Below are positions 1 through 64,000 of a stretch of 64,000 nucleotides of DNA, piece after piece. Below the pieces are notes generated by a model. The model was not told the origin of the DNA. It did not search any database and saw nothing but the letters and a program-made list of their open reading frames with translations. The stretch's first letter is position 1. The number at the start of each line of letters is the position of its first letter. This DNA is from Arthrobacter methylotrophus (lineage in GTDB: Bacteria; Actinomycetota; Actinomycetes; Actinomycetales; Micrococcaceae). Location of the stretch: the NCBI RefSeq assembly GCF_039539965.1, contig NZ_BAABED010000001.1, forward strand, positions 2,666,001 through 2,730,000, given 5' to 3'. A program made the position numbers and the translations under genes.

Positions 1-962
1 CCAACGGCGGCCACCAGGTCTCCTACGGCGAGGACCAGTACACGGAACGGCTCCACGAAGTCATGGAACAACATTTCGGCGAAGGCATCGAGTGTTTCCC
101 GGTCTTCAACGGCACGGGCGCCAACGTGTTGTCGTTGCAGTCTTTGCTGCCGCGTTGGGGCGCCGTCATTTGCGCCTCGACCGCCCACATCAACATGGAC
201 GAGAACGGTGCCCCGGAGCGGATCGGCGGGATCAAGCTCCTGCAGGTCCCCGCCCCGGACGGCAAGCTGACTCCCGAACTGATCGACCGCGAGGCCTGGG
301 GTTGGGGCGATGAGCACCGTGCGCAGCCGTTGGCCGTGTCCATCACGCAAACCACGGAGCTCGGCACCTGCTATACACCGGAAGAAATCCGCGCGATCGC
401 GGACCACATCCATGCCAAGGGCATGAAACTGCACATGGACGGTGCCCGGCTCGCCAATGCTGCCGCCCATCTTGGAGTGCCATTGCGGACGTTCACCCGC
501 GACGCCGGCGTCGACATTCTGTCCTTCGGCGGCACCAAGAACGGACTCCTGTTCGGCGAGGTCGTCGTTGCGCTGAATCCCGAGGCCGCCCACGGACTCA
601 AGTTCCTACGCAAGATGAACATGCAACTGGCCTCCAAGATGCGATTCATCTCGGTCCAGTTCATCGCACTTCTGGAATCCGGACTGTGGCTTCGCTCCGC
701 GGAGCACGCAAACGCCATGGCTGCACGGCTGCGTGCCGCCGTCGACTCCATTGAGGGTGTGGAGCCTACCCAGGCTACCGAGTCCAACGGAGTTTTCGCG
801 GTGCTGCCCGCCGGCGTCGCCGATCGCCTCCGTTCCTCCTTCAAGTTCTACGACTGGAACGAAGCGAACCGCGAGGTGCGCTGGATGTGCTCCTTCGACA
901 CCACGGAAGAGGACATCGATTCTTTCGTTGCCGCCATCAAGCGCGAGCTGGCCCCGGCATAG
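1..962 (+). CDS. Low-specificity L-threonine aldolase (5' end outside window)
   Basis: PLP-dependent lyase of fold type I that would cleave L-threonine or L-allo-threonine to glycine and acetaldehyde. The reading frame is open from base 3, where it reads NGGHQVSYGEDQYT, a motif typical of the N-terminus of this family, so only a short leader is missing. The Schiff-base lysine is visible in FGGTKNG (AAG at 537-539), and HMDGARLANA is the family's aspartate-containing motif that contacts the pyridine ring. The C-terminus is complete. A related beta-eliminating lyase (for example a tryptophanase-like or phenylserine aldolase activity) cannot be excluded, but the motifs fit threonine aldolase best. 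No operon partner is visible; the next gene starts about 60 bases downstream. Confidence 0.88.
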   Translation, partial: NGGHQVSYGEDQYTERLHEVMEQHFGEGIECFPVFNGTGANVLSLQSLLPRWGAVICASTAHINMDENGAPERIGGIKLLQVPAPDGKLTPELIDREAWGWGDEHRAQPLAVSITQTTELGTCYTPEEIRAIADHIHAKGMKLHMDGARLANAAAHLGVPLRTFTRDAGVDILSFGGTKNGLLFGEVVVALNPEAAHGLKFLRKMNMQLASKMRFISVQFIALLESGLWLRSAEHANAMAARLRAAVDSIEGVEPTQATESNGVFAVLPAGVADRLRSSFKFYDWNEANREVRWMCSFDTTEEDIDSFVAAIKRELAPA

Positions 963-1023
963 GCCTGCGTGCGGGGCGGCGTGGCTTCAGGGTTTCGCCG
1001 CCCCGGGCACATAATCTGCGAAG

Positions 1024-1689
1024 GTGAACGCACTCGCACAGGTTCCCGCGGATTTTTTGCATGCGTTGGGAACGCTACGAAAAGCACAGTGCCGGAGCGA
1101 GCTGCGGCTCGCGGAGATTCCGGCACCGTCCCGCTTGGCCCCCTACGCTGTAGCCCTGGGGGCCGAGGTCTTCAGCCGTTCGACGCGTCCGGTCCGGACT
1201 CCTGTCCATGGCCCTGCAGCCATGGCGTTTACCCACGAGAACCCCTCCGGACCCGCCAGTACGGCCGATGATAATGATGACGAGCTTGCCACGGGCAGAT
1301 TCATCCTCCTCCATGACCCGGACGGCTCCGCCGTGTGGGATGGGGAATTCCGGATCGTGACCTACATCCGGGCACAGCTGGACGCCGAGATGGGCAACGA
1401 CGCGATGCTCGGTTCCGTGGCCTGGACGTGGCTCGTGGACGCCCTCGAAAGCCAATCCGCGCAGTACCGGGCGGCGGGAGGTACAGCCACACGCATCCTG
1501 TCGGAGAGCTTCGGTACCTTGGCTGAAAGACCGGAAACCATCGACATCGAACTTCGCGCCTCGTGGACGCCGGCGTCTTCCGATGCCCAGGCACATCTGG
1601 AGGCCTGGTGCGACATGGTCTGCACGTTCGCCGGGCTCCCTCCCTTGCCTCCCGGCGTCACACCCCTGCCACGTCGGCGGCTCACCTGA
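1024..1689 (+). CDS. DUF3000 family protein
   Basis: A 221-residue protein starting with GTG. Its sequence and its place directly before an RNase D gene match DUF3000, a family restricted to actinobacteria (M. tuberculosis Rv2680 sits in the same position before Rv2681). The N-terminal part (about residues 10-60) is the conserved section, followed by a variable linker rich in small and acidic residues. A second conserved section (about 85-200) holds a WTWLVDAL helix and EAWCDMVCTFAGLPPLPPG near the end. No membrane segment, signal peptide or catalytic motif is evident. Function is unknown. Gene order suggests a link with RNA turnover, which is inference only. Confidence 0.82.
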   Translation: MNALAQVPADFLHALGTLRKAQCRSELRLAEIPAPSRLAPYAVALGAEVFSRSTRPVRTPVHGPAAMAFTHENPSGPASTADDNDDELATGRFILLHDPDGSAVWDGEFRIVTYIRAQLDAEMGNDAMLGSVAWTWLVDALESQSAQYRAAGGTATRILSESFGTLAERPETIDIELRASWTPASSDAQAHLEAWCDMVCTFAGLPPLPPGVTPLPRRRLT

Positions 1690-1758
1690 ACGCCGTCGGG
1701 GTGCTCTGGAATGCGTGGACGGACCGGCCACGCACAGAGTCGGTAAACTGAAGGCACC

Positions 1759-3096
1759 ATGACCCCTGAAAATCTGGAACCCACCACAGCCGGCGCTCCG
1801 GCTGCTGATCCCACACCACACATCACGGTAGACGGCTTTGATGGCCGGATACCCGAAATCATCGATCTGGATGCCCCGCGTGAGGGTGTACCCCTTGTCA
1901 TCGACACCTTATCCGGCTTGGAGCGGTGCGCTGCTGCCATCGCCGCGGGAACCGGCCCCGCCGGGGTCGACGCCGAACGCGCCTCGGGTTTCCGCTACGG
2001 TCAACGCGCCTTCCTGGTGCAGATCAGACGCGACGGCGCAGGCACCTGGCTGATCGACCCTGAGCCCTTCGATGACCTGAAGATCATTAACGAAGCGCTG
2101 CGCGGCGTCGAATGGATCCTGCACGCCGCGACTCAGGATCTTCCGTGCCTGGCCGAGCTCGGCATGTGGCCCGACAAGCTTTTCGACACCGAGCTCGCTG
2201 CTCGGCTTGCCGGGCTGCCGCGCGTTGGCCTCGCCGCCGTCATTGAGCAGCTCCTTGGTTTCGGCCTCGCCAAGGAGCACTCCGCTGCCGACTGGTCCAC
2301 CCGCCCCCTTCCCGAACCATGGCTGCGTTACGCAGCCCTCGACGTCGAAGTCCTCGCCGAACTGCGCGAAGAACTCATGGAACTCCTGGAAGCGGACGGA
2401 AAGCTTGAATTCGCCGAACAGGAATTCGCCGGCATCCTTGGAGCCGGACTCCCGGCACCGAGGATTGACCCGTGGCGCAAGACCTCCGGCCTGCACCAAA
2501 TCCGCGACCGCCGTCAATTAGCCGCCGTGCGCGAGCTGTGGTACGAACGGGACCAGCTTGCGCGCAAACGCGATGTTGCTCCCAGCCGCCTCATTCCGGA
2601 TTCCGCTTTGGTAGCCGCCGCCAAGGCGATGCCGGCTACCGTTCCGCAGCTCCTCGCCACCAAGGGTTTCCACGGGCGGGCCGCGCAGCGGGAAGCGCCA
2701 CGCTGGTTGCGCTGCGTTACCGCCGCAAGGAGCACCGAGGACCTTCCTCCGTTGCATTTACCGACCAACGCTCCGCCGCCCCCGCGTGTGTGGACAGACC
2801 GTGATCCGGAGGCCGCAGCGCGCTTGGGGACTGCCCGGCCCAAGCTTCAAGCGGCTGCCGACGAGCTCAAACTTCCCGTGGAGAACCTCCTCACTCCGGA
2901 CTACATGAGGCGTGTACTGTGGCGGCCGCCGTCGGACCTCACCGTCGATTCCGTAGCGGAAGAGCTGCGCGCCCTCGGCGCCCGGGAGTGGCAAATCGCC
3001 ATCACGGCACCCATCCTCACCGAGGCGTCACTGAATCCGCAACCGCTGCCGCCCAAGGAGCCGAAAGAGCCGAGGAGCGCGGCTCCCAGCAACTGA
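1759..3096 (+). CDS. rnd: Ribonuclease D-like 3'-5' exoribonuclease with HRDC domain
   Basis: A 445-residue DEDD-family exonuclease acting on structured RNA 3' ends. The N-terminal catalytic domain (about residues 30-220) shows the acidic motifs: GVDAERA near the start (exo I), ILHAATQDLPCL (exo II) and YAALDVEVLAEL (exo III, with the expected Tyr followed by Asp). A nucleic-acid-binding HRDC domain follows (about 240-330, starting near VRELWYERDQLARKRD), then a C-terminal extension. The ATG at 1759 has GAAGG a few bases upstream. It follows DUF3000 by 69 bases, as in M. tuberculosis and Streptomyces. The extension past the HRDC domain ends in a proline- and glutamate-rich tail. Confidence 0.88.
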   Translation: MTPENLEPTTAGAPAADPTPHITVDGFDGRIPEIIDLDAPREGVPLVIDTLSGLERCAAAIAAGTGPAGVDAERASGFRYGQRAFLVQIRRDGAGTWLIDPEPFDDLKIINEALRGVEWILHAATQDLPCLAELGMWPDKLFDTELAARLAGLPRVGLAAVIEQLLGFGLAKEHSAADWSTRPLPEPWLRYAALDVEVLAELREELMELLEADGKLEFAEQEFAGILGAGLPAPRIDPWRKTSGLHQIRDRRQLAAVRELWYERDQLARKRDVAPSRLIPDSALVAAAKAMPATVPQLLATKGFHGRAAQREAPRWLRCVTAARSTEDLPPLHLPTNAPPPPRVWTDRDPEAAARLGTARPKLQAAADELKLPVENLLTPDYMRRVLWRPPSDLTVDSVAEELRALGAREWQIAITAPILTEASLNPQPLPPKEPKEPRSAAPSN

Positions 3097-3124
3097 ATCA
3101 TGCACAGCCCGTTGGGCCTGAGGG

Positions 3125-3244
3125 CCCCAAGCCCAACGCTCGCTCACATCGAACGCCCCCAAGCCCAACGCTCGCTCACATCCGACCGCGGTTCCTGCGG
3201 GATGTGAGCGAGGATCCGGCGAGGGGACGTCATATGTGAGCGAG
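3125..3244 (+). repeat. Direct and inverted repeat cluster between rnd and fadA
   Basis: Two identical 26-base copies lie at 3125-3150 and 3157-3182, separated by 6 bases; each ends in CGCTCGCTCACATC. The reverse complement of this end, ATGTGAGCGAG, appears twice more at 3202-3212 and 3234-3244. The four copies of CTCGCTCACAT (two forward, two reverse) can form alternative hairpins. The cluster sits just after the rnd stop codon and before the fadA promoter. It could be a REP-like intergenic element or part of the rnd terminator. I saw no other copy of this motif in the window. Confidence 0.75.
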
Positions 3245-3262
3245 GATCGGAATTTGTTCTCC

Positions 3263-3291
3263 TTGCGCGCTAAGTTACCGGCGAGTAACAT
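3263..3291 (+). promoter_or_regulatory. Candidate fadA-fadB promoter
   Basis: TTGCGC at 3263-3268 and TAACAT at 3286-3291 are separated by exactly 17 bases, a reasonable SigA-type promoter. The predicted start of transcription falls near 3298, leaving a leader of about 60 bases before the fadA ATG. Assignment is by eye. Confidence 0.5.
3274..3289 (+). promoter_or_regulatory. Inverted repeat GTTAC-N6-GTAAC in the fadA promoter
   Basis: GTTACCGGCGAGTAAC lies in the spacer and -10 region of the candidate fadA promoter. TTAC/GTAA inverted repeats of this size are typical operators of TetR-family fatty-acid regulators in actinobacteria, so binding here would block RNA polymerase. No regulator gene lies next to it; the cognate protein is inferred to be encoded elsewhere. 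Confidence 0.5.
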
Positions 3292-3357
3292 AGCGGTAAA
3301 TGACGCCGACTCCCTCTCAGGGCTGTCCGGCATCCCTGTCTCAACGAGGAGCCACAC

Positions 3358-4653
3358 ATGAGCCACAGCGGGAACAGCGCCAAGCCCCGGATTGTCCGCG
3401 ACGTCGTCTTCGTGGACGGTGTCCGGACGCCTTTCGGCAAAGCAGGCGAAAAGGGCATCTATGCGGGGACCCGCGCCGACGACCTGATCGTCAAGTGCAT
3501 CCGAGAACTCATGCGCCGCAACCCTGCTTTGCCCGCCGAGCGCGTCGACGAAGTCGCCATCGCTGCCACGACGCAAACCGGCGACCAGGGCCTGACGATC
3601 GGGCGTACTGCTGCTCTCCTGGCCGGTCTCCCCCGCAGCGTGCCGGGCTTTGCCATCGACCGCATGTGTGCCGGGGCGATGACGGCGGTCACGACGACGG
3701 CAAGCGGCATTGGTTTCGGTGCGTACGACGTCGTGATTGCCGGCGGTGTTGAGCACATGGGCAACCACCCCATGGGCGCCGGCGCGGATCCGAACCCGCG
3801 GTTCATGTCCGAACGGATCGTGGATCCAGCTGCGCTGAACATGGGCAATACTGCCGAAAACCTGCACGACCGCTTCCCGGCAATCACCAAAGAGCGCACG
3901 GACATCTATGCAGCGGCATCCCAGGCAAAACTAGCTGCGGCCTACGGCAAGGGCCAGATCCAGCCGGATCTGGTCCCGGTCGCCACGATGAAGCCCGGGG
4001 AAGGCTGGACGGTCAACATCACCGACGAGCCGCCGCGCCCCGGAACCACGGTGGCCGACCTCGCGGAACTGCGCACGCCGTTCCGCGCACACGGCCGCGT
4101 CACGGCGGGCAATGCCGCCGGATTGAACGACGGCGCGACGGCGGCAGTCCTCGCCTCCGCCGAAGCTGCCCAGGAGCTCGGCTTGTCCGTGAAAATGCGT
4201 CTGGTCTCCTATGCCTTCGCCGGTGTCGAGCCGGAAGTCATGGGAATCGGACCGGTCCCGGCCACCGAGAAGGCGCTCAAGAACGCCGGACTCGGCATCG
4301 AAGACATCGGCCTGTTCGAGATCAACGAGGCCTTCGCCGTGCAAGTCCTGAGCTTCCTGGACCACTTCGGAATCGCCGACGACGACCCGCGCGTCAACCG
4401 CTACGGCGGGGCGATCGCCGTCGGGCATCCGTTGGCATCCTCCGGCGTGCGGCTCATGAACCAACTCGCCCGCCAGTTCGAGGAAGACCCGTCAGTCCGT
4501 TACGGCATGACCACCATGTGCATAGGCTTGGGCATGGGCGCCACGGTTATATGGGAGAACCCGCGTCACCCCGACTACAACAACGACTACAACAGCTATG
4601 ACAGCGCGACAGAGAACTCAGCAGACACCGCTACCCAGGGAGCCACAGCATGA
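3358..4653 (+). CDS. fadA: Acetyl-CoA acetyltransferase / 3-ketoacyl-CoA thiolase
   Basis: A 431-residue thiolase that cleaves 3-ketoacyl-CoA with CoA in the last step of beta-oxidation. The nucleophilic cysteine is Cys104 in DRMCAGAM. The catalytic histidine lies in AVGHPLASSG and the second cysteine in TTMCIGLGMG near the C-terminus, with NEAFAVQ between them, all in the canonical order. The last ~25 residues after the thiolase core form a low-complexity tail rich in Asn, Asp, Ser and Thr. The stop codon overlaps the start of the next gene by ATGA, so the two subunits of the trifunctional complex are translationally coupled. The order matches M. tuberculosis fadA-fadB (Rv0859-Rv0860). Confidence 0.92.
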   Translation: MSHSGNSAKPRIVRDVVFVDGVRTPFGKAGEKGIYAGTRADDLIVKCIRELMRRNPALPAERVDEVAIAATTQTGDQGLTIGRTAALLAGLPRSVPGFAIDRMCAGAMTAVTTTASGIGFGAYDVVIAGGVEHMGNHPMGAGADPNPRFMSERIVDPAALNMGNTAENLHDRFPAITKERTDIYAAASQAKLAAAYGKGQIQPDLVPVATMKPGEGWTVNITDEPPRPGTTVADLAELRTPFRAHGRVTAGNAAGLNDGATAAVLASAEAAQELGLSVKMRLVSYAFAGVEPEVMGIGPVPATEKALKNAGLGIEDIGLFEINEAFAVQVLSFLDHFGIADDDPRVNRYGGAIAVGHPLASSGVRLMNQLARQFEEDPSVRYGMTTMCIGLGMGATVIWENPRHPDYNNDYNSYDSATENSADTATQGATA

Positions 4654-6800
4654 GCGCCGCCCAATTCCAGCAACTGGCCGATCTGTTCCCGGACGAGACA
4701 GTGACCCATTCCTATGTCCAGGACATCAAACTCTCCGGCAATGCCGGAACGTTCGCCCTGATCACCCTGGACAACGGTCTGGACCACACCAAGCCCACCA
4801 CCCTCGGGCCAAATACCCTGGTCGAGCTCGGGACGGTACTTGAAGGCCTCAAGGATCGCGCTGCGCGCGGCGAGATCGTCGGCGTCGGTGTCACGGGCAA
4901 GCCGTACTTCCTGGTGGCCGGAGCGGACCTCTCAGCGGTCAAGCGGCTCCATGAGCGCGATCACGGACTGTGGATGGCGCAGCTCGGCCATGACGTCTAC
5001 GGCACGCTCGCCGATCTGGGCGTTCCCAGCTTCGCCTTCATCAATGGCCTTGCGCTCGGCGGTGGCCTCGAAATCGCCCTCCAGTCAACGTACCGCACCG
5101 TCTCGACCGCGGCGGGAGCCCTCGCTTTGCCTGAAGCGTTCATCGGGCTCGTCCCGGGCTGGGGCGGTGTCTACCTCCTGCCGCGCCTCATCGGTCCGGA
5201 AAACGCCGTCAAGGTCATGATCGAGAGCCCGCTGAACAACAACCGCACCCTCACCGGCCCCCAGGCATTCCATCTCGGCATTGCCGACGCCATCTTCGAG
5301 CCTGCGGACTTCATGGAGCAGTCCATTGACTGGGCAGCGAAAGTAATTGCCGGCGAGATCATCCCGAACCGGGGGAACTCCGTGGACCCGGCAGATCCTG
5401 CCGTTGCCGAACGCTGGGCCGGCGCCGTGACAGCGGGCCGCGCGTTCGTGGAAGCCAAGACTTCCAACGCTTCGCCGGCTCCGGCAAAGGTGCTGGATCT
5501 TCTCGAGGCCAACCGGACCATGGGCAAAGCGGCATCGGCGGCCTTGGAATGCGAGACGCTCGCCGAGTTGATGCAGACGGACGAGTTCCGTTCCACCGTC
5601 TATGCTTTCCTGGACCTCGTGCAGAAAAGGTCCAAACGGCCGGCGGGTGCGCCCGACCGCAAACTCGCACGCCCGGTGACGAAGATCGGCGTCGTAGGCG
5701 CCGGACTCATGGCGAGCCAGCTCGCCCTGCTGTTCGCGCGCCAGCTCAAAGTGCCCGTTGTCCTGGCGGACATCGATCAGGAGAGGGTGGACAAAGGCGT
5801 CTCCTATGTCCATGCGGAGGTGGACAAGCTCCTCGGCAAGAAGCGGATCAGCTCCGACGCCGCCAACCGGACCAAGGCCCTGGTCAGCGGCTCCGTTTCC
5901 AAAGACTCATTCGCCGATGCCGACTTCGTCATTGAAGCGGTCTTCGAAGAACTCAATGTCAAGAAGCAGGTCTTCGCCGAATTGGAGGCCATCGTCTCCC
6001 CCGAATGCATCCTCGCGACCAACACTTCATCGCTGTCCGTGACAGCGATGGCCGAAGACCTGGAGCACCCGGAGCGCCTGGTCGGCTTCCACTTCTTCAA
6101 CCCGGTTGCAGTCATGCCGCTCCTGGAGATCGTGCGTGCCCCGAAGACCGACGACGCCGTGCTGGCTACCGCGTTCGAGCTCGCCAAAGGGTTGAAGAAA
6201 TCAGCAGTGCTGGTCAAGGACGCCGCCGCGTTCGTCGTCAATCGGATCCTGCTGCGACTCATGGGCGAAGTCATTGCCGCGTTTGACGAAGGGACGCCGG
6301 CGGAAGTCGCCGACTCGGCGCTGCGACCCATGGGCCTGCCGATGAGTCCGTTCACCCTCAGCGCGATGGTGGGCCTACCGGTAGCCCAGCACGTTCAGGA
6401 ATCGCTCCACGCAGCCTTCGGCGAGCGTTTTCCGGTATCCCAGAACCTGCAGAAGCTGGTTGACAACGGCGTTACGTCGCTCTGGGCACCTGGTCCTGAC
6501 GGAACACCGGTGATCCCCGCGGACACCCTGGCGCTCATGTCCTTCGGCACCACCCCGTCCACGGCCGAGGAAGTCCTGCGCCGTACACAGGACGCATTGG
6601 CCGAGGAGATCGGGCTCATGCTTTCCGAAGGCGTGGTGGCAGGGCCGGAAGACATCGATCTCTGTGTCATCCTCGGAGCCGGCTGGCCGATGTTCCTGGG
6701 TGGTATCACCCCGTATCTGGACCGTGTCGGCGCTTCAGAGCGCGTCAACGGCAGACGCTTCCTGGCACCCGGGATCGCTTCGAAGCCGTCCGCGGGCTAG
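4650..6800 (+). CDS. fadB: 3-hydroxyacyl-CoA dehydrogenase / enoyl-CoA hydratase fusion (FadB/FadJ type)
   Basis: A 716-residue multifunctional beta-oxidation subunit that hydrates enoyl-CoA and oxidises 3-hydroxyacyl-CoA with NAD. The N-terminal crotonase domain (about residues 1-300) shows the oxyanion-hole motif NGLALGGGLEIALQ and an ALPEAFIGLVPGWGG segment. The dehydrogenase begins at about residue 345 with the NAD-binding KIGVVGAGLMASQLALLF, and carries the catalytic histidine in GFHFFNPVAVMPLLEIV. The C-terminal 3HCDH domain runs to the end. Length matches the family (~715-720). It overlaps fadA by 4 bases and shares its promoter. Confidence 0.92.
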   Translation: MSAAQFQQLADLFPDETVTHSYVQDIKLSGNAGTFALITLDNGLDHTKPTTLGPNTLVELGTVLEGLKDRAARGEIVGVGVTGKPYFLVAGADLSAVKRLHERDHGLWMAQLGHDVYGTLADLGVPSFAFINGLALGGGLEIALQSTYRTVSTAAGALALPEAFIGLVPGWGGVYLLPRLIGPENAVKVMIESPLNNNRTLTGPQAFHLGIADAIFEPADFMEQSIDWAAKVIAGEIIPNRGNSVDPADPAVAERWAGAVTAGRAFVEAKTSNASPAPAKVLDLLEANRTMGKAASAALECETLAELMQTDEFRSTVYAFLDLVQKRSKRPAGAPDRKLARPVTKIGVVGAGLMASQLALLFARQLKVPVVLADIDQERVDKGVSYVHAEVDKLLGKKRISSDAANRTKALVSGSVSKDSFADADFVIEAVFEELNVKKQVFAELEAIVSPECILATNTSSLSVTAMAEDLEHPERLVGFHFFNPVAVMPLLEIVRAPKTDDAVLATAFELAKGLKKSAVLVKDAAAFVVNRILLRLMGEVIAAFDEGTPAEVADSALRPMGLPMSPFTLSAMVGLPVAQHVQESLHAAFGERFPVSQNLQKLVDNGVTSLWAPGPDGTPVIPADTLALMSFGTTPSTAEEVLRRTQDALAEEIGLMLSEGVVAGPEDIDLCVILGAGWPMFLGGITPYLDRVGASERVNGRRFLAPGIASKPSAG

Positions 6801-6810
6801 CTGCCCCTTT

Positions 6811-7899
6811 CTAGGGATTGCCTTGGCCGTCGGGTTTTCCCAGCCGCCGGCCAAGGCCACCCAGTGACCGCACCAATTCGCTAAAGGTCTCGCTGGGGTA
6901 GTTTTCAGAAACGATGCGCGCGTTGGGCGGTTCACCCCATAGGCCACGGAAGTCCGCCACCGTCGTACCGATGAGCCTGGGAGCTGCTGTTTCGACGTGC
7001 ACGGTTGCGGCCCGCGCCCGGTACCTTGCGGTTCCGGCGGCGACGGACGCGGCGAAGTAGTCGTGGATGTGCGCCACGTAGCCCTGGTCGTAGCGGCGAT
7101 GGAACTCGAAATAGAAGCGCAGCATATCGCTGACGTGCCTCACGAGCACATTTGAGGCGGTGCTGCGGCTCCCCTCCGGCTGATCCGGCAGGACAAGTTC
7201 CGGCTCCGTACAGCCTGCCTCAGCAGCCAGGGCGGTCACATGTTCGGGTTTGAGTTCGATCCGCTCCGTGGTCTCCAGGGCGCACACCACCGGCAACCGC
7301 TCCTCGGGAAGGCCGGAGAATGCCGCGAACACCTCGGCGGCTGCGTGCGGATCAACGTGCGTGTTCCACTCGGCGGTAGGCGTCGTGTTGCCTTGGTAGT
7401 AGTAACTGCCGCCCATGATCACGACGCCGCGCAGCAGCTCAGGTAGCCGGGGTTCGGCGCGCAGCGCGAGGGCGAAGTTGGTGAGGGGAGCGGTCATCAG
7501 GGCAACCAGTTCTCCCGGCCGGGATCGCGCCGCTTCGACCCAGAGCTCGACGGCGTCGATCTCGCTCACGCTCCCCTGCGGTTCCGGCAACTCGGCGTAG
7601 CCAACGCCTTGCGGCCCGTGGGTTTCCGGCGTGGTGACCAGCGGGATCCGCAGCGGCGCCCGGGCACCGATGGCAACGGGCACCCCGGGACGGCCACACA
7701 ACTCGAGCAAGGACAGGTTGTTGCGTGCCACCTGTTCCGCGGCGACGTTGCCCGGAGTACAGCTGACGGCCACAAGCTCTACCTGTGCCAGGCTGCACAA
7801 GTAGGCTAGGGCGATGGCGTCGTCGATTCCCGTGTCGCAATCCACCAGCAAGCTCACGGGCTCCCGAAGGCCGGCTACCGGCGCGTGTTCCCCGCTCAT
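6811..7899 (-). CDS. Nucleoside hydrolase (inosine/uridine-preferring family)
   Basis: A 362-residue enzyme that would hydrolyse the N-glycosidic bond of ribonucleosides. The calcium-binding aspartate cluster of the family is clear at the N-terminus, LLVDCDTGIDDAIAL. Further family features are a LMTAPLTNFALAL segment, VIMGGSYYYQGN and EWNTHVDPHAA, the region that contacts the ribose and metal. The ATG is preceded by GGAG (minus strand, about 7901-7911). It follows the aldo/keto reductase by only 10 bases, so the two are probably co-transcribed, and it converges with fadB with 10 bases between the stop codons. Substrate preference cannot be told from sequence. Confidence 0.88.
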   Translation of the reverse strand: MSGEHAPVAGLREPVSLLVDCDTGIDDAIALAYLCSLAQVELVAVSCTPGNVAAEQVARNNLSLLELCGRPGVPVAIGARAPLRIPLVTTPETHGPQGVGYAELPEPQGSVSEIDAVELWVEAARSRPGELVALMTAPLTNFALALRAEPRLPELLRGVVIMGGSYYYQGNTTPTAEWNTHVDPHAAAEVFAAFSGLPEERLPVVCALETTERIELKPEHVTALAAEAGCTEPELVLPDQPEGSRSTASNVLVRHVSDMLRFYFEFHRRYDQGYVAHIHDYFAASVAAGTARYRARAATVHVETAAPRLIGTTVADFRGLWGEPPNARIVSENYPSETFSELVRSLGGLGRRLGKPDGQGNP

Positions 7900-7909
7900 G
7901 GCGCACTCC

Positions 7910-8887
7910 TCAGAAAAGAGCTACCTTCGGCGTGCGCGGGAAGATGTCGTCCAATTCCGCGCGCTCCTCTGCGCTCGGTACCCACCGCACGGCCTGGGCG
8001 TTTTCTTCGATTTGCTCGGGACGGGTGGCTCCGGCAATGACACTGCTGACTGCGGGCTGTGCGGCCAGCCAGGAAAAGGCCAGCTGAAGTTCGCTCAGGT
8101 CCCGTGCCTTGGCGAATTGGCTGAACCGGCCCAACTGGACCCAGTCGGCGTCGTTAACCATGTTGGTCCGTGTGTGGCTGAGCCGCGATCCTTCCGGGGC
8201 GCTCCCAGGCGCATACTTACCGGTCAGGAGGCCGTTCGCCAGCGGGAAATACGGCAAGACGCCGAGCCCGAAAGCTTCGGCGGCCGGCAGCACTTCGAGT
8301 TCCGCCCGGCGGTCCAGCAGGTTGTAGTGGTTTTGCGTCGAAATGAAGCGGGGGCCGCCCTGCATTCGGGCGACGTATTCGGCCTCGGCAATCTGCCAGC
8401 CGGCACGGTTGGAGTGGCCGAGGTACCGGACCTTACCGCTTGCGACGAGGTCCTCGAGGGCGGCGAGTGTCTCGTCAACAGGGGTGAGGGGATCCGGGGT
8501 GTGGTACTGATACAAGTCAATCCAGTCGGTGCCAAGGCGACGCAGCGATGCCTCGACGGCCTGGATGATGTAGCGGCGCGAACCCCGGGCACCAAAATCG
8601 TTGCCGTTGGCGCCGCGCATGTCCATGCCGAATTTCGTTGCCACGATCGCGTCGTCCCGGCGGCCCTTGAGCGCAAGGCCCAACATGGTTTCGCTGAGCC
8701 CGGGTTCCCGGCCGTAGACGTCTGCCACGTCGAAAAGGGTGACGCCGGCATCCAACGCGGCGTGCACCACCGCGTTGGTGCCCTCTTGCGATTCGGTGGC
8801 AGTATTGGGCCGGCCGAGATTGTTGCACCCCAAGCCGACTACTGAGACGGTCAATCCGGAATGTCCAAGACGGCGATATTCAGTCAT
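7910..8887 (-). CDS. Aldo/keto reductase
   Basis: A 325-residue NADPH-dependent oxidoreductase with a (beta/alpha)8 barrel. The catalytic tetrad residues can be placed at LFDVADVYGREPGLSE (Asp and Tyr), TKFGMD (Lys) and YQYHTPD (His). The C-terminal cofactor motif VSSVIAGATRPEQIEENAQA is present. It resembles the YghZ/Kv-beta-like branch by length and by the VSVVGLGCNNLGRP start. The ATG has AGGGTGA upstream. It heads a two-gene unit with the nucleoside hydrolase. The natural substrate is not predictable. Confidence 0.88.
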   Translation of the reverse strand: MTEYRRLGHSGLTVSVVGLGCNNLGRPNTATESQEGTNAVVHAALDAGVTLFDVADVYGREPGLSETMLGLALKGRRDDAIVATKFGMDMRGANGNDFGARGSRRYIIQAVEASLRRLGTDWIDLYQYHTPDPLTPVDETLAALEDLVASGKVRYLGHSNRAGWQIAEAEYVARMQGGPRFISTQNHYNLLDRRAELEVLPAAEAFGLGVLPYFPLANGLLTGKYAPGSAPEGSRLSHTRTNMVNDADWVQLGRFSQFAKARDLSELQLAFSWLAAQPAVSSVIAGATRPEQIEENAQAVRWVPSAEERAELDDIFPRTPKVALF

Positions 8888-8926
8888 GATTTCACCCTAC
8901 AATGCCTGCCGGACCCCTGGGGTCAC

Positions 8927-9142
8927 TCAGGATCCGAACGCGATTCCTGCTTCTTCCATCGCGTCATGCAGCTGGGCCATGACCTTCGGCCCCATACCGT
9001 GCAGGGCCGCCACGCGCCCTTCCCCGAACTCGGCGAGCTGTTCCAAGGTTTCCAGCCCTTCGTGAGCGAGGGCCCTGCGTGCCGGGGCGGACAAGCCCTT
9101 TGGCAGCGGCGTATGGCCGGGCCAGTTGCTCTTGGGAGCCAT
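8927..9142 (-). CDS. Small helix-hairpin-helix DNA-binding-like protein
   Basis: A 71-residue protein. Residues about 14-65 read LPKGLSAPARRALAHEGLETLEQLAEFGEGRVAALHGMGPKV in short segments. This is the helix-hairpin-helix arrangement of the RNA polymerase alpha C-terminal domain and of small pathogenicity-locus type proteins; the hairpin is HGMGPKV. It is the last gene of a minus-strand run from dxs, 31 bases after the 186-residue gene, with AAGGGA as ribosome binding site. Binding to DNA is inferred from the fold only; no catalytic residues are seen. Confidence 0.72.
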   Translation of the reverse strand: MAPKSNWPGHTPLPKGLSAPARRALAHEGLETLEQLAEFGEGRVAALHGMGPKVMAQLHDAMEEAGIAFGS

Positions 9143-9172
9143 GGTTGTCCCTTCGAAGCTGGGGTGTGGTCC

Positions 9173-9733
9173 TTAGAGGGTAAAGCCCGCACCGGTTTTC
9201 GGCGAGTGTTTTACCTTGAATGCCGCGGGCTCGGCGTGGGGCGCAGCGGCAATGCTCAACTTGGTGAAGTCCAGGTCTTCTCCCCGGATGCACACCTTGA
9301 TGGCGTTGACGGCCTTGTTGACGTCCGGGCACAGGCAGAAGATGTTGAGTTTTGAGTCGCCGATATCGGAACGTTCCACGGTACCGAGGCCGCGCCAAGC
9401 CAGTTCGCTCGTCAGCGCCGCCTTGGCCTTGCGTTCGAGGTACCGGTCGCGGTCCGTCCCGTCCTTCGTCTTCAGCGCAATCTGGGCGACTACCCAAAAC
9501 TGCTCCGCCTCGGGGATCTCAGCGTAGCCATCCTCTTCGCATTGCGCGGCGAAGGCCGTCATGAGTCCGTCGACGGCGGCCTCATCCGCGACGTCGGTTT
9601 CGTCGGTGCTGCTCTGGTGCCCTGCGACTCCATGGTTGATGACGAACTGCTTGAATTCCTCGTCGTACCAAGCCTCGCGAAAATGCAGGACTGCCTCTTC
9701 ATCGCGCTTGTAGGTGCGGATAATGCCGCTCAT
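9173..9733 (-). CDS. Hypothetical protein (186 aa)
   Basis: I do not recognise the family. The start is taken at ATG 9733 ([13 protein letters not shown]) because it overlaps the DUF402 stop codon as ATGA; the frame runs further upstream without conserved features. The protein is soluble and mildly acidic and has no signal peptide. Two parts can be distinguished: an N-terminal acidic part (residues 1-70) and a C-terminal part with ALKTKDGTDRDRYLERKAK and DSKLNIFCLCPDVNKAVNA, which contains a CLC dicysteine. Translational coupling to DUF402 and dxs suggests shared expression, not a known function. Confidence 0.7.
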   Translation of the reverse strand: MSGIIRTYKRDEEAVLHFREAWYDEEFKQFVINHGVAGHQSSTDETDVADEAAVDGLMTAFAAQCEEDGYAEIPEAEQFWVVAQIALKTKDGTDRDRYLERKAKAALTSELAWRGLGTVERSDIGDSKLNIFCLCPDVNKAVNAIKVCIRGEDLDFTKLSIAAAPHAEPAAFKVKHSPKTGAGFTL

Positions 9734-10305
9734 GCTTGTCCTTTTCTGAACCATTCGGCGCAGGTACTGCTGGGGCCTGTGCCGTCGAAGGGTGTTTGTT
9801 GCTTGGATACCGCGTGGAAAAGCTCCCCGCACTCGCGCCGCATGGACTCGACCACGTCATCGGGATAGCCCATGCTCACACGGCGCTCGTCGAATTCGTC
9901 CTCGTCGTCAATGAAAACATCCCTCTGGACGGAGCGGATGACGTCGAGATCCATATCGATCACATGGAATTCGGACACGCCGGGCTTGATGGCCTTCCAC
10001 TCATGGGCCGTGGCGAGATCGACGTAGATCCGAAAATCCCCGGGGTAGCTGTCATTGTAGAACGTCGCTACGTACTCGCCGGCGCGTGGTATCAAGAGCA
10101 CAGCATCCGACGCGGTGTAGAAAGCCGCCCCTGGCCGCGAGCAGAACTCGTTCCGGCCTTGGAAAATCCACCAGCCGTGGATGTCTTCGCCGAGATAGCG
10201 TCCCGGGACAACCCAATGTGCCGTGCCGTCCCATTTCCGGTTCCGGGCCACCACCAGGTCACCTGGCTGCAGACTCCCCGGCAACCGAGATGCGTCCTCG
10301 CTCAC
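9730..10305 (-). CDS. DUF402 domain protein
   Basis: A 191-residue protein with the DUF402 signature: [20 protein letters not shown] followed by [10 protein letters not shown] and a run of acidic residues ([20 protein letters not shown]). Members of this fold (YgaC/FomD-like) bind divalent metal through these acidic residues, and some act as nucleoside-diphosphate or related phosphohydrolases. The residues DFRIYVDLA and DMDLDVI are the likely metal site. The GTG start at 10305 overlaps the dxs stop codon (GTGA), so it is translated with dxs. A phosphatase role on an isoprenoid or nucleotide intermediate is conceivable but unproven. Confidence 0.8.
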
Positions 10306-12275
10306 AGCTTGGGAAGACTGCCGGTGGTGGGGTGTTCCTGTCCCGGCAGGGGCCGCGCGAAAGGCACCTTTGTCCCTAGAACCTGCGCCACGACGTCGTG
10401 CGTTATCTGTTGGGCGGTAAGCCCCACACGCTCAAGCACTTGGCTTCTTGTTCCGTGATCGAGGAACTCAACCGGAAGTCCCACTTCGTTGAGGGCGGTG
10501 TCCACACCGGCCGCGCGCATCTCCTGGCGGATCCGGGATCCGACGCCACCCGCGCGGACGCCGTCCTCGATGCAGATCACCAAGCGGTGCCTGGCAGCGA
10601 GGGCAATGATGGACTTGCGCACCGGCAGGACCCACCGTGGATCGACCACGGTGGAACTGATGCCTTGGGAACCGAGCCGGCCGGCAACGTCGAGGGCGAG
10701 CTCGGACATGGCACCGACGCTCACAATCAGGACGTCGTTCTCCATGGAGCCTTCGGGGCGACGCGCCAGCACATCGACGCCGTCGGAAAGCCGTTCGATC
10801 GCCTCGATCTCACTTCCTACGCTGCCTTTGGAGAAGCGCACCACGCTGGGCGCGTCATTGATGGCGACCGCCTCGCGGAGCTCTTCACGCAAACGGCTGG
10901 AATCGCGTGGAGCAGCGAGATGAAGCCCCGGAACGATCTGGACCATGGCCATGTCCCACATGCCGTGGTGGCTGGCACCATCCGGGCCCGTCACGCCGGC
11001 GCGGTCCAAGACAATCGTTACCCCGGCCTTGTGCAGGGCGACGTCCATGAGGAGCTGGTCGAAGGCGCGGTTCAGAAATGTAGCGTAGACGGCCACTACC
11101 GGATGCAGGCCACCGAAAGCCATGCCCGCCGCGGAGGTGAGCGCGTGCTGTTCCGCGATGCCGACGTCGATCACCCTCTTTGGGTGTCGCTCCGCGAACT
11201 TATGCAGTCCAACGGGGATCAGCATCGCGCCAGTAATTCCCACGATATCTTCGCGTTCGTCGGCAATATCCGCGATTTCCTCGGCGAACACGGAGGTCCA
11301 TGAGCGGGCTCCGCCGGCCTCCGTGGGTTCCCCGGTCTCGGGGTCGATGATTCCGACCGCGTGGAACTGGTCTGCCTCATTGGCAAGGGCCGGCGCATAG
11401 CCATGGCCCTTTTCGGTCATGGCATGGACGATCACGGGACCGCCGTAGTTGCGGGCTGCGGTGAGCGCGTGCTCGAGGGCACGCATGTTGTGGCCGTCGA
11501 CGGGACCGATGTACTTCATGCCGAGATCTTCGAACATGCCCTGCGGAGCCCACCAGTCCTTGACGCCCTTCTTCATGGCATGCAGGCTCTTATAGGTGAA
11601 CTGGCCGATCGGTCCGCCGTTCTGCAGCTTCTTCTTCCACCAATCCAACACGACCTCGTAGGCGGGCGCAGCGCGGAGCGAATCGATCGTGGGGCGCAAG
11701 GAAGCGAGGTAGTCTGCCACGCCGCCGACCGTGGGGGCGTAGGATCGGCCGTTGTCGTTGACGACAATCACTACGCGGCGCCGCTTGTCGGCGGCAATGT
11801 TGTTGATCGCTTCCCACGCCATGCCACCGGTCAAGGCACCATCCCCGACGACGGCGACGACGCAGCGATCTCCCTGGCCCGTCAGCTGCCTGGCCCGGGA
11901 AATACCGTCGGCCCACGACAGCGACGAGGAGGCATGTGAACTTTCCACGATGTCGTGCTCGGACTCGGCACGATCGGGGTAACCGGACATGCCCCCTTGC
12001 TGTCGAAGCGTACTGAAGTCCTGGCGTCCCGTCAGCAATTTATGGACATAGGACTGGTGGCCGGTATCGAAGACGATGCTGTCGCGCGGCGAATCGAAGA
12101 TCTTGTGGATGGCCATAGTGAGTTCCACGACGCCAAGGTTCGGTCCGAGATGTCCACCCGTTTGAGCGACGTTGGTGATGAGGAAAGTCCTGATCTCGCC
12201 GGCAAGCTGCTCCAACTGCTGGCCGGTGAGCTTACTCAGGTCCTGCGGGTTCCGGATTGTCTCCAAAAGTCCCAA
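10302..12275 (-). CDS. dxs: 1-deoxy-D-xylulose-5-phosphate synthase
   Basis: A 657-residue thiamine-diphosphate enzyme that condenses pyruvate and glyceraldehyde-3-phosphate, the first step of the MEP isoprenoid pathway. TPP/Mg binding is seen in [18 protein letters not shown] (GDG at 144-146), substrate-binding histidines in [15 protein letters not shown] and [13 protein letters not shown], and the transketolase-like middle domain in [15 protein letters not shown]. The C-terminal domain runs to the end. The start is TTG at 12275, chosen because AAGGAGG lies 6 bases upstream. It heads a coupled run with DUF402 and two small genes, an arrangement that makes dxs the likely expression driver of those unknowns. 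Confidence 0.93.
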
Positions 12276-12343
12276 CGGCCCCTCCTTAGGGTGATTGACG
12301 TGCCATACAACTCTACCGCCTTGGGCGCAACGAAGCCGTCGGA

Positions 12344-12392
12344 AATTGCGACAGCCCCGGATGGTCCGTGACCATCCGGGGCTGTAGCAATT
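12344..12392 (-). terminator. Terminator hairpin after acnA
   Basis: ACAGCCCCGGATGGTC (12351-12366) pairs perfectly with 12370-12385 around a CGT loop. AATTGC/GCAATT flanks extend the stem to 49 bases with one mismatch. It starts 36 bases after the acnA stop codon, between acnA and dxs. Confidence 0.88.
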
Positions 12393-12427
12393 GCCTTCAG
12401 CTCAGGCCGAGCCTGTGCTGTCTTCCG

Positions 12428-15253
12428 CTAGTGTGCGGAGATCTGGCGCAGCACGTACTGCAGGATTCCGCCGTTGCGGTAGTAGTCTGCTTCGCCCGGG
12501 GTATCGATGCGCAGCACGGCGTCGAAGGACTTGGTGCTGCCGTCCTCGGCCGTTGCCGTGACCTTGAGCGTCCGCGGCGTGGTGCCGTTGTTCAGCTCGG
12601 TGACGCCCTCGACAGCGAACGTTTCCGTGCCCACCAATCCAAGGGACGCGGCGGATTCGCCGGCCGCGTACTGCAGCGGGAGGACGCCCATGCCAATGAG
12701 GTTGGAGCGGTGGATACGCTCGTAGCTTTCGGCGATGACAGCCTTCACACCCAGGAGCGCGGTGCCCTTGGCAGCCCAGTCACGGGAAGAGCCCGAGCCG
12801 TACTCCTTGCCGGCCAGGACCACCAGCGGGGTGCCGGCAGCCTGGTAGTTCTGGGCTGCGTCGTAGACGTAGGCCTGCGGGCCGTCCGCCTGGGTGAAGT
12901 CGCGGGTGAAGCCGCCCTCGACGCCGTCAAGCAGCTGGTTCTTGATGCGGATGTTCGCGAACGTTCCGCGGATCATGACCTCGTGGTTGCCACGGCGTGA
13001 GCCGTAGGAGTTGAAGTCCTTGCGTTCCACACCGTTGGCCAGAAGGTACTGGCCTGCCGGGGTGTCCGACTTGAAGGAGCCGGCCGGGGAGATGTGGTCG
13101 GTGGTGACGGAGTCGCCCAGCTTGAGCAGGACGCGGGCCCCGGCGATGTCCGTTACCGGTTCCGGCTGTGCCTTCATGCCTTCGAAGTACGGAGGCTTCC
13201 GCACGTACGTGGACTTGGCGTCCCAGGCGAAGGTGTCGCCTGCCGGGGTGTCGAGGGCCTTCCAGCGGTCGTCGCCGTCGAAGACGCCCTCGTAGCCACG
13301 GGCGAACATTTCCTTGTCGATCGAGGAGTCGATAACCTTCTGGACCTCGACCGGGTTCGGCCAGATGTCCTTCAAAAAGACATCGTTGCCGTCCTGGTCC
13401 TGGCCCAACGGGTCGGCGTCGAAGTCGAAATCCATGGTTCCGGCCAAGGCGTAGGCGATGACCAACGGCGGGGAAGCCAGGTAGTTCATCTTGACGTCCG
13501 GGTTGATGCGGCCTTCGAAGTTGCGGTTGCCGGAGAGGACAGCCGTGACGGAAAGGTCGTTGGCCTGGATGGCCTCGGAGATTTCGGCGTCAAGCGGGCC
13601 GGAGTTGCCGATGCACGTGGCGCAGCCATAGCCGACGATGTAGAAGCCGAGCTTCTCCAGGTAGGGGGTCAGGCCGGACTTCTCGTAGTAGTCGGTGACA
13701 ACCTTTGAACCGGGGGCGACCGAGGTCTTGACCCACGGCTTGGACGCGAGGCCCTTGTCCACGGCGTTGCGGGCGAGAAGCGCGGCAGCCAGCATCACGG
13801 ACGGGTTGGACGTGTTGGTGCAGGACGTGATCGAAGCAATCGAAACGGCACCGTGGTCCAGTTCGAATTCGCGGCCGTCAGCAGTCGTGACGCCCACCTT
13901 GTTCGACGGGCGGCCATTCGATTTGGGTCCGTGTGCGTGCGGAGCAACCTCGGCCAGATGGGTCGCGGAGGAAGTGAAAGACGGCGAATCCGAGGCCGGG
14001 AAGCTCTCGTCAATCGCTTCGTCCAGGCTTCCGTCAGCCAGGTCTTCCTTCACGTAGTTGCGCAGGTCCTCACGGAACTGTGCCTTGGACTCCTTGAGGA
14101 TGATGCGGTCCTGGGGCCGCTTCGGACCGGAGATGGACGGAACAACCGTCGACAGGTCCAGCTCAAGGTACTCGGAGAACTTGATCTCATGGGAGGGATC
14201 GTGCCAGAGGCCTTGTTCCTTCGCGTAGGCCTCCACCAGGGCAACGTTCTGCTCTGAGCGGCCGGTGAGGCGCAGGTAGTCGAGAGTGACGTCGTCGATC
14301 GGGAACATCGCTGCAGTGGAGCCGAATTCCGGGCTCATGTTGCCGATGGTTGCGCGGTTGGCGAGCGGCACGGCCGCGACGCCTTCACCGTAGAACTCCA
14401 CGAACTTGCCGACCACGCCGTGGTTGCGCAGCTGCTCGGTGATCGTCAGGACGACGTCGGTGGCGGTGGCGCCCGCAGGAATCGAGCCCGTGAGCTTGAA
14501 ACCGACAACGCGAGGGATCAGCATGGAGACGGGCTGTCCGAGCATCGCGGCCTCAGCTTCGATGCCGCCGACGCCCCAGCCCAGTACGCCCAGGCCGTTG
14601 ACCATGGTGGTGTGGGAGTCCGTACCGACGCAGGTGTCGGGGTAGGCGCGGAGAACTGTGCCTGTCTCGGTGTCAACCGAGCGGGTCATGACGGTGCGTG
14701 CCAGGTATTCGATGTTTACCTGGTGGACGATGCCGGTTCCCGGGGGAACAACCTTGAAGTCGTCAAACGCAGTCTGGCCCCAGCGCAGGAACTGGTAACG
14801 CTCGCCGTTGCGCTGGTATTCGATCTCCATGTTGCGCTCGAGGGCGCCGGAGTTGCCGAAGGCGTCGATCTGCACCGAGTGGTCGATGACCATCTCGGCC
14901 GGAGCCAGCGGGTTGACACGCTTGGGGTCGCCGCCGAGGTCCTTAATGGCTTCTCGCATGGTGGCGAGGTCGACTACGCAAGGAACCCCGGTGAAGTCCT
15001 GCATGATGACTCGAGCAGGGGTGAACTGGATTTCGGTGTCCGGCTGGGCGTCCGGATCCCAACCGGCCAGTGCGCGGACGTGGTCGGCCGTGATATTGGC
15101 GCCGTCTTCCGTCCGCAGGAGGTTTTCAAGCAATACCTTAAGGCTGAACGGAAGGCTGTCTGCGCCTTCAACGGAGTTCAACCGGAAAATTTCATAATCG
15201 GTGCCGGCTACATTCAGTACGCCTTTGGAACCGAAGCTGTCCACAGTGCTCAT
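12428..15253 (-). CDS. acnA: Aconitate hydratase A
   Basis: A 941-residue IRP1/AcnA-type aconitase that interconverts citrate and isocitrate in the TCA cycle using a 4Fe-4S cluster. The three cluster cysteines are visible at Cys478 ([11 protein letters not shown]), Cys544 and Cys547 ([10 protein letters not shown]). The active-site region [18 protein letters not shown] and the C-terminal swivel domain with [17 protein letters not shown] are intact. A glycine- and serine-rich insert (about residues 405-455) separates domains, as in other actinobacterial AcnA proteins. GAGAGGAG precedes the ATG. It is probably transcribed alone: a strong terminator follows, and an iron-box candidate lies upstream at 15311-15329. 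Confidence 0.94.
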
Positions 15254-15310
15254 GGCAGGACTCCTCTCGCAACAGCTTTCATCTTTGTCGCGCGGTTGAC
15301 CACTAGCTAG

Positions 15311-15329
15311 TTAGGCAAGCCTAATCTAA
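15311..15329 (-). promoter_or_regulatory. IdeR/DtxR-like iron box upstream of acnA
   Basis: TTAGGCAAGCCTAATCTAA on the plus strand (TTAGATTAGGCTTGCCTAA on the minus strand) agrees with the 19-base IdeR/DtxR consensus TTAGGTTAGSCTAACCTAA at 16 positions. It lies 58-76 bases upstream of the acnA start, where a repressor would cover the promoter. Iron-loaded IdeR binding is inferred; no footprint data are available. Confidence 0.65.
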
Positions 15330-15395
15330 GCATCGTGCGGCCGGTAGTGGAGAAGTGAAGCGCGACGCGGGACCTCTCCACCATCGTAGTAGCGG

Positions 15396-16775
15396 CTATG
15401 CCGCGGGCACCAGCAATGCAACGGTCTCCAGGTGATGGGTGTGCGGGTAAAGATCAAAGGCACGGAGCGATTCGAGCCGCCAGCCGCGGTTCCGGAAGTA
15501 GCCCAGATCACGTGCGAAAGAGGCCGGATCACACGACACATAGGCAATTGCCCGCGGCCTGGACTCGATGAGCTGGCTCACGACCGCTTTGCCGGCACCG
15601 GCCCGCGGCGGGTCGATCACCAAGGAATCGAAGTTTCGGGGCCGCTGGCGTAGTACTCGTTCCACCCGGCCCTGGACTATTTCCACGTGGGACTCGCCAT
15701 GTAGGTTCTTGCGGGCATCCCGGCTGGTGCCTGGCGATCCTTCGACGGACAGCACGGAACCGGTGATCCCCACCGCGTCGGCCAAGGGCGCCGTGAACAG
15801 TCCGGCGCCCGCGTAAAGATCCGCCACGGCAGATCCCGGAACGAGGTAGCCGCCGTCGTGCAGGAAGCCGGTCACCGCGCCCACCAAAGTTTCCGGAGCG
15901 TCCTTGTGGATTTGCCAGAAGCCCTCCCCCGTTACCCGGTATTCGTGGCCGGCGGCCGATTCCTGGACCCAGGTCCTTCCGCGCAACTGCAGCACTTCTC
16001 CGCGGACAGGGTCGAAGCTTGCCACGGACGCCTCATGCGGTAGCTGGTCTAGGATCCGGTGGAGGCGCCGCGCGTCAGTTCCTTCTCCCGGGGCAAGGAG
16101 GATGAGCGGCCGCGATCCGTTGGCCGGCGCAGCTACTTCCACCCTGGAGATGCCCCGCAGGTCGATATCCCACAGCCGCAACTCGTTGATGCCTGGCATC
16201 GCCAAGGGCATCTCGTGAACGGGAATCACGACGTCGGAGCGGTGGGCATGCATTCCGAGCCGGCCGCCTGGGGTGACGGCAAAGCTGGCACGGGTCCGCC
16301 AGCCGAGTCCTGTCTCGCCGTCGGACCCCATGGCACCGGCAGCTGCGGCCTCGACCTCGACAGTGAGGTCAACACCGGCGAGCCGTTTCAATTGCTCGGC
16401 AAGGACCTCGGATTTGAGCGAGCGTTGCCGTTCCAAGGTGACGTGCCCGAGTTCGGCGCCGCCCACGGGCGGACCGCCTTTCCGCCAAGCGGCCAGGGAA
16501 TCGGCGAGTGGCCAGAAATGGCGCGTCCGGTCCTCCGATGCTTCCAGGACGTCGACGACGTCGGCACGCCAGAAACGGGAAGCCTCTCCCGAGTCGGTCA
16601 GCCGGATCCGGACCTTCTCCCCCGGGATGCCATGCCGGACAAATATGACCCTGCCTTCGTGCCGTGCGACAAAGTGGCCCCCATGCGCGATGGGACCGAC
16701 GTCCACCACCAGCTCCATGGCAGCTCCGTCCTGGGCCGTGGGCGAGCTGGATTCGGTTTCGCTGGGGTGGGTCAT
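15396..16775 (-). CDS. TRAM-domain class I SAM-dependent RNA (uracil-5)-methyltransferase
   Basis: A 459-residue member of the RumA/TrmA family that would methylate C5 of uridine in rRNA or tRNA. The N-terminal TRAM domain (about residues 20-80) binds RNA. The Rossmann-type catalytic domain shows VADLYAGAGLFTAPLAD (SAM), FDSLVIDPPRAGAGKAV and the catalytic cysteine in YVSCDPASFARDLGY. The ATG at 16775 is chosen because its A is the last base of the permease stop codon (TAATG); the upstream in-frame extension lies inside the permease gene. M. tuberculosis Rv2689c occupies the same place. No four-cysteine iron-sulfur motif is evident, unlike RumA of E. coli. Confidence 0.87.
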   Translation of the reverse strand: MTHPSETESSSPTAQDGAAMELVVDVGPIAHGGHFVARHEGRVIFVRHGIPGEKVRIRLTDSGEASRFWRADVVDVLEASEDRTRHFWPLADSLAAWRKGGPPVGGAELGHVTLERQRSLKSEVLAEQLKRLAGVDLTVEVEAAAAGAMGSDGETGLGWRTRASFAVTPGGRLGMHAHRSDVVIPVHEMPLAMPGINELRLWDIDLRGISRVEVAAPANGSRPLILLAPGEGTDARRLHRILDQLPHEASVASFDPVRGEVLQLRGRTWVQESAAGHEYRVTGEGFWQIHKDAPETLVGAVTGFLHDGGYLVPGSAVADLYAGAGLFTAPLADAVGITGSVLSVEGSPGTSRDARKNLHGESHVEIVQGRVERVLRQRPRNFDSLVIDPPRAGAGKAVVSQLIESRPRAIAYVSCDPASFARDLGYFRNRGWRLESLRAFDLYPHTHHLETVALLVPAA

Positions 16776-18748
16776 TAGGTATCCTGCAATGCCTTTGCTT
16801 CTTCGGACGACTTTAATTGCCATGGAACGCTGGCCACCATGACCCCGGGTTCAAAGTGAAGCCGGGCCTTGATTCGCAGCGCGGTCTGATTGTGGACGAG
16901 TTGTTCCCACCACTTGCCAACGACATATTCGGGGATGTAGACCACGATGAGGTCGCGTGGAGAATCGCGCCGCATGTTCTTGACGTAGTCCAGGATCGGC
17001 GTGACGGTTTCCCGATAGGGGCTCGCCAAGACGGTCAACGGGACCGGGATGTCCAGCTTGTCCCAGGCTTCCACCGTGTGGGCCGTTTCCTCGTGGTTGA
17101 TGTCAACAATGATGGCATCCAGGCGGGACGGCCGCGACGCCCTCGCATAGGCGAGTGCGCGCAGCACCGGCTTGCGGACGTGGGACACCAGCAGGACTGC
17201 GTGGACCCGGGTAGGCAAGGCGCGCGGCGAAGAATCCTCGTCAACGGCAAGTTCCTTGGCGACGTTGTCGTAGTGGGCGCGGATGCTCCACATGATGAGG
17301 AACAGCACGAACATGGCCAGAAGGGCGATCCAGGCGCCCTGTTCGAACTTGGTGATCAGTACGATGGTCAGTACCAGTGCCGTCATTGCGAAGCCGAGCA
17401 TGTTGATGGTGCGGGACTTCAGGATCCTGCGGCGGACGGCTTTGTCGCGGGCAAGTTTGAGTTCCCTTCCCCAGTGCCGCACCATGCCCAACTGGCTCAT
17501 CGTGAAGGAAATGAAGACACCCACGATGTAGAGCTGGATCAGCTTGGTGACATCGGCGTTGAAGGAAATGATCAGGACGAGGGCTCCGGCAGCAAGGGCC
17601 AGTACGCCGTTGCTGAAGGCGAGGCGGTCCCCGCGCGTTCGCAACTGCCGGGGCAGGTATCCGTCTTGGGCGAGGATGGACCCCAGGACAGGGAATCCGT
17701 TGAAAGCCGTGTTGGAGGCGAAGACAAGGATGACTCCCGTGGCGGCGACAACGATATAGAACGGGATGGAGCCCGCCCCGAAGATGGTCTCCGCAATCTG
17801 GCTGATGGCCGGGTTCTGCAGGTAGTCGCCCGCCAGCGGTTGGCCGTTGAGGAGGAACTCCTTGGCTGGATCCAGCACGATATGGACCTTGGTGGCGTTG
17901 GCGAGGTAGATGATGCCGGCCAGCATGGACGAGGCGATGACTCCAAGCAGGAGCAGCGTGGTTGCCGCATTCTTGCTCTTGGGCTTCTTGAAGTTCGGCA
18001 CACCATTGCTGATGGCCTCGACGCCGGTCAGCGCGGCAGCTCCGGAGGAGAAGGCCCTCAGGAGAAGGAACGCCCCGGCGAGGCCGACGAGACCTTGGTC
18101 GAATCCTTCTTGCGGGACGATGGTGAATGCCGCCGACGGCGCTTGGCCCAGTTGGCCGGTGACCGCCTGGAAGATGCCCACCGCCGTCATGCCGAGGATC
18201 GAGAACATGAAAATGTACGTGGGCACGGCAAAAACACTCCCGGCTTCCTTGATGCCACGAAGGTTCACCAAGGCCAGGATGACGACGCCGATCGTGGCGA
18301 TGAGCGCTTGCTGTCCGTGCAACGACGGGATCGCGGTGGTCATGTACGCGGCTGCGGACGACATGGACACGGCGACCGTGAGGACGTAGTCCACCAACAA
18401 AGCGGCCGCGACGGTCAGGCCAGCGAACTTCCCCAGATTAACGTTGGCGATTTCGTAGTCTCCGCCACCGGAGGGATAGGCGTGGACGTTTTGCCGGTAC
18501 GAGGCCACCACCGTGAGGAGGACCACCATCACTGCGAGGCCTACCAGCGGCGAGATGGCCACTGCGCTCACTCCCGCAAGGGCCAGCGTCAGGAGGATTT
18601 CGTCGGGAGCGTACGCCACCGAGGACAGGGCATCCGAAGCGAAAATCGGCAGTGCAATGCGCTTGGGAAGCAGGGTGTGGGCCAAACGGTCGTTACGGAA
18701 GGGCCGCCCCACCAACACTCGCTTCGCGGCATTGAGAATTGTCAGCAC
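16775..18748 (-). CDS. APC superfamily permease, possible KimA-like potassium transporter
   Basis: A 657-residue membrane protein with about 12 hydrophobic segments in residues 30-480, starting with FASDALSSVAYAPDEILLTL and YPSGGGDYEIA, motifs of APC permeases. A cytoplasmic C-terminal domain follows (about 500-657) with HAVLLVSHVRKPVLRALAYA, resembling the UspA-like tail of KimA. M. tuberculosis Rv2690c occupies the same position in the same order. It is annotated in many genomes as an amino acid permease. Its position divergent from two TrkA-type nucleotide-binding regulators makes potassium transport more plausible. It is transcribed with the methyltransferase downstream (TAATG overlap). 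Confidence 0.85.
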   Translation of the reverse strand: MLTILNAAKRVLVGRPFRNDRLAHTLLPKRIALPIFASDALSSVAYAPDEILLTLALAGVSAVAISPLVGLAVMVVLLTVVASYRQNVHAYPSGGGDYEIANVNLGKFAGLTVAAALLVDYVLTVAVSMSSAAAYMTTAIPSLHGQQALIATIGVVILALVNLRGIKEAGSVFAVPTYIFMFSILGMTAVGIFQAVTGQLGQAPSAAFTIVPQEGFDQGLVGLAGAFLLLRAFSSGAAALTGVEAISNGVPNFKKPKSKNAATTLLLLGVIASSMLAGIIYLANATKVHIVLDPAKEFLLNGQPLAGDYLQNPAISQIAETIFGAGSIPFYIVVAATGVILVFASNTAFNGFPVLGSILAQDGYLPRQLRTRGDRLAFSNGVLALAAGALVLIISFNADVTKLIQLYIVGVFISFTMSQLGMVRHWGRELKLARDKAVRRRILKSRTINMLGFAMTALVLTIVLITKFEQGAWIALLAMFVLFLIMWSIRAHYDNVAKELAVDEDSSPRALPTRVHAVLLVSHVRKPVLRALAYARASRPSRLDAIIVDINHEETAHTVEAWDKLDIPVPLTVLASPYRETVTPILDYVKNMRRDSPRDLIVVYIPEYVVGKWWEQLVHNQTALRIKARLHFEPGVMVASVPWQLKSSEEAKALQDT

Positions 18749-18805
18749 TCCGCAAAGCTACTCTGAATCGAACCCGATGTCATGACGGCGGTCTGGCTTC
18801 GCCGA

Positions 18806-18837
18806 CTTGCCCCGGTAGAGTCTTACCGAGCGGCAAG
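18806..18837 (+). promoter_or_regulatory. Nested inverted repeat before ceoB
   Basis: CTTGCC (18806-18811) pairs with GGCAAG (18832-18837), and inside it CGGTA (18813-18817) pairs with TACCG (18824-18828). The element lies in the 110-base divergent spacer, 21 bases before the ceoB GTG. It contains TAGAGT, a possible -10 hexamer, so it may be an operator on the ceoB promoter or a leader hairpin. Confidence 0.5.
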
Positions 18838-18858
18838 CTTAAGAGTGAAGGAGAGACC

Positions 18859-19533
18859 GTGGCTCACTTTGTAATCATGGGTTGCGGACGAGTGGGCGCA
18901 ACATTGGCGCACACCTTGGAAGACGCCGGCCATTCCGTGGCGATCATCGACCAGGACGACCGTGCCTTCCGCCGTCTGCGCAGCGGATTCACCGGCAGGA
19001 AAGTCACCGGCGTCGGCTTTGACCGCGACACCCTCAAACAGGCGGGTTGTGAAGAGGCGTACGCCTTCGCTGCCGTCTCCAGCGGTGATAATTCCAATAT
19101 CCTCGCAACCCGGGTAGCCCGTGAAACTTTCCATGTTTCGCATGTTGTTGCCCGCATCTACGATCCCGGCCGCGCCGAAATCTACCAACGCCTGGGCATT
19201 CCCACGGTTGCGGCCGTGCGTTGGAGCGCGGACCAGGTTCTGCGACGCATCCTGCCCGAACAACACTTGGCGGGCGATTACCGCGAGCCTTCCGGCCGGC
19301 TGGTGCTGTCCGAAGTGGACCTCAACGAAGGTTGGATCGGACGCCCGTTGACTGCCATCGAAGCAGCTTCCGGAATCCGCATCGCTTTCCTGACCCGCTT
19401 CGGGGAGGGCGTCCTGCCCCAGACCGGAACGGCGTACCAGGAGGGTGACACTGTGCACGCCATGTTGAATCTGGACCGCAGCGCCGAGGTAGCGCGCGTC
19501 CTCGCCAGCGCACCCGCCAAGGAGTCTGAGTGA
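18859..19533 (+). CDS. ceoB: TrkA-family potassium uptake regulator (first subunit)
   Basis: A 224-residue RCK protein. The Rossmann fold begins immediately with FVIMGCGRVGATLAHTLE, followed by the acidic ribose-binding residues in VAIIDQDDRAF. A C-terminal RCK_C/TrkA_C domain (about 140-215) could bind nucleotide such as c-di-AMP or NAD(H). GTG at 18859 is the start: AAGGAGAG lies just upstream and the Rossmann motif follows directly. It overlaps the next gene by GTGA. Position and pairing match M. tuberculosis ceoB (Rv2691). It is probably a cytoplasmic gating subunit of a K+ transport system, with the divergent permease as candidate partner. Confidence 0.87.
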   Translation: MAHFVIMGCGRVGATLAHTLEDAGHSVAIIDQDDRAFRRLRSGFTGRKVTGVGFDRDTLKQAGCEEAYAFAAVSSGDNSNILATRVARETFHVSHVVARIYDPGRAEIYQRLGIPTVAAVRWSADQVLRRILPEQHLAGDYREPSGRLVLSEVDLNEGWIGRPLTAIEAASGIRIAFLTRFGEGVLPQTGTAYQEGDTVHAMLNLDRSAEVARVLASAPAKESE

Positions 19534-20261
19534 AAGTCGTTATTGTCGGCGCCGGCAGCGTCGGTTCATCGATCGCGCGGGAATTGCTCGCCCACAAACA
19601 CGAGATCATGTTGATCGACCTCAAGCCGGAAGTCATTGGGCGCAGCGGCCTCCGTGGGGCCCGCTGGCTGGTGGGCGATGCGTGCGAATTGAGCACGCTG
19701 CAGGAAGCGAAATTGGAAGGGGCCGACGTCGTCGTGTCTGCGACCGGCGACGACAAGGTCAACTTGGTGGTGTCCTTGCTCGCCAAGACCGAGTTCGGTG
19801 TTGGACGCACGGTGGGTCGCGTGAACAACCCCAAGAACGATTGGATGTTCAACGATTCCTGGGGCGTCGACGTCGCCGTCAATACCCCGCAGCTCATGAC
19901 GGCGCTTGTCGAAGAAGCCGTGGAAATCGGTGACCTTGTCCGCCTGCTGACCTTGCAGACGGGCGTGTCCTCGCTCGTCGAATTCACCGTCCCCCACGAC
20001 TCACACATCATCGGCAGCACGGTGGGCGGCATCGAATGGCCCGAAGACACCACCCTGGTGGCGATCCTCCGGGACCATGCACCCATCACTCCGAGCCGCG
20101 ACGACGTGATCGACGGCGGAGACGAGCTGTTCTTCGTCACGACCATCGTGGCCGAAGACGGTCTCAGGGCCTTGCTCTCCCCGTCCGCCGCCGACCACGG
20201 TTCTGTGGAGGTCGAGGAAGAGTTTTCGGATCAGTCAGACGACGACGGCTTCGACGGCTGA
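19530..20261 (+). CDS. ceoC: TrkA-family potassium uptake regulator (second subunit)
   Basis: A 243-residue RCK protein with KVVIVGAGSVGSSIARELLA at the start and MLIDLKPEV as ribose-binding strand. A TrkA_C domain follows (about 140-215) and an acidic tail at the end. It starts with GTG overlapping the ceoB stop, as in M. tuberculosis ceoB-ceoC (Rv2691-Rv2692), and the two products probably form a hetero-oligomer. The last 31 bases of the gene overlap the 3' end of the convergent DUF3159 gene. Confidence 0.87.
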   Translation: MKVVIVGAGSVGSSIARELLAHKHEIMLIDLKPEVIGRSGLRGARWLVGDACELSTLQEAKLEGADVVVSATGDDKVNLVVSLLAKTEFGVGRTVGRVNNPKNDWMFNDSWGVDVAVNTPQLMTALVEEAVEIGDLVRLLTLQTGVSSLVEFTVPHDSHIIGSTVGGIEWPEDTTLVAILRDHAPITPSRDDVIDGGDELFFVTTIVAEDGLRALLSPSAADHGSVEVEEEFSDQSDDDGFDG

Positions 20262-21022
20262 GGATCCGTTTCCGGCTTCTGGCCTGGCGCCGGCCGGGTC
20301 AGGAGCCAGGCAATCCAGAGACCGAGAATGTACAACGGGGCGCCCATGATCAGCCTCATGGTGGCGAGGGCGGCCAGGCCGGGCTCGCCCATGAAGTACA
20401 GGGGAACCTGGACCACGAGCCGTAGCGCCAACACAACGATGACCACCCACGTGCCGATGGCGTATGCCCGCAAGCGCTCCGGGTCCTTCCGCCATTCGAA
20501 GCCTTCGTTGCGGACAAAGCCGAACAGCAGGCCGGCGATCGGCCACTTGAGCAAGATGGACAAGAGCATTCCGGCGATGTAGGCGCTGTTCGTGTAGAAG
20601 CCCAGGACGTAGAAATCCTCGGCCTTTCCGGTGGTGTTCGCGAGCCAGGCGGAGACTGCGACGCCGGCGGTCCCGGCAAGCGCCTGGGTCAACGGGCGCC
20701 GCTGGACCAACCGGACGACGGTAAAGACGGCGGCAGCCGCGAGGGACGCAAGCAGGGAAGCGGCGAGGTCCTTGGTAATCATGAACGCGATCAGGAACAC
20801 CAAGCCCGGCACGATGCTCTCGGCTATCCCTTGAAAACCTCCGGCCGACTTGAGGATATCCACGTGCCCATGACTGTTGCGTTGGAGTCCGGCCTTTTCC
20901 GCGTAGCCTGCGGCAATGTCGGCAATACTTGGGCCTGGGGTCCCCTGAGCGAAATCTCCTGCCAAGCCAGGTTCTTCCTGAGCTGGTTTCTCGTGGGGAC
21001 CGGGTCCCTTGGCGACTGTCAT
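20231..21022 (-). CDS. DUF3159 family membrane protein
   Basis: A 263-residue protein of the actinobacterial DUF3159 family (M. tuberculosis Rv2693c in the same position). An N-terminal cytoplasmic part (1-65) is followed by about five or six hydrophobic segments between residues 70 and 245, with conserved FLIAFMITKDLAASLLASL and NEGFEWRKDPERLRAY between segments. The tail is hydrophilic and proline-rich. The gene starts with an ATGA overlap from the OB-fold gene and ends 31 bases inside the convergent ceoC. Function is unknown; neighbouring K+ genes suggest a possible link to membrane transport, which is speculative. Confidence 0.8.
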   Translation of the reverse strand: MTVAKGPGPHEKPAQEEPGLAGDFAQGTPGPSIADIAAGYAEKAGLQRNSHGHVDILKSAGGFQGIAESIVPGLVFLIAFMITKDLAASLLASLAAAAVFTVVRLVQRRPLTQALAGTAGVAVSAWLANTTGKAEDFYVLGFYTNSAYIAGMLLSILLKWPIAGLLFGFVRNEGFEWRKDPERLRAYAIGTWVVIVVLALRLVVQVPLYFMGEPGLAALATMRLIMGAPLYILGLWIAWLLTRPAPGQKPETDPQPSKPSSSD

Positions 21023-21372
21023 TGGTGCTCCTGCCGGGAGAGGATTTCATAGCGCGGATTGAACATGGTGGGCATCCCGTCCCGCACGGTCACCATGCCT
21101 TCGAGCCGCAAGAGGGTCCCGGGTTCGATCCCAGTCACTTTTCGCCGCCCCAACCAGATGACCCGTAAGCGGACCAACGGCTCGTTTTCCCCCCTGCGGG
21201 CAATCCGGTCAACGACGATTGCCGAAAAATGTGCTTGCTCGTTGGCGGGCTGGTAGGTCACCGATTCAATGAAACCCGTGCAATCGACTCTGCCCCGTGC
21301 AGGGAGCTCAGCGAGGGAGCGGGATGGCGGGCTGCCATGGGCGCCAGCAGCGCGAGGCGCTTTGTCAGCCAA
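21019..21372 (-). CDS. OB-fold nucleic-acid-binding protein
   Basis: A short protein (117 residues from the chosen TTG) with a single OB-fold: RVDCTGFIESVTYQPANE begins the barrel and GTLLRLEGMVTVRDGMPTMF ends it. M. tuberculosis Rv2694c is the positional counterpart. TTG at 21372 is preferred because CGGAG lies about 12 bases upstream and it overlaps the DUF3710 stop by 8 bases; other starts cannot be excluded. The product could bind single-stranded DNA or RNA, but the family's role is not established. Confidence 0.72.
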   Translation of the reverse strand: MADKAPRAAGAHGSPPSRSLAELPARGRVDCTGFIESVTYQPANEQAHFSAIVVDRIARRGENEPLVRLRVIWLGRRKVTGIEPGTLLRLEGMVTVRDGMPTMFNPRYEILSRQEHQ

Positions 21373-22114
21373 TCTGGGTGATCTCCGGGCCACGTTCGGG
21401 CTGCTGAAACTCCGGTGTTTCGTGCGGAGCACCGTGCTCGCCGGGGACTGCTGCGTCCTTGGGCAGCTTCAGCTGGAGCAATTCGCGGGGCGGCATGGGG
21501 TTGTCTCCGCGAATGACCACAACCTTGCGGAAGAGGTTCTCCAGCCCTTCGGCAGCTGCCTTGTCCAAAGCGGCCTCACCACCGATGACACCCCGGAGGA
21601 ACCAACGGGGCCCGTCCACCCCCATGAACCTGGCAGCTCGGAAGCCGCGTCCGCCGTCGGCAGATTCGCTCGGAAGTTTGGCGATGAGTTCCGTGCCGAA
21701 GGTGCCGTCGATCTCCTCGACTTCGCCTCCTTGACTGGACACGGACTGGCCGATCTGCTCGCGGATCTCGTCCCAGAGACCTTCGGACCGGGGCGCCGCA
21801 AAAGCCTGGAGCTGAAGGCTCGAGCCACCCAAGTCCATGGTGACGGCCACGACCCGTTGGGTTGCTTCTTCCACCTCGAGACGCAGTTGGAGTCCCTCGG
21901 TAGGTTCGATGAGCAGGGAGCCAAGGTCCACGTAGCCGTCCTGGCTATCAATTTCGCTGGCATCCAATGGCCCCTTGGAAAGACGGAAGTCGCCTTTGGG
22001 GGCACCGCTGGCTACTGTCCCGGCGTCCTGCCGCGGAGTCGCGGCGTTGGCCTGCTCGGTACCGCTGTCTTTCGGCTGCTCAGCCTTGGACTTCTTTCCG
22101 CGCCCAAAAAGCAT
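21365..22114 (-). CDS. DUF3710 family protein
   Basis: A 249-residue protein of the DUF3710 family (M. tuberculosis Rv2696c). A charged, low-complexity N-terminus (about 1-50) is followed by the conserved domain: GYVDLGSLLIEPTEGLQLRL near residue 65 and RFMGVDGPRWFLRGVIGG near 175. The domain also contains EGLWDEIREQIGQSV. No membrane segment is visible. It stands between dut and the OB-fold gene in a conserved order, so a role in nucleotide or nucleic-acid metabolism is possible, but this is inference from neighbours. Confidence 0.82.
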   Translation of the reverse strand: MLFGRGKKSKAEQPKDSGTEQANAATPRQDAGTVASGAPKGDFRLSKGPLDASEIDSQDGYVDLGSLLIEPTEGLQLRLEVEEATQRVVAVTMDLGGSSLQLQAFAAPRSEGLWDEIREQIGQSVSSQGGEVEEIDGTFGTELIAKLPSESADGGRGFRAARFMGVDGPRWFLRGVIGGEAALDKAAAEGLENLFRKVVVIRGDNPMPPRELLQLKLPKDAAVPGEHGAPHETPEFQQPERGPEITQIG

Positions 22115-22158
22115 CGGGTTGTCTCCTTAGTAGTGGTCTATCCCCAGTAAACCGCAGA

Positions 22159-22180
22159 CTGCCCGTCAACTCGCGGGCAG
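22159..22180 (-). terminator. Short hairpin between dut and DUF3710
   Basis: CTGCCCG (22159-22165) and CGGGCAG (22174-22180) can pair around an 8-base loop in the 110-base gap after dut. It is followed on the minus strand by a sequence that is not U-rich, so it would be at most a weak terminator. Confidence 0.35.
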
Positions 22181-22224
22181 TATCTCACTCGGCGCCAGAC
22201 GGCGTCGATTGTCGAGGCTTTTTG

Positions 22225-22737
22225 CTAGCCCACAGCCGGTGCGAAGCCCCCGGTCGATCCAAAGCCGCCGGTGCCGCGCGACGTGTCGGACAGCTCATCC
22301 ACCGCAACGAACTGCGCATACTCGACGCGCTGGATCACCATTTGGGCAATTCTATCGCCGCGCTTGAGCTCTATTGCCTGGTTTTTGTCCGTGTTCAAAA
22401 GCGTCACGGAAATTTCACCTCGGTAGCCGGCATCGACTGTCCCTGGGGCGTTGACCACTGTGAGTCCGTGTTTGGTGGCCAGCCCCGAGCGCGGGTGGAT
22501 CAGCGCGACGAAGCCGTTGGGCAGCCCGATAGAGACCCCTGTGGGAACGAGCTTCCGTTCCCCCGGGGCGAGCGATACGTCCACCCGGGCACGCAGATCC
22601 GCACCGGCATCTCCGGGATGGGCGTACGACGGTGCTTCCAAACCGGCGTCGAGCATCTTCAGCTGAATCTGGAGGGTTGGCGCGCCATATTCGGCGGCGG
22701 TGTCTGCTGGGTTGGCTACTGCGGTCTCGTGGCTCAC
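22225..22737 (-). CDS. dut: dUTP diphosphatase
   Basis: A 170-residue homotrimeric dUTPase converting dUTP to dUMP and pyrophosphate, which keeps uracil out of DNA. The five conserved motifs are in order: I HPGDAGADLRA, II IHPRSGLATKHG, III NAPGTVDAGYRGEI, IV KRGDRIAQMVIQ and V RGTGGFGSTG. GTG at 22737 is taken as start: it gives the usual family length, and the reading frame upstream is unrelated to the family. A -10-like TAGAAT ends 8 bases before this GTG, so the mRNA may be leaderless. It is divergent from DUF3093, as in M. tuberculosis. Confidence 0.92.
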   Translation of the reverse strand: MSHETAVANPADTAAEYGAPTLQIQLKMLDAGLEAPSYAHPGDAGADLRARVDVSLAPGERKLVPTGVSIGLPNGFVALIHPRSGLATKHGLTVVNAPGTVDAGYRGEISVTLLNTDKNQAIELKRGDRIAQMVIQRVEYAQFVAVDELSDTSRGTGGFGSTGGFAPAVG

Positions 22738-22745
22738 AGTCACAT

Positions 22746-22751
22746 ATTCTA
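22746..22751 (-). promoter_or_regulatory. Candidate -10 element for leaderless dut
   Basis: TAGAAT on the minus strand matches TATAAT at five of six positions and stands 8 bases before the dut GTG, which puts the transcription start at or next to the start codon. No convincing -35 hexamer is seen. Confidence 0.4.
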
Positions 22752-22834
22752 TCGTCCGCGCGATACTGCCACGGTTGCGGTCGCACATTCCTGCGCGTTC
22801 AATCAGGGGGTCCGAGTCCCGATAAGCTGGTTGC

Positions 22835-23326
22835 ATGCCTGAATCGACTGCTTCCGTACCCGCTCCGGACCATTCTTCGAGTGAAACGGGCGTCCTGTTT
22901 ACGGAAAAGCTCTGGCCGTCACCCTGGATTTGGATTGTGGTGGTCGGCTTGTCCGCCGCAGGCATCCTGATGTTTGCTCCCATCAGCATTACCGCGGGCA
23001 TCATCGCCGCTGTGGTCCTCTTCGCGGTCATGACCATCATGCTGTTGTTGTCGACTCCGGCGATCGTCGTGGACCGCGACACCGTCCAGGTGGGCCGCGC
23101 CACGATCCAGCGCGAATTCGTCGGAGCAGTCAGCGCATTCCGCAAGGAGGAAGCCACTGCAGAGCGCGGTACGCGCCTCCATGGCCTGGCGTTCCTGTGC
23201 CTCCGCGGCTGGATCGACCCTGTGGTGCGCATTGAAATCACCGACCCGGCGGACCGCACTCCGTACTGGCTGACGTCCACCCGTCGCCCTGAAGAACTGC
23301 TGGCGGCGCTCTCCAAGCAGGGCTAG
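22835..23326 (+). CDS. DUF3093 family membrane protein
   Basis: A 163-residue protein with two adjacent hydrophobic segments (about residues 28-72: WIWIVVVGLSAAGILMFAP, then TAGIIAAVVLFAVMTIMLLL) and a cytoplasmic beta-rich domain thereafter. The family is actinobacterial and unnamed; M. tuberculosis Rv2698 is the positional counterpart, divergent from dut. The ATG has no clear ribosome binding site. GATAAG stands 8 bases before it with TTCAAT 17 bases further upstream, so the message may be leaderless. The gene shares its stop-codon bases (CTAG) with the convergent DUF4193 gene. Confidence 0.8.
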   Translation: MPESTASVPAPDHSSSETGVLFTEKLWPSPWIWIVVVGLSAAGILMFAPISITAGIIAAVVLFAVMTIMLLLSTPAIVVDRDTVQVGRATIQREFVGAVSAFRKEEATAERGTRLHGLAFLCLRGWIDPVVRIEITDPADRTPYWLTSTRRPEELLAALSKQG

Positions 23327-23622
23327 CTTTCGCACTCCTTGCAGTAAAGGTGCCCGTCCTTCTCCCGTGCAATCTGGGAACGGTGCTTGACGAGGAAACA
23401 ATTGAAGCACGTGAATTCATCTGCCTGCGGAGGCAGGACGCGGACCAGTAGCTCTTCGCCCGACAAGTCCGCGCCCGGGAGCTCGTAAGCGTCAGCCAGA
23501 TCAGTCTCATCAATGTCAACCGCTGATGACTGCTTCTCTGTACGACGCGATTTGAGTTCCTCGATCGAGTCCTCGCTGGCGTCTTCCTCTGTCTTCCGAG
23601 GGGCATCGTAATCCGTTGCCAT
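23323..23622 (-). CDS. DUF4193 zinc-ribbon-like protein
   Basis: A 99-residue protein of the DUF4193 family (M. tuberculosis Rv2699c). The first 55 residues are charged and acidic. The C-terminal part carries two CxxC pairs, FTCFNCFLVKHRSQ and LYCKECES, that would hold one zinc ion. The protein is small, cytoplasmic and probably binds nucleic acid or protein; its function is not known. AAGGGACC lies upstream of the ATG. The stop codon overlaps that of DUF3093 by four bases. Confidence 0.87.
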   Translation of the reverse strand: MATDYDAPRKTEEDASEDSIEELKSRRTEKQSSAVDIDETDLADAYELPGADLSGEELLVRVLPPQADEFTCFNCFLVKHRSQIAREKDGHLYCKECES

Positions 23623-23908
23623 GGTCCCTTCTTCGTTCTCCCTTGTGCTTCACGCGGGGCGCGCGGTCCTGCCGACCAGAACCTGCTCCGGTCTAAGGAT
23701 GTAACGCAGCAGGCAGCATTTTTGTGCCCGATATCGGGCAGATTTTCCTCCCGACAGCATCAAATGTCCATAGCCCCGCAGCAAACGTTCGGCGCAGCAG
23801 AATGCCGGAAAATCGCGGAATATCGCGGCGCGCCCTTTGTCCTAGTAGGAAAAGCCTCCACCGGGTGGCAGAGTTTCGAATGTCAGATAGGCCATGGTGG
23901 AGGATTTT

Positions 23909-25357
23909 ATGCGGGATCTACGGCTGGTTGGCGTCCACGACGACGGCGGACATCTCCTGTTGAGCGGTACCGGCGGCGAGATGTTCCAGCTTCCGATTGA
24001 CGAGGCGCTGCGTGTTGCAGCGAGCCGGACACCTGCCCAGGTGGCCGCCCGTGCCTCAATTACGCCCGTCTCCATGTCCCCCCGTGACATTCAGTCGCGT
24101 ATCCGTAGCGGCGCGACGGCCGAGGAAGTGGCAGAGCTGTCCGGGTTGCCACTTGCCAACGTGCAGCGGTACGAGGGCCCCGTGCTGGCTGAGCGCGAGT
24201 ACATCGCCCAACAAGCCCGCAAAGTCGAAGTCGCTGCCCCTGCCCCGGGCCACGATGCCTACCGTGCGGCGTTCGGCGACGATCCTGCAAGCTTGGGCGA
24301 AATGGTGGCGCACCGGCTCACGGCCCACGGGATCGATTCCGCCGCGGTGGAATGGGACTCTTGGCGCCGGACCGACGGCGCGTGGACCGTCGTCGCACGC
24401 TTCGAAACCAAGCCAGGCAGCCTGGAGAGCATCGGCGAAGAGCCGCCCGCGATGTGGACTTTCAATCCCGCCCGAAAATCCCTCCAGAACGCCAACCGGT
24501 GGGCCCAGCAACTGAGCGAGCTCGAACCTCTTGATGGTCCCGTGCCGGCCCGACGGCTCGCAGCCGTCTCCGACAGGCCCTTTGACTTTGAGGTCGACGG
24601 CGGGACCGCCGCCCGTGCGGCCGCCGCCGCTGCCACCAAGGAAGCCGATGGACTTCTGGACATGCTGCGCTCACGCCGGGGACAACGGCTCGGTCTCGAC
24701 GAAGACAGTGACGACGCTTTGGCACTGCTTCTGAGCAGCGGGGTTCCTGCTGCTCATCCCCGACCCGGCGATATCGAAGACGACGAGCTTTCGGACAAGG
24801 CATCAACCGAAACAGCGACGGACGAGCCGGCAGAAGACGAGCCCGCCCCGAGCCGCCGGGACGCCCGCGCATCCATGCTGGCAAGGCTGAGCTTGGCGCC
24901 GCGGCATGAGGACAAGGAAGACGATTCCCTCCGCCTTCACGATGGAGTCAGCACCGATACGCGCGAAATCACGGTGATTCCCAGTCCCTTGCGCCCCGTG
25001 ACCCTGCTCCGGGGCAAGACCGACGATGCCCAGGCCAGCAAGGATGAAGCGCGGTCCCCGGCCGAGGCGTCTTCCCAAGACGGACCGGCATCAACGCGGG
25101 CCGGGCTCGACGAATTGCTCGGCGGAGCGCCCCGACGTGACCGCGAGGAGCTGAAGCCCACCCGTGCCGGGTTGAAGGATTCCTGGCACAAAGTCACTCC
25201 GGCTGCCCCGTCTGCGGGGGTGCACCCGGAAGCAGACAGCCAGTCCCACGGTGAAGAGTCCGACGCAGCAGCCCCAGCCGAGCGCCAACCGTCACGGCCC
25301 AAGCGCTCCAGTATCCCAAGCTGGGATGACATCCTCTTTGGAACCCGCGGCGACTAG
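23909..25357 (+). CDS. sepH: Septation protein SepH (DUF3071)
   Basis: A 482-residue cell-division protein. In Streptomyces, SepH binds FtsZ and promotes its assembly. The N-terminal DUF3071 domain reads MRDLRLVGVHDDGGHLLL, then LPIDEALRVA and SPRDIQSRIRSGATAEEVAE, which forms a helix-turn-helix, and GPVLAEREYIAQQA. The remainder (about 230-482) is disordered, acidic and rich in Ala, Pro and Ser, as expected. ATG at 23909 is the start because GGAGG (23899-23903) lies five bases upstream; an ATG 15 bases earlier lacks such a site. The 286-base spacer upstream is shared with DUF4193 and should hold both promoters. Confidence 0.9.
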   Translation: MRDLRLVGVHDDGGHLLLSGTGGEMFQLPIDEALRVAASRTPAQVAARASITPVSMSPRDIQSRIRSGATAEEVAELSGLPLANVQRYEGPVLAEREYIAQQARKVEVAAPAPGHDAYRAAFGDDPASLGEMVAHRLTAHGIDSAAVEWDSWRRTDGAWTVVARFETKPGSLESIGEEPPAMWTFNPARKSLQNANRWAQQLSELEPLDGPVPARRLAAVSDRPFDFEVDGGTAARAAAAAATKEADGLLDMLRSRRGQRLGLDEDSDDALALLLSSGVPAAHPRPGDIEDDELSDKASTETATDEPAEDEPAPSRRDARASMLARLSLAPRHEDKEDDSLRLHDGVSTDTREITVIPSPLRPVTLLRGKTDDAQASKDEARSPAEASSQDGPASTRAGLDELLGGAPRRDREELKPTRAGLKDSWHKVTPAAPSAGVHPEADSQSHGEESDAAAPAERQPSRPKRSSIPSWDDILFGTRGD

Positions 25358-25381
25358 GCAACCTTCACTCGCGGCGGACGC

Positions 25382-26113
25382 TCAGCTCGCGCCGCGCCAA
25401 AGGCAGGCGTCGACGTCGAACGGCAGCAATTGGTCCCGGCTCGCCATCAGATTTGCGCCATGTGCCGTCACCCGGCGCATGTAGTGCCGGCGGCATAAGG
25501 TCTCGTACCCGACAACAGGGAGCAAGGTTTCAAGGGGCAACATTTCGGCTTGCGCACTGGCAGCCTCTGCCCGGTCGTTCTCCCTTGCGACGTCACCCAC
25601 CACGACCTGCTCACCTTCGACCACCATGATGCCATCCACGGTCCGCGCATTGTGCGTTGCCCGGCGGCCGCACCAACACAGCGCTTCGACCTGCAGGACC
25701 TGTACCCTGTCCGCAAGTTCCACGAACCGCTGGGATCCAGGGAACAGCCGGGTGCGGAAGTCAGAGGTGATCCCGAAGGCGAAGACGTCTACATCCATCT
25801 CGTCGACAACACGCGCCAGTTGTTCGACTTGCTCCGGCGAGTAGAACTGGGCTTCGTCGCAGATGAGGTAGTCAACCCGGAGGCCCGTCGTCCGGCGCAG
25901 GACAACTTCGTCCCAGAAGTCGGTGGCGTCAACGACCTCCACCGCATCCGTCCGGAGCCCGAGCCTGCTGGAGATGACGGAACCGCCAGCGCGGTCGTTA
26001 CGGCTGAAAAGAATCCCGCCGCGGCCACGGGCCCTGTGGTTGTAGTCCATCTGCAGAGCGAGGGTGGACTTGCCGCAATCCATGGTCCCGGAAAAGAAAA
26101 TGAGCTCAGCCAC
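25382..26113 (-). CDS. tdk: Thymidine kinase
   Basis: A 243-residue type II thymidine kinase that phosphorylates thymidine with ATP for salvage. The P-loop is FFSGTMDCGKSTLALQMDYN, the DEAQ motif ICDEAQFYSPEQVEQL, and the lasso region contains the zinc-binding cysteines (ALCWCGRRATHN, and LCRRHYMR near the end). The gene overlaps the upstream phosphatase gene by 8 bases, so it is the last gene of a unit that begins at DUF5998. It converges with sepH across a 24-base gap. Confidence 0.9.
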   Translation of the reverse strand: MAELIFFSGTMDCGKSTLALQMDYNHRARGRGGILFSRNDRAGGSVISSRLGLRTDAVEVVDATDFWDEVVLRRTTGLRVDYLICDEAQFYSPEQVEQLARVVDEMDVDVFAFGITSDFRTRLFPGSQRFVELADRVQVLQVEALCWCGRRATHNARTVDGIMVVEGEQVVVGDVARENDRAEAASAQAEMLPLETLLPVVGYETLCRRHYMRRVTAHGANLMASRDQLLPFDVDACLWRGAS

Positions 26114-27335
26114 GGCGGCCTTTGGCTCCTCCGGCCTGGAAGCAAAGCAATGGCACTTCGCGCTCCGCCTTGGTCAGCGAGCCGTGTTGCCCGACGACTT
26201 CCAAGGCGGTGGGGCGGACGCGGCGGACGTCGTAGAGCGCCAAAGCGTCCCGGGCGGCGATCATGACGTCGCCGATCCGAGGTGATACCTCCGGGCGGAC
26301 GGCTCCGAAAAGACCGGCCGCAAGCGCTTGTTCCCGGGTGAAAGCCCAGATCCGCTCGCCGAAGCGGTCGCGCCAGGCATCCAGCAAGGCCTGCCGGTGA
26401 TGCTCGCCGGCATCGGGTTCCAGGTACAGGTGGACCATGCGCGGCTCGCCTGCCGTGTGCCGGACGCCTGCAACAAGAGCAGCATCGGCTGAATAGTCGA
26501 GACGCTGCGATTCCGGGACGTCAAGCATCCCGTGGTCGCCTGTGAGCAGGATCGTGGTGCCTGCGGGAAGGGACGCGGAGAGCCTTTTCACGGTCGAATC
26601 GATCTCTTCGAGCTGGTGCTCCCAGCGATCCGACTGGCAGCCGTAGCGGTGCCCGGCCTTGTCCAGCTCGTTGACGTAGAAGTACATGAGTGAAGGCGTT
26701 CCTGCGGTCATGGCCTCCCCCGCGGCTGCCGTTCGGGCGTGCAGTGAGCCGCCTCCCACGAAACGGCTCCCGCGGAGCGCAGCCCGGGTCATGGGTGATC
26801 CGCCGAACTGGGGCAGGCTCACAGTGACGACATCGGCCTCGGCGGCCACCCGTTCGAAAATTGTGGGGAACGGCTGCCAGTTCAGGGGGTCCACGCCGGC
26901 GTCCCAATTGCCGAGCAGGTTGACCACCTTGTCCTGGGCCGGATCCAGGACGTCATAACCCACCATGCCGTGCTCGCCGGGCGTACGGCCGGTGCCAAGG
27001 CTGGCCAAGGACGAGGCTGTGGTGGAAGGGAAAGCCGAATCGAGCCAGACGGGGACAACGCCTTGCCCCACGTTCGTGATGGACCGGAGGAACGGGGTGT
27101 GTGCGGCCTTCTGCTTGAGGAGGCTCCGCCCCAAGCCGTCGGCGAGCACCACGCACACGCGTTGTGATGCTGGTAATTGCAGCTTGTTCACGAACCCGGG
27201 CAGGCCCATGCTCGCGGCGGCGCTCGTGAAGACCTCGGCGATTGATTTGCTTCCGTACAACGGCGCGTTGGGAAGCTCCGGACCTGAGTTGGCGACGGGT
27301 GAGGCTTCCCGGGTGACGGGTTCCGACGTCGGCAT
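26106..27335 (-). CDS. Alkaline phosphatase family / nucleotide pyrophosphatase-like protein
   Basis: A 409-residue metal-dependent hydrolase of the alkaline phosphatase superfamily, type I phosphodiesterase branch. Metal and nucleophile motifs are visible: VVLADGLGRSLL (Asp), DSAFPSTTASSLASLGTG (nucleophile Thr/Ser) with PGEHGMVGYDVLD (His), MYFYVNELDKAGHRYG (Asp/His) and LLTGDHGMLDVPE (Asp/His). No signal peptide is seen, so it should act in the cytoplasm. ATG at 27335 shares its A with the DUF5998 stop (TGATG); the frame further upstream is unrelated. Substrate may be a nucleotide-sugar or phosphodiester, which cannot be decided here. Confidence 0.82.
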   Translation of the reverse strand: MPTSEPVTREASPVANSGPELPNAPLYGSKSIAEVFTSAAASMGLPGFVNKLQLPASQRVCVVLADGLGRSLLKQKAAHTPFLRSITNVGQGVVPVWLDSAFPSTTASSLASLGTGRTPGEHGMVGYDVLDPAQDKVVNLLGNWDAGVDPLNWQPFPTIFERVAAEADVVTVSLPQFGGSPMTRAALRGSRFVGGGSLHARTAAAGEAMTAGTPSLMYFYVNELDKAGHRYGCQSDRWEHQLEEIDSTVKRLSASLPAGTTILLTGDHGMLDVPESQRLDYSADAALVAGVRHTAGEPRMVHLYLEPDAGEHHRQALLDAWRDRFGERIWAFTREQALAAGLFGAVRPEVSPRIGDVMIAARDALALYDVRRVRPTALEVVGQHGSLTKAEREVPLLCFQAGGAKGRRG

Positions 27336-28063
27336 CAGCGCTGGTGTCCGCGGCTCAGCCGGTTGCCGAAGACGCCCGAGCGGAGTCGTGGTGCGGGAAG
27401 GCTGCCCGTGTGTACCGAAGGCCCAGGAACGCCTGTGTTCACCGCTCGCAGTGCGCGGGCAAAGATCTTCGCGTCTTGCACCGCCCTGGGGCCGTCGGCC
27501 TCCGCGCTGATCCGAAGCACGATGTCCTCTTGGGAGATGGTGCCCGTGTACCCATGGTCTGCTTCGCACTGCGGATCGCCGCAGCTGGCAGGTCCCACGT
27601 CCAGGCGTTGGCCACCGGACCAGGCAATGGACAAGGTCAGTTCCCTGACGGGGTCGCTGGGAGCGTAGTTCTGCGGTTGCGCATACATGTAGCTGAGGAC
27701 TACCGAGCGGATCTGTGCCACGGGCACGGACTCGGTGGAAATCTGGGCGACGATCTGCTCGCCGGCCTCGTCAAGCTGCTGGTCGTCGACGTGGGTGATG
27801 ACCAGCATGTCCTCCGTGAGGACAAGGACCGTGATGTGCCGCCGGACCTCGGCACGGTCGAAATGCGTTTCCAGATGCACGAGATGCGCAAGGCAATCGC
27901 GCCCGTCCAAGGCATCGGCAACAACATCGGCAACGAGGACAGGGTAGAAACCTGCCCGCTGAAGTGCCTGGTCCAGGCTCTGCCCCTGCGAGCTGTGGTC
28001 GTGTGCTGCATGGTGCCCGGTGTTGGCCGGACTGGACGGAGGCGTCGGGGACTTCGAGCTCAT
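27335..28063 (-). CDS. DUF5998 family protein
   Basis: A 242-residue protein of an actinobacterial family without known function (DUF5998). The N-terminal 25 residues are low-complexity; the conserved body starts near LQRAGFYPVLVADVVADALD and contains ITHVDDQQLDEAG and a CGDPQCEADHGYTG segment that could coordinate a metal through two cysteines and a histidine. The C-terminus is basic and variable. It overlaps the phosphatase gene (TGATG) and heads the unit DUF5998-phosphatase-tdk. Confidence 0.75.
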   Translation of the reverse strand: MSSKSPTPPSSPANTGHHAAHDHSSQGQSLDQALQRAGFYPVLVADVVADALDGRDCLAHLVHLETHFDRAEVRRHITVLVLTEDMLVITHVDDQQLDEAGEQIVAQISTESVPVAQIRSVVLSYMYAQPQNYAPSDPVRELTLSIAWSGGQRLDVGPASCGDPQCEADHGYTGTISQEDIVLRISAEADGPRAVQDAKIFARALRAVNTGVPGPSVHTGSLPAPRLRSGVFGNRLSRGHQR

Positions 28064-28118
28064 TCCCCCATTTTCACAGATCGGCAGGGGACTTCATAAC
28101 TGCCCGGTTACTTCACGG

Positions 28119-30812
28119 TCAGCCGAGCATCGCACGGCGGGCGCTGTCCGTACGCTGCGCGGCGTTTCCGATCCAGACCTCGGCGGCCAGGATTTTCACT
28201 CCCCGCGCCCCGGCGAGGACGGGATTGAATTCCACCAAGGCAATCTCGGGGTGTTCATCCTTGAGGCGCACCAACCGCGCTCCCAGGTCCTCGAGGGCTG
28301 CCACGTCAACTGCAGGAAGTCCTTGGTAGCCGAACAGTTTCAAGGAAGCACGGGGGGTCCGGATGAAATCGTGGAGATCGGCTGCGTACAAGGGAGGCAC
28401 GCGGTGTGCCCAATCGTCGAGGAGGTTCACGGCATCTCCCGCCAATCCGAAGGACACCACCGGCCCCAGGAGCGGATCTTCGATGGCGCGGAAAGTGCAT
28501 GCCTGCCCCACCGGAACCATGGCCTGTACCTCGATCGCGGATGAACCGTAGGGCTCGAGGACCCGGCGCATCTGTGCGATGTTGCGCCGCAGCGAATCCG
28601 CGTCCTCGATGTCCAGCCGCACGCCTCCCAGGTCCAGGCGGTGCCGGAGGGCAGGGTCCGTCGTCTTGAGAACCACGGGCCAGCCAAGGCGTTCCGCAGC
28701 CGCTACGGCTTCGTCGTCGCTCTCGAAAACCGCCGATGGCACCACCTGGATGCCATAGCGGGACAGCAGGGCCGCGGCTTCGCCGGCGTCGAGGTGGACC
28801 AGTTGCTCCCCGGTGACGGAAGACAAGAGCCGTTCGATGTGTTCTCGGGTACCCTCGCGGTCGCAACCTGTTGGTTCCACGACCATGCCTTGGTCCCGAT
28901 CCAGCCATTTCGCGTAACGGACCACTGCCGCCAGCGCCGCCACCGCGGTCCCGGCGCTGGAGAAGCAAGGAAGGGACGGCCCGGACGCTCCGCCTGGAGT
29001 CAGCAGACCATCCAGTTGCACGGAAGCGTCCAAGACCCCTGTGAAAGCCGCCACCACGGGCTTCCCGGCCTCAGCCGCGCACTCGGCGAGGATTCCGGCG
29101 ATCACTTCCATGGTGAGGCTGCGTGAGGGCACCATGGCTGCCACCACCGCATGGACGGCGTCGTCCGAAAGATTCTGCGTGAGACTTCTCCGCATTTGAT
29201 CCCGTGCCGCGGACATCCCCGCATCCAGGTCGACGTCCGTGACGATCCTGTCGACGACGAGTCCTTGGGGCGCCGCGTTGTCCGCCACAACCTTCCCAAG
29301 AGCTGCGGAGTTGCTGTAGACGGCGAGCGCCGGGCCCTTGGGCAATGGCTGGCTGGACACGATCTGGGCCACGTCCATGAGTTGCTCAATGGTTTCGACG
29401 GCGATGACCCCTGCCTGGCGCATCATGGCATCCAAAGCTGCTGCCGGAGCCAACGTTGTCCTGACCACGTGGCCCGGCGGAAGGCGCAGCCCTGTGACAT
29501 CGGATTTGGCGACGATGACCGGCTTGGAGCGCGACAAGCGGCGGGCCAGCCGGGAGAACTTGCGGGGGTTGCCGATCGACTCCAGGTAGAGCCCGACGGC
29601 GGAGGTGTCGGGATCGTCTTCCCAGAACTGCATGACATCGTTGCCGGAAACGTCGGCGCGGTTCCCGGCGGACAGGAACGAGGAAAGGCCCAGGCCCCGG
29701 CGGCTCGCGGCGGCGTAGACGGAAATGCCAATAGCCGCTGATTGCGTAAACAGCCCCAATCCCCCGCGCCGCGGCAGCTTCGGAGCCATCGACGCGTTGA
29801 GGGAAACGTCGGGATTCGTGTTCACGATCCCCAGCGACTCGGGACCGATGACGCGCATCCCGTAGGACCTGGCGCGGCGCACGAGGTCTTTTTGCCGCCG
29901 CAACCCTTGCTCGCCGTCCTCGGCATAACCCGCGGTGGCGACCACGAGGCCTTTGACGCCGGCTGCACCGCATTCGTCCACGACTTTCGGTACTTCTTCG
30001 TATGGCACGGCGATGATGGCAAGCTGCACGGGACCCGGGACCTCGGCGATCCGGGCGAAGGACTTCATTCCGGCCAGCTCGAAGGCTTCAGGGTTGACCG
30101 CATAGACCGCGCCGGTGAAACCGCCCTCCAGGATGTGGTCAAGCAGCTGGTGCCCCACAGCACCCCACCGGCGGCTTGCGCCCACCACGGCGATCGACGA
30201 CGGCGCCAAGAGGTCCCGCACGCTCCGTGCCTCGGCGCGGTGTTCCCGCGATTCCATGACGGCGAGGGATTTTTCTGTGGGGTCGATGTTGAATTCCACG
30301 CTGACGACGCCGTCGTCGAACTTGCGCGCAAGCTCGTATCCGGCGTCGGCGAAGACCCTGAGCATCTTCCGGTTCTCCGGGAGCACCTCGGCGGTGAACC
30401 GTCGGATGCCGTTTTCGCGGGCGGCCGCCGCCAGGTGTTCGAGCAGGATGGAACCGATGCCGCGGCCCTGCTGGACGTCGGAAATGTTGAAGGCCACTTC
30501 AGCCTCGGTGGGGTCCCCGAGCCTGTCGTAGCGGCCGACGCCCATGATCTCGCCGCCGATGGTAATGACGAACGCCACCCGGTCCTTGTGGTCCACTTCG
30601 GTGAATCGACGCAGTTCCTTGCTGGAGAGCCTCGGCTTGAACGAGAAGAACCGCATGTAGATGGACGTCTCGGACTGCGAAGTGTGGAAGGCCTGCAGTG
30701 CCTCGGCATCTTCGGGCGAGATGGGTCTCAAGTGGGCAGTGCCGCCGTCGCGAAGAACGACATCGGCCTCCCAATATTCCGGATATACGCCGGCGCCGGG
30801 CTGATCCACCAT
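28119..30812 (-). CDS. GNAT acetyltransferase fused to NDP-forming acyl-CoA synthetase-like domains (type II Pat)
   Basis: An 897-residue fusion. An N-terminal GNAT domain (about 20-175) carries the acetyl-CoA loop VQQGRGIGSILLEHLA (QGRGIG at 115-120). A CoA-binding Rossmann domain follows (about 200-340: SIAVVGASRRWGAVGHQLL), then a succinyl-CoA-ligase-like domain and a C-terminal ATP-grasp domain (about 690-897). This N-terminal-GNAT layout corresponds to type II protein acetyltransferases such as Streptomyces lividans PatA, which acetylate acyl-CoA synthetases. Around residues 440-465, where true ADP-forming acetyl-CoA synthetases have the phosphorylated histidine in SHTG, this protein reads GHVVRTTLAPAAAL, suggesting the ligase half is regulatory. 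No Shine-Dalgarno sequence precedes the ATG. Confidence 0.85.
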   Translation of the reverse strand: MVDQPGAGVYPEYWEADVVLRDGGTAHLRPISPEDAEALQAFHTSQSETSIYMRFFSFKPRLSSKELRRFTEVDHKDRVAFVITIGGEIMGVGRYDRLGDPTEAEVAFNISDVQQGRGIGSILLEHLAAAARENGIRRFTAEVLPENRKMLRVFADAGYELARKFDDGVVSVEFNIDPTEKSLAVMESREHRAEARSVRDLLAPSSIAVVGASRRWGAVGHQLLDHILEGGFTGAVYAVNPEAFELAGMKSFARIAEVPGPVQLAIIAVPYEEVPKVVDECGAAGVKGLVVATAGYAEDGEQGLRRQKDLVRRARSYGMRVIGPESLGIVNTNPDVSLNASMAPKLPRRGGLGLFTQSAAIGISVYAAASRRGLGLSSFLSAGNRADVSGNDVMQFWEDDPDTSAVGLYLESIGNPRKFSRLARRLSRSKPVIVAKSDVTGLRLPPGHVVRTTLAPAAALDAMMRQAGVIAVETIEQLMDVAQIVSSQPLPKGPALAVYSNSAALGKVVADNAAPQGLVVDRIVTDVDLDAGMSAARDQMRRSLTQNLSDDAVHAVVAAMVPSRSLTMEVIAGILAECAAEAGKPVVAAFTGVLDASVQLDGLLTPGGASGPSLPCFSSAGTAVAALAAVVRYAKWLDRDQGMVVEPTGCDREGTREHIERLLSSVTGEQLVHLDAGEAAALLSRYGIQVVPSAVFESDDEAVAAAERLGWPVVLKTTDPALRHRLDLGGVRLDIEDADSLRRNIAQMRRVLEPYGSSAIEVQAMVPVGQACTFRAIEDPLLGPVVSFGLAGDAVNLLDDWAHRVPPLYAADLHDFIRTPRASLKLFGYQGLPAVDVAALEDLGARLVRLKDEHPEIALVEFNPVLAGARGVKILAAEVWIGNAAQRTDSARRAMLG

Positions 30813-30830
30813 AGGCTTAGCCTAGCTAAG
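30812..30830. promoter_or_regulatory. Overlapping palindromes in the GNAT fusion/parC spacer
   Basis: TAGGCTTAGCCTA (30812-30824, 6+1+6 palindrome) overlaps CTTAGCCTAGCTAAG (30816-30830, 6+3+6). On the minus strand the core TAGGCTAA is identical to the centre of the IdeR/DtxR box, but the flanks match poorly. The element touches the first base of the GNAT fusion start codon, so a bound protein would block that gene. Confidence 0.5.
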
Positions 30831-30866
30831 TCTTCCGCAGTACACGTTTAAGGATCCACCGACTCC

Positions 30867-33416
30867 ATGGCACGCAGCCAACGTCCCCCCCGCGCAAACG
30901 CAGCCACGGCCGCCGTCGACGGGGACTTCACAGAGAACATCATCGATATCGACGTCACTTCCGAGATGGAAGGCTCCTTCCTGGAGTACGCGTATTCGGT
31001 GATTTATTCCCGTGCGCTCCCCGATGCGCGCGACGGCCTCAAACCCGTCCAGCGGCGCATCTTGTACATGATGAGCGACATGGGCCTGCGCCCGGACCGC
31101 GGGCATGTGAAGAGCGCCCGCGTCGTGGGCGAAGTCATGGGAAAGCTGCACCCCCACGGTGATGCCGCCATCTATGACGCCATGGTGCGCATGGCCCAGG
31201 ACTTCTCGCTGCGCTTGCCCCTGATTGACGGGCACGGCAACTTCGGTTCGCTCGACGACGGCCCGGCCGCGCCGCGTTACACGGAAGCCCGGCTCGCCGC
31301 GGCTGCGATGACGATGACCGAGAACCTCGACGAAGACGTCGTGGACTTCGTCCCCAACTACGACAACCAGCTCACGCAGCCGGATGTCCTGCCCGCAGCT
31401 TTCCCCAACTTGCTGGTCAACGGCACCACGGGCATCGCCGTCGGCATGGCCACGAACATGGCTCCCCACAACCTCGTAGAGGTCATCGCGGCCGCCCGCC
31501 ACCTCATCGCTCATCCGGACGCCACGTTGGAAGACGTCATGCGTTTCGTGCCCGGCCCCGACTTGCCCACGGGCGGCAGAATCGTGGGCCTCGACGGAAT
31601 CCGTGACGCGTACGCCACGGGGCGCGGTTCGTTCAAGACCCGCGCCAAGGTGGAGATCGAGCAGCTGACCGCGCGCCGCACCGGCCTTGTGGTGACCGAA
31701 CTCCCCTACATGGTGGGCCCGGAGAAGGTCATCGAAAAGATCAAGGATGCCGTCAACGCCAAAAAGCTGAGCGGCGTCAGCGACGTCATGGACCTCACAG
31801 ACCGCAAGCACGGGCTGCGGCTCGTGGTCGAGATCAAGAACGGCTTCAACCCCAACGCGGTTCTCCAGCAGCTCTACCGCTTCACACCGATGGAAGACTC
31901 CTTCGGCATCAACAACGTGACCTTGGTGGATGGGCAGCCGCAGACTTTGGGCTTGCTCCAGCTTCTCCAGGTCTACGTTGGCCACCGGCTGTCCGTCGTG
32001 AGCCGCCGCACGGCCTTCCGCTTGGGCAAGAAGAAAGACCGTCTCCACTTGGTTGAGGGCTTGCTGATTGCGATCGTGGACATCGACGAGGTCATCCAGA
32101 TCATCCGGTCCTCTGACGAGGCCGCGGCGGCCCGCGAACGGCTCATGTCCATCTATGACCTGTCCGAGATCCAGGCCAACTACATCCTGGAACTCCGTCT
32201 GCGCCAGCTGACCAAGTACTCGCGCATCGAACTTGAAAAGGAACAGGAAGAGCTACGTCGCGAAATTGCCGAGCTTGAGGCGATCCTCGAGTCCGACGTC
32301 CTGCTGCGCGAGCTGGTGTCCGGTGAACTGGCCGACGTGTCCGAGAAATACGGCACCCCGCGACGCACTGTTCTCCTCGAGTCGGAGGCAGTCTCCCCCA
32401 CCGTCGCCGCGGCGCTCGCGGCCGCCGTCCCTGCCGGCAAAGGCAAGGCCGCGGCACTCCCACTCGAAATCCCCGACGATCCCTGCTGGGCGCTCCTGAG
32501 CACCTCCGGCCAGATCGCACGGACGTCCAATCAGGAACCGTTGGCCGAATCCGGCCCCCGGAGCAAGCACGACGTCTACCGGTCCGTGGTCAAAACGACC
32601 GCGCGCGGCGAAATCGGCGCTGTCACCTCACAGGGCCGCATGCTCCGCGTCCAGGTCATGGACATGCCGGCCCTCCCGCCCGTGTCCGGCTTGCCTAATC
32701 TTGCAGGCGGCGTGGCGGCAAAGGACTTCATTACCCTGCTCAAGGGCGAAACGCTTGTGGCGTTCGTGCCGCTCGATGCCGTGTTGGCCATCGGAACGGT
32801 CCAAGGCGTGGTCAAGCGTGTCCAGCCGGACTATCCGCTGAACCGTGAAGACTGGGAAATCATTGCGCTCAAGGACAAGGACAGTGTGGTGGGCGTGGAA
32901 CCTGCCCCGGACGACGACGTCGAACTCGTCTTCGTGACCCGGCTTGCCCAGCTGTTGCGCTTCAGCGCCTCCTCTGTCCGGCCACAGGGGCGCACCGCCG
33001 GCGGCATGGCGGGCATCAAACTTGCAGATGGCGACGACGTCATCCACTTCGGCACGGTGCGCGCCGACGACCCTGCTGCGGTTGTCGTGACGATCGCAGG
33101 GACCAACGGTGCGCTGCCGGGGACTGCTCCGGGCACCGCAAAAGTCACCCCGTTCGGGGAGTACCCGGCCAAAGGCCGCGCCACGGGAGGCGTCCGGGCC
33201 CACCGGTTCCTCAAGGGTGAAGACACGCTCCTCCTCGGGTGGGCGGGTCACGGTCCGGCGAAGGCATCATCGAGCGCCGGCGTTGCCCGCGCCCTCCCAC
33301 AGGAGCACGGCCGCCGCGACGGTTCCGGGGTTCCCCTCTCCCAGCCTGTTGACGCTCTTGGCGCGAGCATGGCGTGGGAGGAAGGAATCGTGCCGGAAAC
33401 CGTCGTGCGGGGCTAA
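30867..33416 (+). CDS. parC: DNA topoisomerase IV subunit A
   Basis: An 849-residue type IIA topoisomerase A subunit that cuts and rejoins DNA to decatenate chromosomes. The active-site tyrosine is Tyr138 in [10 protein letters not shown], within a standard breakage-reunion domain ([35 protein letters not shown]). Six-bladed C-terminal repeats follow from about residue 530. I see no GyrA box (QRRGGKG type), which separates it from GyrA, and the location near sigA and parE matches Streptomyces parC. The position equal to E. coli GyrA Ser83 is Ala100. It is divergent from the GNAT fusion. Confidence 0.88.
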
Positions 33417-33433
33417 TACTCGAAGGTGCCGGG

Positions 33434-33814
33434 TTACATCGTGGCGAGGCTGATGATGTTTCCTTCCGAGTCCAGGAACCAGGCTCCCCGTTCGCCGTCC
33501 GGCATGGTGGCGACGCCGTTCTCGGTTTTCAGGCCCGGGAAGTCGTATTCTTCGAAAACGACTCCCCGTGACCTGAGATCGGCCATGTCCTGGTCCAGAT
33601 CGGTGCTCTGGAATCCCAGCTGGGTGTTCTTGGCGGTCCCGGCGTTGGGCGTCTCGTACAGGAGGAAGGCAGTGCCGTTGGCGCACTTGTACATCAAGTT
33701 GTCCGTGGCATCCGGGTTGTCCGGTTCGAGGCCGAGCTTGTCGCGGTAGAAGTCGCGGGCGCGGGCGAGATCGCTGGCCGGAAGCACGCCGGCGACGTTT
33801 AGATCCTTAAGCAT
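33434..33814 (-). CDS. VOC family protein (glyoxalase/bleomycin-resistance fold)
   Basis: A 126-residue single-domain protein with paired beta-alpha-beta-beta-beta units: VAGVLPASDLARARDFYRDK begins the first and QSTDLDQDMADLRSRGVVFEEY the second, ending in RGAWFLDSEGNIISL. Metal-coordinating residues would include the Glu in SEGN and residues on the first strand, but no substrate can be named. Length is typical for a protein that forms its active site as a dimer. It converges with parC across 17 bases and is divergent from the DinB-family gene. Confidence 0.85.
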   Translation of the reverse strand: MLKDLNVAGVLPASDLARARDFYRDKLGLEPDNPDATDNLMYKCANGTAFLLYETPNAGTAKNTQLGFQSTDLDQDMADLRSRGVVFEEYDFPGLKTENGVATMPDGERGAWFLDSEGNIISLATM

Positions 33815-33938
33815 GGCAATTTCACTTTCCAGGCTTCCCCAGCACCTAACTGTACTCCTGATCGGGCGCTGGGTGCCGTGGACCCGATGGGATTCCGCAG
33901 TGCGCCCGGATCACGAATTCGGGCCCTAGACTACTGCC

Positions 33939-34457
33939 ATGCCGATCATTCCTGATGAGAAGGACTGGACCTGGGTCCTGTCCGCACCGTGCCCCGAATG
34001 CGGCTTCGACGCCGTCACCGTGACTCCCTCGACCGTTCCGGGAACGGTGCTGAACATGTTGCCGCGCTGGCGCGCCGTGCTGCGCCGGGAAGGCGCTTCG
34101 GTCCGCCCCGACGAACACACCTGGTCGCCGTTGGAATATGCGTGCCACGTGCGGGACGTGTTCAGCCTCTTCGACCAGCGCCTGAACCTGATGCTGCGCG
34201 AGGACGATGCCCACTTCGCCAATTGGGACCAGGACAATGCCGCGATCGACGGCGGCTACGCCAACTCGGATCCCGCCGAAGTGGCCGCACAACTGGCAGC
34301 CGAGGGAGAACAAATTGCGAATTCCTTTGCCGCCGTCCGCGAAGAAGAATGGCCACGAACCGGTGTCCGCAGCAACGGCTCCACCTTCACCGTGCTGACA
34401 TTTGCGCAGTATTTCCTGCATGACGTGGTCCATCACCTCCACGACGTGGACGGCTAG
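33939..34457 (+). CDS. DinB family protein
   Basis: A 172-residue four-helix-bundle protein of the DinB/YfiT superfamily. The metal-binding histidines can be placed in EYACHVRDVF and in LHDVVHHLHDVDG at the C-terminus. An N-terminal segment with the CPECGFD cysteine pair precedes the bundle. Some family members are thiol-dependent transferases (mycothiol or bacillithiol), which would fit an actinobacterium, but the substrate is not known. It is followed by the nitronate monooxygenase after 5 bases and probably co-transcribed. Confidence 0.82.
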   Translation: MPIIPDEKDWTWVLSAPCPECGFDAVTVTPSTVPGTVLNMLPRWRAVLRREGASVRPDEHTWSPLEYACHVRDVFSLFDQRLNLMLREDDAHFANWDQDNAAIDGGYANSDPAEVAAQLAAEGEQIANSFAAVREEEWPRTGVRSNGSTFTVLTFAQYFLHDVVHHLHDVDG

Positions 34458-34462
34458 GCGTT

Positions 34463-35547
34463 GTGATGCCGTGGAAGGATACGCGGGCAACTCGTCTCTT
34501 CGATGTTGAGCTCCCTATCGTCCTTGGCCCTTTCGGTGGCCTGTCCTCGGTGGAGCTTTCCGCCACGGTCAGCGATGCCGGGGGACTGGGTTCGTATGGA
34601 CTCTACGGATTTGATCCGGAACGGATTGCGGCCACGGCCTGCGAGCTCAAGGAGGCCAGCGGGAAGCCGTTTGCCCTGAACCTCTGGCTTCCCATCGAGG
34701 GCGAAGAGGCGCCAAGCGTGGATGCCGAGCAATTCGCCGCCTATGTGGACATCCTCCGGCCCTATTTCGAACGGGTGGGCGTGGACCCGCCTGAGCAGCC
34801 CGAGCACTACCTGCCGGATCTGGAGAGTCAGATCCAGGCGGCCATCGACGCCCGTCCGGCCGTGCTGAGCTTCGTGTTCGGGGTCCGTCGGAATCCGTTA
34901 TTGAACAAGCCCACCGGAACAACGTTGTTGTAGTAGGCACGGCGACCACTGTGGACGAAGCCGTGGCCCTCGCCGCCGGCGGAGTGGACGCCATCGTTGC
35001 CACGGGGATGGAAGCCGGCGGCCACCGGGTATCTTTCCGCCGTGCTCCGGAAGATTCGCTGGTCGGAACCATGGCCCTTGTCCCGCAAGTGGTGGATGCG
35101 GTCTCCGTTCCGGTCATCGCCGCGGGAGGTATCGCAGATGGCCGCGGGGTCGCTGCCGCTCTCGCCCTCGGTGCGGATGCGGTCCAGATCGGTTCGGCTT
35201 TCCTTGGCACGCGCCAGTCTGCCGCCAGCCCGGCCCACGTGGCTGCGCTGCACGGCCCCGACGCCGCCCATACAGTCCTGACACGTGCCCTCAGCGGCCG
35301 CTTGGCACGCGGTATCCCCAACTTGATCATCGCGGAGCTTGCCGACCCCTCGGCCCATGCCCCGTTCCCCATCCAGAACTGGCTGACCGGCAAGTTTCGG
35401 CCTGCTGCGGCAGCCCAAGGAGTCCCTGGCCTGATGTCCCTGTGGGCAGGCCAATCGACGCCGCTCATCCGGGAGGACGACGCGCGGAAACTCGTGGAGA
35501 CCATCGTCGAGTCGGTTGACGCCATCTTCGGGCGGTTCGCCGACTAG
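34463..35547 (+). pseudogene. Nitronate monooxygenase interrupted by a one-base frameshift
   Basis: FMN-dependent enzyme that oxidises alkyl nitronates. The first part (34463-34933 frame) matches the family up to VLSFVFGV; then the frame reads RRNPLLNK and stops. The family sequence continues in the +2 frame as PSESVIEQAHRNNVVVVGTA and runs through to 35547 with GGVDAIVATGMEAGGHRVSF, the FMN-phosphate loops and GTRQSAASPAHV. Adding one base near 34885, most simply a C in GTCCG, restores a single 361-residue frame of normal length. The product is probably inactive if the base is truly missing; a sequencing error in a short C run is equally possible. The gene follows DinB and its stop codon overlaps that of cydDC. 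Confidence 0.85.
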
Positions 35548-38500
35548 CCTCCGGGTACCAGCGCCGGGCTCTCCTTCGGGGCTTCGAGGTCGAGCCGGGC
35601 GTCCGCCTCGCCGATCTCGACCGGGTTGTGGGTCACGAGGACCACCGTGACATCCTTCAGCCCGCTGCGGAGTTCCGCCATCATGAGGCGCCCGGCTTCA
35701 GCATCGAGGTGGGCGGTCGGCTCGTCGAGGAGGAGGACTTTCGCTCCGGTCAGCAGCGTTCTGGCCATGGCGAGCCGTTGGCGTTCGCCGCCGCTCAGGA
35801 ACGACCCCGAGGGGCCGATGCGGCTATCGAGTCCGCCGGGAAGGCCGGCTACCAGTCCGGAAAGGCCGACAGCGCGCAAGGCCTTGCACATGTCCGTTTC
35901 GGAAGGCTTGCCGGTGGCGGGGCGGGCGAGCAGCAGGTTGCCGCGGATAGTGGAGTCGAACAGGTGGGCTTCTTGGGGACACCATGCGGCATTCCCGCTG
36001 AGATACGCCCTGCCGGACGAGGCAGGCAGGAAGCCGAGCAGCACAGAGAGTAGCGTGGATTTTCCGGAACCGGAGGGGCCGGTGACCGCGAGCCAGCGGC
36101 CGGGGACCGCCTCGGCGCTAAGCCCGGTGAAGACGGGCGCGCCACCGGGCCAAGACGCTCCGAGGCCGTCCAACAGCAGCCCCTGGGAACTGTCAGGTCG
36201 CTCCGCCAAGGCCAGCACACCGCCGTCGGACACTGGCATGTCAAAAGCCCCGGAGCGGGCGATACGCCGCAGCACTGCGGCCAAAGCGGGGGCTTGCCGT
36301 ACGGCGGACACCACTGCTCCGTAGGGTTCCGCGAGCGCCAATTGGAGAAGGACGACGACGGCCAGCAAGGCGGGTGCAACGGTTCCGGACTGCACCGAGG
36401 GCGCAGCGAGGATGCCCGCCGCGAGCGCTCCCAGCGTGCAGGCGAGCACCGCAGCCCCCTGGCCTATGCCGTCGGCCCACGCGGAACGCTGTGCCGCGGC
36501 GGTGGCTGCGTTGTCCCGCTTGGTCAAGGAGCTCAGAACGGCCCCGGCCACACCATTGGCGCTGAGTTCGGCACGGGCATCGAGGGCGGATGCAACGTCA
36601 CGCAGCACCAGCGAGCGCAATTGCTGTTCGCCGCGCGCGGCATTGCGGTCCGCCACCAGGGCAAGGAGAGGCGCCAGGACAACGCCAACCACGGCGGTTG
36701 CGATGACAGCCGGCACCGTGGCGGGCGCCAGAAAGGCCGAGGCGACCACCGCCGATACCGCGACGGCAAGTGCGGAAAGGGGCGGCAGTACGACGCGCGG
36801 CAGCACGTCGCGCAAGGTATCGACGTCGTCCACCACGGCGCCCAGGACGTTCCCGCCTTGCAGAAGCCTGCGGAGGGACAGCGCCCGCGCGCTGAGCGCC
36901 GCCCACAGCGTACCCCGGAGCCTTGTCATCGCGGCGAAGACGGTGTCGTGGACGAGGAGCCGCTCGGCATAGCGCAGCACCGCCCGGCCAATACCAAAGA
37001 ACCGCACCCCCACGATGGCGCCCAGCAGGTACAGGATCGGAGGCTGCTGGCTGGCCCGGATGATGAGCCAGCCGGACAGTCCGGACAAAGCCACGGCAAA
37101 CAAGGCGGCGAGCGCCGCAACGAGCGCGGCGCCGGCAAACTTGTAGCGGACCGGGGCCAGGATCCGCGCCAGGTCCTTGACCGTGGAGAGAAGGATGGGG
37201 GGTTCAATTCCCCGGTCCGGTGTGGCTGCGGGATTCGTGTCCCGCTGGACCGGAGCTGCCGCCGATACGGCGGAGTCCTGGTGCACGGAGCCGACGTGCT
37301 CCTGTGCCGTCCCGCCGTCGATCTTCACTGGGTCGATCTTCACTACGTTGTGCGCCAGTTTCCGGGTCGCAGCGTCGTGGGCAACCAGGATGACCGTCGC
37401 ATTCCCGCGCAGTCCCGCGATCACCGTGCGGATGGCGTCGGCGGAGGCGACGTCTAGGTGGGCGGTGGGTTCGTCGAGGAGCAGCACAGTGGCTCCCGCG
37501 TTAAGGCGCGCCAAGCCGCGGGCCACAGCGGCCCGCCGCACTTCGCCGGGGCTCAACTCGGCAGGATGTTTGAGGGCGAGGTGTTCCGCTGCAGCCTGTT
37601 CCAGGCAGCGCATTGCCGTTGCAATGTCCGCGTCTGGCGCGGAATCCTGGCTTCCGTTGTTCAGGTAGAGGAGGATCTCGTCCAGCACCGTCCCGGCCAC
37701 CATGACGGGATGCTGCGGCACCCACGCCACTGTACCGGCCTTCAGGCCGGTGACGGATCCCGTGATCGAGGCCTGCGGACCGTCGCCGATCGTCCCGGCA
37801 AGGACGCCGAGAAGGGTGCTTTTTCCCGAACCGCTGCGGCCGTCGAGGGCCGTGATTTGCCCTTCGGGTGCATGGAAATCGATAGGCCCGACGGCGGCTG
37901 CGTCCCTTCCCGCATAGCGCACCGTCAATCCGGTCACCCCGACGCCGGGCTCGCTGCCGGAAACCGGCTCGTTGGCCGAAAGGCAGCCAAGCGGACTGCC
38001 CGCCGGCGACTCCAACACTGCGTTGCTTGCAGCCAATGCCTCGCGGCCCTCGTCGCTGGCGTGGTGGGCCGTCCCCAGCTCTCGCAGAGGAAGATAGCAA
38101 TCGGGGGCGAGGATGAGTGCCAGCAAGCCCGCTTCAAGGCCCATGTCACCGGCCACGAGTCGCACCCCGATGAAGACGGCCACGACGGCCACCGAAATGG
38201 TGGCTATGAGCTCCAGGGCAAGGGCGGACAAGAAGGCAATCCGCAGGGTTCCCATGGTCCGTGAGCGGTATTCCTCCGAGAGGTCCTCAAGGGCTGCACG
38301 CTGTTCGCCCGCGCGGCCCAGTCCCACGAGCACGGGAAGCCCCTTGGCCAGCTCGAGGATGTGCCCTGAGAGCCTCCTCAACGTGGATTGGGCTCCGTGA
38401 ACCTGGTCCTCGGTGTGGCGGCCGATCAGCACCATGAACAGCGGCACCAAGGGTAGGGTCACCACCACAACGACGGCACTGACCCAGTCCGCGAAGAAGA

Positions 38501-38939
38501 TCCGGACTCCAAGGAGCAGTGGTATTGCTGCGCAGTTGACCAAGGCGGGCAGGAACTGGGTGTAGTAGTTGTCGAGCGCATCGAGTCCGCGGGTCGCGAG
38601 CACCGCCAGCCCGCCGTCGTTGACTTCCCCGACCCTTCCCGCAGCCCCCGTACCGAGGGCACGCCCCAAGAGCCGGGACCGCAGTTCTTCCTTTACCCCC
38701 AGTGCGGCCCGGCGGGCCGCAACAGCCTGGCCCCAGACGGTCAGGGAGCGCAGCACTGCTCCGGTGGCGCCCCAGAGAAGTCCTTCCCGCCAGCCGGTGC
38801 CGCCCGCTGCAAGTCCGGACAGCATTCCTGCGATGGACTGCGCAATCAGGACGAGGGACAAGGCCTTGAGCGAAGACAGCAAGCCAAGGACGTACAGGGC
38901 GGATCGCGTGGCCGGCCCGGCGGGCAACTGGGGCTTCAT
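35544..38939 (-). CDS. cydDC: Fused thiol-reductant ABC exporter CydD-CydC
   Basis: A 1131-residue single-chain ABC exporter needed for assembly of cytochrome bd; in E. coli CydD and CydC are separate and export glutathione and cysteine. The CydD half covers about residues 1-560: membrane domain, then Walker A GRSGSGKST (367-375) and the ABC signature as LSPGE. The CydC half (about 590-1131) repeats the order: Walker A GPSGSGKST (954-962) and signature LSGGERQRLAMARTLL (from 1048). Both Walker B motifs are VLLLDEPTAHLD. The linker between halves is polar. It begins 3 bases after cydB and is the last gene of cydA-cydB-cydDC. Confidence 0.9.
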   Translation of the reverse strand: MKPQLPAGPATRSALYVLGLLSSLKALSLVLIAQSIAGMLSGLAAGGTGWREGLLWGATGAVLRSLTVWGQAVAARRAALGVKEELRSRLLGRALGTGAAGRVGEVNDGGLAVLATRGLDALDNYYTQFLPALVNCAAIPLLLGVRIFFADWVSAVVVVVTLPLVPLFMVLIGRHTEDQVHGAQSTLRRLSGHILELAKGLPVLVGLGRAGEQRAALEDLSEEYRSRTMGTLRIAFLSALALELIATISVAVVAVFIGVRLVAGDMGLEAGLLALILAPDCYLPLRELGTAHHASDEGREALAASNAVLESPAGSPLGCLSANEPVSGSEPGVGVTGLTVRYAGRDAAAVGPIDFHAPEGQITALDGRSGSGKSTLLGVLAGTIGDGPQASITGSVTGLKAGTVAWVPQHPVMVAGTVLDEILLYLNNGSQDSAPDADIATAMRCLEQAAAEHLALKHPAELSPGEVRRAAVARGLARLNAGATVLLLDEPTAHLDVASADAIRTVIAGLRGNATVILVAHDAATRKLAHNVVKIDPVKIDGGTAQEHVGSVHQDSAVSAAAPVQRDTNPAATPDRGIEPPILLSTVKDLARILAPVRYKFAGAALVAALAALFAVALSGLSGWLIIRASQQPPILYLLGAIVGVRFFGIGRAVLRYAERLLVHDTVFAAMTRLRGTLWAALSARALSLRRLLQGGNVLGAVVDDVDTLRDVLPRVVLPPLSALAVAVSAVVASAFLAPATVPAVIATAVVGVVLAPLLALVADRNAARGEQQLRSLVLRDVASALDARAELSANGVAGAVLSSLTKRDNAATAAAQRSAWADGIGQGAAVLACTLGALAAGILAAPSVQSGTVAPALLAVVVLLQLALAEPYGAVVSAVRQAPALAAVLRRIARSGAFDMPVSDGGVLALAERPDSSQGLLLDGLGASWPGGAPVFTGLSAEAVPGRWLAVTGPSGSGKSTLLSVLLGFLPASSGRAYLSGNAAWCPQEAHLFDSTIRGNLLLARPATGKPSETDMCKALRAVGLSGLVAGLPGGLDSRIGPSGSFLSGGERQRLAMARTLLTGAKVLLLDEPTAHLDAEAGRLMMAELRSGLKDVTVVLVTHNPVEIGEADARLDLEAPKESPALVPGG

Positions 38940-38942
38940 CCG

Positions 38943-40040
38943 CTACTCGCTGGCGTTGTGGCGGGCGTGGTTGGCAGCAGTGCCGCCCGGTGACTCGTTG
39001 CCGACGAGCACTTTGGCGGCGATGGCCGGCAGGAATCCATGCGCTGCCGGAATGTGTGCCGCGCTCACCCGCCGGCGGAACACCCAATAGGTCCACGCCT
39101 GGTACGCGATGACGAGAGGCAGACCGACGGCCGCCACGATGCTCATCAAGCCCAGGGTGTAGGCGGAGGACGAGGCGTTGGAGACCGTGAGGTTGAAGGC
39201 GGGATCCAAGGTCGAAGGAATGACCACGGGGAAGGCGGCGCCGAAGATGGATCCGGTAGCGCACACCAGGAACGCACCCAAGGCTCCGAAGGCCTTGCCC
39301 TCAGCACCCTGGCGCGCGAGAACCCAGGCCACTGCGGCCGCCACCACTGCCAGGATCACGAGCAACCACGTCCACGGCTTCCCGCTCAGGAGCTGGACAG
39401 CCACTGCCCATGCCAGCAACGGCAGTAACGCAACGGGCGCAAGCCGCACAAACCAGCGGCGCGCACGGTGCCGCACGTCGCCGTCGGTCTTCAATGCCAG
39501 GAAGGCCAAAGCGTGCACCAAGGCAAAGGCTGCGACCGCGAGGCCGCCCAGCACGGCGTACCCGCTGAACCAGGCGAATGCTCCGCCTTGGCGGTCGCCG
39601 TTCGAGTCGAGCGGGAGCCCCGTGGTGGTCAGGGCCAGGGCCGCGCCGATGCCGAAGGAGGCCGTGAACGAGCCCACGGCAATCGCCCAGTCCCAGACCG
39701 TACGCCAGCGCGCATTGTCCACCTTGCCGCGGTACTCGAAAGCCACCGCCCGGAAGATCAGGGCCACCAGGACGATCAACAAGGGCAGGTAGAGCGCTGA
39801 GAACAACGCGGCATACCAGAGCGGGAAAGCCGCGAATGTGGCACCGGCCGCGGTCAGCAGCCACACTTCGTTTCCGTCCCATACCGGACCGACCGTGTTG
39901 AGCAACACGCGGCGTTCGGTATTGTTCCGGGCGAAGAGTTTCATGAGCATTCCGACGCCGAGGTCGAAGCCCTCCAGGAAGAGATATCCCGTCCACAGCA
40001 CGGCGATGGCCACGAACCAGACGGTAGGCAACAGTTCCAT
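38943..40040 (-). CDS. cydB: Cytochrome bd ubiquinol/menaquinol oxidase subunit II
   Basis: A 365-residue integral membrane subunit with about nine hydrophobic segments. The start, LPTVWFVAIAVLWTGYLFLE followed by GFDLGVGML, is the family signature, as are VGPVWDGNEVWLLTAAGATF and FPLWYAALFSALYLPL. It forms the heterodimer with CydA and reduces oxygen to water under low oxygen. It starts 18 bases after cydA and 3 bases before cydDC, so the three genes form one operon. Confidence 0.93.
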   Translation of the reverse strand: MELLPTVWFVAIAVLWTGYLFLEGFDLGVGMLMKLFARNNTERRVLLNTVGPVWDGNEVWLLTAAGATFAAFPLWYAALFSALYLPLLIVLVALIFRAVAFEYRGKVDNARWRTVWDWAIAVGSFTASFGIGAALALTTTGLPLDSNGDRQGGAFAWFSGYAVLGGLAVAAFALVHALAFLALKTDGDVRHRARRWFVRLAPVALLPLLAWAVAVQLLSGKPWTWLLVILAVVAAAVAWVLARQGAEGKAFGALGAFLVCATGSIFGAAFPVVIPSTLDPAFNLTVSNASSSAYTLGLMSIVAAVGLPLVIAYQAWTYWVFRRRVSAAHIPAAHGFLPAIAAKVLVGNESPGGTAANHARHNASE

Positions 40041-40058
40041 TCGAAGATCCTCTGCTTC

Positions 40059-41675
40059 CTAGTAGGCGAATGCCAGGACGTCGTCTGGCGTGCCGGGCTC
40101 CCCCGGAGCGCCCGGGGTCCCGCCGTCGCCGTCCTTCTTCTTTTCGTTCTTTTCGCCGTGGCCGGCCTCGGCGAGCTCGGGCATGGCGGAGGCCACGCCA
40201 CCGCGGACATATTTGACCAGAAGGCGGACTTCCACCACCAACAGCACGGCGTAGATGGAAGACAACACCACCAGTGAGGTGATGAGCTCGGCGGCGGAAA
40301 CCCCGGGCGACACGGCCGCAGCGGTGAACATGAACACTTGGTCAATACCGCTCGCGTCCGGATTGGGCGCGACGACGAAAGGCTGACGGCCCATCTCGGT
40401 GAAGATCCAGCCGGCGGCGTTGGCCCCAAAAGGGGCCAGGATACCGAAGACAGCCAGCCGCATGATCCAGCGGGATTGGGGCACCACGCCCTTGCGCGTC
40501 ACCCACAGGGCCAGCAAAGCAGCGAAAGCGGCGATGCCGCCGAAACCGATCATCATGCGGAATCCCCAGTACGTCACTTCCATGACGGGCACGTATTGGA
40601 TTTGCTGCCCGGCGCGGTCCCCGTACAGGGGATCGTTCGGCAGGTTCGTGCCGTACTTGGCTTTGTATACGTCCAGGAGGCCGTTGACGCCTTTCACTTC
40701 CGTGGTGAAATCGCCCTTGGCCAGGAAGGAGAGGATGCCGGGAACTTCGATCACGGCGACGATGTCGTTGCAGTTCTTCGAGCCGACGTTGCCGACGCTC
40801 AGGACGGAGAATCCCGTGCCGTCGTGGCAAGCGGCCTCGGCCGCGGCCATCTTCATGGGCTGTTGTTCGAACATCAACTTGCCCTGCATATCACCCGTGA
40901 AAGCGGTGCCGGCAAAAGAGATCATGGCGACGACCGCACCGATCCGCAAGGAGCGGATCCACACTTTGTAGTCGGCCTTGTCCCGCCCCGGGATGTTGGT
41001 CTCGCCCGCAATGGCACGGCCGTCGGCTCCGACCGTGTCAATGCCGTCGTGGCGGCGGCGCCAAAGGTGGTACCAGGCAATTCCCAGGAGGAAGGCGCCG
41101 GCGACCCCCAGCGCGCCGAAGAGCGTGTGCGGCACGGCCACGAGTGCCGTGTTGTTGGTGAAAACTGCCCAGGCGTCCGTCATGACGGGCCGTCCGTTGA
41201 CCATCTGGACGCCGACCGGGTGCTGCATCCAGGAGTTGGCAACGATGATGAAGTAGGCCGAGAAGACCGAGCCGATCACCGCGATCCAGAGGCACGCGAG
41301 GTGGACACCGCGCTTGAGCTGCTTCCAGCCGAAGATCCACAGCCCCAGAAAGGTGGATTCAACAAAGAACGCGAGAAGCGCTTCGAGGGCCAACGGCGCG
41401 CCGAAGATGTCTCCCACAAAGCGGCTGTATTCGCTCCAGGCCATGCCGAATTGGAATTCCTGCACGATGCCCGTGGCCACGCCCATGATGAAGTTGATGA
41501 GGAAGAGCTTGCCCCAGAACTTGGTCATCCGAAGGTATTCCACCTTGCCAGTGCGGTACCAAAGAGTCTGGATGACGGCTACAACGAGTCCCAGCCCAAT
41601 GGTCAGCGGCACCATCATGAAGTGATAGACCGTGGTGATTCCAAATTGCCAGCGTGCGATTTCCAAGGCGTCCAT
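40059..41675 (-). CDS. cydA: Cytochrome bd ubiquinol/menaquinol oxidase subunit I
   Basis: A 538-residue membrane subunit that carries hemes b558, b595 and d. His18 in RWQFGITTVYHFMMVPLTIG corresponds to a heme ligand of E. coli CydA (His19). GRQPFVVAPNP lies in the quinol-binding region, preceded by EMTYWGFRMMIGFGG-type sequence (VTYWGFRMMIGFGG). The C-terminal ~40 residues are a hydrophilic Gly/Glu/Lys-rich tail. AAGGA precedes the ATG. Its promoter region contains two perfect 17-base operators (41717-41733, 41742-41758), so it is likely repressed by the divergent BlaI-family protein. Confidence 0.94.
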   Translation of the reverse strand: MDALEIARWQFGITTVYHFMMVPLTIGLGLVVAVIQTLWYRTGKVEYLRMTKFWGKLFLINFIMGVATGIVQEFQFGMAWSEYSRFVGDIFGAPLALEALLAFFVESTFLGLWIFGWKQLKRGVHLACLWIAVIGSVFSAYFIIVANSWMQHPVGVQMVNGRPVMTDAWAVFTNNTALVAVPHTLFGALGVAGAFLLGIAWYHLWRRRHDGIDTVGADGRAIAGETNIPGRDKADYKVWIRSLRIGAVVAMISFAGTAFTGDMQGKLMFEQQPMKMAAAEAACHDGTGFSVLSVGNVGSKNCNDIVAVIEVPGILSFLAKGDFTTEVKGVNGLLDVYKAKYGTNLPNDPLYGDRAGQQIQYVPVMEVTYWGFRMMIGFGGIAAFAALLALWVTRKGVVPQSRWIMRLAVFGILAPFGANAAGWIFTEMGRQPFVVAPNPDASGIDQVFMFTAAAVSPGVSAAELITSLVVLSSIYAVLLVVEVRLLVKYVRGGVASAMPELAEAGHGEKNEKKKDGDGGTPGAPGEPGTPDDVLAFAY

Positions 41676-41716
41676 GGCTGTCCTTATTATCCGGCCGTCC
41701 GCTTGCGGCGTTCATT

Positions 41717-41733
41717 TTCTACGCTGCGTAGAA
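41717..41733. promoter_or_regulatory. BlaI-type operator 1 (cydA-proximal)
   Basis: TTCTACGCTGCGTAGAA, a perfect 17-base palindrome 42 bases upstream of the cydA start. The TAC/GTA core is that of BlaI/MecI operators. Confidence 0.8.
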
Positions 41734-41741
41734 ATTTCTTC

Positions 41742-41758
41742 TTCTACACAGTGTAGAA
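41742..41758. promoter_or_regulatory. BlaI-type operator 2
   Basis: TTCTACACAGTGTAGAA, a second perfect palindrome. Its centre is 25 bases from that of operator 1, so two dimers could bind on nearby faces of the DNA. Confidence 0.8.
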
Positions 41759-41829
41759 CAAGCCTCTGCGATATTTTCACCACTCTTCCAGTGGCGCCGC
41801 AGCGCCGCAAGGACACGCCGGGCAGCATG

Positions 41830-41846
41830 TTCTACCTCACGTAGAA
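41830..41846. promoter_or_regulatory. BlaI-type operator 3 (blaI-proximal)
   Basis: TTCTACCTCACGTAGAA has the same 6-base arms around a non-palindromic centre. It lies 104 bases before the blaI-like start and may serve autoregulation. Confidence 0.75.
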
Positions 41847-41949
41847 TCGCGAGCCGAAAAGCTGTAGATTGAAGGTGGAATGTTGGATTCATCGCGCACC
41901 CCCACCCGTACAACGGAGCAGGGAAAGTGCGGAAAGTAGGGATGCATTG

Positions 41950-42336
41950 ATGGCAAGTCTTGGCGAACTGGAACGGGCGGTCATGGATCTGCTCTGGGCG
42001 GGCCAGGAGGCTGCGACAGCCAACAAACTTCGTGATCTGCTGGCGCAGGATTCCGCCGCAGTGGATGGCAACGCGGGACATCAGGGCAAGGACCTCGCAG
42101 TCACCACAGTGCTGACTGTTCTGTCCCGCCTTGAGAAGAAAGGCCTCGTGGAGCGCGAACGCGGGACCCGCCCACACCGCTACCAGGCAGTGTCGAGCCG
42201 CGCCGACCACACGGCAGACCTCATGCACGAGGCCCTGGGTTCCGCCCCGGACCGGGAAGCCGTGCTGGCCCGGTTCATTGGTTCCGTGAGCGAGAGTGAA
42301 GCCGCCACGCTGCGCAAGCTGCTCGGCAAAAACTAA
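41950..42336 (+). CDS. BlaI/MecI/CopY-family transcriptional repressor
   Basis: A 128-residue winged-helix repressor. The DNA-binding part reads LGELERAVMDLLWAG, then TTVLTVLSRLEKKGLVERER, the recognition helix and wing of BlaI/MecI, followed by a dimerisation helix region ending in SEAATLRKLLGKN. In the family, a cognate BlaR1-type protease triggers cleavage and release from DNA. ATG at 41950 is the start, since the domain begins there; upstream sequence in frame carries no family residues. It is followed after 6 bases by an M56 metallopeptidase, the expected partner, and its own operator lies upstream. Confidence 0.9.
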   Translation: MASLGELERAVMDLLWAGQEAATANKLRDLLAQDSAAVDGNAGHQGKDLAVTTVLTVLSRLEKKGLVERERGTRPHRYQAVSSRADHTADLMHEALGSAPDREAVLARFIGSVSESEAATLRKLLGKN

Positions 42337-42342
42337 CCACCC

Positions 42343-43335
42343 ATGTTCTGGACCTCATATTTTCTGGCGGTCCTTGCTCTGGTACTGGCATGGCCGGTTC
42401 CTGTACTTTTGTCGCGCGCCGAATGGCCGGCTCGCGCACCGTTCATGGCCATGGTCCTCTGGCAGGCCATCGCGCTTGCCGGTGGCCTCTCGATGATCGG
42501 GGCCATGCTTGTCTACGGACTTGAGCCGATCGGCGACAACCTCATCGCCGGGCTGCGTTCCCTGGCCGGCATGGTGCTTCACAACGAGCCCACTACGGCG
42601 CTGGGGTTCTGGCATTTGTTCGCCTTGTCCGCGGCAGCCCTGCTGAGCGCCCATCTCGTCTTCACCCTGCTGCTCACCTACATCAAGATCGAACGGCAGC
42701 GACGGAGGCACCGCGAACTTCTCGCGCTTCTGGCGTCGCCCTCCGACGACGGCCCCGGCACCGTGGTCATCAACCACGACTCCCCCGTCGCCTACTGCCT
42801 GCCCGGCGGCGCGCGGTCCGTCACAGTGCTCTCGGACGGCCTGATGGCAGCCTTGGAGCCTGCCGAGCTCAGGGCAGTCCTGATCCACGAGAACGCGCAT
42901 CTTTCGCAGCGGCACGACCTTCTTCTGTGGGCCTTCGCCGCTTGGCGCCAGGCGCTGCCTTGGTTCCCCACCACGCGACTCGCCCAGGTTGCAGTCAACT
43001 CCTTGATCGAGATGCTCGCCGATGACGTGGCGCTGCGCACCGAGAGCAAGGGAACGCTCATCAAGGCGATCGCGATCGTGGCCGGCGGTTCCGCCCGACC
43101 GATTGAGCAATTCGCGCCTCCTGCACCAAACACCGGGGCACCTTCCCCCGACGACAGCACCTTCAGCGGGACCGGCGGCGCCGATTCCCCGCGTACGACG
43201 GCGTCGCGCGTCAGCCGGCTGCTCTCGCCGAAGCCGCCACTTCCGCTTGGTCAGTGCGCCTTGGTCCTTGCTGCGTCGACCATGTTGCTCGCAGTGCCGA
43301 CAGGCCTGCTGATTGTGCCGGGTTTGCTGGGCTGA
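42343..43335 (+). CDS. M56-family membrane metallopeptidase (BlaR1-like)
   Basis: A 330-residue zinc peptidase with hydrophobic segments at about residues 3-24, 37-60, 88-113 and 298-325, so mostly three or four membrane passes. The zinc motif HEXXH is H182-E183-N-A-H186 in LIHENAHLSQRH. BlaR1/MecR1 proteins have an extracellular penicillin-binding sensor domain at the C-terminus; this protein ends after the last hydrophobic segment and has none. So the signal is not a beta-lactam. It resembles the short M56 proteins paired with BlaI in mycobacteria (Rv1845c). It is co-transcribed with blaI. Confidence 0.86.
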   Translation: MFWTSYFLAVLALVLAWPVPVLLSRAEWPARAPFMAMVLWQAIALAGGLSMIGAMLVYGLEPIGDNLIAGLRSLAGMVLHNEPTTALGFWHLFALSAAALLSAHLVFTLLLTYIKIERQRRRHRELLALLASPSDDGPGTVVINHDSPVAYCLPGGARSVTVLSDGLMAALEPAELRAVLIHENAHLSQRHDLLLWAFAAWRQALPWFPTTRLAQVAVNSLIEMLADDVALRTESKGTLIKAIAIVAGGSARPIEQFAPPAPNTGAPSPDDSTFSGTGGADSPRTTASRVSRLLSPKPPLPLGQCALVLAASTMLLAVPTGLLIVPGLLG

Positions 43336-43385
43336 ACATGCCCTCCCGGGCTGAGCCGGCCCTGCTGTAACGAGGGCCCGCCGAA

Positions 43386-45494
43386 TCAGGCGTCGATGCG
43401 TTCCCGGTCCAGGTCCGCGGCGCCGGCAATAATGAAGTCCTTGCGCGGGGCAACGTCTGAACCCATCAGCAGGTCGAAGGTGTCCTCGGCCATCTTGGCA
43501 TTCTCGATCCCTACCTTGCGGAGGGTGCGATGGCGTGGATCCATGGTTGTCTCCGCAAGCTGCTCGGCGTCCATCTCGCCCAGGCCCTTGTACCGCTGGA
43601 TCGGCTCTTTGTAGCGCTTGCCTTCCTTGGCGAGCCGGGCCAGCAGCACGTGTAGTTCAGCCTCCGAGTATGTGTAGATCATCTCGTTGGCCTTCTGGCC
43701 GGCGTTGATGACTTCCACCCGGTGGAGCGGCGGTACGGCCGCATACACCCGGCCTTCATCGATCATCGGGCGCATGTAGCGAAAGAACAGGGTGAGCAGG
43801 AGCGTACGGATGTGTGCGCCGTCGACGTCCGCGTCGGTCATCAGAATCACCTTGCCGTAACGGGCAGCGTCAATGTCGAAGCTGCGGCCCGAACCGGCTC
43901 CGACCACCTGGATGAGGGCGGCGCACTCTGCGTTGGAGAGCATGTCTCCCACCGAGGCTTTCTGCACGTTCAGGATCTTGCCACGAATTGGCAAGAGCGC
44001 TTGGAAGTCCGAGGACCGCGCCAGCTTGGCCGTGCCCAGGGCCGAATCGCCTTCTACGATGAACAACTCGGAGCGTCCGACGTCGTCCGTGCGGCAGTCT
44101 GCCAGCTTGGTGGGCATCGACGATGTTTCCAGAGCATTCTTCCGGCGCTGCGTTTCCTTGTGGACGCGGGCGGAGATGCGCGACTTCATCTCGCTGACGA
44201 TCTTCTCGAGCAGCAGGGCGGACTGTGCCTTGTCGTTGCGGTTCGCCGAGTTCAGCCTCCCTGTGATCTCTTCCTCGACCACCTTGGCGACGATCGCCTT
44301 GACGGCCGACGTGCCCAGGATTTCCTTGGTCTGGCCCTCGAACTGCGGCTCTGCCAAGCGGACAGTCAGGACTGCCGTCAGGCCGGCGAGCACGTCGTCC
44401 TTCTCGATCTTGTCGTTGCCGGCTTTGAGTCTGCGTGCGTTCGTTTCCACGGCCTTGCGGAAGGTCTTCAGGAGTGCCTGCTCGAAGCCGGCCTGGTGCG
44501 TCCCGCCCTTGGGCGTCGCGATGATGTTGACGAAGCTCCGCATGGTGGTTTCGTAGCCGATCCCCCAGCGCAACGCGATGTCCACTTCGCAATCGCGCTC
44601 TACTTCGGCGATCTTGCTGTGGCCATTATCGTCAAGGACCGGAACGGTTTCCTTGAACTTACCGGCACCATGGAGCCGCCAAATGTCAGTGACACCCGAA
44701 TCCGCGGCGAGGAAGTCGACAAACTCGGAAATGCCGCCGTCGTGGTGGAAGACCTCTTCGTGCGGGCCGTTCTCGCCGGGCGTGCCGGGAAGCCGGCGCT
44801 CGTCGCGCACAGTCAGCTTGAGACCCGGAACAAGGAACGAGGTTTGGCGGGCACGCGCAGCAAGGTCCTCGAGGGAGAATTTCGCGTCAGGCGTGAAGAT
44901 CTGGCGGTCTGCCCAGTAACGGATTCGCGTACCGGTCACGCCCCGCTTGGCCTTGCCTACGACGTCGAGCACCGAGTCTTCGACGAAAGGCGCAAATACC
45001 GACGTCGGGCTGGGCTTGGAGCCGATGTCCTTGAACCGGCCGGGCTCGCCGCGGCGGAAAGACATCTGGTAGGTCTTGCCCCCACGGTCCACCTGGACGT
45101 CCAGACGGGAAGAGAGTGCGTTCACCACTGACGCGCCAACGCCGTGCAGGCCGCCGGAAGCCGTGTAGGAGCCGCCGCCGAACTTACCGCCGGCGTGCAG
45201 TTTCGTGAAGACAACTTCGACGCCGCTCAGCCCGGTCTTGGGCTCCAGGTCCACGGGGATGCCGCGGCCGTCGTCGTGTATTTCCACTGAATTGTCCGCG
45301 TGGAGGATAATCTGGATGTCGTGGCCGAAACCAGCCAGCGCTTCGTCGACCGAGTTGTCGATGATCTCCCACAGGCAGTGCATGAGACCGCGTGAGTCGG
45401 TGGAACCGATGTACATGCCCGGACGTTTGCGGACCGCTTCCAAGCCCTCCAGGACTGAAAGGTGCCGGGCGTTGTATTCAGAACTCGGTGCCAC
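43386..45494 (-). CDS. parE: DNA topoisomerase IV subunit B
   Basis: A 702-residue GyrB/ParE ATPase. The GHKL ATP site is EIIDNSVDEALAG (Asn/Asp) with DDGRGIPVD and GLHGVGASVVNALS. The TOPRIM magnesium site is IVEGDSALGTAKLAR and LMTDADVDGAHIRTLL. The C-terminal tail is IQRYKGLGEMDAEQLAETTM. It pairs with parC at 30867; the two subunits are separated by the cyd operon here, whereas in many actinobacteria they lie closer together. It converges with the M56 gene across 50 bases. GyrB identity is less likely because of the sigA-parE context and the matching parC. Confidence 0.9.
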   Translation of the reverse strand: MAPSSEYNARHLSVLEGLEAVRKRPGMYIGSTDSRGLMHCLWEIIDNSVDEALAGFGHDIQIILHADNSVEIHDDGRGIPVDLEPKTGLSGVEVVFTKLHAGGKFGGGSYTASGGLHGVGASVVNALSSRLDVQVDRGGKTYQMSFRRGEPGRFKDIGSKPSPTSVFAPFVEDSVLDVVGKAKRGVTGTRIRYWADRQIFTPDAKFSLEDLAARARQTSFLVPGLKLTVRDERRLPGTPGENGPHEEVFHHDGGISEFVDFLAADSGVTDIWRLHGAGKFKETVPVLDDNGHSKIAEVERDCEVDIALRWGIGYETTMRSFVNIIATPKGGTHQAGFEQALLKTFRKAVETNARRLKAGNDKIEKDDVLAGLTAVLTVRLAEPQFEGQTKEILGTSAVKAIVAKVVEEEITGRLNSANRNDKAQSALLLEKIVSEMKSRISARVHKETQRRKNALETSSMPTKLADCRTDDVGRSELFIVEGDSALGTAKLARSSDFQALLPIRGKILNVQKASVGDMLSNAECAALIQVVGAGSGRSFDIDAARYGKVILMTDADVDGAHIRTLLLTLFFRYMRPMIDEGRVYAAVPPLHRVEVINAGQKANEMIYTYSEAELHVLLARLAKEGKRYKEPIQRYKGLGEMDAEQLAETTMDPRHRTLRKVGIENAKMAEDTFDLLMGSDVAPRKDFIIAGAADLDRERIDA

Positions 45495-45714
45495 GGGCTG
45501 GGCGCTCCTTCGGGGTGTAACAGAGGCAATAACACTCCTCCTAGGCTAGCCGCCCCGGAGCCAAGACGAGCGCTGCCACTCCCAATCGTGCTGGACGCCA
45601 CTTCTTCGTGTTACGCATATGTGATACGCGGACAGCGAACGTGACCCATCCTTGCCATGGTTTTGCTCCGAATGCTGGTTATATGGATACACAGAACTAC
45701 TAAGGAGGCCGAAC

Positions 45715-45936
45715 ATGACAACAGCAGTTGCAGACCGCACACTCAACGCAGTTGACCGGTGCGATCGTTGCGGGGCACAGGCATATGTCCGCGTTGTACT
45801 TGAGTCCTCCGGCGGTGAGCTGCTTTTCTGCGGCCACCACGCACGTGCAGTAGAGGCCACGCTGCGGCCGATGACCTCGGACTGGCATGACGAAACGGGC
45901 CGCCTTCAGGAGAAGGAACCGGCCCTGGCCGACTAG
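45715..45936 (+). CDS. DUF7455 family small protein
   Basis: A 73-residue protein that begins MTTAVADRTLNAVDRCDRCG. The RCDRCGAQAYVRV pair and LLFCGHHAR near the middle form a zinc-ribbon-like set (Cys, Cys, Cys, His, His). The family is common in actinobacteria near sigA. AAGGAGG precedes the ATG at 45715. It is a single gene, followed by a strong terminator, and was likely missed in older annotation because of its size. Function is not known. Confidence 0.82.
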   Translation: MTTAVADRTLNAVDRCDRCGAQAYVRVVLESSGGELLFCGHHARAVEATLRPMTSDWHDETGRLQEKEPALAD

Positions 45937-45987
45937 CCATCCATGGCTGGCCCATCGGCCGCCCGGCTGACAAAATTTCACAGAGAC

Positions 45988-46021
45988 GGCAAGGCCCCCT
46001 CCAAGCGGAGGGGGCCTTGCC
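45988..46021 (+). terminator. Strong terminator hairpin after DUF7455
   Basis: GGCAAGGCCCCCTCC (45988-46002) and its perfect complement (46007-46021) pair over 15 bases around AAGC. It lies between DUF7455 and the convergent paiB gene and may serve both. Confidence 0.88.
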
Positions 46022-46040
46022 GCTTTGGCGGAAGAGTCGG

Positions 46041-46688
46041 CTATGAGCCAGCGTCCCGCTGCGGCTTTTCCTGCCTCGCTCGCGCTACGTCGGCGGCGAT
46101 CTCCGATTGCCCGCGAGCTTCAAGTCCGGCCACGACTCCGTCAATGTCCTTGTCCGGCCGATTCTGGCTCAGTTTGGCCTTCCCTTCGATCCGGGTAATG
46201 ACCAGCTCGACGCCGACGATGGCACGCAATTGGCCGGAGATATAGCGCTCCGGGGCATCGTCCACGGACCACGGCCGCTCGGACTGGCCTTCGTTGAGAT
46301 CGGTCAACCGCCTGACGTGGTTCCCGAGCCAAGCCACATCGTCATGGATGGTGAGCTTGCCGTAGACATGGACTGTCGAATAGTTCCAGGTGGGGACGAC
46401 GCGCCCATGCTCTGCCTTCGATGCATACCAGGAAGGCGAGACGTAGGCGTCCTCGCCCTGAATGATGACGAGTGATTCTCCGATCGCGGGCTCGGACCAT
46501 TGGGGGTTGGTTCGGGCGAGGTGCCCGTGGAGCGCCCCGTTCTCACCAGTGGACGGATCGTAACGGAGGGGCAGGAAGGTGGCGAGCAGGCCTTGCGACG
46601 TCATCGTGACCAGGTTGGCTGCGCCTGGCCGCCTCAGGAGGCCGTCGATGACGTCAGGACCGGCGGTGAAATGCGCTGGGATGTACAT
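46041..46688 (-). CDS. FMN-binding negative transcriptional regulator, PaiB family
   Basis: A 215-residue protein with an FMN-binding split barrel. The family start MYIPAHFTAGPDVIDGLLRR is conserved, as are WYASKAEHGRVVPTWNYSTV and LTDLNEGQSERPW. In B. subtilis PaiB acts with PaiA; here there is no paiA neighbour. The gene lies directly downstream of the truncated EamA transporter (51 bases), so the two were probably an operon before the deletion described at 47328. Confidence 0.85.
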   Translation of the reverse strand: MYIPAHFTAGPDVIDGLLRRPGAANLVTMTSQGLLATFLPLRYDPSTGENGALHGHLARTNPQWSEPAIGESLVIIQGEDAYVSPSWYASKAEHGRVVPTWNYSTVHVYGKLTIHDDVAWLGNHVRRLTDLNEGQSERPWSVDDAPERYISGQLRAIVGVELVITRIEGKAKLSQNRPDKDIDGVVAGLEARGQSEIAADVARARQEKPQRDAGS

Positions 46689-46739
46689 GGTTTCATTCTT
46701 CCTGTTCTTGGAAAGGCAAGCGTCGTGTTCTGCTCGTCC

Positions 46740-47330
46740 TCAGCGGCCCTGTTTCCCGGGCGAGGGATTGAGCCGGACCCGAACGGCGATTCCAGCACTG
46801 ACGATGACGGCGATGCCACCGACGATTGTGATCCAGCTCAGGGTTTCACCGAGCAGCAGCCCGGCCCAGCAAATGCTCAACACGGGCTGGACAAGTTGAA
46901 CCTGGCTGACTTTGGCCATGGGGCCAAGGGCAAGGCCCCTGTACCAGGCGAAGAAACCCAGGAACATGCTGACGATGCCGAGGTATCCGAAAGCCGCCCA
47001 CTGGACCGGTGTGGCTGACGGTGGCTGCTGAGCCAAAGAAAGCGCGGCCAGGCCGGCCATCAACGGAAGGGCGAGAACCAGCGTCCAGGATACGGTCTGC
47101 CATGCGCCGAGTTCGCGCGCGAGCAGTCCGCCTTCCGCATACCCGATGGCCGCTGCCAGGACGGACCCGAGGAGCAGGAGGTCCGCCGAGTCCAGCTGCC
47201 CGAAACCACCCGACTGCGAGGACGCAAAAGCAATCGCGGCGATGGCCCCCACCGCAGTGACCGCCCGGAAGGCTATCGGCGGATGTTCCCGCCCGCGCAG
47301 GACGGCGGCTGTAGCGGTGGCGGCAGGGTC
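46740..47330 (-). pseudogene. 3' remnant of an EamA-family (DMT) transporter
   Basis: Roughly the last 195 residues of a ten-helix EamA transporter of about 290-300 residues. Five hydrophobic segments remain, including LLLLGSVLAAAIGYAEGGLL, LALPLMAGLAALSL, LGIVSMFLGFFAWYRGLAL and SWITIVGGIAVIVSAGIAV, the typical second EamA repeat. The reading frame stays open upstream but there encodes only the antisense of a MocR remnant, so the first repeat and start codon are gone. Residual expression would need a new start. The cut falls near 47328. Confidence 0.75.
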
Positions 47331-47579
47331 CAAGCCCACCTCAGCCTCATCCCCAAAGGTGGGCTCAACCTGTGGGCACGGCTTCCCGACGGAACCGACC
47401 TCGAAAAGCTGAGCCGTGATTGCGAGAGCGCCGGGGTCATCATTGCTGTCGGCACCGAATGGTTCCCGGCAGAACCGGCAGGTCCGTTCATCCGGCTCAA
47501 CTTCGCCGGACCTAATCCTGCCGCCTTTGCCGAAGGTGCACGAATCCTCGGACAGTCGCTGGAACGCAACAGCCGCTAG
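47328..47579 (+). pseudogene. 3' remnant of a MocR/PdxR-type GntR-aminotransferase regulator
   Basis: About 84 residues equal to the C-terminal end of the aminotransferase-like domain of MocR regulators: VQAHLSLIPKGGLNLWARLP, IIAVGTEWFPAEPAGPFIRL and NFAGPNPAAFAEGARIL. The winged-helix domain and the first ~380 residues are missing. It lies head to head with the EamA remnant, the layout expected if a deletion removed the 5' ends and shared promoter of a divergent regulator-transporter pair. Confidence 0.75.
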
Positions 47580-47646
47580 AAGCAACGCAGTGAACCTGGA
47601 CTTTCCGCGGCAGCTGCGTCCATGCACCTTGCGGGAAGGCAGAAAA

Positions 47647-47682
47647 GAAACGGACCCCCGGAATAATCCGGGGGTCCGTTTC
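47647..47682 (-). terminator. Intrinsic terminator of sigA
   Basis: GAAACGGACCCCCGGA (47647-47662) pairs fully with 47667-47682 around ATAA. On the minus strand the stem is followed by a run rich in T (TTTCTTTTCT), the classic terminator layout. Confidence 0.9.
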
Positions 47683-47721
47683 GTCACGGGCCGTGCGGTT
47701 CAAGGCCGCTCGTCCGTTGCT

Positions 47722-49020
47722 TTAGTCAAGGTAGTCGCGCAGAACCTGCGACCGCGAAGGGTGGCGCAGCTTGGACATCGTCTTCGATTCGATCTGACGA
47801 ATGCGTTCGCGGGTGACTCCATAGACCTTGCCGATTTCGTCTAAAGTCTTCGGCTGGCCATCGGTGAGACCGAAGCGCATCGCGACCACGCCTGCTTCCC
47901 GCTCGGACAAGGTATCAAGCACCGAGTGCAACTGCTCCTGGAGGAGGGTGAAGCTCACCGCGTCCGCCGGCACAACAGCTTCGGAGTCCTCGATGAGATC
48001 GCCGAATTCGGAGTCACCGTCCTCGCCAAGCGGGGTGTGCAACGAGATCGGCTCGCGGCCGTACTTCTGGACTTCGACGACTTTCTCGGGCGTCATGTCC
48101 AGTTCGAGCGCCAGTTCCTCAGGAGTAGGTTCACGTCCGAGATCCTGCAGCATTTGGCGCTGAACGCGTGCCAGCTTGTTGATGACTTCCACCATGTGCA
48201 CGGGAATACGGATGGTGCGGGCCTGGTCCGCCATGGCACGGGTAATGGCTTGGCGGATCCACCACGTGGCGTAGGTGGAGAACTTGAAGCCCTTGGTGTA
48301 GTCGAACTTCTCCACGGCGCGGATCAGACCCAGATTGCCTTCCTGGATGAGGTCCAGGAACAACATGCCACGGCCCGTGTAGCGCTTGGCCAGGGAAACC
48401 ACCAGGCGCAGGTTGGCTTCCAGGAGGTGGTTCTTGGCCCGCTTGCCGTCGTGGATGATGAACTCGAGCTCACGCTTGAGTTTCGGGTCCATGGATCCGT
48501 CATCGGCATTGATCTTCTCTTCGGCGAAGAGGCCGGCTTCAATACGGAGCGCAAGGTCGACTTCCTGCTCCGCGTTCAGCAGGGCGACCTTGCCGATCTG
48601 CTTCAGATAGTCCTTGACCGGGTCGGCGGTGGCGCCGGCAGACATCACCTGCTGGACAGGCGCGTCGTCGTCGTCGGCATCCGAGTAGACAAAACCGGAA
48701 CCGGTGGTGACGGGTTTCTTGCCCTCTTCGCCTTCTTCGACTTCCTCCGTGAGCTCTGCGTCGTCGGGAACGACGGCGTCAAGATCGACTTCTTCCTCGG
48801 AGTCGTCGTCGTCGGCGCCGGCGGAGTTGTTGGCTGCTTCGGCAGCGGCCTTGGCGCCGGGCTTGGGCCCGCGCTTCTTGGGTGCCGGCTTCTCTGCACC
48901 TGCAGTCGAAGCATTGGCAGCACGCGTTGCCGCACGCTTCACAGCTACAGCCGCCTTCTTTTCTTCGGCGGACAGTTCGGCCAGGGCGGCGGGTTCCTTC
49001 TCGGCGGAAGACGGGGTCAC
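47722..49020 (-). CDS. sigA: Primary RNA polymerase sigma factor
   Basis: A 432-residue sigma-70 protein. After a basic, Ala/Lys-rich N-terminus and an acidic stretch (about 60-105), region 1.2 begins near [20 protein letters not shown]. Region 2 contains [20 protein letters not shown] and [19 protein letters not shown] (-10 recognition). Region 3 follows, and region 4 has [20 protein letters not shown] (-35 recognition). This is the housekeeping factor (RpoD/HrdB), placed as in M. tuberculosis sigA (Rv2703). A strong terminator follows. Confidence 0.95.
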
Positions 49021-49334
49021 AGAAAACCTTTCTAGCGGCGGTCTGTGGAATCACCATGGGGGCAACACCACTATGACCCTGTCAAGTCCGCGATCAATAT
49101 CAAATGCCATCGCCGACTGCAGAGTCTTAAGGTAGAACTCCCGCCGACGCCTAAATGTTCCCTGAATCCGGGGACATTTACGGCACATGAATCACGGACC
49201 CAACCGGGTCTCGGCAACCATTGTCTCACGGTTTTGGATTCCGGAGGTCGATTTCCGCCTCCTTGCAGACAATTACGCTCCAGCGGATTGTGCACAACAG
49301 CGCGCACCCGGAGGCCCCGCGTCATGGCTTCGCA
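49021..49334. other. 314-base spacer upstream of sigA
   Basis: No gene is supported here. It must hold the sigA promoter(s). TTGACA on the minus strand (near 49080-49085) is the clearest hexamer, but I could not place a matching -10. An inverted repeat at 49152-49180 is listed separately. Confidence 0.5.
49152..49180. repeat. 29-base inverted repeat in the sigA leader
   Basis: TAAATGTTCCC (49152-49162) and GGGGACATTTA (49170-49180) pair at 10 of 11 positions, with one G-T pair, around TGAATCC. It lies 132-160 bases upstream of the sigA start and could be an operator or a 5' UTR hairpin. Confidence 0.6.
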
Positions 49335-50621
49335 TCATGCCGCTGCCCCACCGAACTTCCGCCATGCAGACGAGGGGTTCTTGGCCCAGCCACACACAGT
49401 GCCGCGCCGCAACACTTCGGCTAGAAGTTCGGCAAGCCGATAGCCTGGTTGCTCGGCGTTTGCCTGCGAAAAGAGCTCATCGGCGAACGACCCCCTTCCC
49501 TGGCACCAATGAATCCACCCCCGGATCGTGAGCGCAGCCGCACGCGCCTCCCCCACGCCGAGCCGCGAGAGCATTGCCAGAACCTCGTCTAGGCTCGTCA
49601 TCCGGGCCCAGTCGGGCTGCTCCGGGTGAAGACCCAGCAACACGTCCCCGTACCGCAAAGCATTGATGTCCCTGTCCGCACACCGCGAAGATTCCCCGGA
49701 TCCGGAGGATCCCTGGACATTCCCTGTTTCCGCTGGTCTCCTGGTCCCCTCCGGTTTCAGTGGCACCCGGGACGCGGGACGCAGCCCGTGCGGAATGACC
49801 AAAGGCTCCCCTTCGTCACCGTCGCGGTAGAAGGTGCAGAACGCCTCTGCGCCGCCACGGGCGACTGCTTTCCCCGCAGCCGCCAGGACCACAACTGCGT
49901 CGCGCCACGCGGGGACCCTGAGGCTCGCCCGCAGAAAGGCCGCAGCCTCAGCGTCGAATTCTTCGGGAAGGCCGCTATCAAGGACCCGTGTCCAGACATC
50001 CAGCACTTCTTCGAATGCCCTCCCGCTTCGCCACCCCTGAAGCATTTCCTCCAGCTTGCCGTCTTCCGCACGCATGAATCCGGGATCTACGGCAGGTTCG
50101 TCCCCAGGCCCAAGCAGCTGCGGTGATTCCCGGACGCTGCTCCCCCTGAAGACCATTTCCGCATTAATCCGGCTATCAAGGATCTGGTCCACGGGACGCC
50201 CGGGGATGGGACAGCACTCCACATCGGCGCAGAACGCGCTCCGCCAATACTCCGAACCGATGAACCATGCATCCCGCAGCGCAAGCCCACAGCCGGCCAG
50301 GACCGGTTCAAGGGACGATAGCAGCGACACGTTGCCGCGGACCACGCCGCCGTCATCCCACCCCTCGTCGCTGAAGATCGCCAGGAGTACTCCATCGGCA
50401 TCACGGTCCGCTTCCAAATATTCGCCGATCGTCCGCGAATACACGGCAAGCACTCTTTCGGACCTCGCAGATGGAAGGTCCACGCGCAGGGTGGCGCCGA
50501 TGGTTTGGCCGCGCAAGGTGATGGCCACGAGGCTCTCCTTCGGCCAGAGTCCCAAGGCATGGGGAATGAAGGCCAGGATGTCTTCGGCCCGGGAGACTGT
50601 TACTCGGTTGTCTGCTGTCAT
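49335..50621 (-). CDS. DUF4192 family protein
   Basis: A 428-residue protein of the actinobacterial DUF4192 family, often next to sigA. The conserved start is RVTVSRAEDILAFIPHALGL then WPKESLVAITLRG, followed by a second domain with SLDEVLAMLSRLGVGEARAA and a TPR-like C-terminus (QGRGSFADELFSQANAEQPG) that resembles helical repeats. No membrane segment or catalytic site is evident. It is transcribed toward sigA, with the sigA spacer beyond. Function unknown. Confidence 0.82.
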   Translation of the reverse strand: MTADNRVTVSRAEDILAFIPHALGLWPKESLVAITLRGQTIGATLRVDLPSARSERVLAVYSRTIGEYLEADRDADGVLLAIFSDEGWDDGGVVRGNVSLLSSLEPVLAGCGLALRDAWFIGSEYWRSAFCADVECCPIPGRPVDQILDSRINAEMVFRGSSVRESPQLLGPGDEPAVDPGFMRAEDGKLEEMLQGWRSGRAFEEVLDVWTRVLDSGLPEEFDAEAAAFLRASLRVPAWRDAVVVLAAAGKAVARGGAEAFCTFYRDGDEGEPLVIPHGLRPASRVPLKPEGTRRPAETGNVQGSSGSGESSRCADRDINALRYGDVLLGLHPEQPDWARMTSLDEVLAMLSRLGVGEARAAALTIRGWIHWCQGRGSFADELFSQANAEQPGYRLAELLAEVLRRGTVCGWAKNPSSAWRKFGGAAA

Positions 50622-50711
50622 GAATCCAGCATCGGCAGCAATTCACGGCGATGACAGCCCCCAATTGCCCTATGTGGACAACGCCGGCGACGACCTTGTG
50701 GAGGAACACCG

Positions 50712-52070
50712 CTACTGGCTGGCGCTTCGCTGCTTCGCGAGCCGTTCGCGGCGCAATTCCACACGGCGCCGACGCTGAGTTGCCAGCGATACCAAGAGCG
50801 GCGGAACGTGTACGCCTTGGGCCGCCATCTGGCGGCGCACCTTGCGACGGGTGACAAGGATCAACACGCCACCCACCAGCAAGAACAGGAACTGCACGCT
50901 GAGCGCGATGCGGAAGGACGCCAGGCTGTACAGTTCCCCGCCCGAAAAACCACTGGTATGGAGCACGTCGAGAATCAGCCCCACCAAGTAGATCGTCAAG
51001 AGCGCCGCAACAAAACCGCCCACGTTGACGATGCCCGTGGCTGTGCCGATCCGGTGCGAAGGATTGAAGGTTCTGGCGAAGTCAAAACCGATCATGGAGC
51101 CGGGGCCTCCGATGGCCAGGACCACCACCAGCAGGGCGAGCAACCACAGAGGTGCCCTGCCCGGGAGCGCCAGGACCGCAGCCCAAGCGAGCGCGGTGGC
51201 CACAGTAATAAGCAGGACCATGGCCGAGCGTCGCATGGGGTGCCTGGCCACGAAGGTTCCGAACAAAGGACCGACCAGAATGCTCGTAACGACGAACAGA
51301 CCCATCAGGGCGGACACGGTCGCGGTATCCAGGCCCTGTGCGGACACCAGAAACGGGTAGCCCCAGGACATGGCAAAGACGTTTCCGCTGAATTGGACCG
51401 TGAAGTGGCTCCAGAGCCCCAGTCGCGTGCCTGGTTGCTGCCAGGCGCGCGCCAAAGTCACCCCGGTGGCACGCAGCCCCTGGCCGCTCTCCCGCGGTGG
51501 GTGGCCGGGCGGAACGTCCCGGAGGAGGGCGACGACAAGGACGACGGCGAGCGCGGACAATGAGCTCAGCGCCAGGAAAGCCGTAGTCCAGCCTGCAGAA
51601 TGAAGGACCAGCGCGAAGGGCACCACGCTAATGAGCTGGCCGAGCTGGCCCGACATGCCGGTCAGCTGGGTGACGAGCGGAACCCGCGCCGGGGCAAACC
51701 AAATCGGGACGAGGCGTATGACGGAGACGAACGTCATGGCGTCGCCGGCGCCGACGAGCACCCTGCCGAGAACACCAGCCGGAACCGCGTCGGCATATGC
51801 CAGCTGGAGTTGGCCGAGTCCCATCAGGACGGCACCGCTCGCAATCATCGCGCGGGAACCGAAACGGTCAACCAGGAGCCCGACCGGTATTTGGAGGCCG
51901 GCGTAGACCAGCAGTTGGAGCACTGTGAAGAAGGAAATGGCCGCGGCACTGGCATGGAACCGCTCGGTCGCTTCCAGTCCGGACACACCAAAAGATGTGC
52001 GCTGGGCGACCGCCACGAGGTAGGCAAGCACCCCGATCGTCCAAATGAGCCAGGCGCGGGGTGCGTTCAC
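50712..52070 (-). CDS. Major facilitator superfamily transporter
   Basis: A 452-residue transporter with 12 predicted membrane segments from residue 8 to about 415. The MFS motif A region between segments 2 and 3 is visible as GLLVDRFGSRAMIASGAVLM, and the second half repeats it around FVARHPMRRSAMVLLI. The C-terminal 45 residues are basic and cytoplasmic. Substrate is not predictable; the general look is of a drug or metabolite exporter. It starts 35 bases after the PAC2 gene and may share its transcript. Confidence 0.85.
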   Translation of the reverse strand: MNAPRAWLIWTIGVLAYLVAVAQRTSFGVSGLEATERFHASAAAISFFTVLQLLVYAGLQIPVGLLVDRFGSRAMIASGAVLMGLGQLQLAYADAVPAGVLGRVLVGAGDAMTFVSVIRLVPIWFAPARVPLVTQLTGMSGQLGQLISVVPFALVLHSAGWTTAFLALSSLSALAVVLVVALLRDVPPGHPPRESGQGLRATGVTLARAWQQPGTRLGLWSHFTVQFSGNVFAMSWGYPFLVSAQGLDTATVSALMGLFVVTSILVGPLFGTFVARHPMRRSAMVLLITVATALAWAAVLALPGRAPLWLLALLVVVLAIGGPGSMIGFDFARTFNPSHRIGTATGIVNVGGFVAALLTIYLVGLILDVLHTSGFSGGELYSLASFRIALSVQFLFLLVGGVLILVTRRKVRRQMAAQGVHVPPLLVSLATQRRRRVELRRERLAKQRSASQ

Positions 52071-52105
52071 CTCTCCATTATGCCCGGGGCAGGATTAAAG
52101 CTGCT

Positions 52106-53044
52106 TTATGGGCGCGCATCTTTGCGCGCGAGATACGCCTCAACCGCCGCACCCAGGTCCTCGGCATTAGGCAGCTGGTCGTTCTCGTCGGCGAGCAAGG
52201 ACCGGCGGGTGGTTCCCTCGGCTTTGTCGTCGTAGCGCGATTCGAGGTTCGAGACCACCTGCTGAACATCCTCGGATGCCTCCACCTGCTCGGCGATCTG
52301 CCGGCCCACTTCCCGTCCGGCCTCACGGAGTCGGTCCGTGGGGAGCATGAGGGAGGTCGCGGCTCCCAAGTATTCAAGGCCCGCGACCGCAGCCGGCGGG
52401 TACTCGGCGTCCGCCAGGTAATGCGGGACATGGATGACGTATCCAGCCACTTTCCGCCCGGCTTCCATCAACCGCAGTTCGAGGATGTGGCCGATGGCCG
52501 AAGGAACCTCGACCGTGGGTTTCCACGTCGAGATCCCCTCGATGAGTTCAGGCCGGTTTCCGTGCACCGTCACGCCGACCGGCCGCGTGTGCGGAACCGG
52601 CATCGGGATGGAGTGGATCCAGGTGACCAGGTTCACGTCGAGTTTTTCCACGATCCCGACGACGGCGCGCGAGAAACGCTCCCACTGCAGGTCCGGTTCA
52701 AAACCGGCAAGCAGCAGGAATGGCTCGCCCAAGCCGTCATTGAGCTTGTATAGCGCCAACCGGGGAGCTTTGTAATCCTCCAGATGGTCTTCCACAAAAC
52801 TGATGTGGGGACGGCGCGTGCGGTAGTCGATGAGCTGATCGGCATCGAATACCGCCACGGTTTCGACTTCGAGTGCATCCAGCAGTTCGCGGTTGATCTG
52901 CTGGACCACGTGGCCGGCATCGGCAAACCCCGTGAAGCCCATCAGCATGTTGAGGCCCCTGATGTCCGGGCTGTGGAAGAGCTCAATGTTGCTCGCGTAG
53001 AGCGACTCGGGGTCAAGGAGGGAGCCGGAAATCCGTTCAAACAC
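52106..53044 (-). CDS. PAC2 family protein
   Basis: A 312-residue protein with the PAC2 (proteasome assembly chaperone 2-like) ATP-grasp-like fold. The conserved start is LLDPESLYASNIELFHSPDI, then LLMGFTGFADAGHVVQQINR-type sequence (LMGFTGFADAGHVVQQINRE) and PHTRPVGVTVHGNRPELIEG. The C-terminus is helical and ends in EAYLARKDARP. Actinobacteria often encode two such proteins, some with a proteasome. Its role here is not established, and no proteasome genes lie in the window. Confidence 0.85.
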   Translation of the reverse strand: MFERISGSLLDPESLYASNIELFHSPDIRGLNMLMGFTGFADAGHVVQQINRELLDALEVETVAVFDADQLIDYRTRRPHISFVEDHLEDYKAPRLALYKLNDGLGEPFLLLAGFEPDLQWERFSRAVVGIVEKLDVNLVTWIHSIPMPVPHTRPVGVTVHGNRPELIEGISTWKPTVEVPSAIGHILELRLMEAGRKVAGYVIHVPHYLADAEYPPAAVAGLEYLGAATSLMLPTDRLREAGREVGRQIAEQVEASEDVQQVVSNLESRYDDKAEGTTRRSLLADENDQLPNAEDLGAAVEAYLARKDARP

Positions 53045-53359
53045 GGCGTTTTCCTTTCGCGGTTACACATTCGAGGAGGAGCAGGCGGCTACACACCGCG
53101 GCAATACCTCGGCGGCCAGCCACGCTCCATGTACTGATACAACGCTTAGGATTGGCCACGCATTCCTCTCAATCGATGTGCTGCAAATCTCATTTAATTG
53201 CTTTCCGGCGCGGCAAACCGACTACGATCAAGACGTGCCGCTGTGCGCGGACCACTCAACCACCGACGTTGGCACAAGCTGGCAACCGAGGGGTATCAGG
53301 GCCGGCGCCTAACATGCAGCCCGGCCAAGCCATGCAGAGAGAGATGAGGAAAGATCCTC
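53045..53359. other. 315-base divergent spacer between PAC2 and pepA
   Basis: No gene supported. It holds the promoters of both flanking genes. TTGGCA (53269-53274) is a weak -35 candidate for pepA and GATGAGGAAAG before 53360 is its ribosome binding site. I saw no repeat or hairpin of note. Confidence 0.4.
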
Positions 53360-54877
53360 GTGGTGAAGACTACAGACATCGCCCTTGGCACGATCGCCAA
53401 GGACCTGAAGAAGTCGCCCAGCGACGCACTCGTGATAGGCATCGGACAGGGCGAGGACGGGCCAGTGCTGCTCGGAAATCCCCTGGGCGCGAAAGCCGCG
53501 GAATCCCTCGCGGCTTCGTTGGGCCTCCTTGGCATCACTGGAGCAGCCGATCAGGTACACCGTCTGCCAGGTCTTCCGGAGACCGGTTCGGGCGTTCTGG
53601 TTCTGGCGGGTGTCGGCAAGGTTGCCGATACCATCCTCTCGGAGGAGGCCCTGCGCCGCGCGGCTGGATCCGCCGTCCGCCAGCTGGCCGGCTTGTCCTC
53701 CGTGACCCTCGCACTCCCGACGGCGTCCCTCGACGACGTCGCGGCCGTCGCCGAGGGCGCCGTGCTGGGTTCCTACTCCTACACAGAGCACCGCTCCAGC
53801 AAGGATGGCCTCAAGGATCCCGTCGGCAAAGTCCTGATCCACACGGCATTTGACAGCAAAGACGTCCAGCCTGCGCTTGACCGGGCCTTGCTCGTGGGAC
53901 GCGCAGTCAACAACACCCGCACCCTGGTCAACCAGCCGCCGAGCCACCTTTTCCCCGAGTCCTTTGCCGAAGCTGCCAAAGAACTCTCCAAGGGACTTCC
54001 CGTCAAGGTGACCGTGTGGGACGAGAAGCGCCTCGAAAAGGACGGCTTCGGCGGAATCCTTGGCGTCGGCAAGGGTTCAACCCGCCAGCCCCGCCTGGTC
54101 AAGGTCGAGTACGCCCCGGCGAGGGCCACCAGGAAGATCGCACTGGTCGGCAAGGGCATCACCTTTGACACTGGCGGCATTTCCATTAAGCCCGCCCTCG
54201 GCATGGGCGACATGAAGAGCGACATGGCGGGTGCCGCCGTCGTACTTAATACGGTCTTGGCCGTCGCCGGACTCGGGCTGCCGGTCAAGGTGACCGCGTG
54301 GCTCTGCATTGCCGAGAACATGCCGTCCGGCGCGGCACAGCGCCCCGCCGACGTCCTCACGGTGTACGGCGGCAAGACGGTTGAGGTTCTCAATACCGAC
54401 GCCGAGGGACGCCTTGTCATGGCGGACGGGATCGTGGCGGCAAGCCTCGAACAGCCTGATGCCATCATCGACGTCGCAACGCTCACGGGCGCGCAACTGA
54501 TCGCCCTCGGCAACCGCACCGCCGGTGTCATGGGATCCGACGCCGTCACCGGCGCGCTCAAGTCCGCCGCAGACCGCGCCGGCGAGCTCGTGTGGCCGAT
54601 GCCGCTGCCCGAGGAACTTCGGGCCAGCCTCGACTCGCAGGTGGCGGACATCGCCAACATCGGCGAACGCCACGGCGGCATGATGACCGCAGCCGTGTTC
54701 CTTCGCGAATTCGTCGGCAAGGACGCCGCGGGCAAGCAAATCCCCTGGGCACACGTCGACATAGCCGGCCCGTCCTTCAACAACGGCAGCCCCTACGGCT
54801 ACACACCCAAGCAGGGCACCGGTTGCACCGTCCGGACACTGCTTGCCTACGTGGAAGACATGCTCGCAACGGCCTGA
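53360..54877 (+). CDS. pepA: Leucyl aminopeptidase
   Basis: A 505-residue M17 metallopeptidase that removes N-terminal residues from peptides. The N-terminal macro-like domain (about 1-160) precedes the catalytic domain. Metal ligands and the signature appear in LVGKGITFDTGGISIKP, MKSDMAGAAVVL and LNTDAEGRLVMADGI (NTDAEGRL). The GTG start at 53360 follows a GAGGAAAG site. It is monocistronic, with a perfect terminator 13 bases after the stop codon. Confidence 0.92.
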   Translation: MVKTTDIALGTIAKDLKKSPSDALVIGIGQGEDGPVLLGNPLGAKAAESLAASLGLLGITGAADQVHRLPGLPETGSGVLVLAGVGKVADTILSEEALRRAAGSAVRQLAGLSSVTLALPTASLDDVAAVAEGAVLGSYSYTEHRSSKDGLKDPVGKVLIHTAFDSKDVQPALDRALLVGRAVNNTRTLVNQPPSHLFPESFAEAAKELSKGLPVKVTVWDEKRLEKDGFGGILGVGKGSTRQPRLVKVEYAPARATRKIALVGKGITFDTGGISIKPALGMGDMKSDMAGAAVVLNTVLAVAGLGLPVKVTAWLCIAENMPSGAAQRPADVLTVYGGKTVEVLNTDAEGRLVMADGIVAASLEQPDAIIDVATLTGAQLIALGNRTAGVMGSDAVTGALKSAADRAGELVWPMPLPEELRASLDSQVADIANIGERHGGMMTAAVFLREFVGKDAAGKQIPWAHVDIAGPSFNNGSPYGYTPKQGTGCTVRTLLAYVEDMLATA

Positions 54878-54889
54878 ACCGGCACCCAC

Positions 54890-54915
54890 TTGGGGCCGGT
54901 CATGACCGGCCCCAA
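54890..54915 (+). terminator. Terminator palindrome after pepA
   Basis: TTGGGGCCGGTCA at 54890-54902 and its perfect complement at 54903-54915 form a 26-base palindrome right after pepA. No T run follows on the plus strand. Confidence 0.75.
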
Positions 54916-55111
54916 GGCCCGACGTGAGTCTGGCCACAAGCGCCCCACAAAAGCCTCGGCAGGGTGGAGCATGGATAAGTGGTTCGCTAAGGTGAACCAC
55001 GGTAGTCACAAATGCAAGAGAACTTCGGTGCTGGCATAATCGCCGCAGTACAAGTTCCAAGACCAGATGACGCGTAGTCGCGTGTCATCGCTCACGCGAG
55101 GGAGCGTCCTA

Positions 55112-56494
55112 GTGGCCGATCAGGCAACTGCGCAAGAATTCGACATCCTGGTACTCGGCGGCGGCAGCGGCGGCTACGCCACGGCCCTGCGTGCCGTTCA
55201 GCTTGGTTTCACCGTTGGCCTCGTCGAGAAGGGCAAGCTCGGCGGCACCTGCCTGCACAACGGGTGTATCCCCACCAAGGCACTCCTGCACTCGGCGGAA
55301 CTGGCCGACCACGCACGCGACTCCGCCAAGTACGGCGTCAACGTCACGCTGGACAGCATCGACATCACTGCTGTGAACGCTTACAAAGACGGAATTGTCG
55401 CCGGTAAGTTCAAGGGCCTGCAGGGACTCATCAAGTCCAAGGGCATCACGGTCATCGAAGGCGAAGGCAAGCTGCACGGCACCGACACCGTCGTGGTGAA
55501 CGGCACCGCCTACAAGGGCAAGAACATCGTCCTGGCCACGGGTTCCTACTCCCGCTCCCTCCCGGGCCTGGAAATCGGCGGCCGCGTCATCACCTCCGAT
55601 GAAGCGTTGACCATGGACTACATCCCGAAGAGCGTGATCGTGCTCGGCGGCGGCGTCATCGGCGTCGAATTCGCTTCTGTATGGAAGTCCTTCGGGGTCG
55701 ACGTCACCATTGTTGAGGGCCTCCCCTCCCTCGTTCCCAACGAGGACACCGCCATAGTCAAGAACCTGGAGCGCGCCTTCAAGAAGCGCGGCATCAAGTT
55801 CAGCACCGGCGTCTTCTTCCAGGGCGTGGAGCAGGACGAGAACGGCGTGAAGGTCACTTTGGTCGACGGCCAGACCTTCGAAGCCGATCTCCTCCTGGTT
55901 GCCGTGGGCCGTGGCCCGGTCACTGCGAACCTCGGGTACGAAGAAGCAGGCGTCACCATCGATCGCGGCTTCGTCATCACCAACGAACGCCTACACACCG
56001 GCATCGGCAACATCTACGCAGTCGGTGACATCGTCCCCGGCGTCCAGCTCGCCCACCGCGGGTACCAGCAGGGCATTTTCGTTGCCGAAGAGATCGCCGG
56101 CCTGAAGCCGGTGGTCGTCGAAGACGTGAACATCCCGAAGGTCACCTACTGCGAACCTGAAATCGCCACCGTTGGCTACACCGAAAAAGGCGCCAAGGAG
56201 AAGTTCGGCGACGACCAGGTCCAGATCCAGGAATACAACCTGGCTGGCAACGGCAAGAGCTCTATTTTGGGGACGAGTGGCATCGTCAAGGTGGTCCGCC
56301 AGAAGGACGGTCCCGTCGTCGGCATCCACATGATCGGCTCTCGCATGGGCGAACAGATCGGCGAGGCACAGCTGATCGTCAACTGGGAAGCACACCCGGA
56401 GGACGTGGCCCAGTTCATCCACGCACACCCGACGCAGAACGAGGCCCTGGGCGAAGTCCACCTCGCGCTGGCAGGCAAGCCGCTCCACGGCTAA
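55112..56494 (+). CDS. lpdA: Dihydrolipoyl dehydrogenase (E3)
   Basis: A 460-residue FAD flavoprotein that re-oxidises dihydrolipoamide in 2-oxo-acid dehydrogenase complexes. The FAD motif is ILVLGGGSGGYATALRAVQ and the redox disulfide is GGTCLHNGCIPTKALLHS (Cys-x4-Cys). The NAD motif is SVIVLGGGVIGVEFASVW, and the C-terminal active-site histidine lies in HAHPTQNEALGE. GTG at 55112 is chosen because GAGGGAG lies upstream and the family N-terminus begins there. The E2 gene follows after about 105 bases. Confidence 0.94.
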   Translation: MADQATAQEFDILVLGGGSGGYATALRAVQLGFTVGLVEKGKLGGTCLHNGCIPTKALLHSAELADHARDSAKYGVNVTLDSIDITAVNAYKDGIVAGKFKGLQGLIKSKGITVIEGEGKLHGTDTVVVNGTAYKGKNIVLATGSYSRSLPGLEIGGRVITSDEALTMDYIPKSVIVLGGGVIGVEFASVWKSFGVDVTIVEGLPSLVPNEDTAIVKNLERAFKKRGIKFSTGVFFQGVEQDENGVKVTLVDGQTFEADLLLVAVGRGPVTANLGYEEAGVTIDRGFVITNERLHTGIGNIYAVGDIVPGVQLAHRGYQQGIFVAEEIAGLKPVVVEDVNIPKVTYCEPEIATVGYTEKGAKEKFGDDQVQIQEYNLAGNGKSSILGTSGIVKVVRQKDGPVVGIHMIGSRMGEQIGEAQLIVNWEAHPEDVAQFIHAHPTQNEALGEVHLALAGKPLHG

Positions 56495-56599
56495 GTCTTT
56501 CGCAAGACACCCGGTCCTGCGCCCGCACGAACTGCGGCGCAGGACCCCAGCAGGCAACACTCATCCGCACTAAAGATCAATAAGGAGAACGGGGACGAC

Positions 56600-58321
56600 A
56601 TGTCTGAATCCGTTAACTTGCCCGCCCTTGGTGAAAGCGTCACCGAAGGCACCGTTACCCGCTGGCTCAAGCAGGTTGGTGACCGAGTGGAAGTCGACGA
56701 GCCCCTGCTCGAAGTTTCCACCGACAAAGTAGACACCGAAATCCCGTCTCCTATTGCCGGCATCATCGAAGAGATTCTCGTAGCTGAAGACGAGACCGCC
56801 GAGGTCGGCGCTCCCCTGGTTCGAATCGGCAGCGGCAGCAACGGCGCTGCAGCACCCGCAGCCGCACCTGCGGAAGAAGCCCAGGCAGCTCCCGCCCCGG
56901 CACCGGCCCCTGAAGCAGCACCGGCTCCCGCAGCCGAAGAAGTCGCAGCACCCGCAGCGGCCTCCGGCCCGGCATCGGGCCACGACGTAACCCTCCCTGC
57001 CTTGGGCGAAAGCGTCACTGAAGGCACCGTCACCCGCTGGCTCAAGGCCGTCGGCGACACCGTCGAGGTCGACGAACCGCTCCTCGAGGTCTCCACCGAC
57101 AAGGTCGACACCGAGATCCCTTCCCCCGTGGCCGGCACGTTGCTCGAGATCCGCGTCAACGAGGACGAGACCGCAGAGGTCGGCGCCGTTCTTGCCGTCA
57201 TCGGCTCCGGCGCACCCGCCGCCGCAGCTCCCGCACCCGAAGCTGCTCCGGCACCTGCCGCAGCAGCACCGGCACCCGTTGTTGAAGCAGTGCCTGCACC
57301 GGCTGCTGCCCCTGCAGCGCCTGCACCAGCCGCCGCACCCGCAGCTGCGCCTGCGCCGTCGGCTCCGGCGGAATCCGGCTATGTCACCCCCCTTGTCCGC
57401 AAGCTTGCCAACCAGAACGGTGTCGACATCAGCACGGTGGCCGGCACCGGCGTCGGCGGCCGTATCCGGAAACAGGACGTCCTCGCCGCGGCCGACGCAA
57501 TGAAAACGGCGGCGCAGGCAGCCTCGACTCCCGCGGCGGCGTCCGCCGCACCGGCAGCCTCCGGGAAGCCCGCTGCCGCCCCGGTCGCGGCGTCCTCGCT
57601 GCGCGGAACTGTCGAGAAGGCTCCCCGCATCCGCCAGGTCATCGCCCGTCGCATGCGCGAATCCCTCGAAACCTCCACGCAGCTGACCCAGGTGCACGAG
57701 GTCGACATGACCAAGGTCGCCAAGCTCCGCCTCAAGGCCAAGGGTTCCTTCGAGGCCCAGAACGGCGTCAAGCTGACCTTCCTGCCATTCATCGCCAAGG
57801 CTGTCGCCGAGGCACTGAAGCAGCACCCCAAGCTGAACGCTGCCTATGACGAGGACAAGCAGGAGATCACATACCACAACGCGGAACACCTCGCGATTGC
57901 GGTGGACACCGACAAGGGACTGCTGGTTCCGGTCGTTACCGACGCCGGCAACCTGAACCTCGCCGGCCTGGCCAGCAAGATCGCCGACGTCGCCAGCCGC
58001 ACCCGCCAAGGGAAGATCGGTCCGGACGAGCTCTCCGGCGGCACCTTCAGCATCACCAACATCGGTTCTGTCGGTGCCTTGTTCGACACGCCGATCATCA
58101 ACCAGCCGCAGGTGGGAATCCTGGGTACCGGTGCCATCGTCAAGCGCCCGGTAGTGGTTGCCGACGAGAACGGCGACGACTCGATCGCCATCCGCTCCAT
58201 GATGTACCTGTCTCTGACGTACGATCACCGACTGGTGGACGGCGCCGACGCAGGCCGCTTCCTGCAGACCCTCAAGGCCCGCCTTGAAGAGGGTTCGTTC
58301 GAAGCTGACCTGGGTCTCTAA
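56600..58321 (+). CDS. sucB: 2-oxo-acid dehydrogenase E2 (dihydrolipoamide acyltransferase) with two lipoyl domains
   Basis: A 573-residue E2. Two nearly identical lipoyl domains carry the lipoylated lysines in [14 protein letters not shown] (Lys43 and Lys168). Linkers are Ala/Pro-rich, a peripheral-subunit-binding domain begins at [16 protein letters not shown], and the catalytic acyltransferase domain ends in [16 protein letters not shown] (His and Asp of DHRxxDG). In actinobacteria this gene is commonly called sucB but often serves the pyruvate dehydrogenase complex (as DlaT does in M. tuberculosis), because the 2-oxoglutarate complex uses the Kgd protein. AAGGAG precedes the ATG. A hairpin terminator follows. 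Confidence 0.9.
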
Positions 58322-58369
58322 TCCCAGTCGCTCCGATAGCACGCACCGCCTGAGGTTGCGATAGCAACG

Positions 58370-58403
58370 GGCAGATCCCGGCACGAAACTGCCGGGATCT
58401 GCC
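58370..58403 (+). terminator. Terminator after the E2 gene
   Basis: GGCAGATCCCGGCA (58370-58383) pairs fully with 58390-58403 around CGAAAC, followed by CTCTTTG. Confidence 0.82.
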
Positions 58404-58470
58404 CTCTTTGCGTTCATTTTGTTGCGTGGCTTTGCTACGGCACGTAGAAGCTTCTGGCTAAGCTTGGGCC

Positions 58471-58842
58471 ATGAGTATTCTCTTCAACGTCCTGCTGTTC
58501 TTGCACATCGTCGGCGCAGCCATGATTGTGGGCTACTGGATCGCCACCATGAAGCAGCCCACCGTCCACCCACGCCAGCGGGATGGCGCGTTCGTGCAGC
58601 TGATCACCGGTATTGCCATGATGGGCCTCCTACCGGTGCTCCACAATCAAGACCCTGCCGAATTCGGCGACCCCAACTACTTCAAGCTCGGCATCAAGTT
58701 CGCCATCGGCCTCGCCGTGGCCGTGCTCGCCGTCATCGGTGCGCGCAAGGTGAAGAAGGGCGAACCGGTCTCTACAGGCCTGGCCCACGGAGTGGGCGGA
58801 CTGGCACTGCTCAACATCGCGATTGCGACCATCTGGCAGTAA
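58471..58842 (+). CDS. Small integral membrane protein (123 aa)
   Basis: A 123-residue protein with four hydrophobic segments, at about residues 4-27, 41-57, 71-89 and 100-121, separated by short charged loops (PTVHPRQRDGAF and GARKVKKGEP). His12 in FLHIVGAA and other conserved-looking histidines recall heme- or copper-binding small membrane proteins, but I do not recognise the family. It stands alone, with its own short upstream region and a duplicated hairpin downstream. Confidence 0.75.
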   Translation: MSILFNVLLFLHIVGAAMIVGYWIATMKQPTVHPRQRDGAFVQLITGIAMMGLLPVLHNQDPAEFGDPNYFKLGIKFAIGLAVAVLAVIGARKVKKGEPVSTGLAHGVGGLALLNIAIATIWQ

Positions 58843-58868
58843 TTCGGGAGAACCCCGCGGAACAAACA

Positions 58869-58930
58869 GGGCGGCCGCCTGGACTTTCCGTCCGGGCGGC
58901 CGCCTGGACTTTCCGTCCGGGCGGCCGCTG
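58869..58930 (+). repeat. Tandem 25-base repeat forming duplicated hairpins
   Basis: Two exact copies of a 25-base unit (58869-58893 and 58894-58918) are followed by a partial third (58919-58930). Each unit joined to the next folds as GCGGCCGCCTGGAC, loop TTTCC, GTCCGGGCGGCCGC, with one G-T pair. It lies 27 bases after the small membrane gene, so it looks like a terminator duplicated in tandem. Confidence 0.85.
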
Positions 58931-59072
58931 GCGTCTCGAGCCCGGCAACGGTTCGTGGTCACAATCCTCTCAGAGCGGACAAGCGGTGCGCCGCCGTCGT
59001 CGAATCCCTAGGATTGAACCCGGCGGCATCCGGCATCCGGACGCCAATTCGCAACGACGCTGAGGAGTGGAC

Positions 59073-59501
59073 ATGGCTACAACACGCACCGCACACACCG
59101 TATGGAACGGCAACCTGATCGAAGGCGCCGGCAACACCACGCTGGACAGCTCCGGACTCGGAACCTTCAACGTCACGTGGAAGGCCCGCGCGGAGTCCGC
59201 AGAGGGCAAGACCAGCCCCGAAGAGTTGATTGCCGCCGCACACTCGGCATGCTTCTCCATGGCCTTCAGCAACGGCGTGGCAGGCGAGGGCTTCACGCCG
59301 GAAGAGGTCAACACCAAGGCCGATGTCACCTTCCAGCCAGGCGTTGGCATCACGGGCATCCACCTGACCGTGAGCGCACGCATCCCCGGAGTCTCCGAGG
59401 AAGAATTCCAGCGCCTCGCCGAAGACGCCAAGGTCAACTGCCCGGTCTCACAGGCGCTCAAGGCAACCCCGATCACCTTGGACGCCACGCTCGCTTCCTA
59501 G
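59073..59501 (+). CDS. OsmC family peroxiredoxin
   Basis: A 142-residue OsmC/Ohr-type thiol peroxidase that reduces organic hydroperoxides. The two redox cysteines are in AAHSACFSMAFSNG and VNCPVSQALKA. The N-terminal HTVWNGNLIEGAGNTTLDSS is typical of OsmC rather than Ohr. ATG at 59073 is chosen over GTG 59067 because GAGGAG (59062-59067) would overlap the earlier start. It is monocistronic and convergent with the tricorn-like gene, sharing a terminator. Confidence 0.9.
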   Translation: MATTRTAHTVWNGNLIEGAGNTTLDSSGLGTFNVTWKARAESAEGKTSPEELIAAAHSACFSMAFSNGVAGEGFTPEEVNTKADVTFQPGVGITGIHLTVSARIPGVSEEEFQRLAEDAKVNCPVSQALKATPITLDATLAS

Positions 59502-59534
59502 CGGCGACACGTCCGAAACCTATCCAAAAAGCGA

Positions 59535-59565
59535 GTCCCCGCCTTCCTTCCGGGAGGGCGGGGAC
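59535..59565. terminator. Bidirectional terminator between osmC and the tricorn protease
   Basis: GTCCCCGCC(T)TCC and GGGAGGGCGGGGAC form a stem with one G-T pair around a 4-base loop, in the 85-base gap between two convergent genes. Confidence 0.75.
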
Positions 59566-59586
59566 TTCGCTGTTGTGGCTTAGCCG

Positions 59587-62500
59587 CTAGCCCTTGTGCG
59601 GCCTCGCGGGCAGCTTGGCCGGGCGGACCTTGCGGTAGCCCTCACGCAGCGGAGGCCGGTCCGTGGGCAGTTCCTGGACCATTTCCCTAAGCGCGCCGAT
59701 CCCGTATTCCAACTGGGGATCAGTGCCAGCTGCATATGCGTGCGGCGGGAACACCACTTCGATGTCAGGCTCCACCCCGAAGTTCTCCACGCTCCAGCCG
59801 ATGCCCCCGGAGAACCAAGTCGCATAGCGAGGTTGCGTCACACCGGTGCCATCGGCCAGCGTGAAGCGGTTGTCGATGCCCACGACGCCGCCCCAGGTCC
59901 TGGTACCGATGACCGGGCCGATGCCCCGGAGTTTGGACACCTGGGTGATGATGTCCCCATCGGAGCCGGCGAATTCGTCGGTCAGGATGATGACTGGACC
60001 GCGCGGAGCGTGATGAGGGTACGTGCGCGGCTTTTCGCCGCGGGGCATGCTCCAGCCGGTGACCTTGCGGCCGATCAGTTCGGCCACCAATTGGGAAGTA
60101 TGGCCGCCGCGGTTGCGCCGGACATCAACAATCAGCCCATCCAGCGCGGTCTCCGTATCGAGGTCCCGGTGAAGCTGCGCCCAGCCGTTGGCCATCATGT
60201 CCGGAACGTGCAGGTAGCCGAACGTTCCGTCCGAGGCCTCACGCACGGTGCGCCTGTTGGCGTGTACCCATTCCTGGTACCGCAGGCGTTCCTCGTCCTT
60301 CACAGGAACCACGGCGATCCGCCGCTGCCGACCAGCGGCTTCACCGTGCCCGACGCCGTTCAACAGCGTGAGTTCCACTGCCCGGCCTGCCGCGCCGACC
60401 AGCTGTTGGGCCGGAGTACGGTCCGCGGACAGCCCGACGCCGTCGATCGCCAGAATGACGTCGCCCACCTTCGCATCGGCTCCAGGCCGGGTCAACGGTG
60501 AGTTTGCCAGAGGGTCCGAAGTGTCTCCGGCGAGGATGCGCGTGATCTCCCAGCCGGCCTCCGTGAGCCTGAGGTCGGCACCGAGTCTGCCCTGTCCATT
60601 GCTGCCGGGTTCACTCACTGCCGCCGGACGCACGTAAGCGTGCGAGGTACCCAGCTCCCCGTGCAGTTCCCACAAGAGGTCCACAAGATCGTCGTGCGAA
60701 CCCAGGCGTTCGACGATTGGACGGTACCTCCGGTGTACCGATTCCCAGTCCTGTCCTGCCATGTCTTCGGTCCAGAAGAAGTCCCGCTGCAGCCGCCATG
60801 CTTCGTCGAATGCCTGTCCCCATACGGCCACGGGATCCAGGACGACCCGGATGCGGTTCAGCTCAACTTTCACGAGCTCACCGGATTCTTCGTCAACCTT
60901 GGCGTCCGACGGTACGGCAACAACCTGTTTGTCATTGACGTAGACCAGTTTCTTGCCATCTCCGGACAGGCGGTAGCGCTCGACCGCGGAGACCAGGGTA
61001 ACGTGTTTCTGCTTCGAAAGCTCGTAGCGGACCAGCGCGGGAGCGGGTGCCTTGTCCTGCACCTTTCCACGGCCGTCGCCGGTGACTCCCGAAAGCGGTG
61101 TGTCGAGCCAGAGTAGCGCTCCGCCGGAGGCCGAAAGTTCCGAGTAGTTGCCCTGAGGCACCGGGACACCGACCACTCGCGAGGGCAGGCCCTCGAGGTC
61201 CACGCGGACCTGGACGGTGGGCGAGGCCTCATCCTTCGTCGTTGTGGCAGGCTCAACGTCATCCTCGTCCAGGAGGTCCACTACCGGGCCGAAGGGAGAC
61301 GGAGTGTCCGCTGCGAGAGCCACGAGATAGGGCTTGATGGGGCTGGGGAAAGACAGGTCAAAGGCATGGCCGTCGTAGACGGGATCAAAACTGCGGTTGG
61401 ACAGGAACGCCAGGAACTTGCCATCGGGAGTGAACGCAGGTGATTCGTCGCAGAATCGTCCATCGGTGACATCCACGATGTCCTCCGGCTTGGCGGTGCT
61501 TACCATGCGCAATTTGCTCCGGGAGCCGAAAGCCGTAACGGGTTCGGACCACGCCAGCCATTGTGAGTCGGGAGACCACGCGAGGCCGTCAATGCTGCCG
61601 TCCCCGACGCTGAACAGCAGCGACAAGGTGCCGCTGGCCGTGTCGGCCAGGTAGACGTCCCCGAACGCAGTTCCCACGGCAAGCCACCGGCCATCAGGGC
61701 TGGGCTCGAGGGCGCTCGGACGGGCTGCCTTGGGGAAGTCAATGCGCAGGACATCGATGCGCGGCCCTTCCGCCCGGTCATCCGCGGCTCCTACCGGGGC
61801 AGTTTCCTTATCCCCGGAAGGCGGGACCGGCTCCGCATACGTTTCCGGTAGCCGGACGCCGGACGTGACAGGCTGCCCGGCGATGGCCGACGCCGAAACG
61901 GGGCGGGGCAGTTGCTCGGCCCCGCCCTCGGCACTTTCGCGCGGCTCTGGTGTGGTGTCCGGGACCGGCGCTTTGAGGACGGGCCGGCCGATTCGAGGGG
62001 CAATCCGCTTGATGTACACGGAATCGACGCCGTCGTGGTCTGCCACGTAAGCGATGCGACCGTCGATGAGGGGCCGGGGAAGCCTTGCGCGGACGCCGGG
62101 AGTCGCTTCGACCACCCGGGATGGTCCGTCTTTGTGGCGCAGCCAGTGGATGGTCCCGTGGGTTTCCACTGCGCTGGCCGAACCTGCTGCGTTGGGGAAG
62201 ACGTCGCCCAAGTGGGCGGCAACTTTGAGGGGCGCCGGGCGGCGGGACCGCGATGCCGAGCCCAGCGTAATCTCCAGACGCACTGCTTCGGACGTGGCGT
62301 CGAGCGTCGGCAGGATCCACAACTCGCCGGCCGATTCGAAGATGACCCGTTTGCCGTCGCTTGCGGCATGCCGTACGTAGAAGTCCTCGTGATCGGTGTG
62401 CCGGCGCAGGTTCGAACCGTCCGGCCGCACGGAGTAGAGATTTCCGTAACCCTCGTGGTCCGAAAGGAAAGCAATCCGACCGTCCACCCATAGCGGATCT

Positions 62501-63087
62501 GCGAGGTTCCCGTCGAGTTCCGGAAGCAGCCGGGCGAACTCACCGTTACCGTCGGCATCAATCCATAGTTTTCCAGCGGTACCGCCGCGGTAACGCTTCC
62601 ACCATGCCGGCTCGCGGGAGAGCACACTGGCAAGGACTACAGGTCGTTCGTCCCCCACTTCCGGGCCAAACGCCAGCGATTCCACCGGACCGAAAGGGAG
62701 CTCGACGCCGGGGCCACCGTCGAGGGATAAGGCGTAAGCATGTGTGTGCCGTCCCTCTGCCTTTTCGAAAGCAGTCGTGACGACCACGTCGCCCGAGGAG
62801 GTGAATCCCTTGACCCGGGTGGTGCTGTGGCCGAAGTAGCTCAACTGCCGGTACCCGCCGCCGTCGACCTCTGCTGTCACCACTTCGGGAGCAGCCCCGA
62901 CGATCGTCGTCCAGACGAGCCGCTTGCCGTCCGCGGTGAAGCGGGGATTGCGTGCAGGCAACTGCTGGGCTGAAATCCGCCACGCGCGGCCTCCGGCCAA
63001 GGGGGCGATCCAAACGTCGTCTTCGGCCACGAAAGTAAGCAGATCACCGTGCACATGTGGGAAACGGAAGTAGCTGGAGGAGGTCAT
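59587..63087 (-). CDS. Tricorn-like S41 family protease
   Basis: An 1166-residue protein with the tricorn layout. An N-terminal beta-propeller (about 1-320) and second propeller (about 440-680) bear repeats such as LAWSPDSQWLAWSEP and PSPDGRWLAVGTAFGD. A helical C1 domain follows (about 760-830), then a PDZ domain (about 850-930) and the C2 catalytic domain. The nucleophile serine is Ser1042 in DEFAGSDGDIITQ; a histidine at HAYVRP (C1) would complete the charge relay. The protein degrades peptides produced by larger proteases and has no signal peptide. It is monocistronic. Confidence 0.88.
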   Translation of the reverse strand: MTSSSYFRFPHVHGDLLTFVAEDDVWIAPLAGGRAWRISAQQLPARNPRFTADGKRLVWTTIVGAAPEVVTAEVDGGGYRQLSYFGHSTTRVKGFTSSGDVVVTTAFEKAEGRHTHAYALSLDGGPGVELPFGPVESLAFGPEVGDERPVVLASVLSREPAWWKRYRGGTAGKLWIDADGNGEFARLLPELDGNLADPLWVDGRIAFLSDHEGYGNLYSVRPDGSNLRRHTDHEDFYVRHAASDGKRVIFESAGELWILPTLDATSEAVRLEITLGSASRSRRPAPLKVAAHLGDVFPNAAGSASAVETHGTIHWLRHKDGPSRVVEATPGVRARLPRPLIDGRIAYVADHDGVDSVYIKRIAPRIGRPVLKAPVPDTTPEPRESAEGGAEQLPRPVSASAIAGQPVTSGVRLPETYAEPVPPSGDKETAPVGAADDRAEGPRIDVLRIDFPKAARPSALEPSPDGRWLAVGTAFGDVYLADTASGTLSLLFSVGDGSIDGLAWSPDSQWLAWSEPVTAFGSRSKLRMVSTAKPEDIVDVTDGRFCDESPAFTPDGKFLAFLSNRSFDPVYDGHAFDLSFPSPIKPYLVALAADTPSPFGPVVDLLDEDDVEPATTTKDEASPTVQVRVDLEGLPSRVVGVPVPQGNYSELSASGGALLWLDTPLSGVTGDGRGKVQDKAPAPALVRYELSKQKHVTLVSAVERYRLSGDGKKLVYVNDKQVVAVPSDAKVDEESGELVKVELNRIRVVLDPVAVWGQAFDEAWRLQRDFFWTEDMAGQDWESVHRRYRPIVERLGSHDDLVDLLWELHGELGTSHAYVRPAAVSEPGSNGQGRLGADLRLTEAGWEITRILAGDTSDPLANSPLTRPGADAKVGDVILAIDGVGLSADRTPAQQLVGAAGRAVELTLLNGVGHGEAAGRQRRIAVVPVKDEERLRYQEWVHANRRTVREASDGTFGYLHVPDMMANGWAQLHRDLDTETALDGLIVDVRRNRGGHTSQLVAELIGRKVTGWSMPRGEKPRTYPHHAPRGPVIILTDEFAGSDGDIITQVSKLRGIGPVIGTRTWGGVVGIDNRFTLADGTGVTQPRYATWFSGGIGWSVENFGVEPDIEVVFPPHAYAAGTDPQLEYGIGALREMVQELPTDRPPLREGYRKVRPAKLPARPHKG

Positions 63088-63170
63088 TGTTCGATCATAG
63101 TCAAAGGAGAAGGGAGCCCCTTGAGGCCTGCCGTAGTGCCGGAGTGACGCTCGCCATGATGTGATGAGGC

Positions 63171-64000
63171 ATGCGAATCGTGATTTCAGGTGCTTCGGGA
63201 TTCATTGGAACTGCACTGTCCGGGCATCTTCTCGCTCAGGGGCACGACGTCGTCCGGCTGGTTCGCCGTCCACCGGCAGGAACCGGCGAGGCTTTTTGGG
63301 ATCCTGCCGCGGGGCACCTGGACGAGACAGTGCTCGACGGCGCGGACGCAGTGGTCAATCTCTCCGGGGCCGGCATCGGGGACCGCCGCTGGACGAAAAC
63401 ACGCGTGCGGGAGATCATCGACTCACGCTTGCGGACAACTACGACGCTTACGGCGGCCATGGCACGGCTGGCAGCCCCGCCCGGAACGTTTTTGAGCCAG
63501 TCGGCGTCGGGCTATTACGGTTCGTCCCGGCAGGGTCTGCTCCGGGAGGATGCGGGACCAGGCAAAGGCATGCTGGCTGCCCTGTGCGTCGAATGGGAGG
63601 CCGCCGCCCACACGGCACCCGCCGGAGTGCGAGTGGTGACCCCGCGCACCGGCGTGGTCCTCAGCCCGGCCGGCGGTGCGTTGGGGCCGCTCCTTCCATT
63701 ATTGAAGCTGGGTGTGGGTGGCCCGCTGGGAAACGGCCGGCAGTACTGGCCGTGGATTTCCCTGGTGGATGAAGTCTCCGCCTTCGCTTACCTGCTCGGC
63801 TCATCGATCGAGGGTCCAGTCAACGTCTGCGCCCCGGAAAGCGCTGACGTCAACGCCATCGTTGCGCAGTTGGCGGCTGCCTTGCACCGTCCAGCGTTCC
63901 TCCGCGTACCCGCCCCGGCTCTACGACTCGTCTTGGGCGGCCATTTGGCTGAGGAGCTGGTCCTTGCCAATCAGCGCATGGAACCGGCGAGGCTTATGGA
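63171..64000 (+). CDS. TIGR01777 family NAD(P)-dependent epimerase (3' end outside window)
   Basis: The frame from ATG 63171 is open to the right edge, covering 276 residues. The Rossmann motif is IVISGASGFIGTALSGHL, followed by VNLSGAGIGDRRWT and SASGYYGS, the family's modified YxxxK region, and TPRTGVVLSPAGGALGPLL. The DUF1731 domain at the C-terminus begins near ALHRPAFLRVPAPALRL and is cut off. These proteins resemble SDR epimerases but their substrate is unknown; in some bacteria they link to cell division (SulA-like naming in databases is misleading). It is divergent from the tricorn gene. Confidence 0.88.
   Translation, partial: MRIVISGASGFIGTALSGHLLAQGHDVVRLVRRPPAGTGEAFWDPAAGHLDETVLDGADAVVNLSGAGIGDRRWTKTRVREIIDSRLRTTTTLTAAMARLAAPPGTFLSQSASGYYGSSRQGLLREDAGPGKGMLAALCVEWEAAAHTAPAGVRVVTPRTGVVLSPAGGALGPLLPLLKLGVGGPLGNGRQYWPWISLVDEVSAFAYLLGSSIEGPVNVCAPESADVNAIVAQLAAALHRPAFLRVPAPALRLVLGGHLAEELVLANQRMEPARLM

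What the first reader, a model, noticed from the sequence alone, without database searches (positions are those of the whole stretch)
41675..43335. A BlaI/M56 switch appears to control the cytochrome bd operon
Two perfect 17-base palindromes (41717-41733, 41742-41758) sit in the cydA promoter and a third with the same TTCTAC/GTAGAA arms precedes a divergent BlaI-family repressor. The gene after the repressor is an M56 metallopeptidase with HENAH but without the penicillin-sensor domain. The whole reads as a regulatory proteolysis switch whose target is a respiratory oxidase rather than a beta-lactamase. In M. tuberculosis BlaI has been linked to respiratory genes (ATP synthase), so a respiration-sensing role is plausible. 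What signal the short protease senses is open: redox state, quinone pool, membrane potential or heme are candidates.
Basis: partly seen in the sequence, partly recalled or inferred. Interest (0 to 1): 0.75.

Follow-up and report, generated by a model that had tools for sequence, protein, structure and literature searches.

The report
Repressor-protease switch for bacterial respiration genes
In soil Arthrobacter and many other actinobacteria, a repressor and membrane protease of the kind known for penicillin resistance appear to control the high-affinity oxidase, haem-making and energy genes instead, which suggests that this protein pair may have served respiration before, or alongside, drug resistance.

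Summary
In detail: TTCTAC-N5-GTAGAA sites at 41717, 41742 (perfect) and 41830 (exact arms) lie between divergent cydA and blaI-M56. Exact arms occur 7 times in the 5.08 Mb genome against 0.01-0.11 expected. The other four precede hemQ-hemH, a cytochrome c assembly operon, flavohaemoglobin hmp and a small membrane protein; a one-base variant precedes the ATP synthase operon. In 30 same-genus loci per target (home genome included) these five sites recur, 149 of 150 unchanged; reversed control 0 of 150. Of 80 named loci, 78 have cydA, M56 and three sites; where cydA lies 3.5-12 kb from blaI in three checked cases, each gene keeps its own sites. Outside the genus, cyd genes flank blaI-M56 in 42 of 61 chosen loci, 12 families. 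The protease model best matches S. aureus BlaR1 without its sensor. M. tuberculosis BlaI is already reported to bind cyd and atp promoters (PMC5473688, passages), so this is a wider variant of a known kind. Binding, cleavage and signal are untested.

The parts
41717..41733 (.). operator 1 of cydA, TTCTACGCTGCGTAGAA, perfect palindrome
41742..41758 (.). operator 2 of cydA, TTCTACACAGTGTAGAA, perfect palindrome; starts 25 bases from operator 1 (23-26 in 78 named loci)
41830..41846 (.). operator of blaI, TTCTACCTCACGTAGAA, exact arms, one centre pair mismatched
41950..42336 (+). blaI, 128-aa BlaI/MecI-family repressor, no cysteine
   Evidence: PF03965 72.8 bits; only PDB match at E <= 0.001 is 2g9w; Cys count
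42343..43335 (+). M56 (BlaR1-type) membrane metallopeptidase, 330 aa, HENAH, no sensor domain
40059..41675 (-). cydA, cytochrome bd subunit I
   Evidence: PF01654 492.8 bits
38943..40040 (-). cydB, cytochrome bd subunit II
   Evidence: PF02322 334.7 bits, TIGR00203 over cut-off
35544..38939 (-). cydDC, one 1131-aa frame with CydD and CydC halves
   Evidence: TIGR02857 and TIGR02868 both over cut-off

Best explanation
BlaI is a dimeric repressor that binds TTCTAC-N5-GTAGAA palindromes at its own promoter, twice at the cydABDC promoter, and once each in front of hemQ-hemH, the cytochrome c assembly operon, hmp, a small membrane protein and (one-base variant) the ATP synthase operon. The membrane protease encoded with it works like BlaR1 without the beta-lactam sensor: on a signal from the membrane or respiratory chain it cuts BlaI, the operators are freed, and the cell raises its high-affinity oxidase together with haem and cytochrome supply. 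Because blaI carries its own operator, the switch is self-limiting. Shown: the operators, their placement, their conservation, their staying with the genes when these move apart, and a BlaR1-like predicted fold. Inferred: binding by this BlaI, repression as the sign of control, cleavage by M56, and a respiratory or haem-linked signal.
Confidence: 0.75

Rival explanations
1. A classical beta-lactam switch: the pair senses cell-wall antibiotics and the respiratory genes are side targets.
For: BlaI family and BlaR1-like predicted fold. In M. tuberculosis BlaI also controls blaC (PMC5473688, PMC12565901, passages).
Against: No sensor domain match. None of the frames seen beside the seven exact sites looks like a beta-lactamase (the genome was not searched for one). 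The conserved named targets are respiratory or haem genes.
Confidence: 0.1
2. The signal is haem (excess or shortage) rather than respiratory-chain state: a haem-homeostasis switch that adjusts haem synthesis and haem-protein assembly.
For: hemQ-hemH and cytochrome c assembly sites in 30 of 30 same-genus loci each; hemE and hemQ sites in one genome each of other genera; blaR required on haem iron in M. tuberculosis TnSeq (PMC7058343, passages).
Against: The ATP synthase site does not point to haem supply. No haem-binding site was identified in M56.
Confidence: 0.3
3. The palindromes belong to another regulator and blaI is only a neighbour.
For: Binding has not been shown.
Against: A 12/12 site lies before blaI itself in 11 families; the arm base changes with BlaI residue 55; the single site stays with blaI after cydA leaves; unlinked cydA in G154 and G279 has the site.
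Confidence: 0.05
4. A copper switch of the CopY type.
For: Weak TIGR02698 match; a CopC gene carries a site in G110.
Against: 24.7 bits against a cut-off of 121.95; the repressor has no cysteine.
Confidence: 0.03

Closest known systems
M. tuberculosis BlaI-BlaR (Rv1846c-Rv1845c)
   Same: Only PDB match by sequence at E <= 0.001 is 2g9w (that it is Rv1846c is recalled). BlaR lacks the sensor; BlaI is said to bind bd oxidase and ATP synthase promoters (PMC5473688, passages, citing Sala 2009, which is not held).
   Different: There the pair is described around blaC and cell division (PMC12565901, passages); here it sits beside cyd, no bla target was seen, and hemQ-hemH, cytochrome c assembly and hmp are added targets.
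S. aureus BlaR1-BlaI and MecR1-MecI
   Different: No penicillin-binding sensor domain; respiratory targets; operator arms TTCTAC.
CopY/TcrY copper repressors
   Same: Same Pfam superfamily level and TACA-like palindromes (recalled).
   Different: Far below the CopY cut-off and no cysteines.
Rex of Streptomyces and ArcAB/ResDE of other bacteria (recalled)
   Same: Match cyd and haem genes to respiratory state (recalled).
   Different: Unrelated proteins; here a proteolytic membrane switch is predicted.

Membership tests
BlaI/MecI repressor (PF03965) | profile match over the curated cut-off | tested here: met
   72.8 bits, cut-off 22.6
BlaI/MecI repressor (PF03965) | dyad operator-like sites at own and target promoters | tested here: met
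   sites 41717, 41742, 41830; binding itself not tested
BlaI/MecI repressor (PF03965) | repression relieved by proteolysis | not testable with these tools
   needs a bench test
M56 BlaR1-type peptidase | HExxH plus downstream Glu ligand | tested here: met
   H182, E183, H186, E223 invariant in 53 of 53, each in 71 of 72 in a broader set
M56 BlaR1-type peptidase | fold of TM plus protease domain | tested here: met
M56 BlaR1-type peptidase | Pfam PF05569 curated cut-off | tested here: not met
   29.1 bits, cut-off 31; PF01435 M48 is over its cut-off. The precomputed Pfam list gives both families for the same protein
beta-lactamase regulatory system (bla/mec) | extracellular penicillin-binding sensor domain | tested here: not met
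   no such Pfam match; the protein ends at residue 330 with a hydrophobic helix
beta-lactamase regulatory system (bla/mec) | beta-lactamase or mecA as target | tested here: inconclusive
   no such gene among the frames seen beside the seven exact sites; no genome-wide search for beta-lactamase was run
CopY/TcrY | equivalog cut-off and C-terminal cysteines | tested here: not met
   24.7 of 121.95 bits; zero Cys
M. tuberculosis-type BlaI regulon | sites at cyd and ATP synthase operons | tested here: met
   by site prediction only: cyd and TTCTAT-N5-GTAGAA before the ATP synthase operon in 30 of 30 loci

The most novel reading that the evidence does not exclude
BlaI-M56 is the ancestral actinobacterial sensor of respiratory-chain or haem status, a membrane counterpart to Rex or ArcAB, and beta-lactamase control is a later use of it. 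The sensor-less protease would read the quinol pool, membrane energy or haem inside the membrane, perhaps through its near-invariant Cys152 in AYCxPG (53 of 53; 68 of 72), and could help to explain why respiration-inhibiting drugs raise cydAB expression in mycobacteria (PMC5874750, passages).
Probability: 0.35. Interest if true: 0.85.

Novelty: new variant of a known kind. Interest (0 to 1): 0.7.

Why it matters
What sensor-less BlaR proteins sense is described as unknown (PMC5473688, passages). A compact set of about seven promoters, conserved in harmless soil bacteria and dominated by respiration and haem genes, makes that question directly testable. It also recasts a protein pair known from drug resistance as a likely respiratory regulator, with cyd linkage seen here in 12 actinobacterial families.

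Tried and rejected
Stop-count orientation of loci misplaced many sites; replaced by tblastn orientation. The handle G220 was my mistake (locus L220 comes from G259); it had no site and is left out of the counts. A sigma-70 promoter scan found none. Ten literature searches showed no paper on this locus or on BlaI with haem genes outside mycobacteria, but only listings were seen: 20 of 33 papers and 10 of 88, where the matches are probably names such as Blair (seen so). Passages of PMC10581053 and PMC8829022 held nothing on BlaI control. A copper switch and a bla switch were considered and put low, as told in the rivals. Further one-mismatch sites (for example 1513366 before a SufR-like gene) were not footprinted. 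L373, the second named locus without cydA beside blaI, was not followed to its cydA. I could not place Cys152 relative to the zinc site, as model coordinates are not given.

Full report
What is there. The window is G000:C1:2666001-2730000 of a 5.08 Mb genome. Its closest named relatives by BlaI are Arthrobacter, Paenarthrobacter and Pseudarthrobacter, so the organism is an Arthrobacter in the wide sense. cydA, cydB and a fused cydDC run leftwards from 41675; blaI and an M56-type peptidase run rightwards from 41950. Two perfect palindromes and one with exact arms lie in the 274-base gap.

Chance. In the window the three exact sites are the only ones. In the genome there are seven against 0.014 to 0.105 expected under three simple backgrounds. 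With one mismatch allowed, the reversed pattern is as common as the pattern itself (19 against 17), so one-mismatch sites carry weight only when conserved.

The other sites. The four further exact sites start 62 bases before hemQ, which is followed by ferrochelatase and preceded by a HemY-like gene; 56 bases before the ATG of a histidine-phosphatase gene followed by ResA-like, CcdA-like, ResB and CcsA genes of cytochrome c assembly, with a YceI gene on the other side; 101 bases before flavohaemoglobin hmp; and 63 bases before a 119-aa protein with hydrophobic stretches and no Pfam match. A one-mismatch site, TTCTATCTCATGTAGAA, lies 97 bases before a frame without Pfam match (AtpI-like by place) at the head of the ATP synthase genes a, b, delta and alpha.

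Conservation inside the genus. Each of these five genes was searched in 37 same-genus genomes; 30 loci per gene, the home genome's included, were returned and scored. ccs 30, hemQ 30 and the small membrane protein 30 have an exact site upstream, hmp 29 exact and one with a mismatch, atp 30 with the same single change; the reversed-arm control gave 0 of 150. Spacers vary while the arms do not. For the cyd locus, 29 of 30 unnamed and 78 of 80 named loci have three exact sites, divergent cydA and M56.

Natural experiments. In G010 cydA lies 986 bases from blaI; the pair stays with cydA and the single site with blaI. In L369 and L372 cydA lies 3.8 and 3.5 kb away, with the pair starting 27 and 50, or 28 and 51, bases before cydA and the single site 112 bases before blaI. 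In G014, which has only blaI's site beside blaI, cydA lies about 12 kb away on the same contig with its own pair 30 and 53 bases upstream.

Other families. A class-wide search found a BlaI match in 191 of 295 genomes. No linkage was seen in f22 (0 of 6), f34 (0 of 3), f30 and f2 (0 of 1 each) and 6 of 7 f32 loci. A generalised operator TWCKAC-N5-GTMGWA upstream of blaI scores 12/12 in 35, 11 in 17, 10 in 2 and less in 7; the reversed control gives 0, 3, 9 and 49. Genome-wide exact searches in 16 intended genomes gave 35 sites: 24 at cyd or blaI, 5 at a QcrC-like dihaem cytochrome c, hemQ, hmp, hemE and a ResA-like gene, 6 elsewhere (a CopC gene, a small membrane protein, three in G094, one in G258); the reversed control gave 5, so single off-cyd sites are weak evidence, while recurrence of hemQ, hmp and resA is stronger. 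In G154 and G279, where cydA is not beside blaI, cydA has the site.

Literature, all from passages. PMC5473688 states that M. tuberculosis BlaI binds bd-oxidase and ATP synthase promoters, citing Sala 2009, and that mycobacterial BlaR lacks the sensor. PMC12565901 reports binding at Rv1303 of the ATP synthase operon and lower ATP on overexpression, but no ATP rise on knockdown. PMC5874750 names BlaI as a regulator of the atp operon, and for cydAB names SenX3-RegX3 and reports induction by respiration-inhibiting drugs. PMC7058343 reports blaR essential on haem and haemoglobin by TnSeq. The core idea of the finding is therefore known for one pathogen; the wide linkage and the haem and cytochrome targets did not appear in the listings of the ten searches made.

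Verdict. The better description is a conserved respiration and haem regulon under a sensor-less BlaR1-type switch. Binding, direction of control, cleavage and signal remain to be shown.

Noticed in passing
window 35544-38939: CydD and CydC are fused into a single 1131-aa frame; both halves pass their own NCBIfam cut-offs.
   Followed up: no
L001 1501-1517 (G000:C1:358758): The cytochrome c assembly site also lies about 150 bases before a divergent YceI gene, so it may serve two promoters.
   Followed up: partly
G000:C1:1513366 (L010): One-mismatch site between an ABC-transporter ATPase gene and a SufR-like regulator (names by eye); conservation not tested.
   Followed up: no
window 58433-58449: One-mismatch site TGCTACGGCACGTAGAA elsewhere in the window; not examined.
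   Followed up: no
L007 1564-1923: A 119-aa hydrophobic protein without Pfam match is under a conserved operator in 30 of 30 loci; function unknown.
   Followed up: partly
window 42343-43335, residue 152: Near-invariant Cys in AYCxPG, 30 residues before HExxH, a possible redox or metal switch.
   Followed up: partly
L214, L226, L227: blaI-M56 is also beside distant cydA types (about 26-27% identical to the window's), suggesting repeated association of the switch with different bd oxidases.
   Followed up: partly
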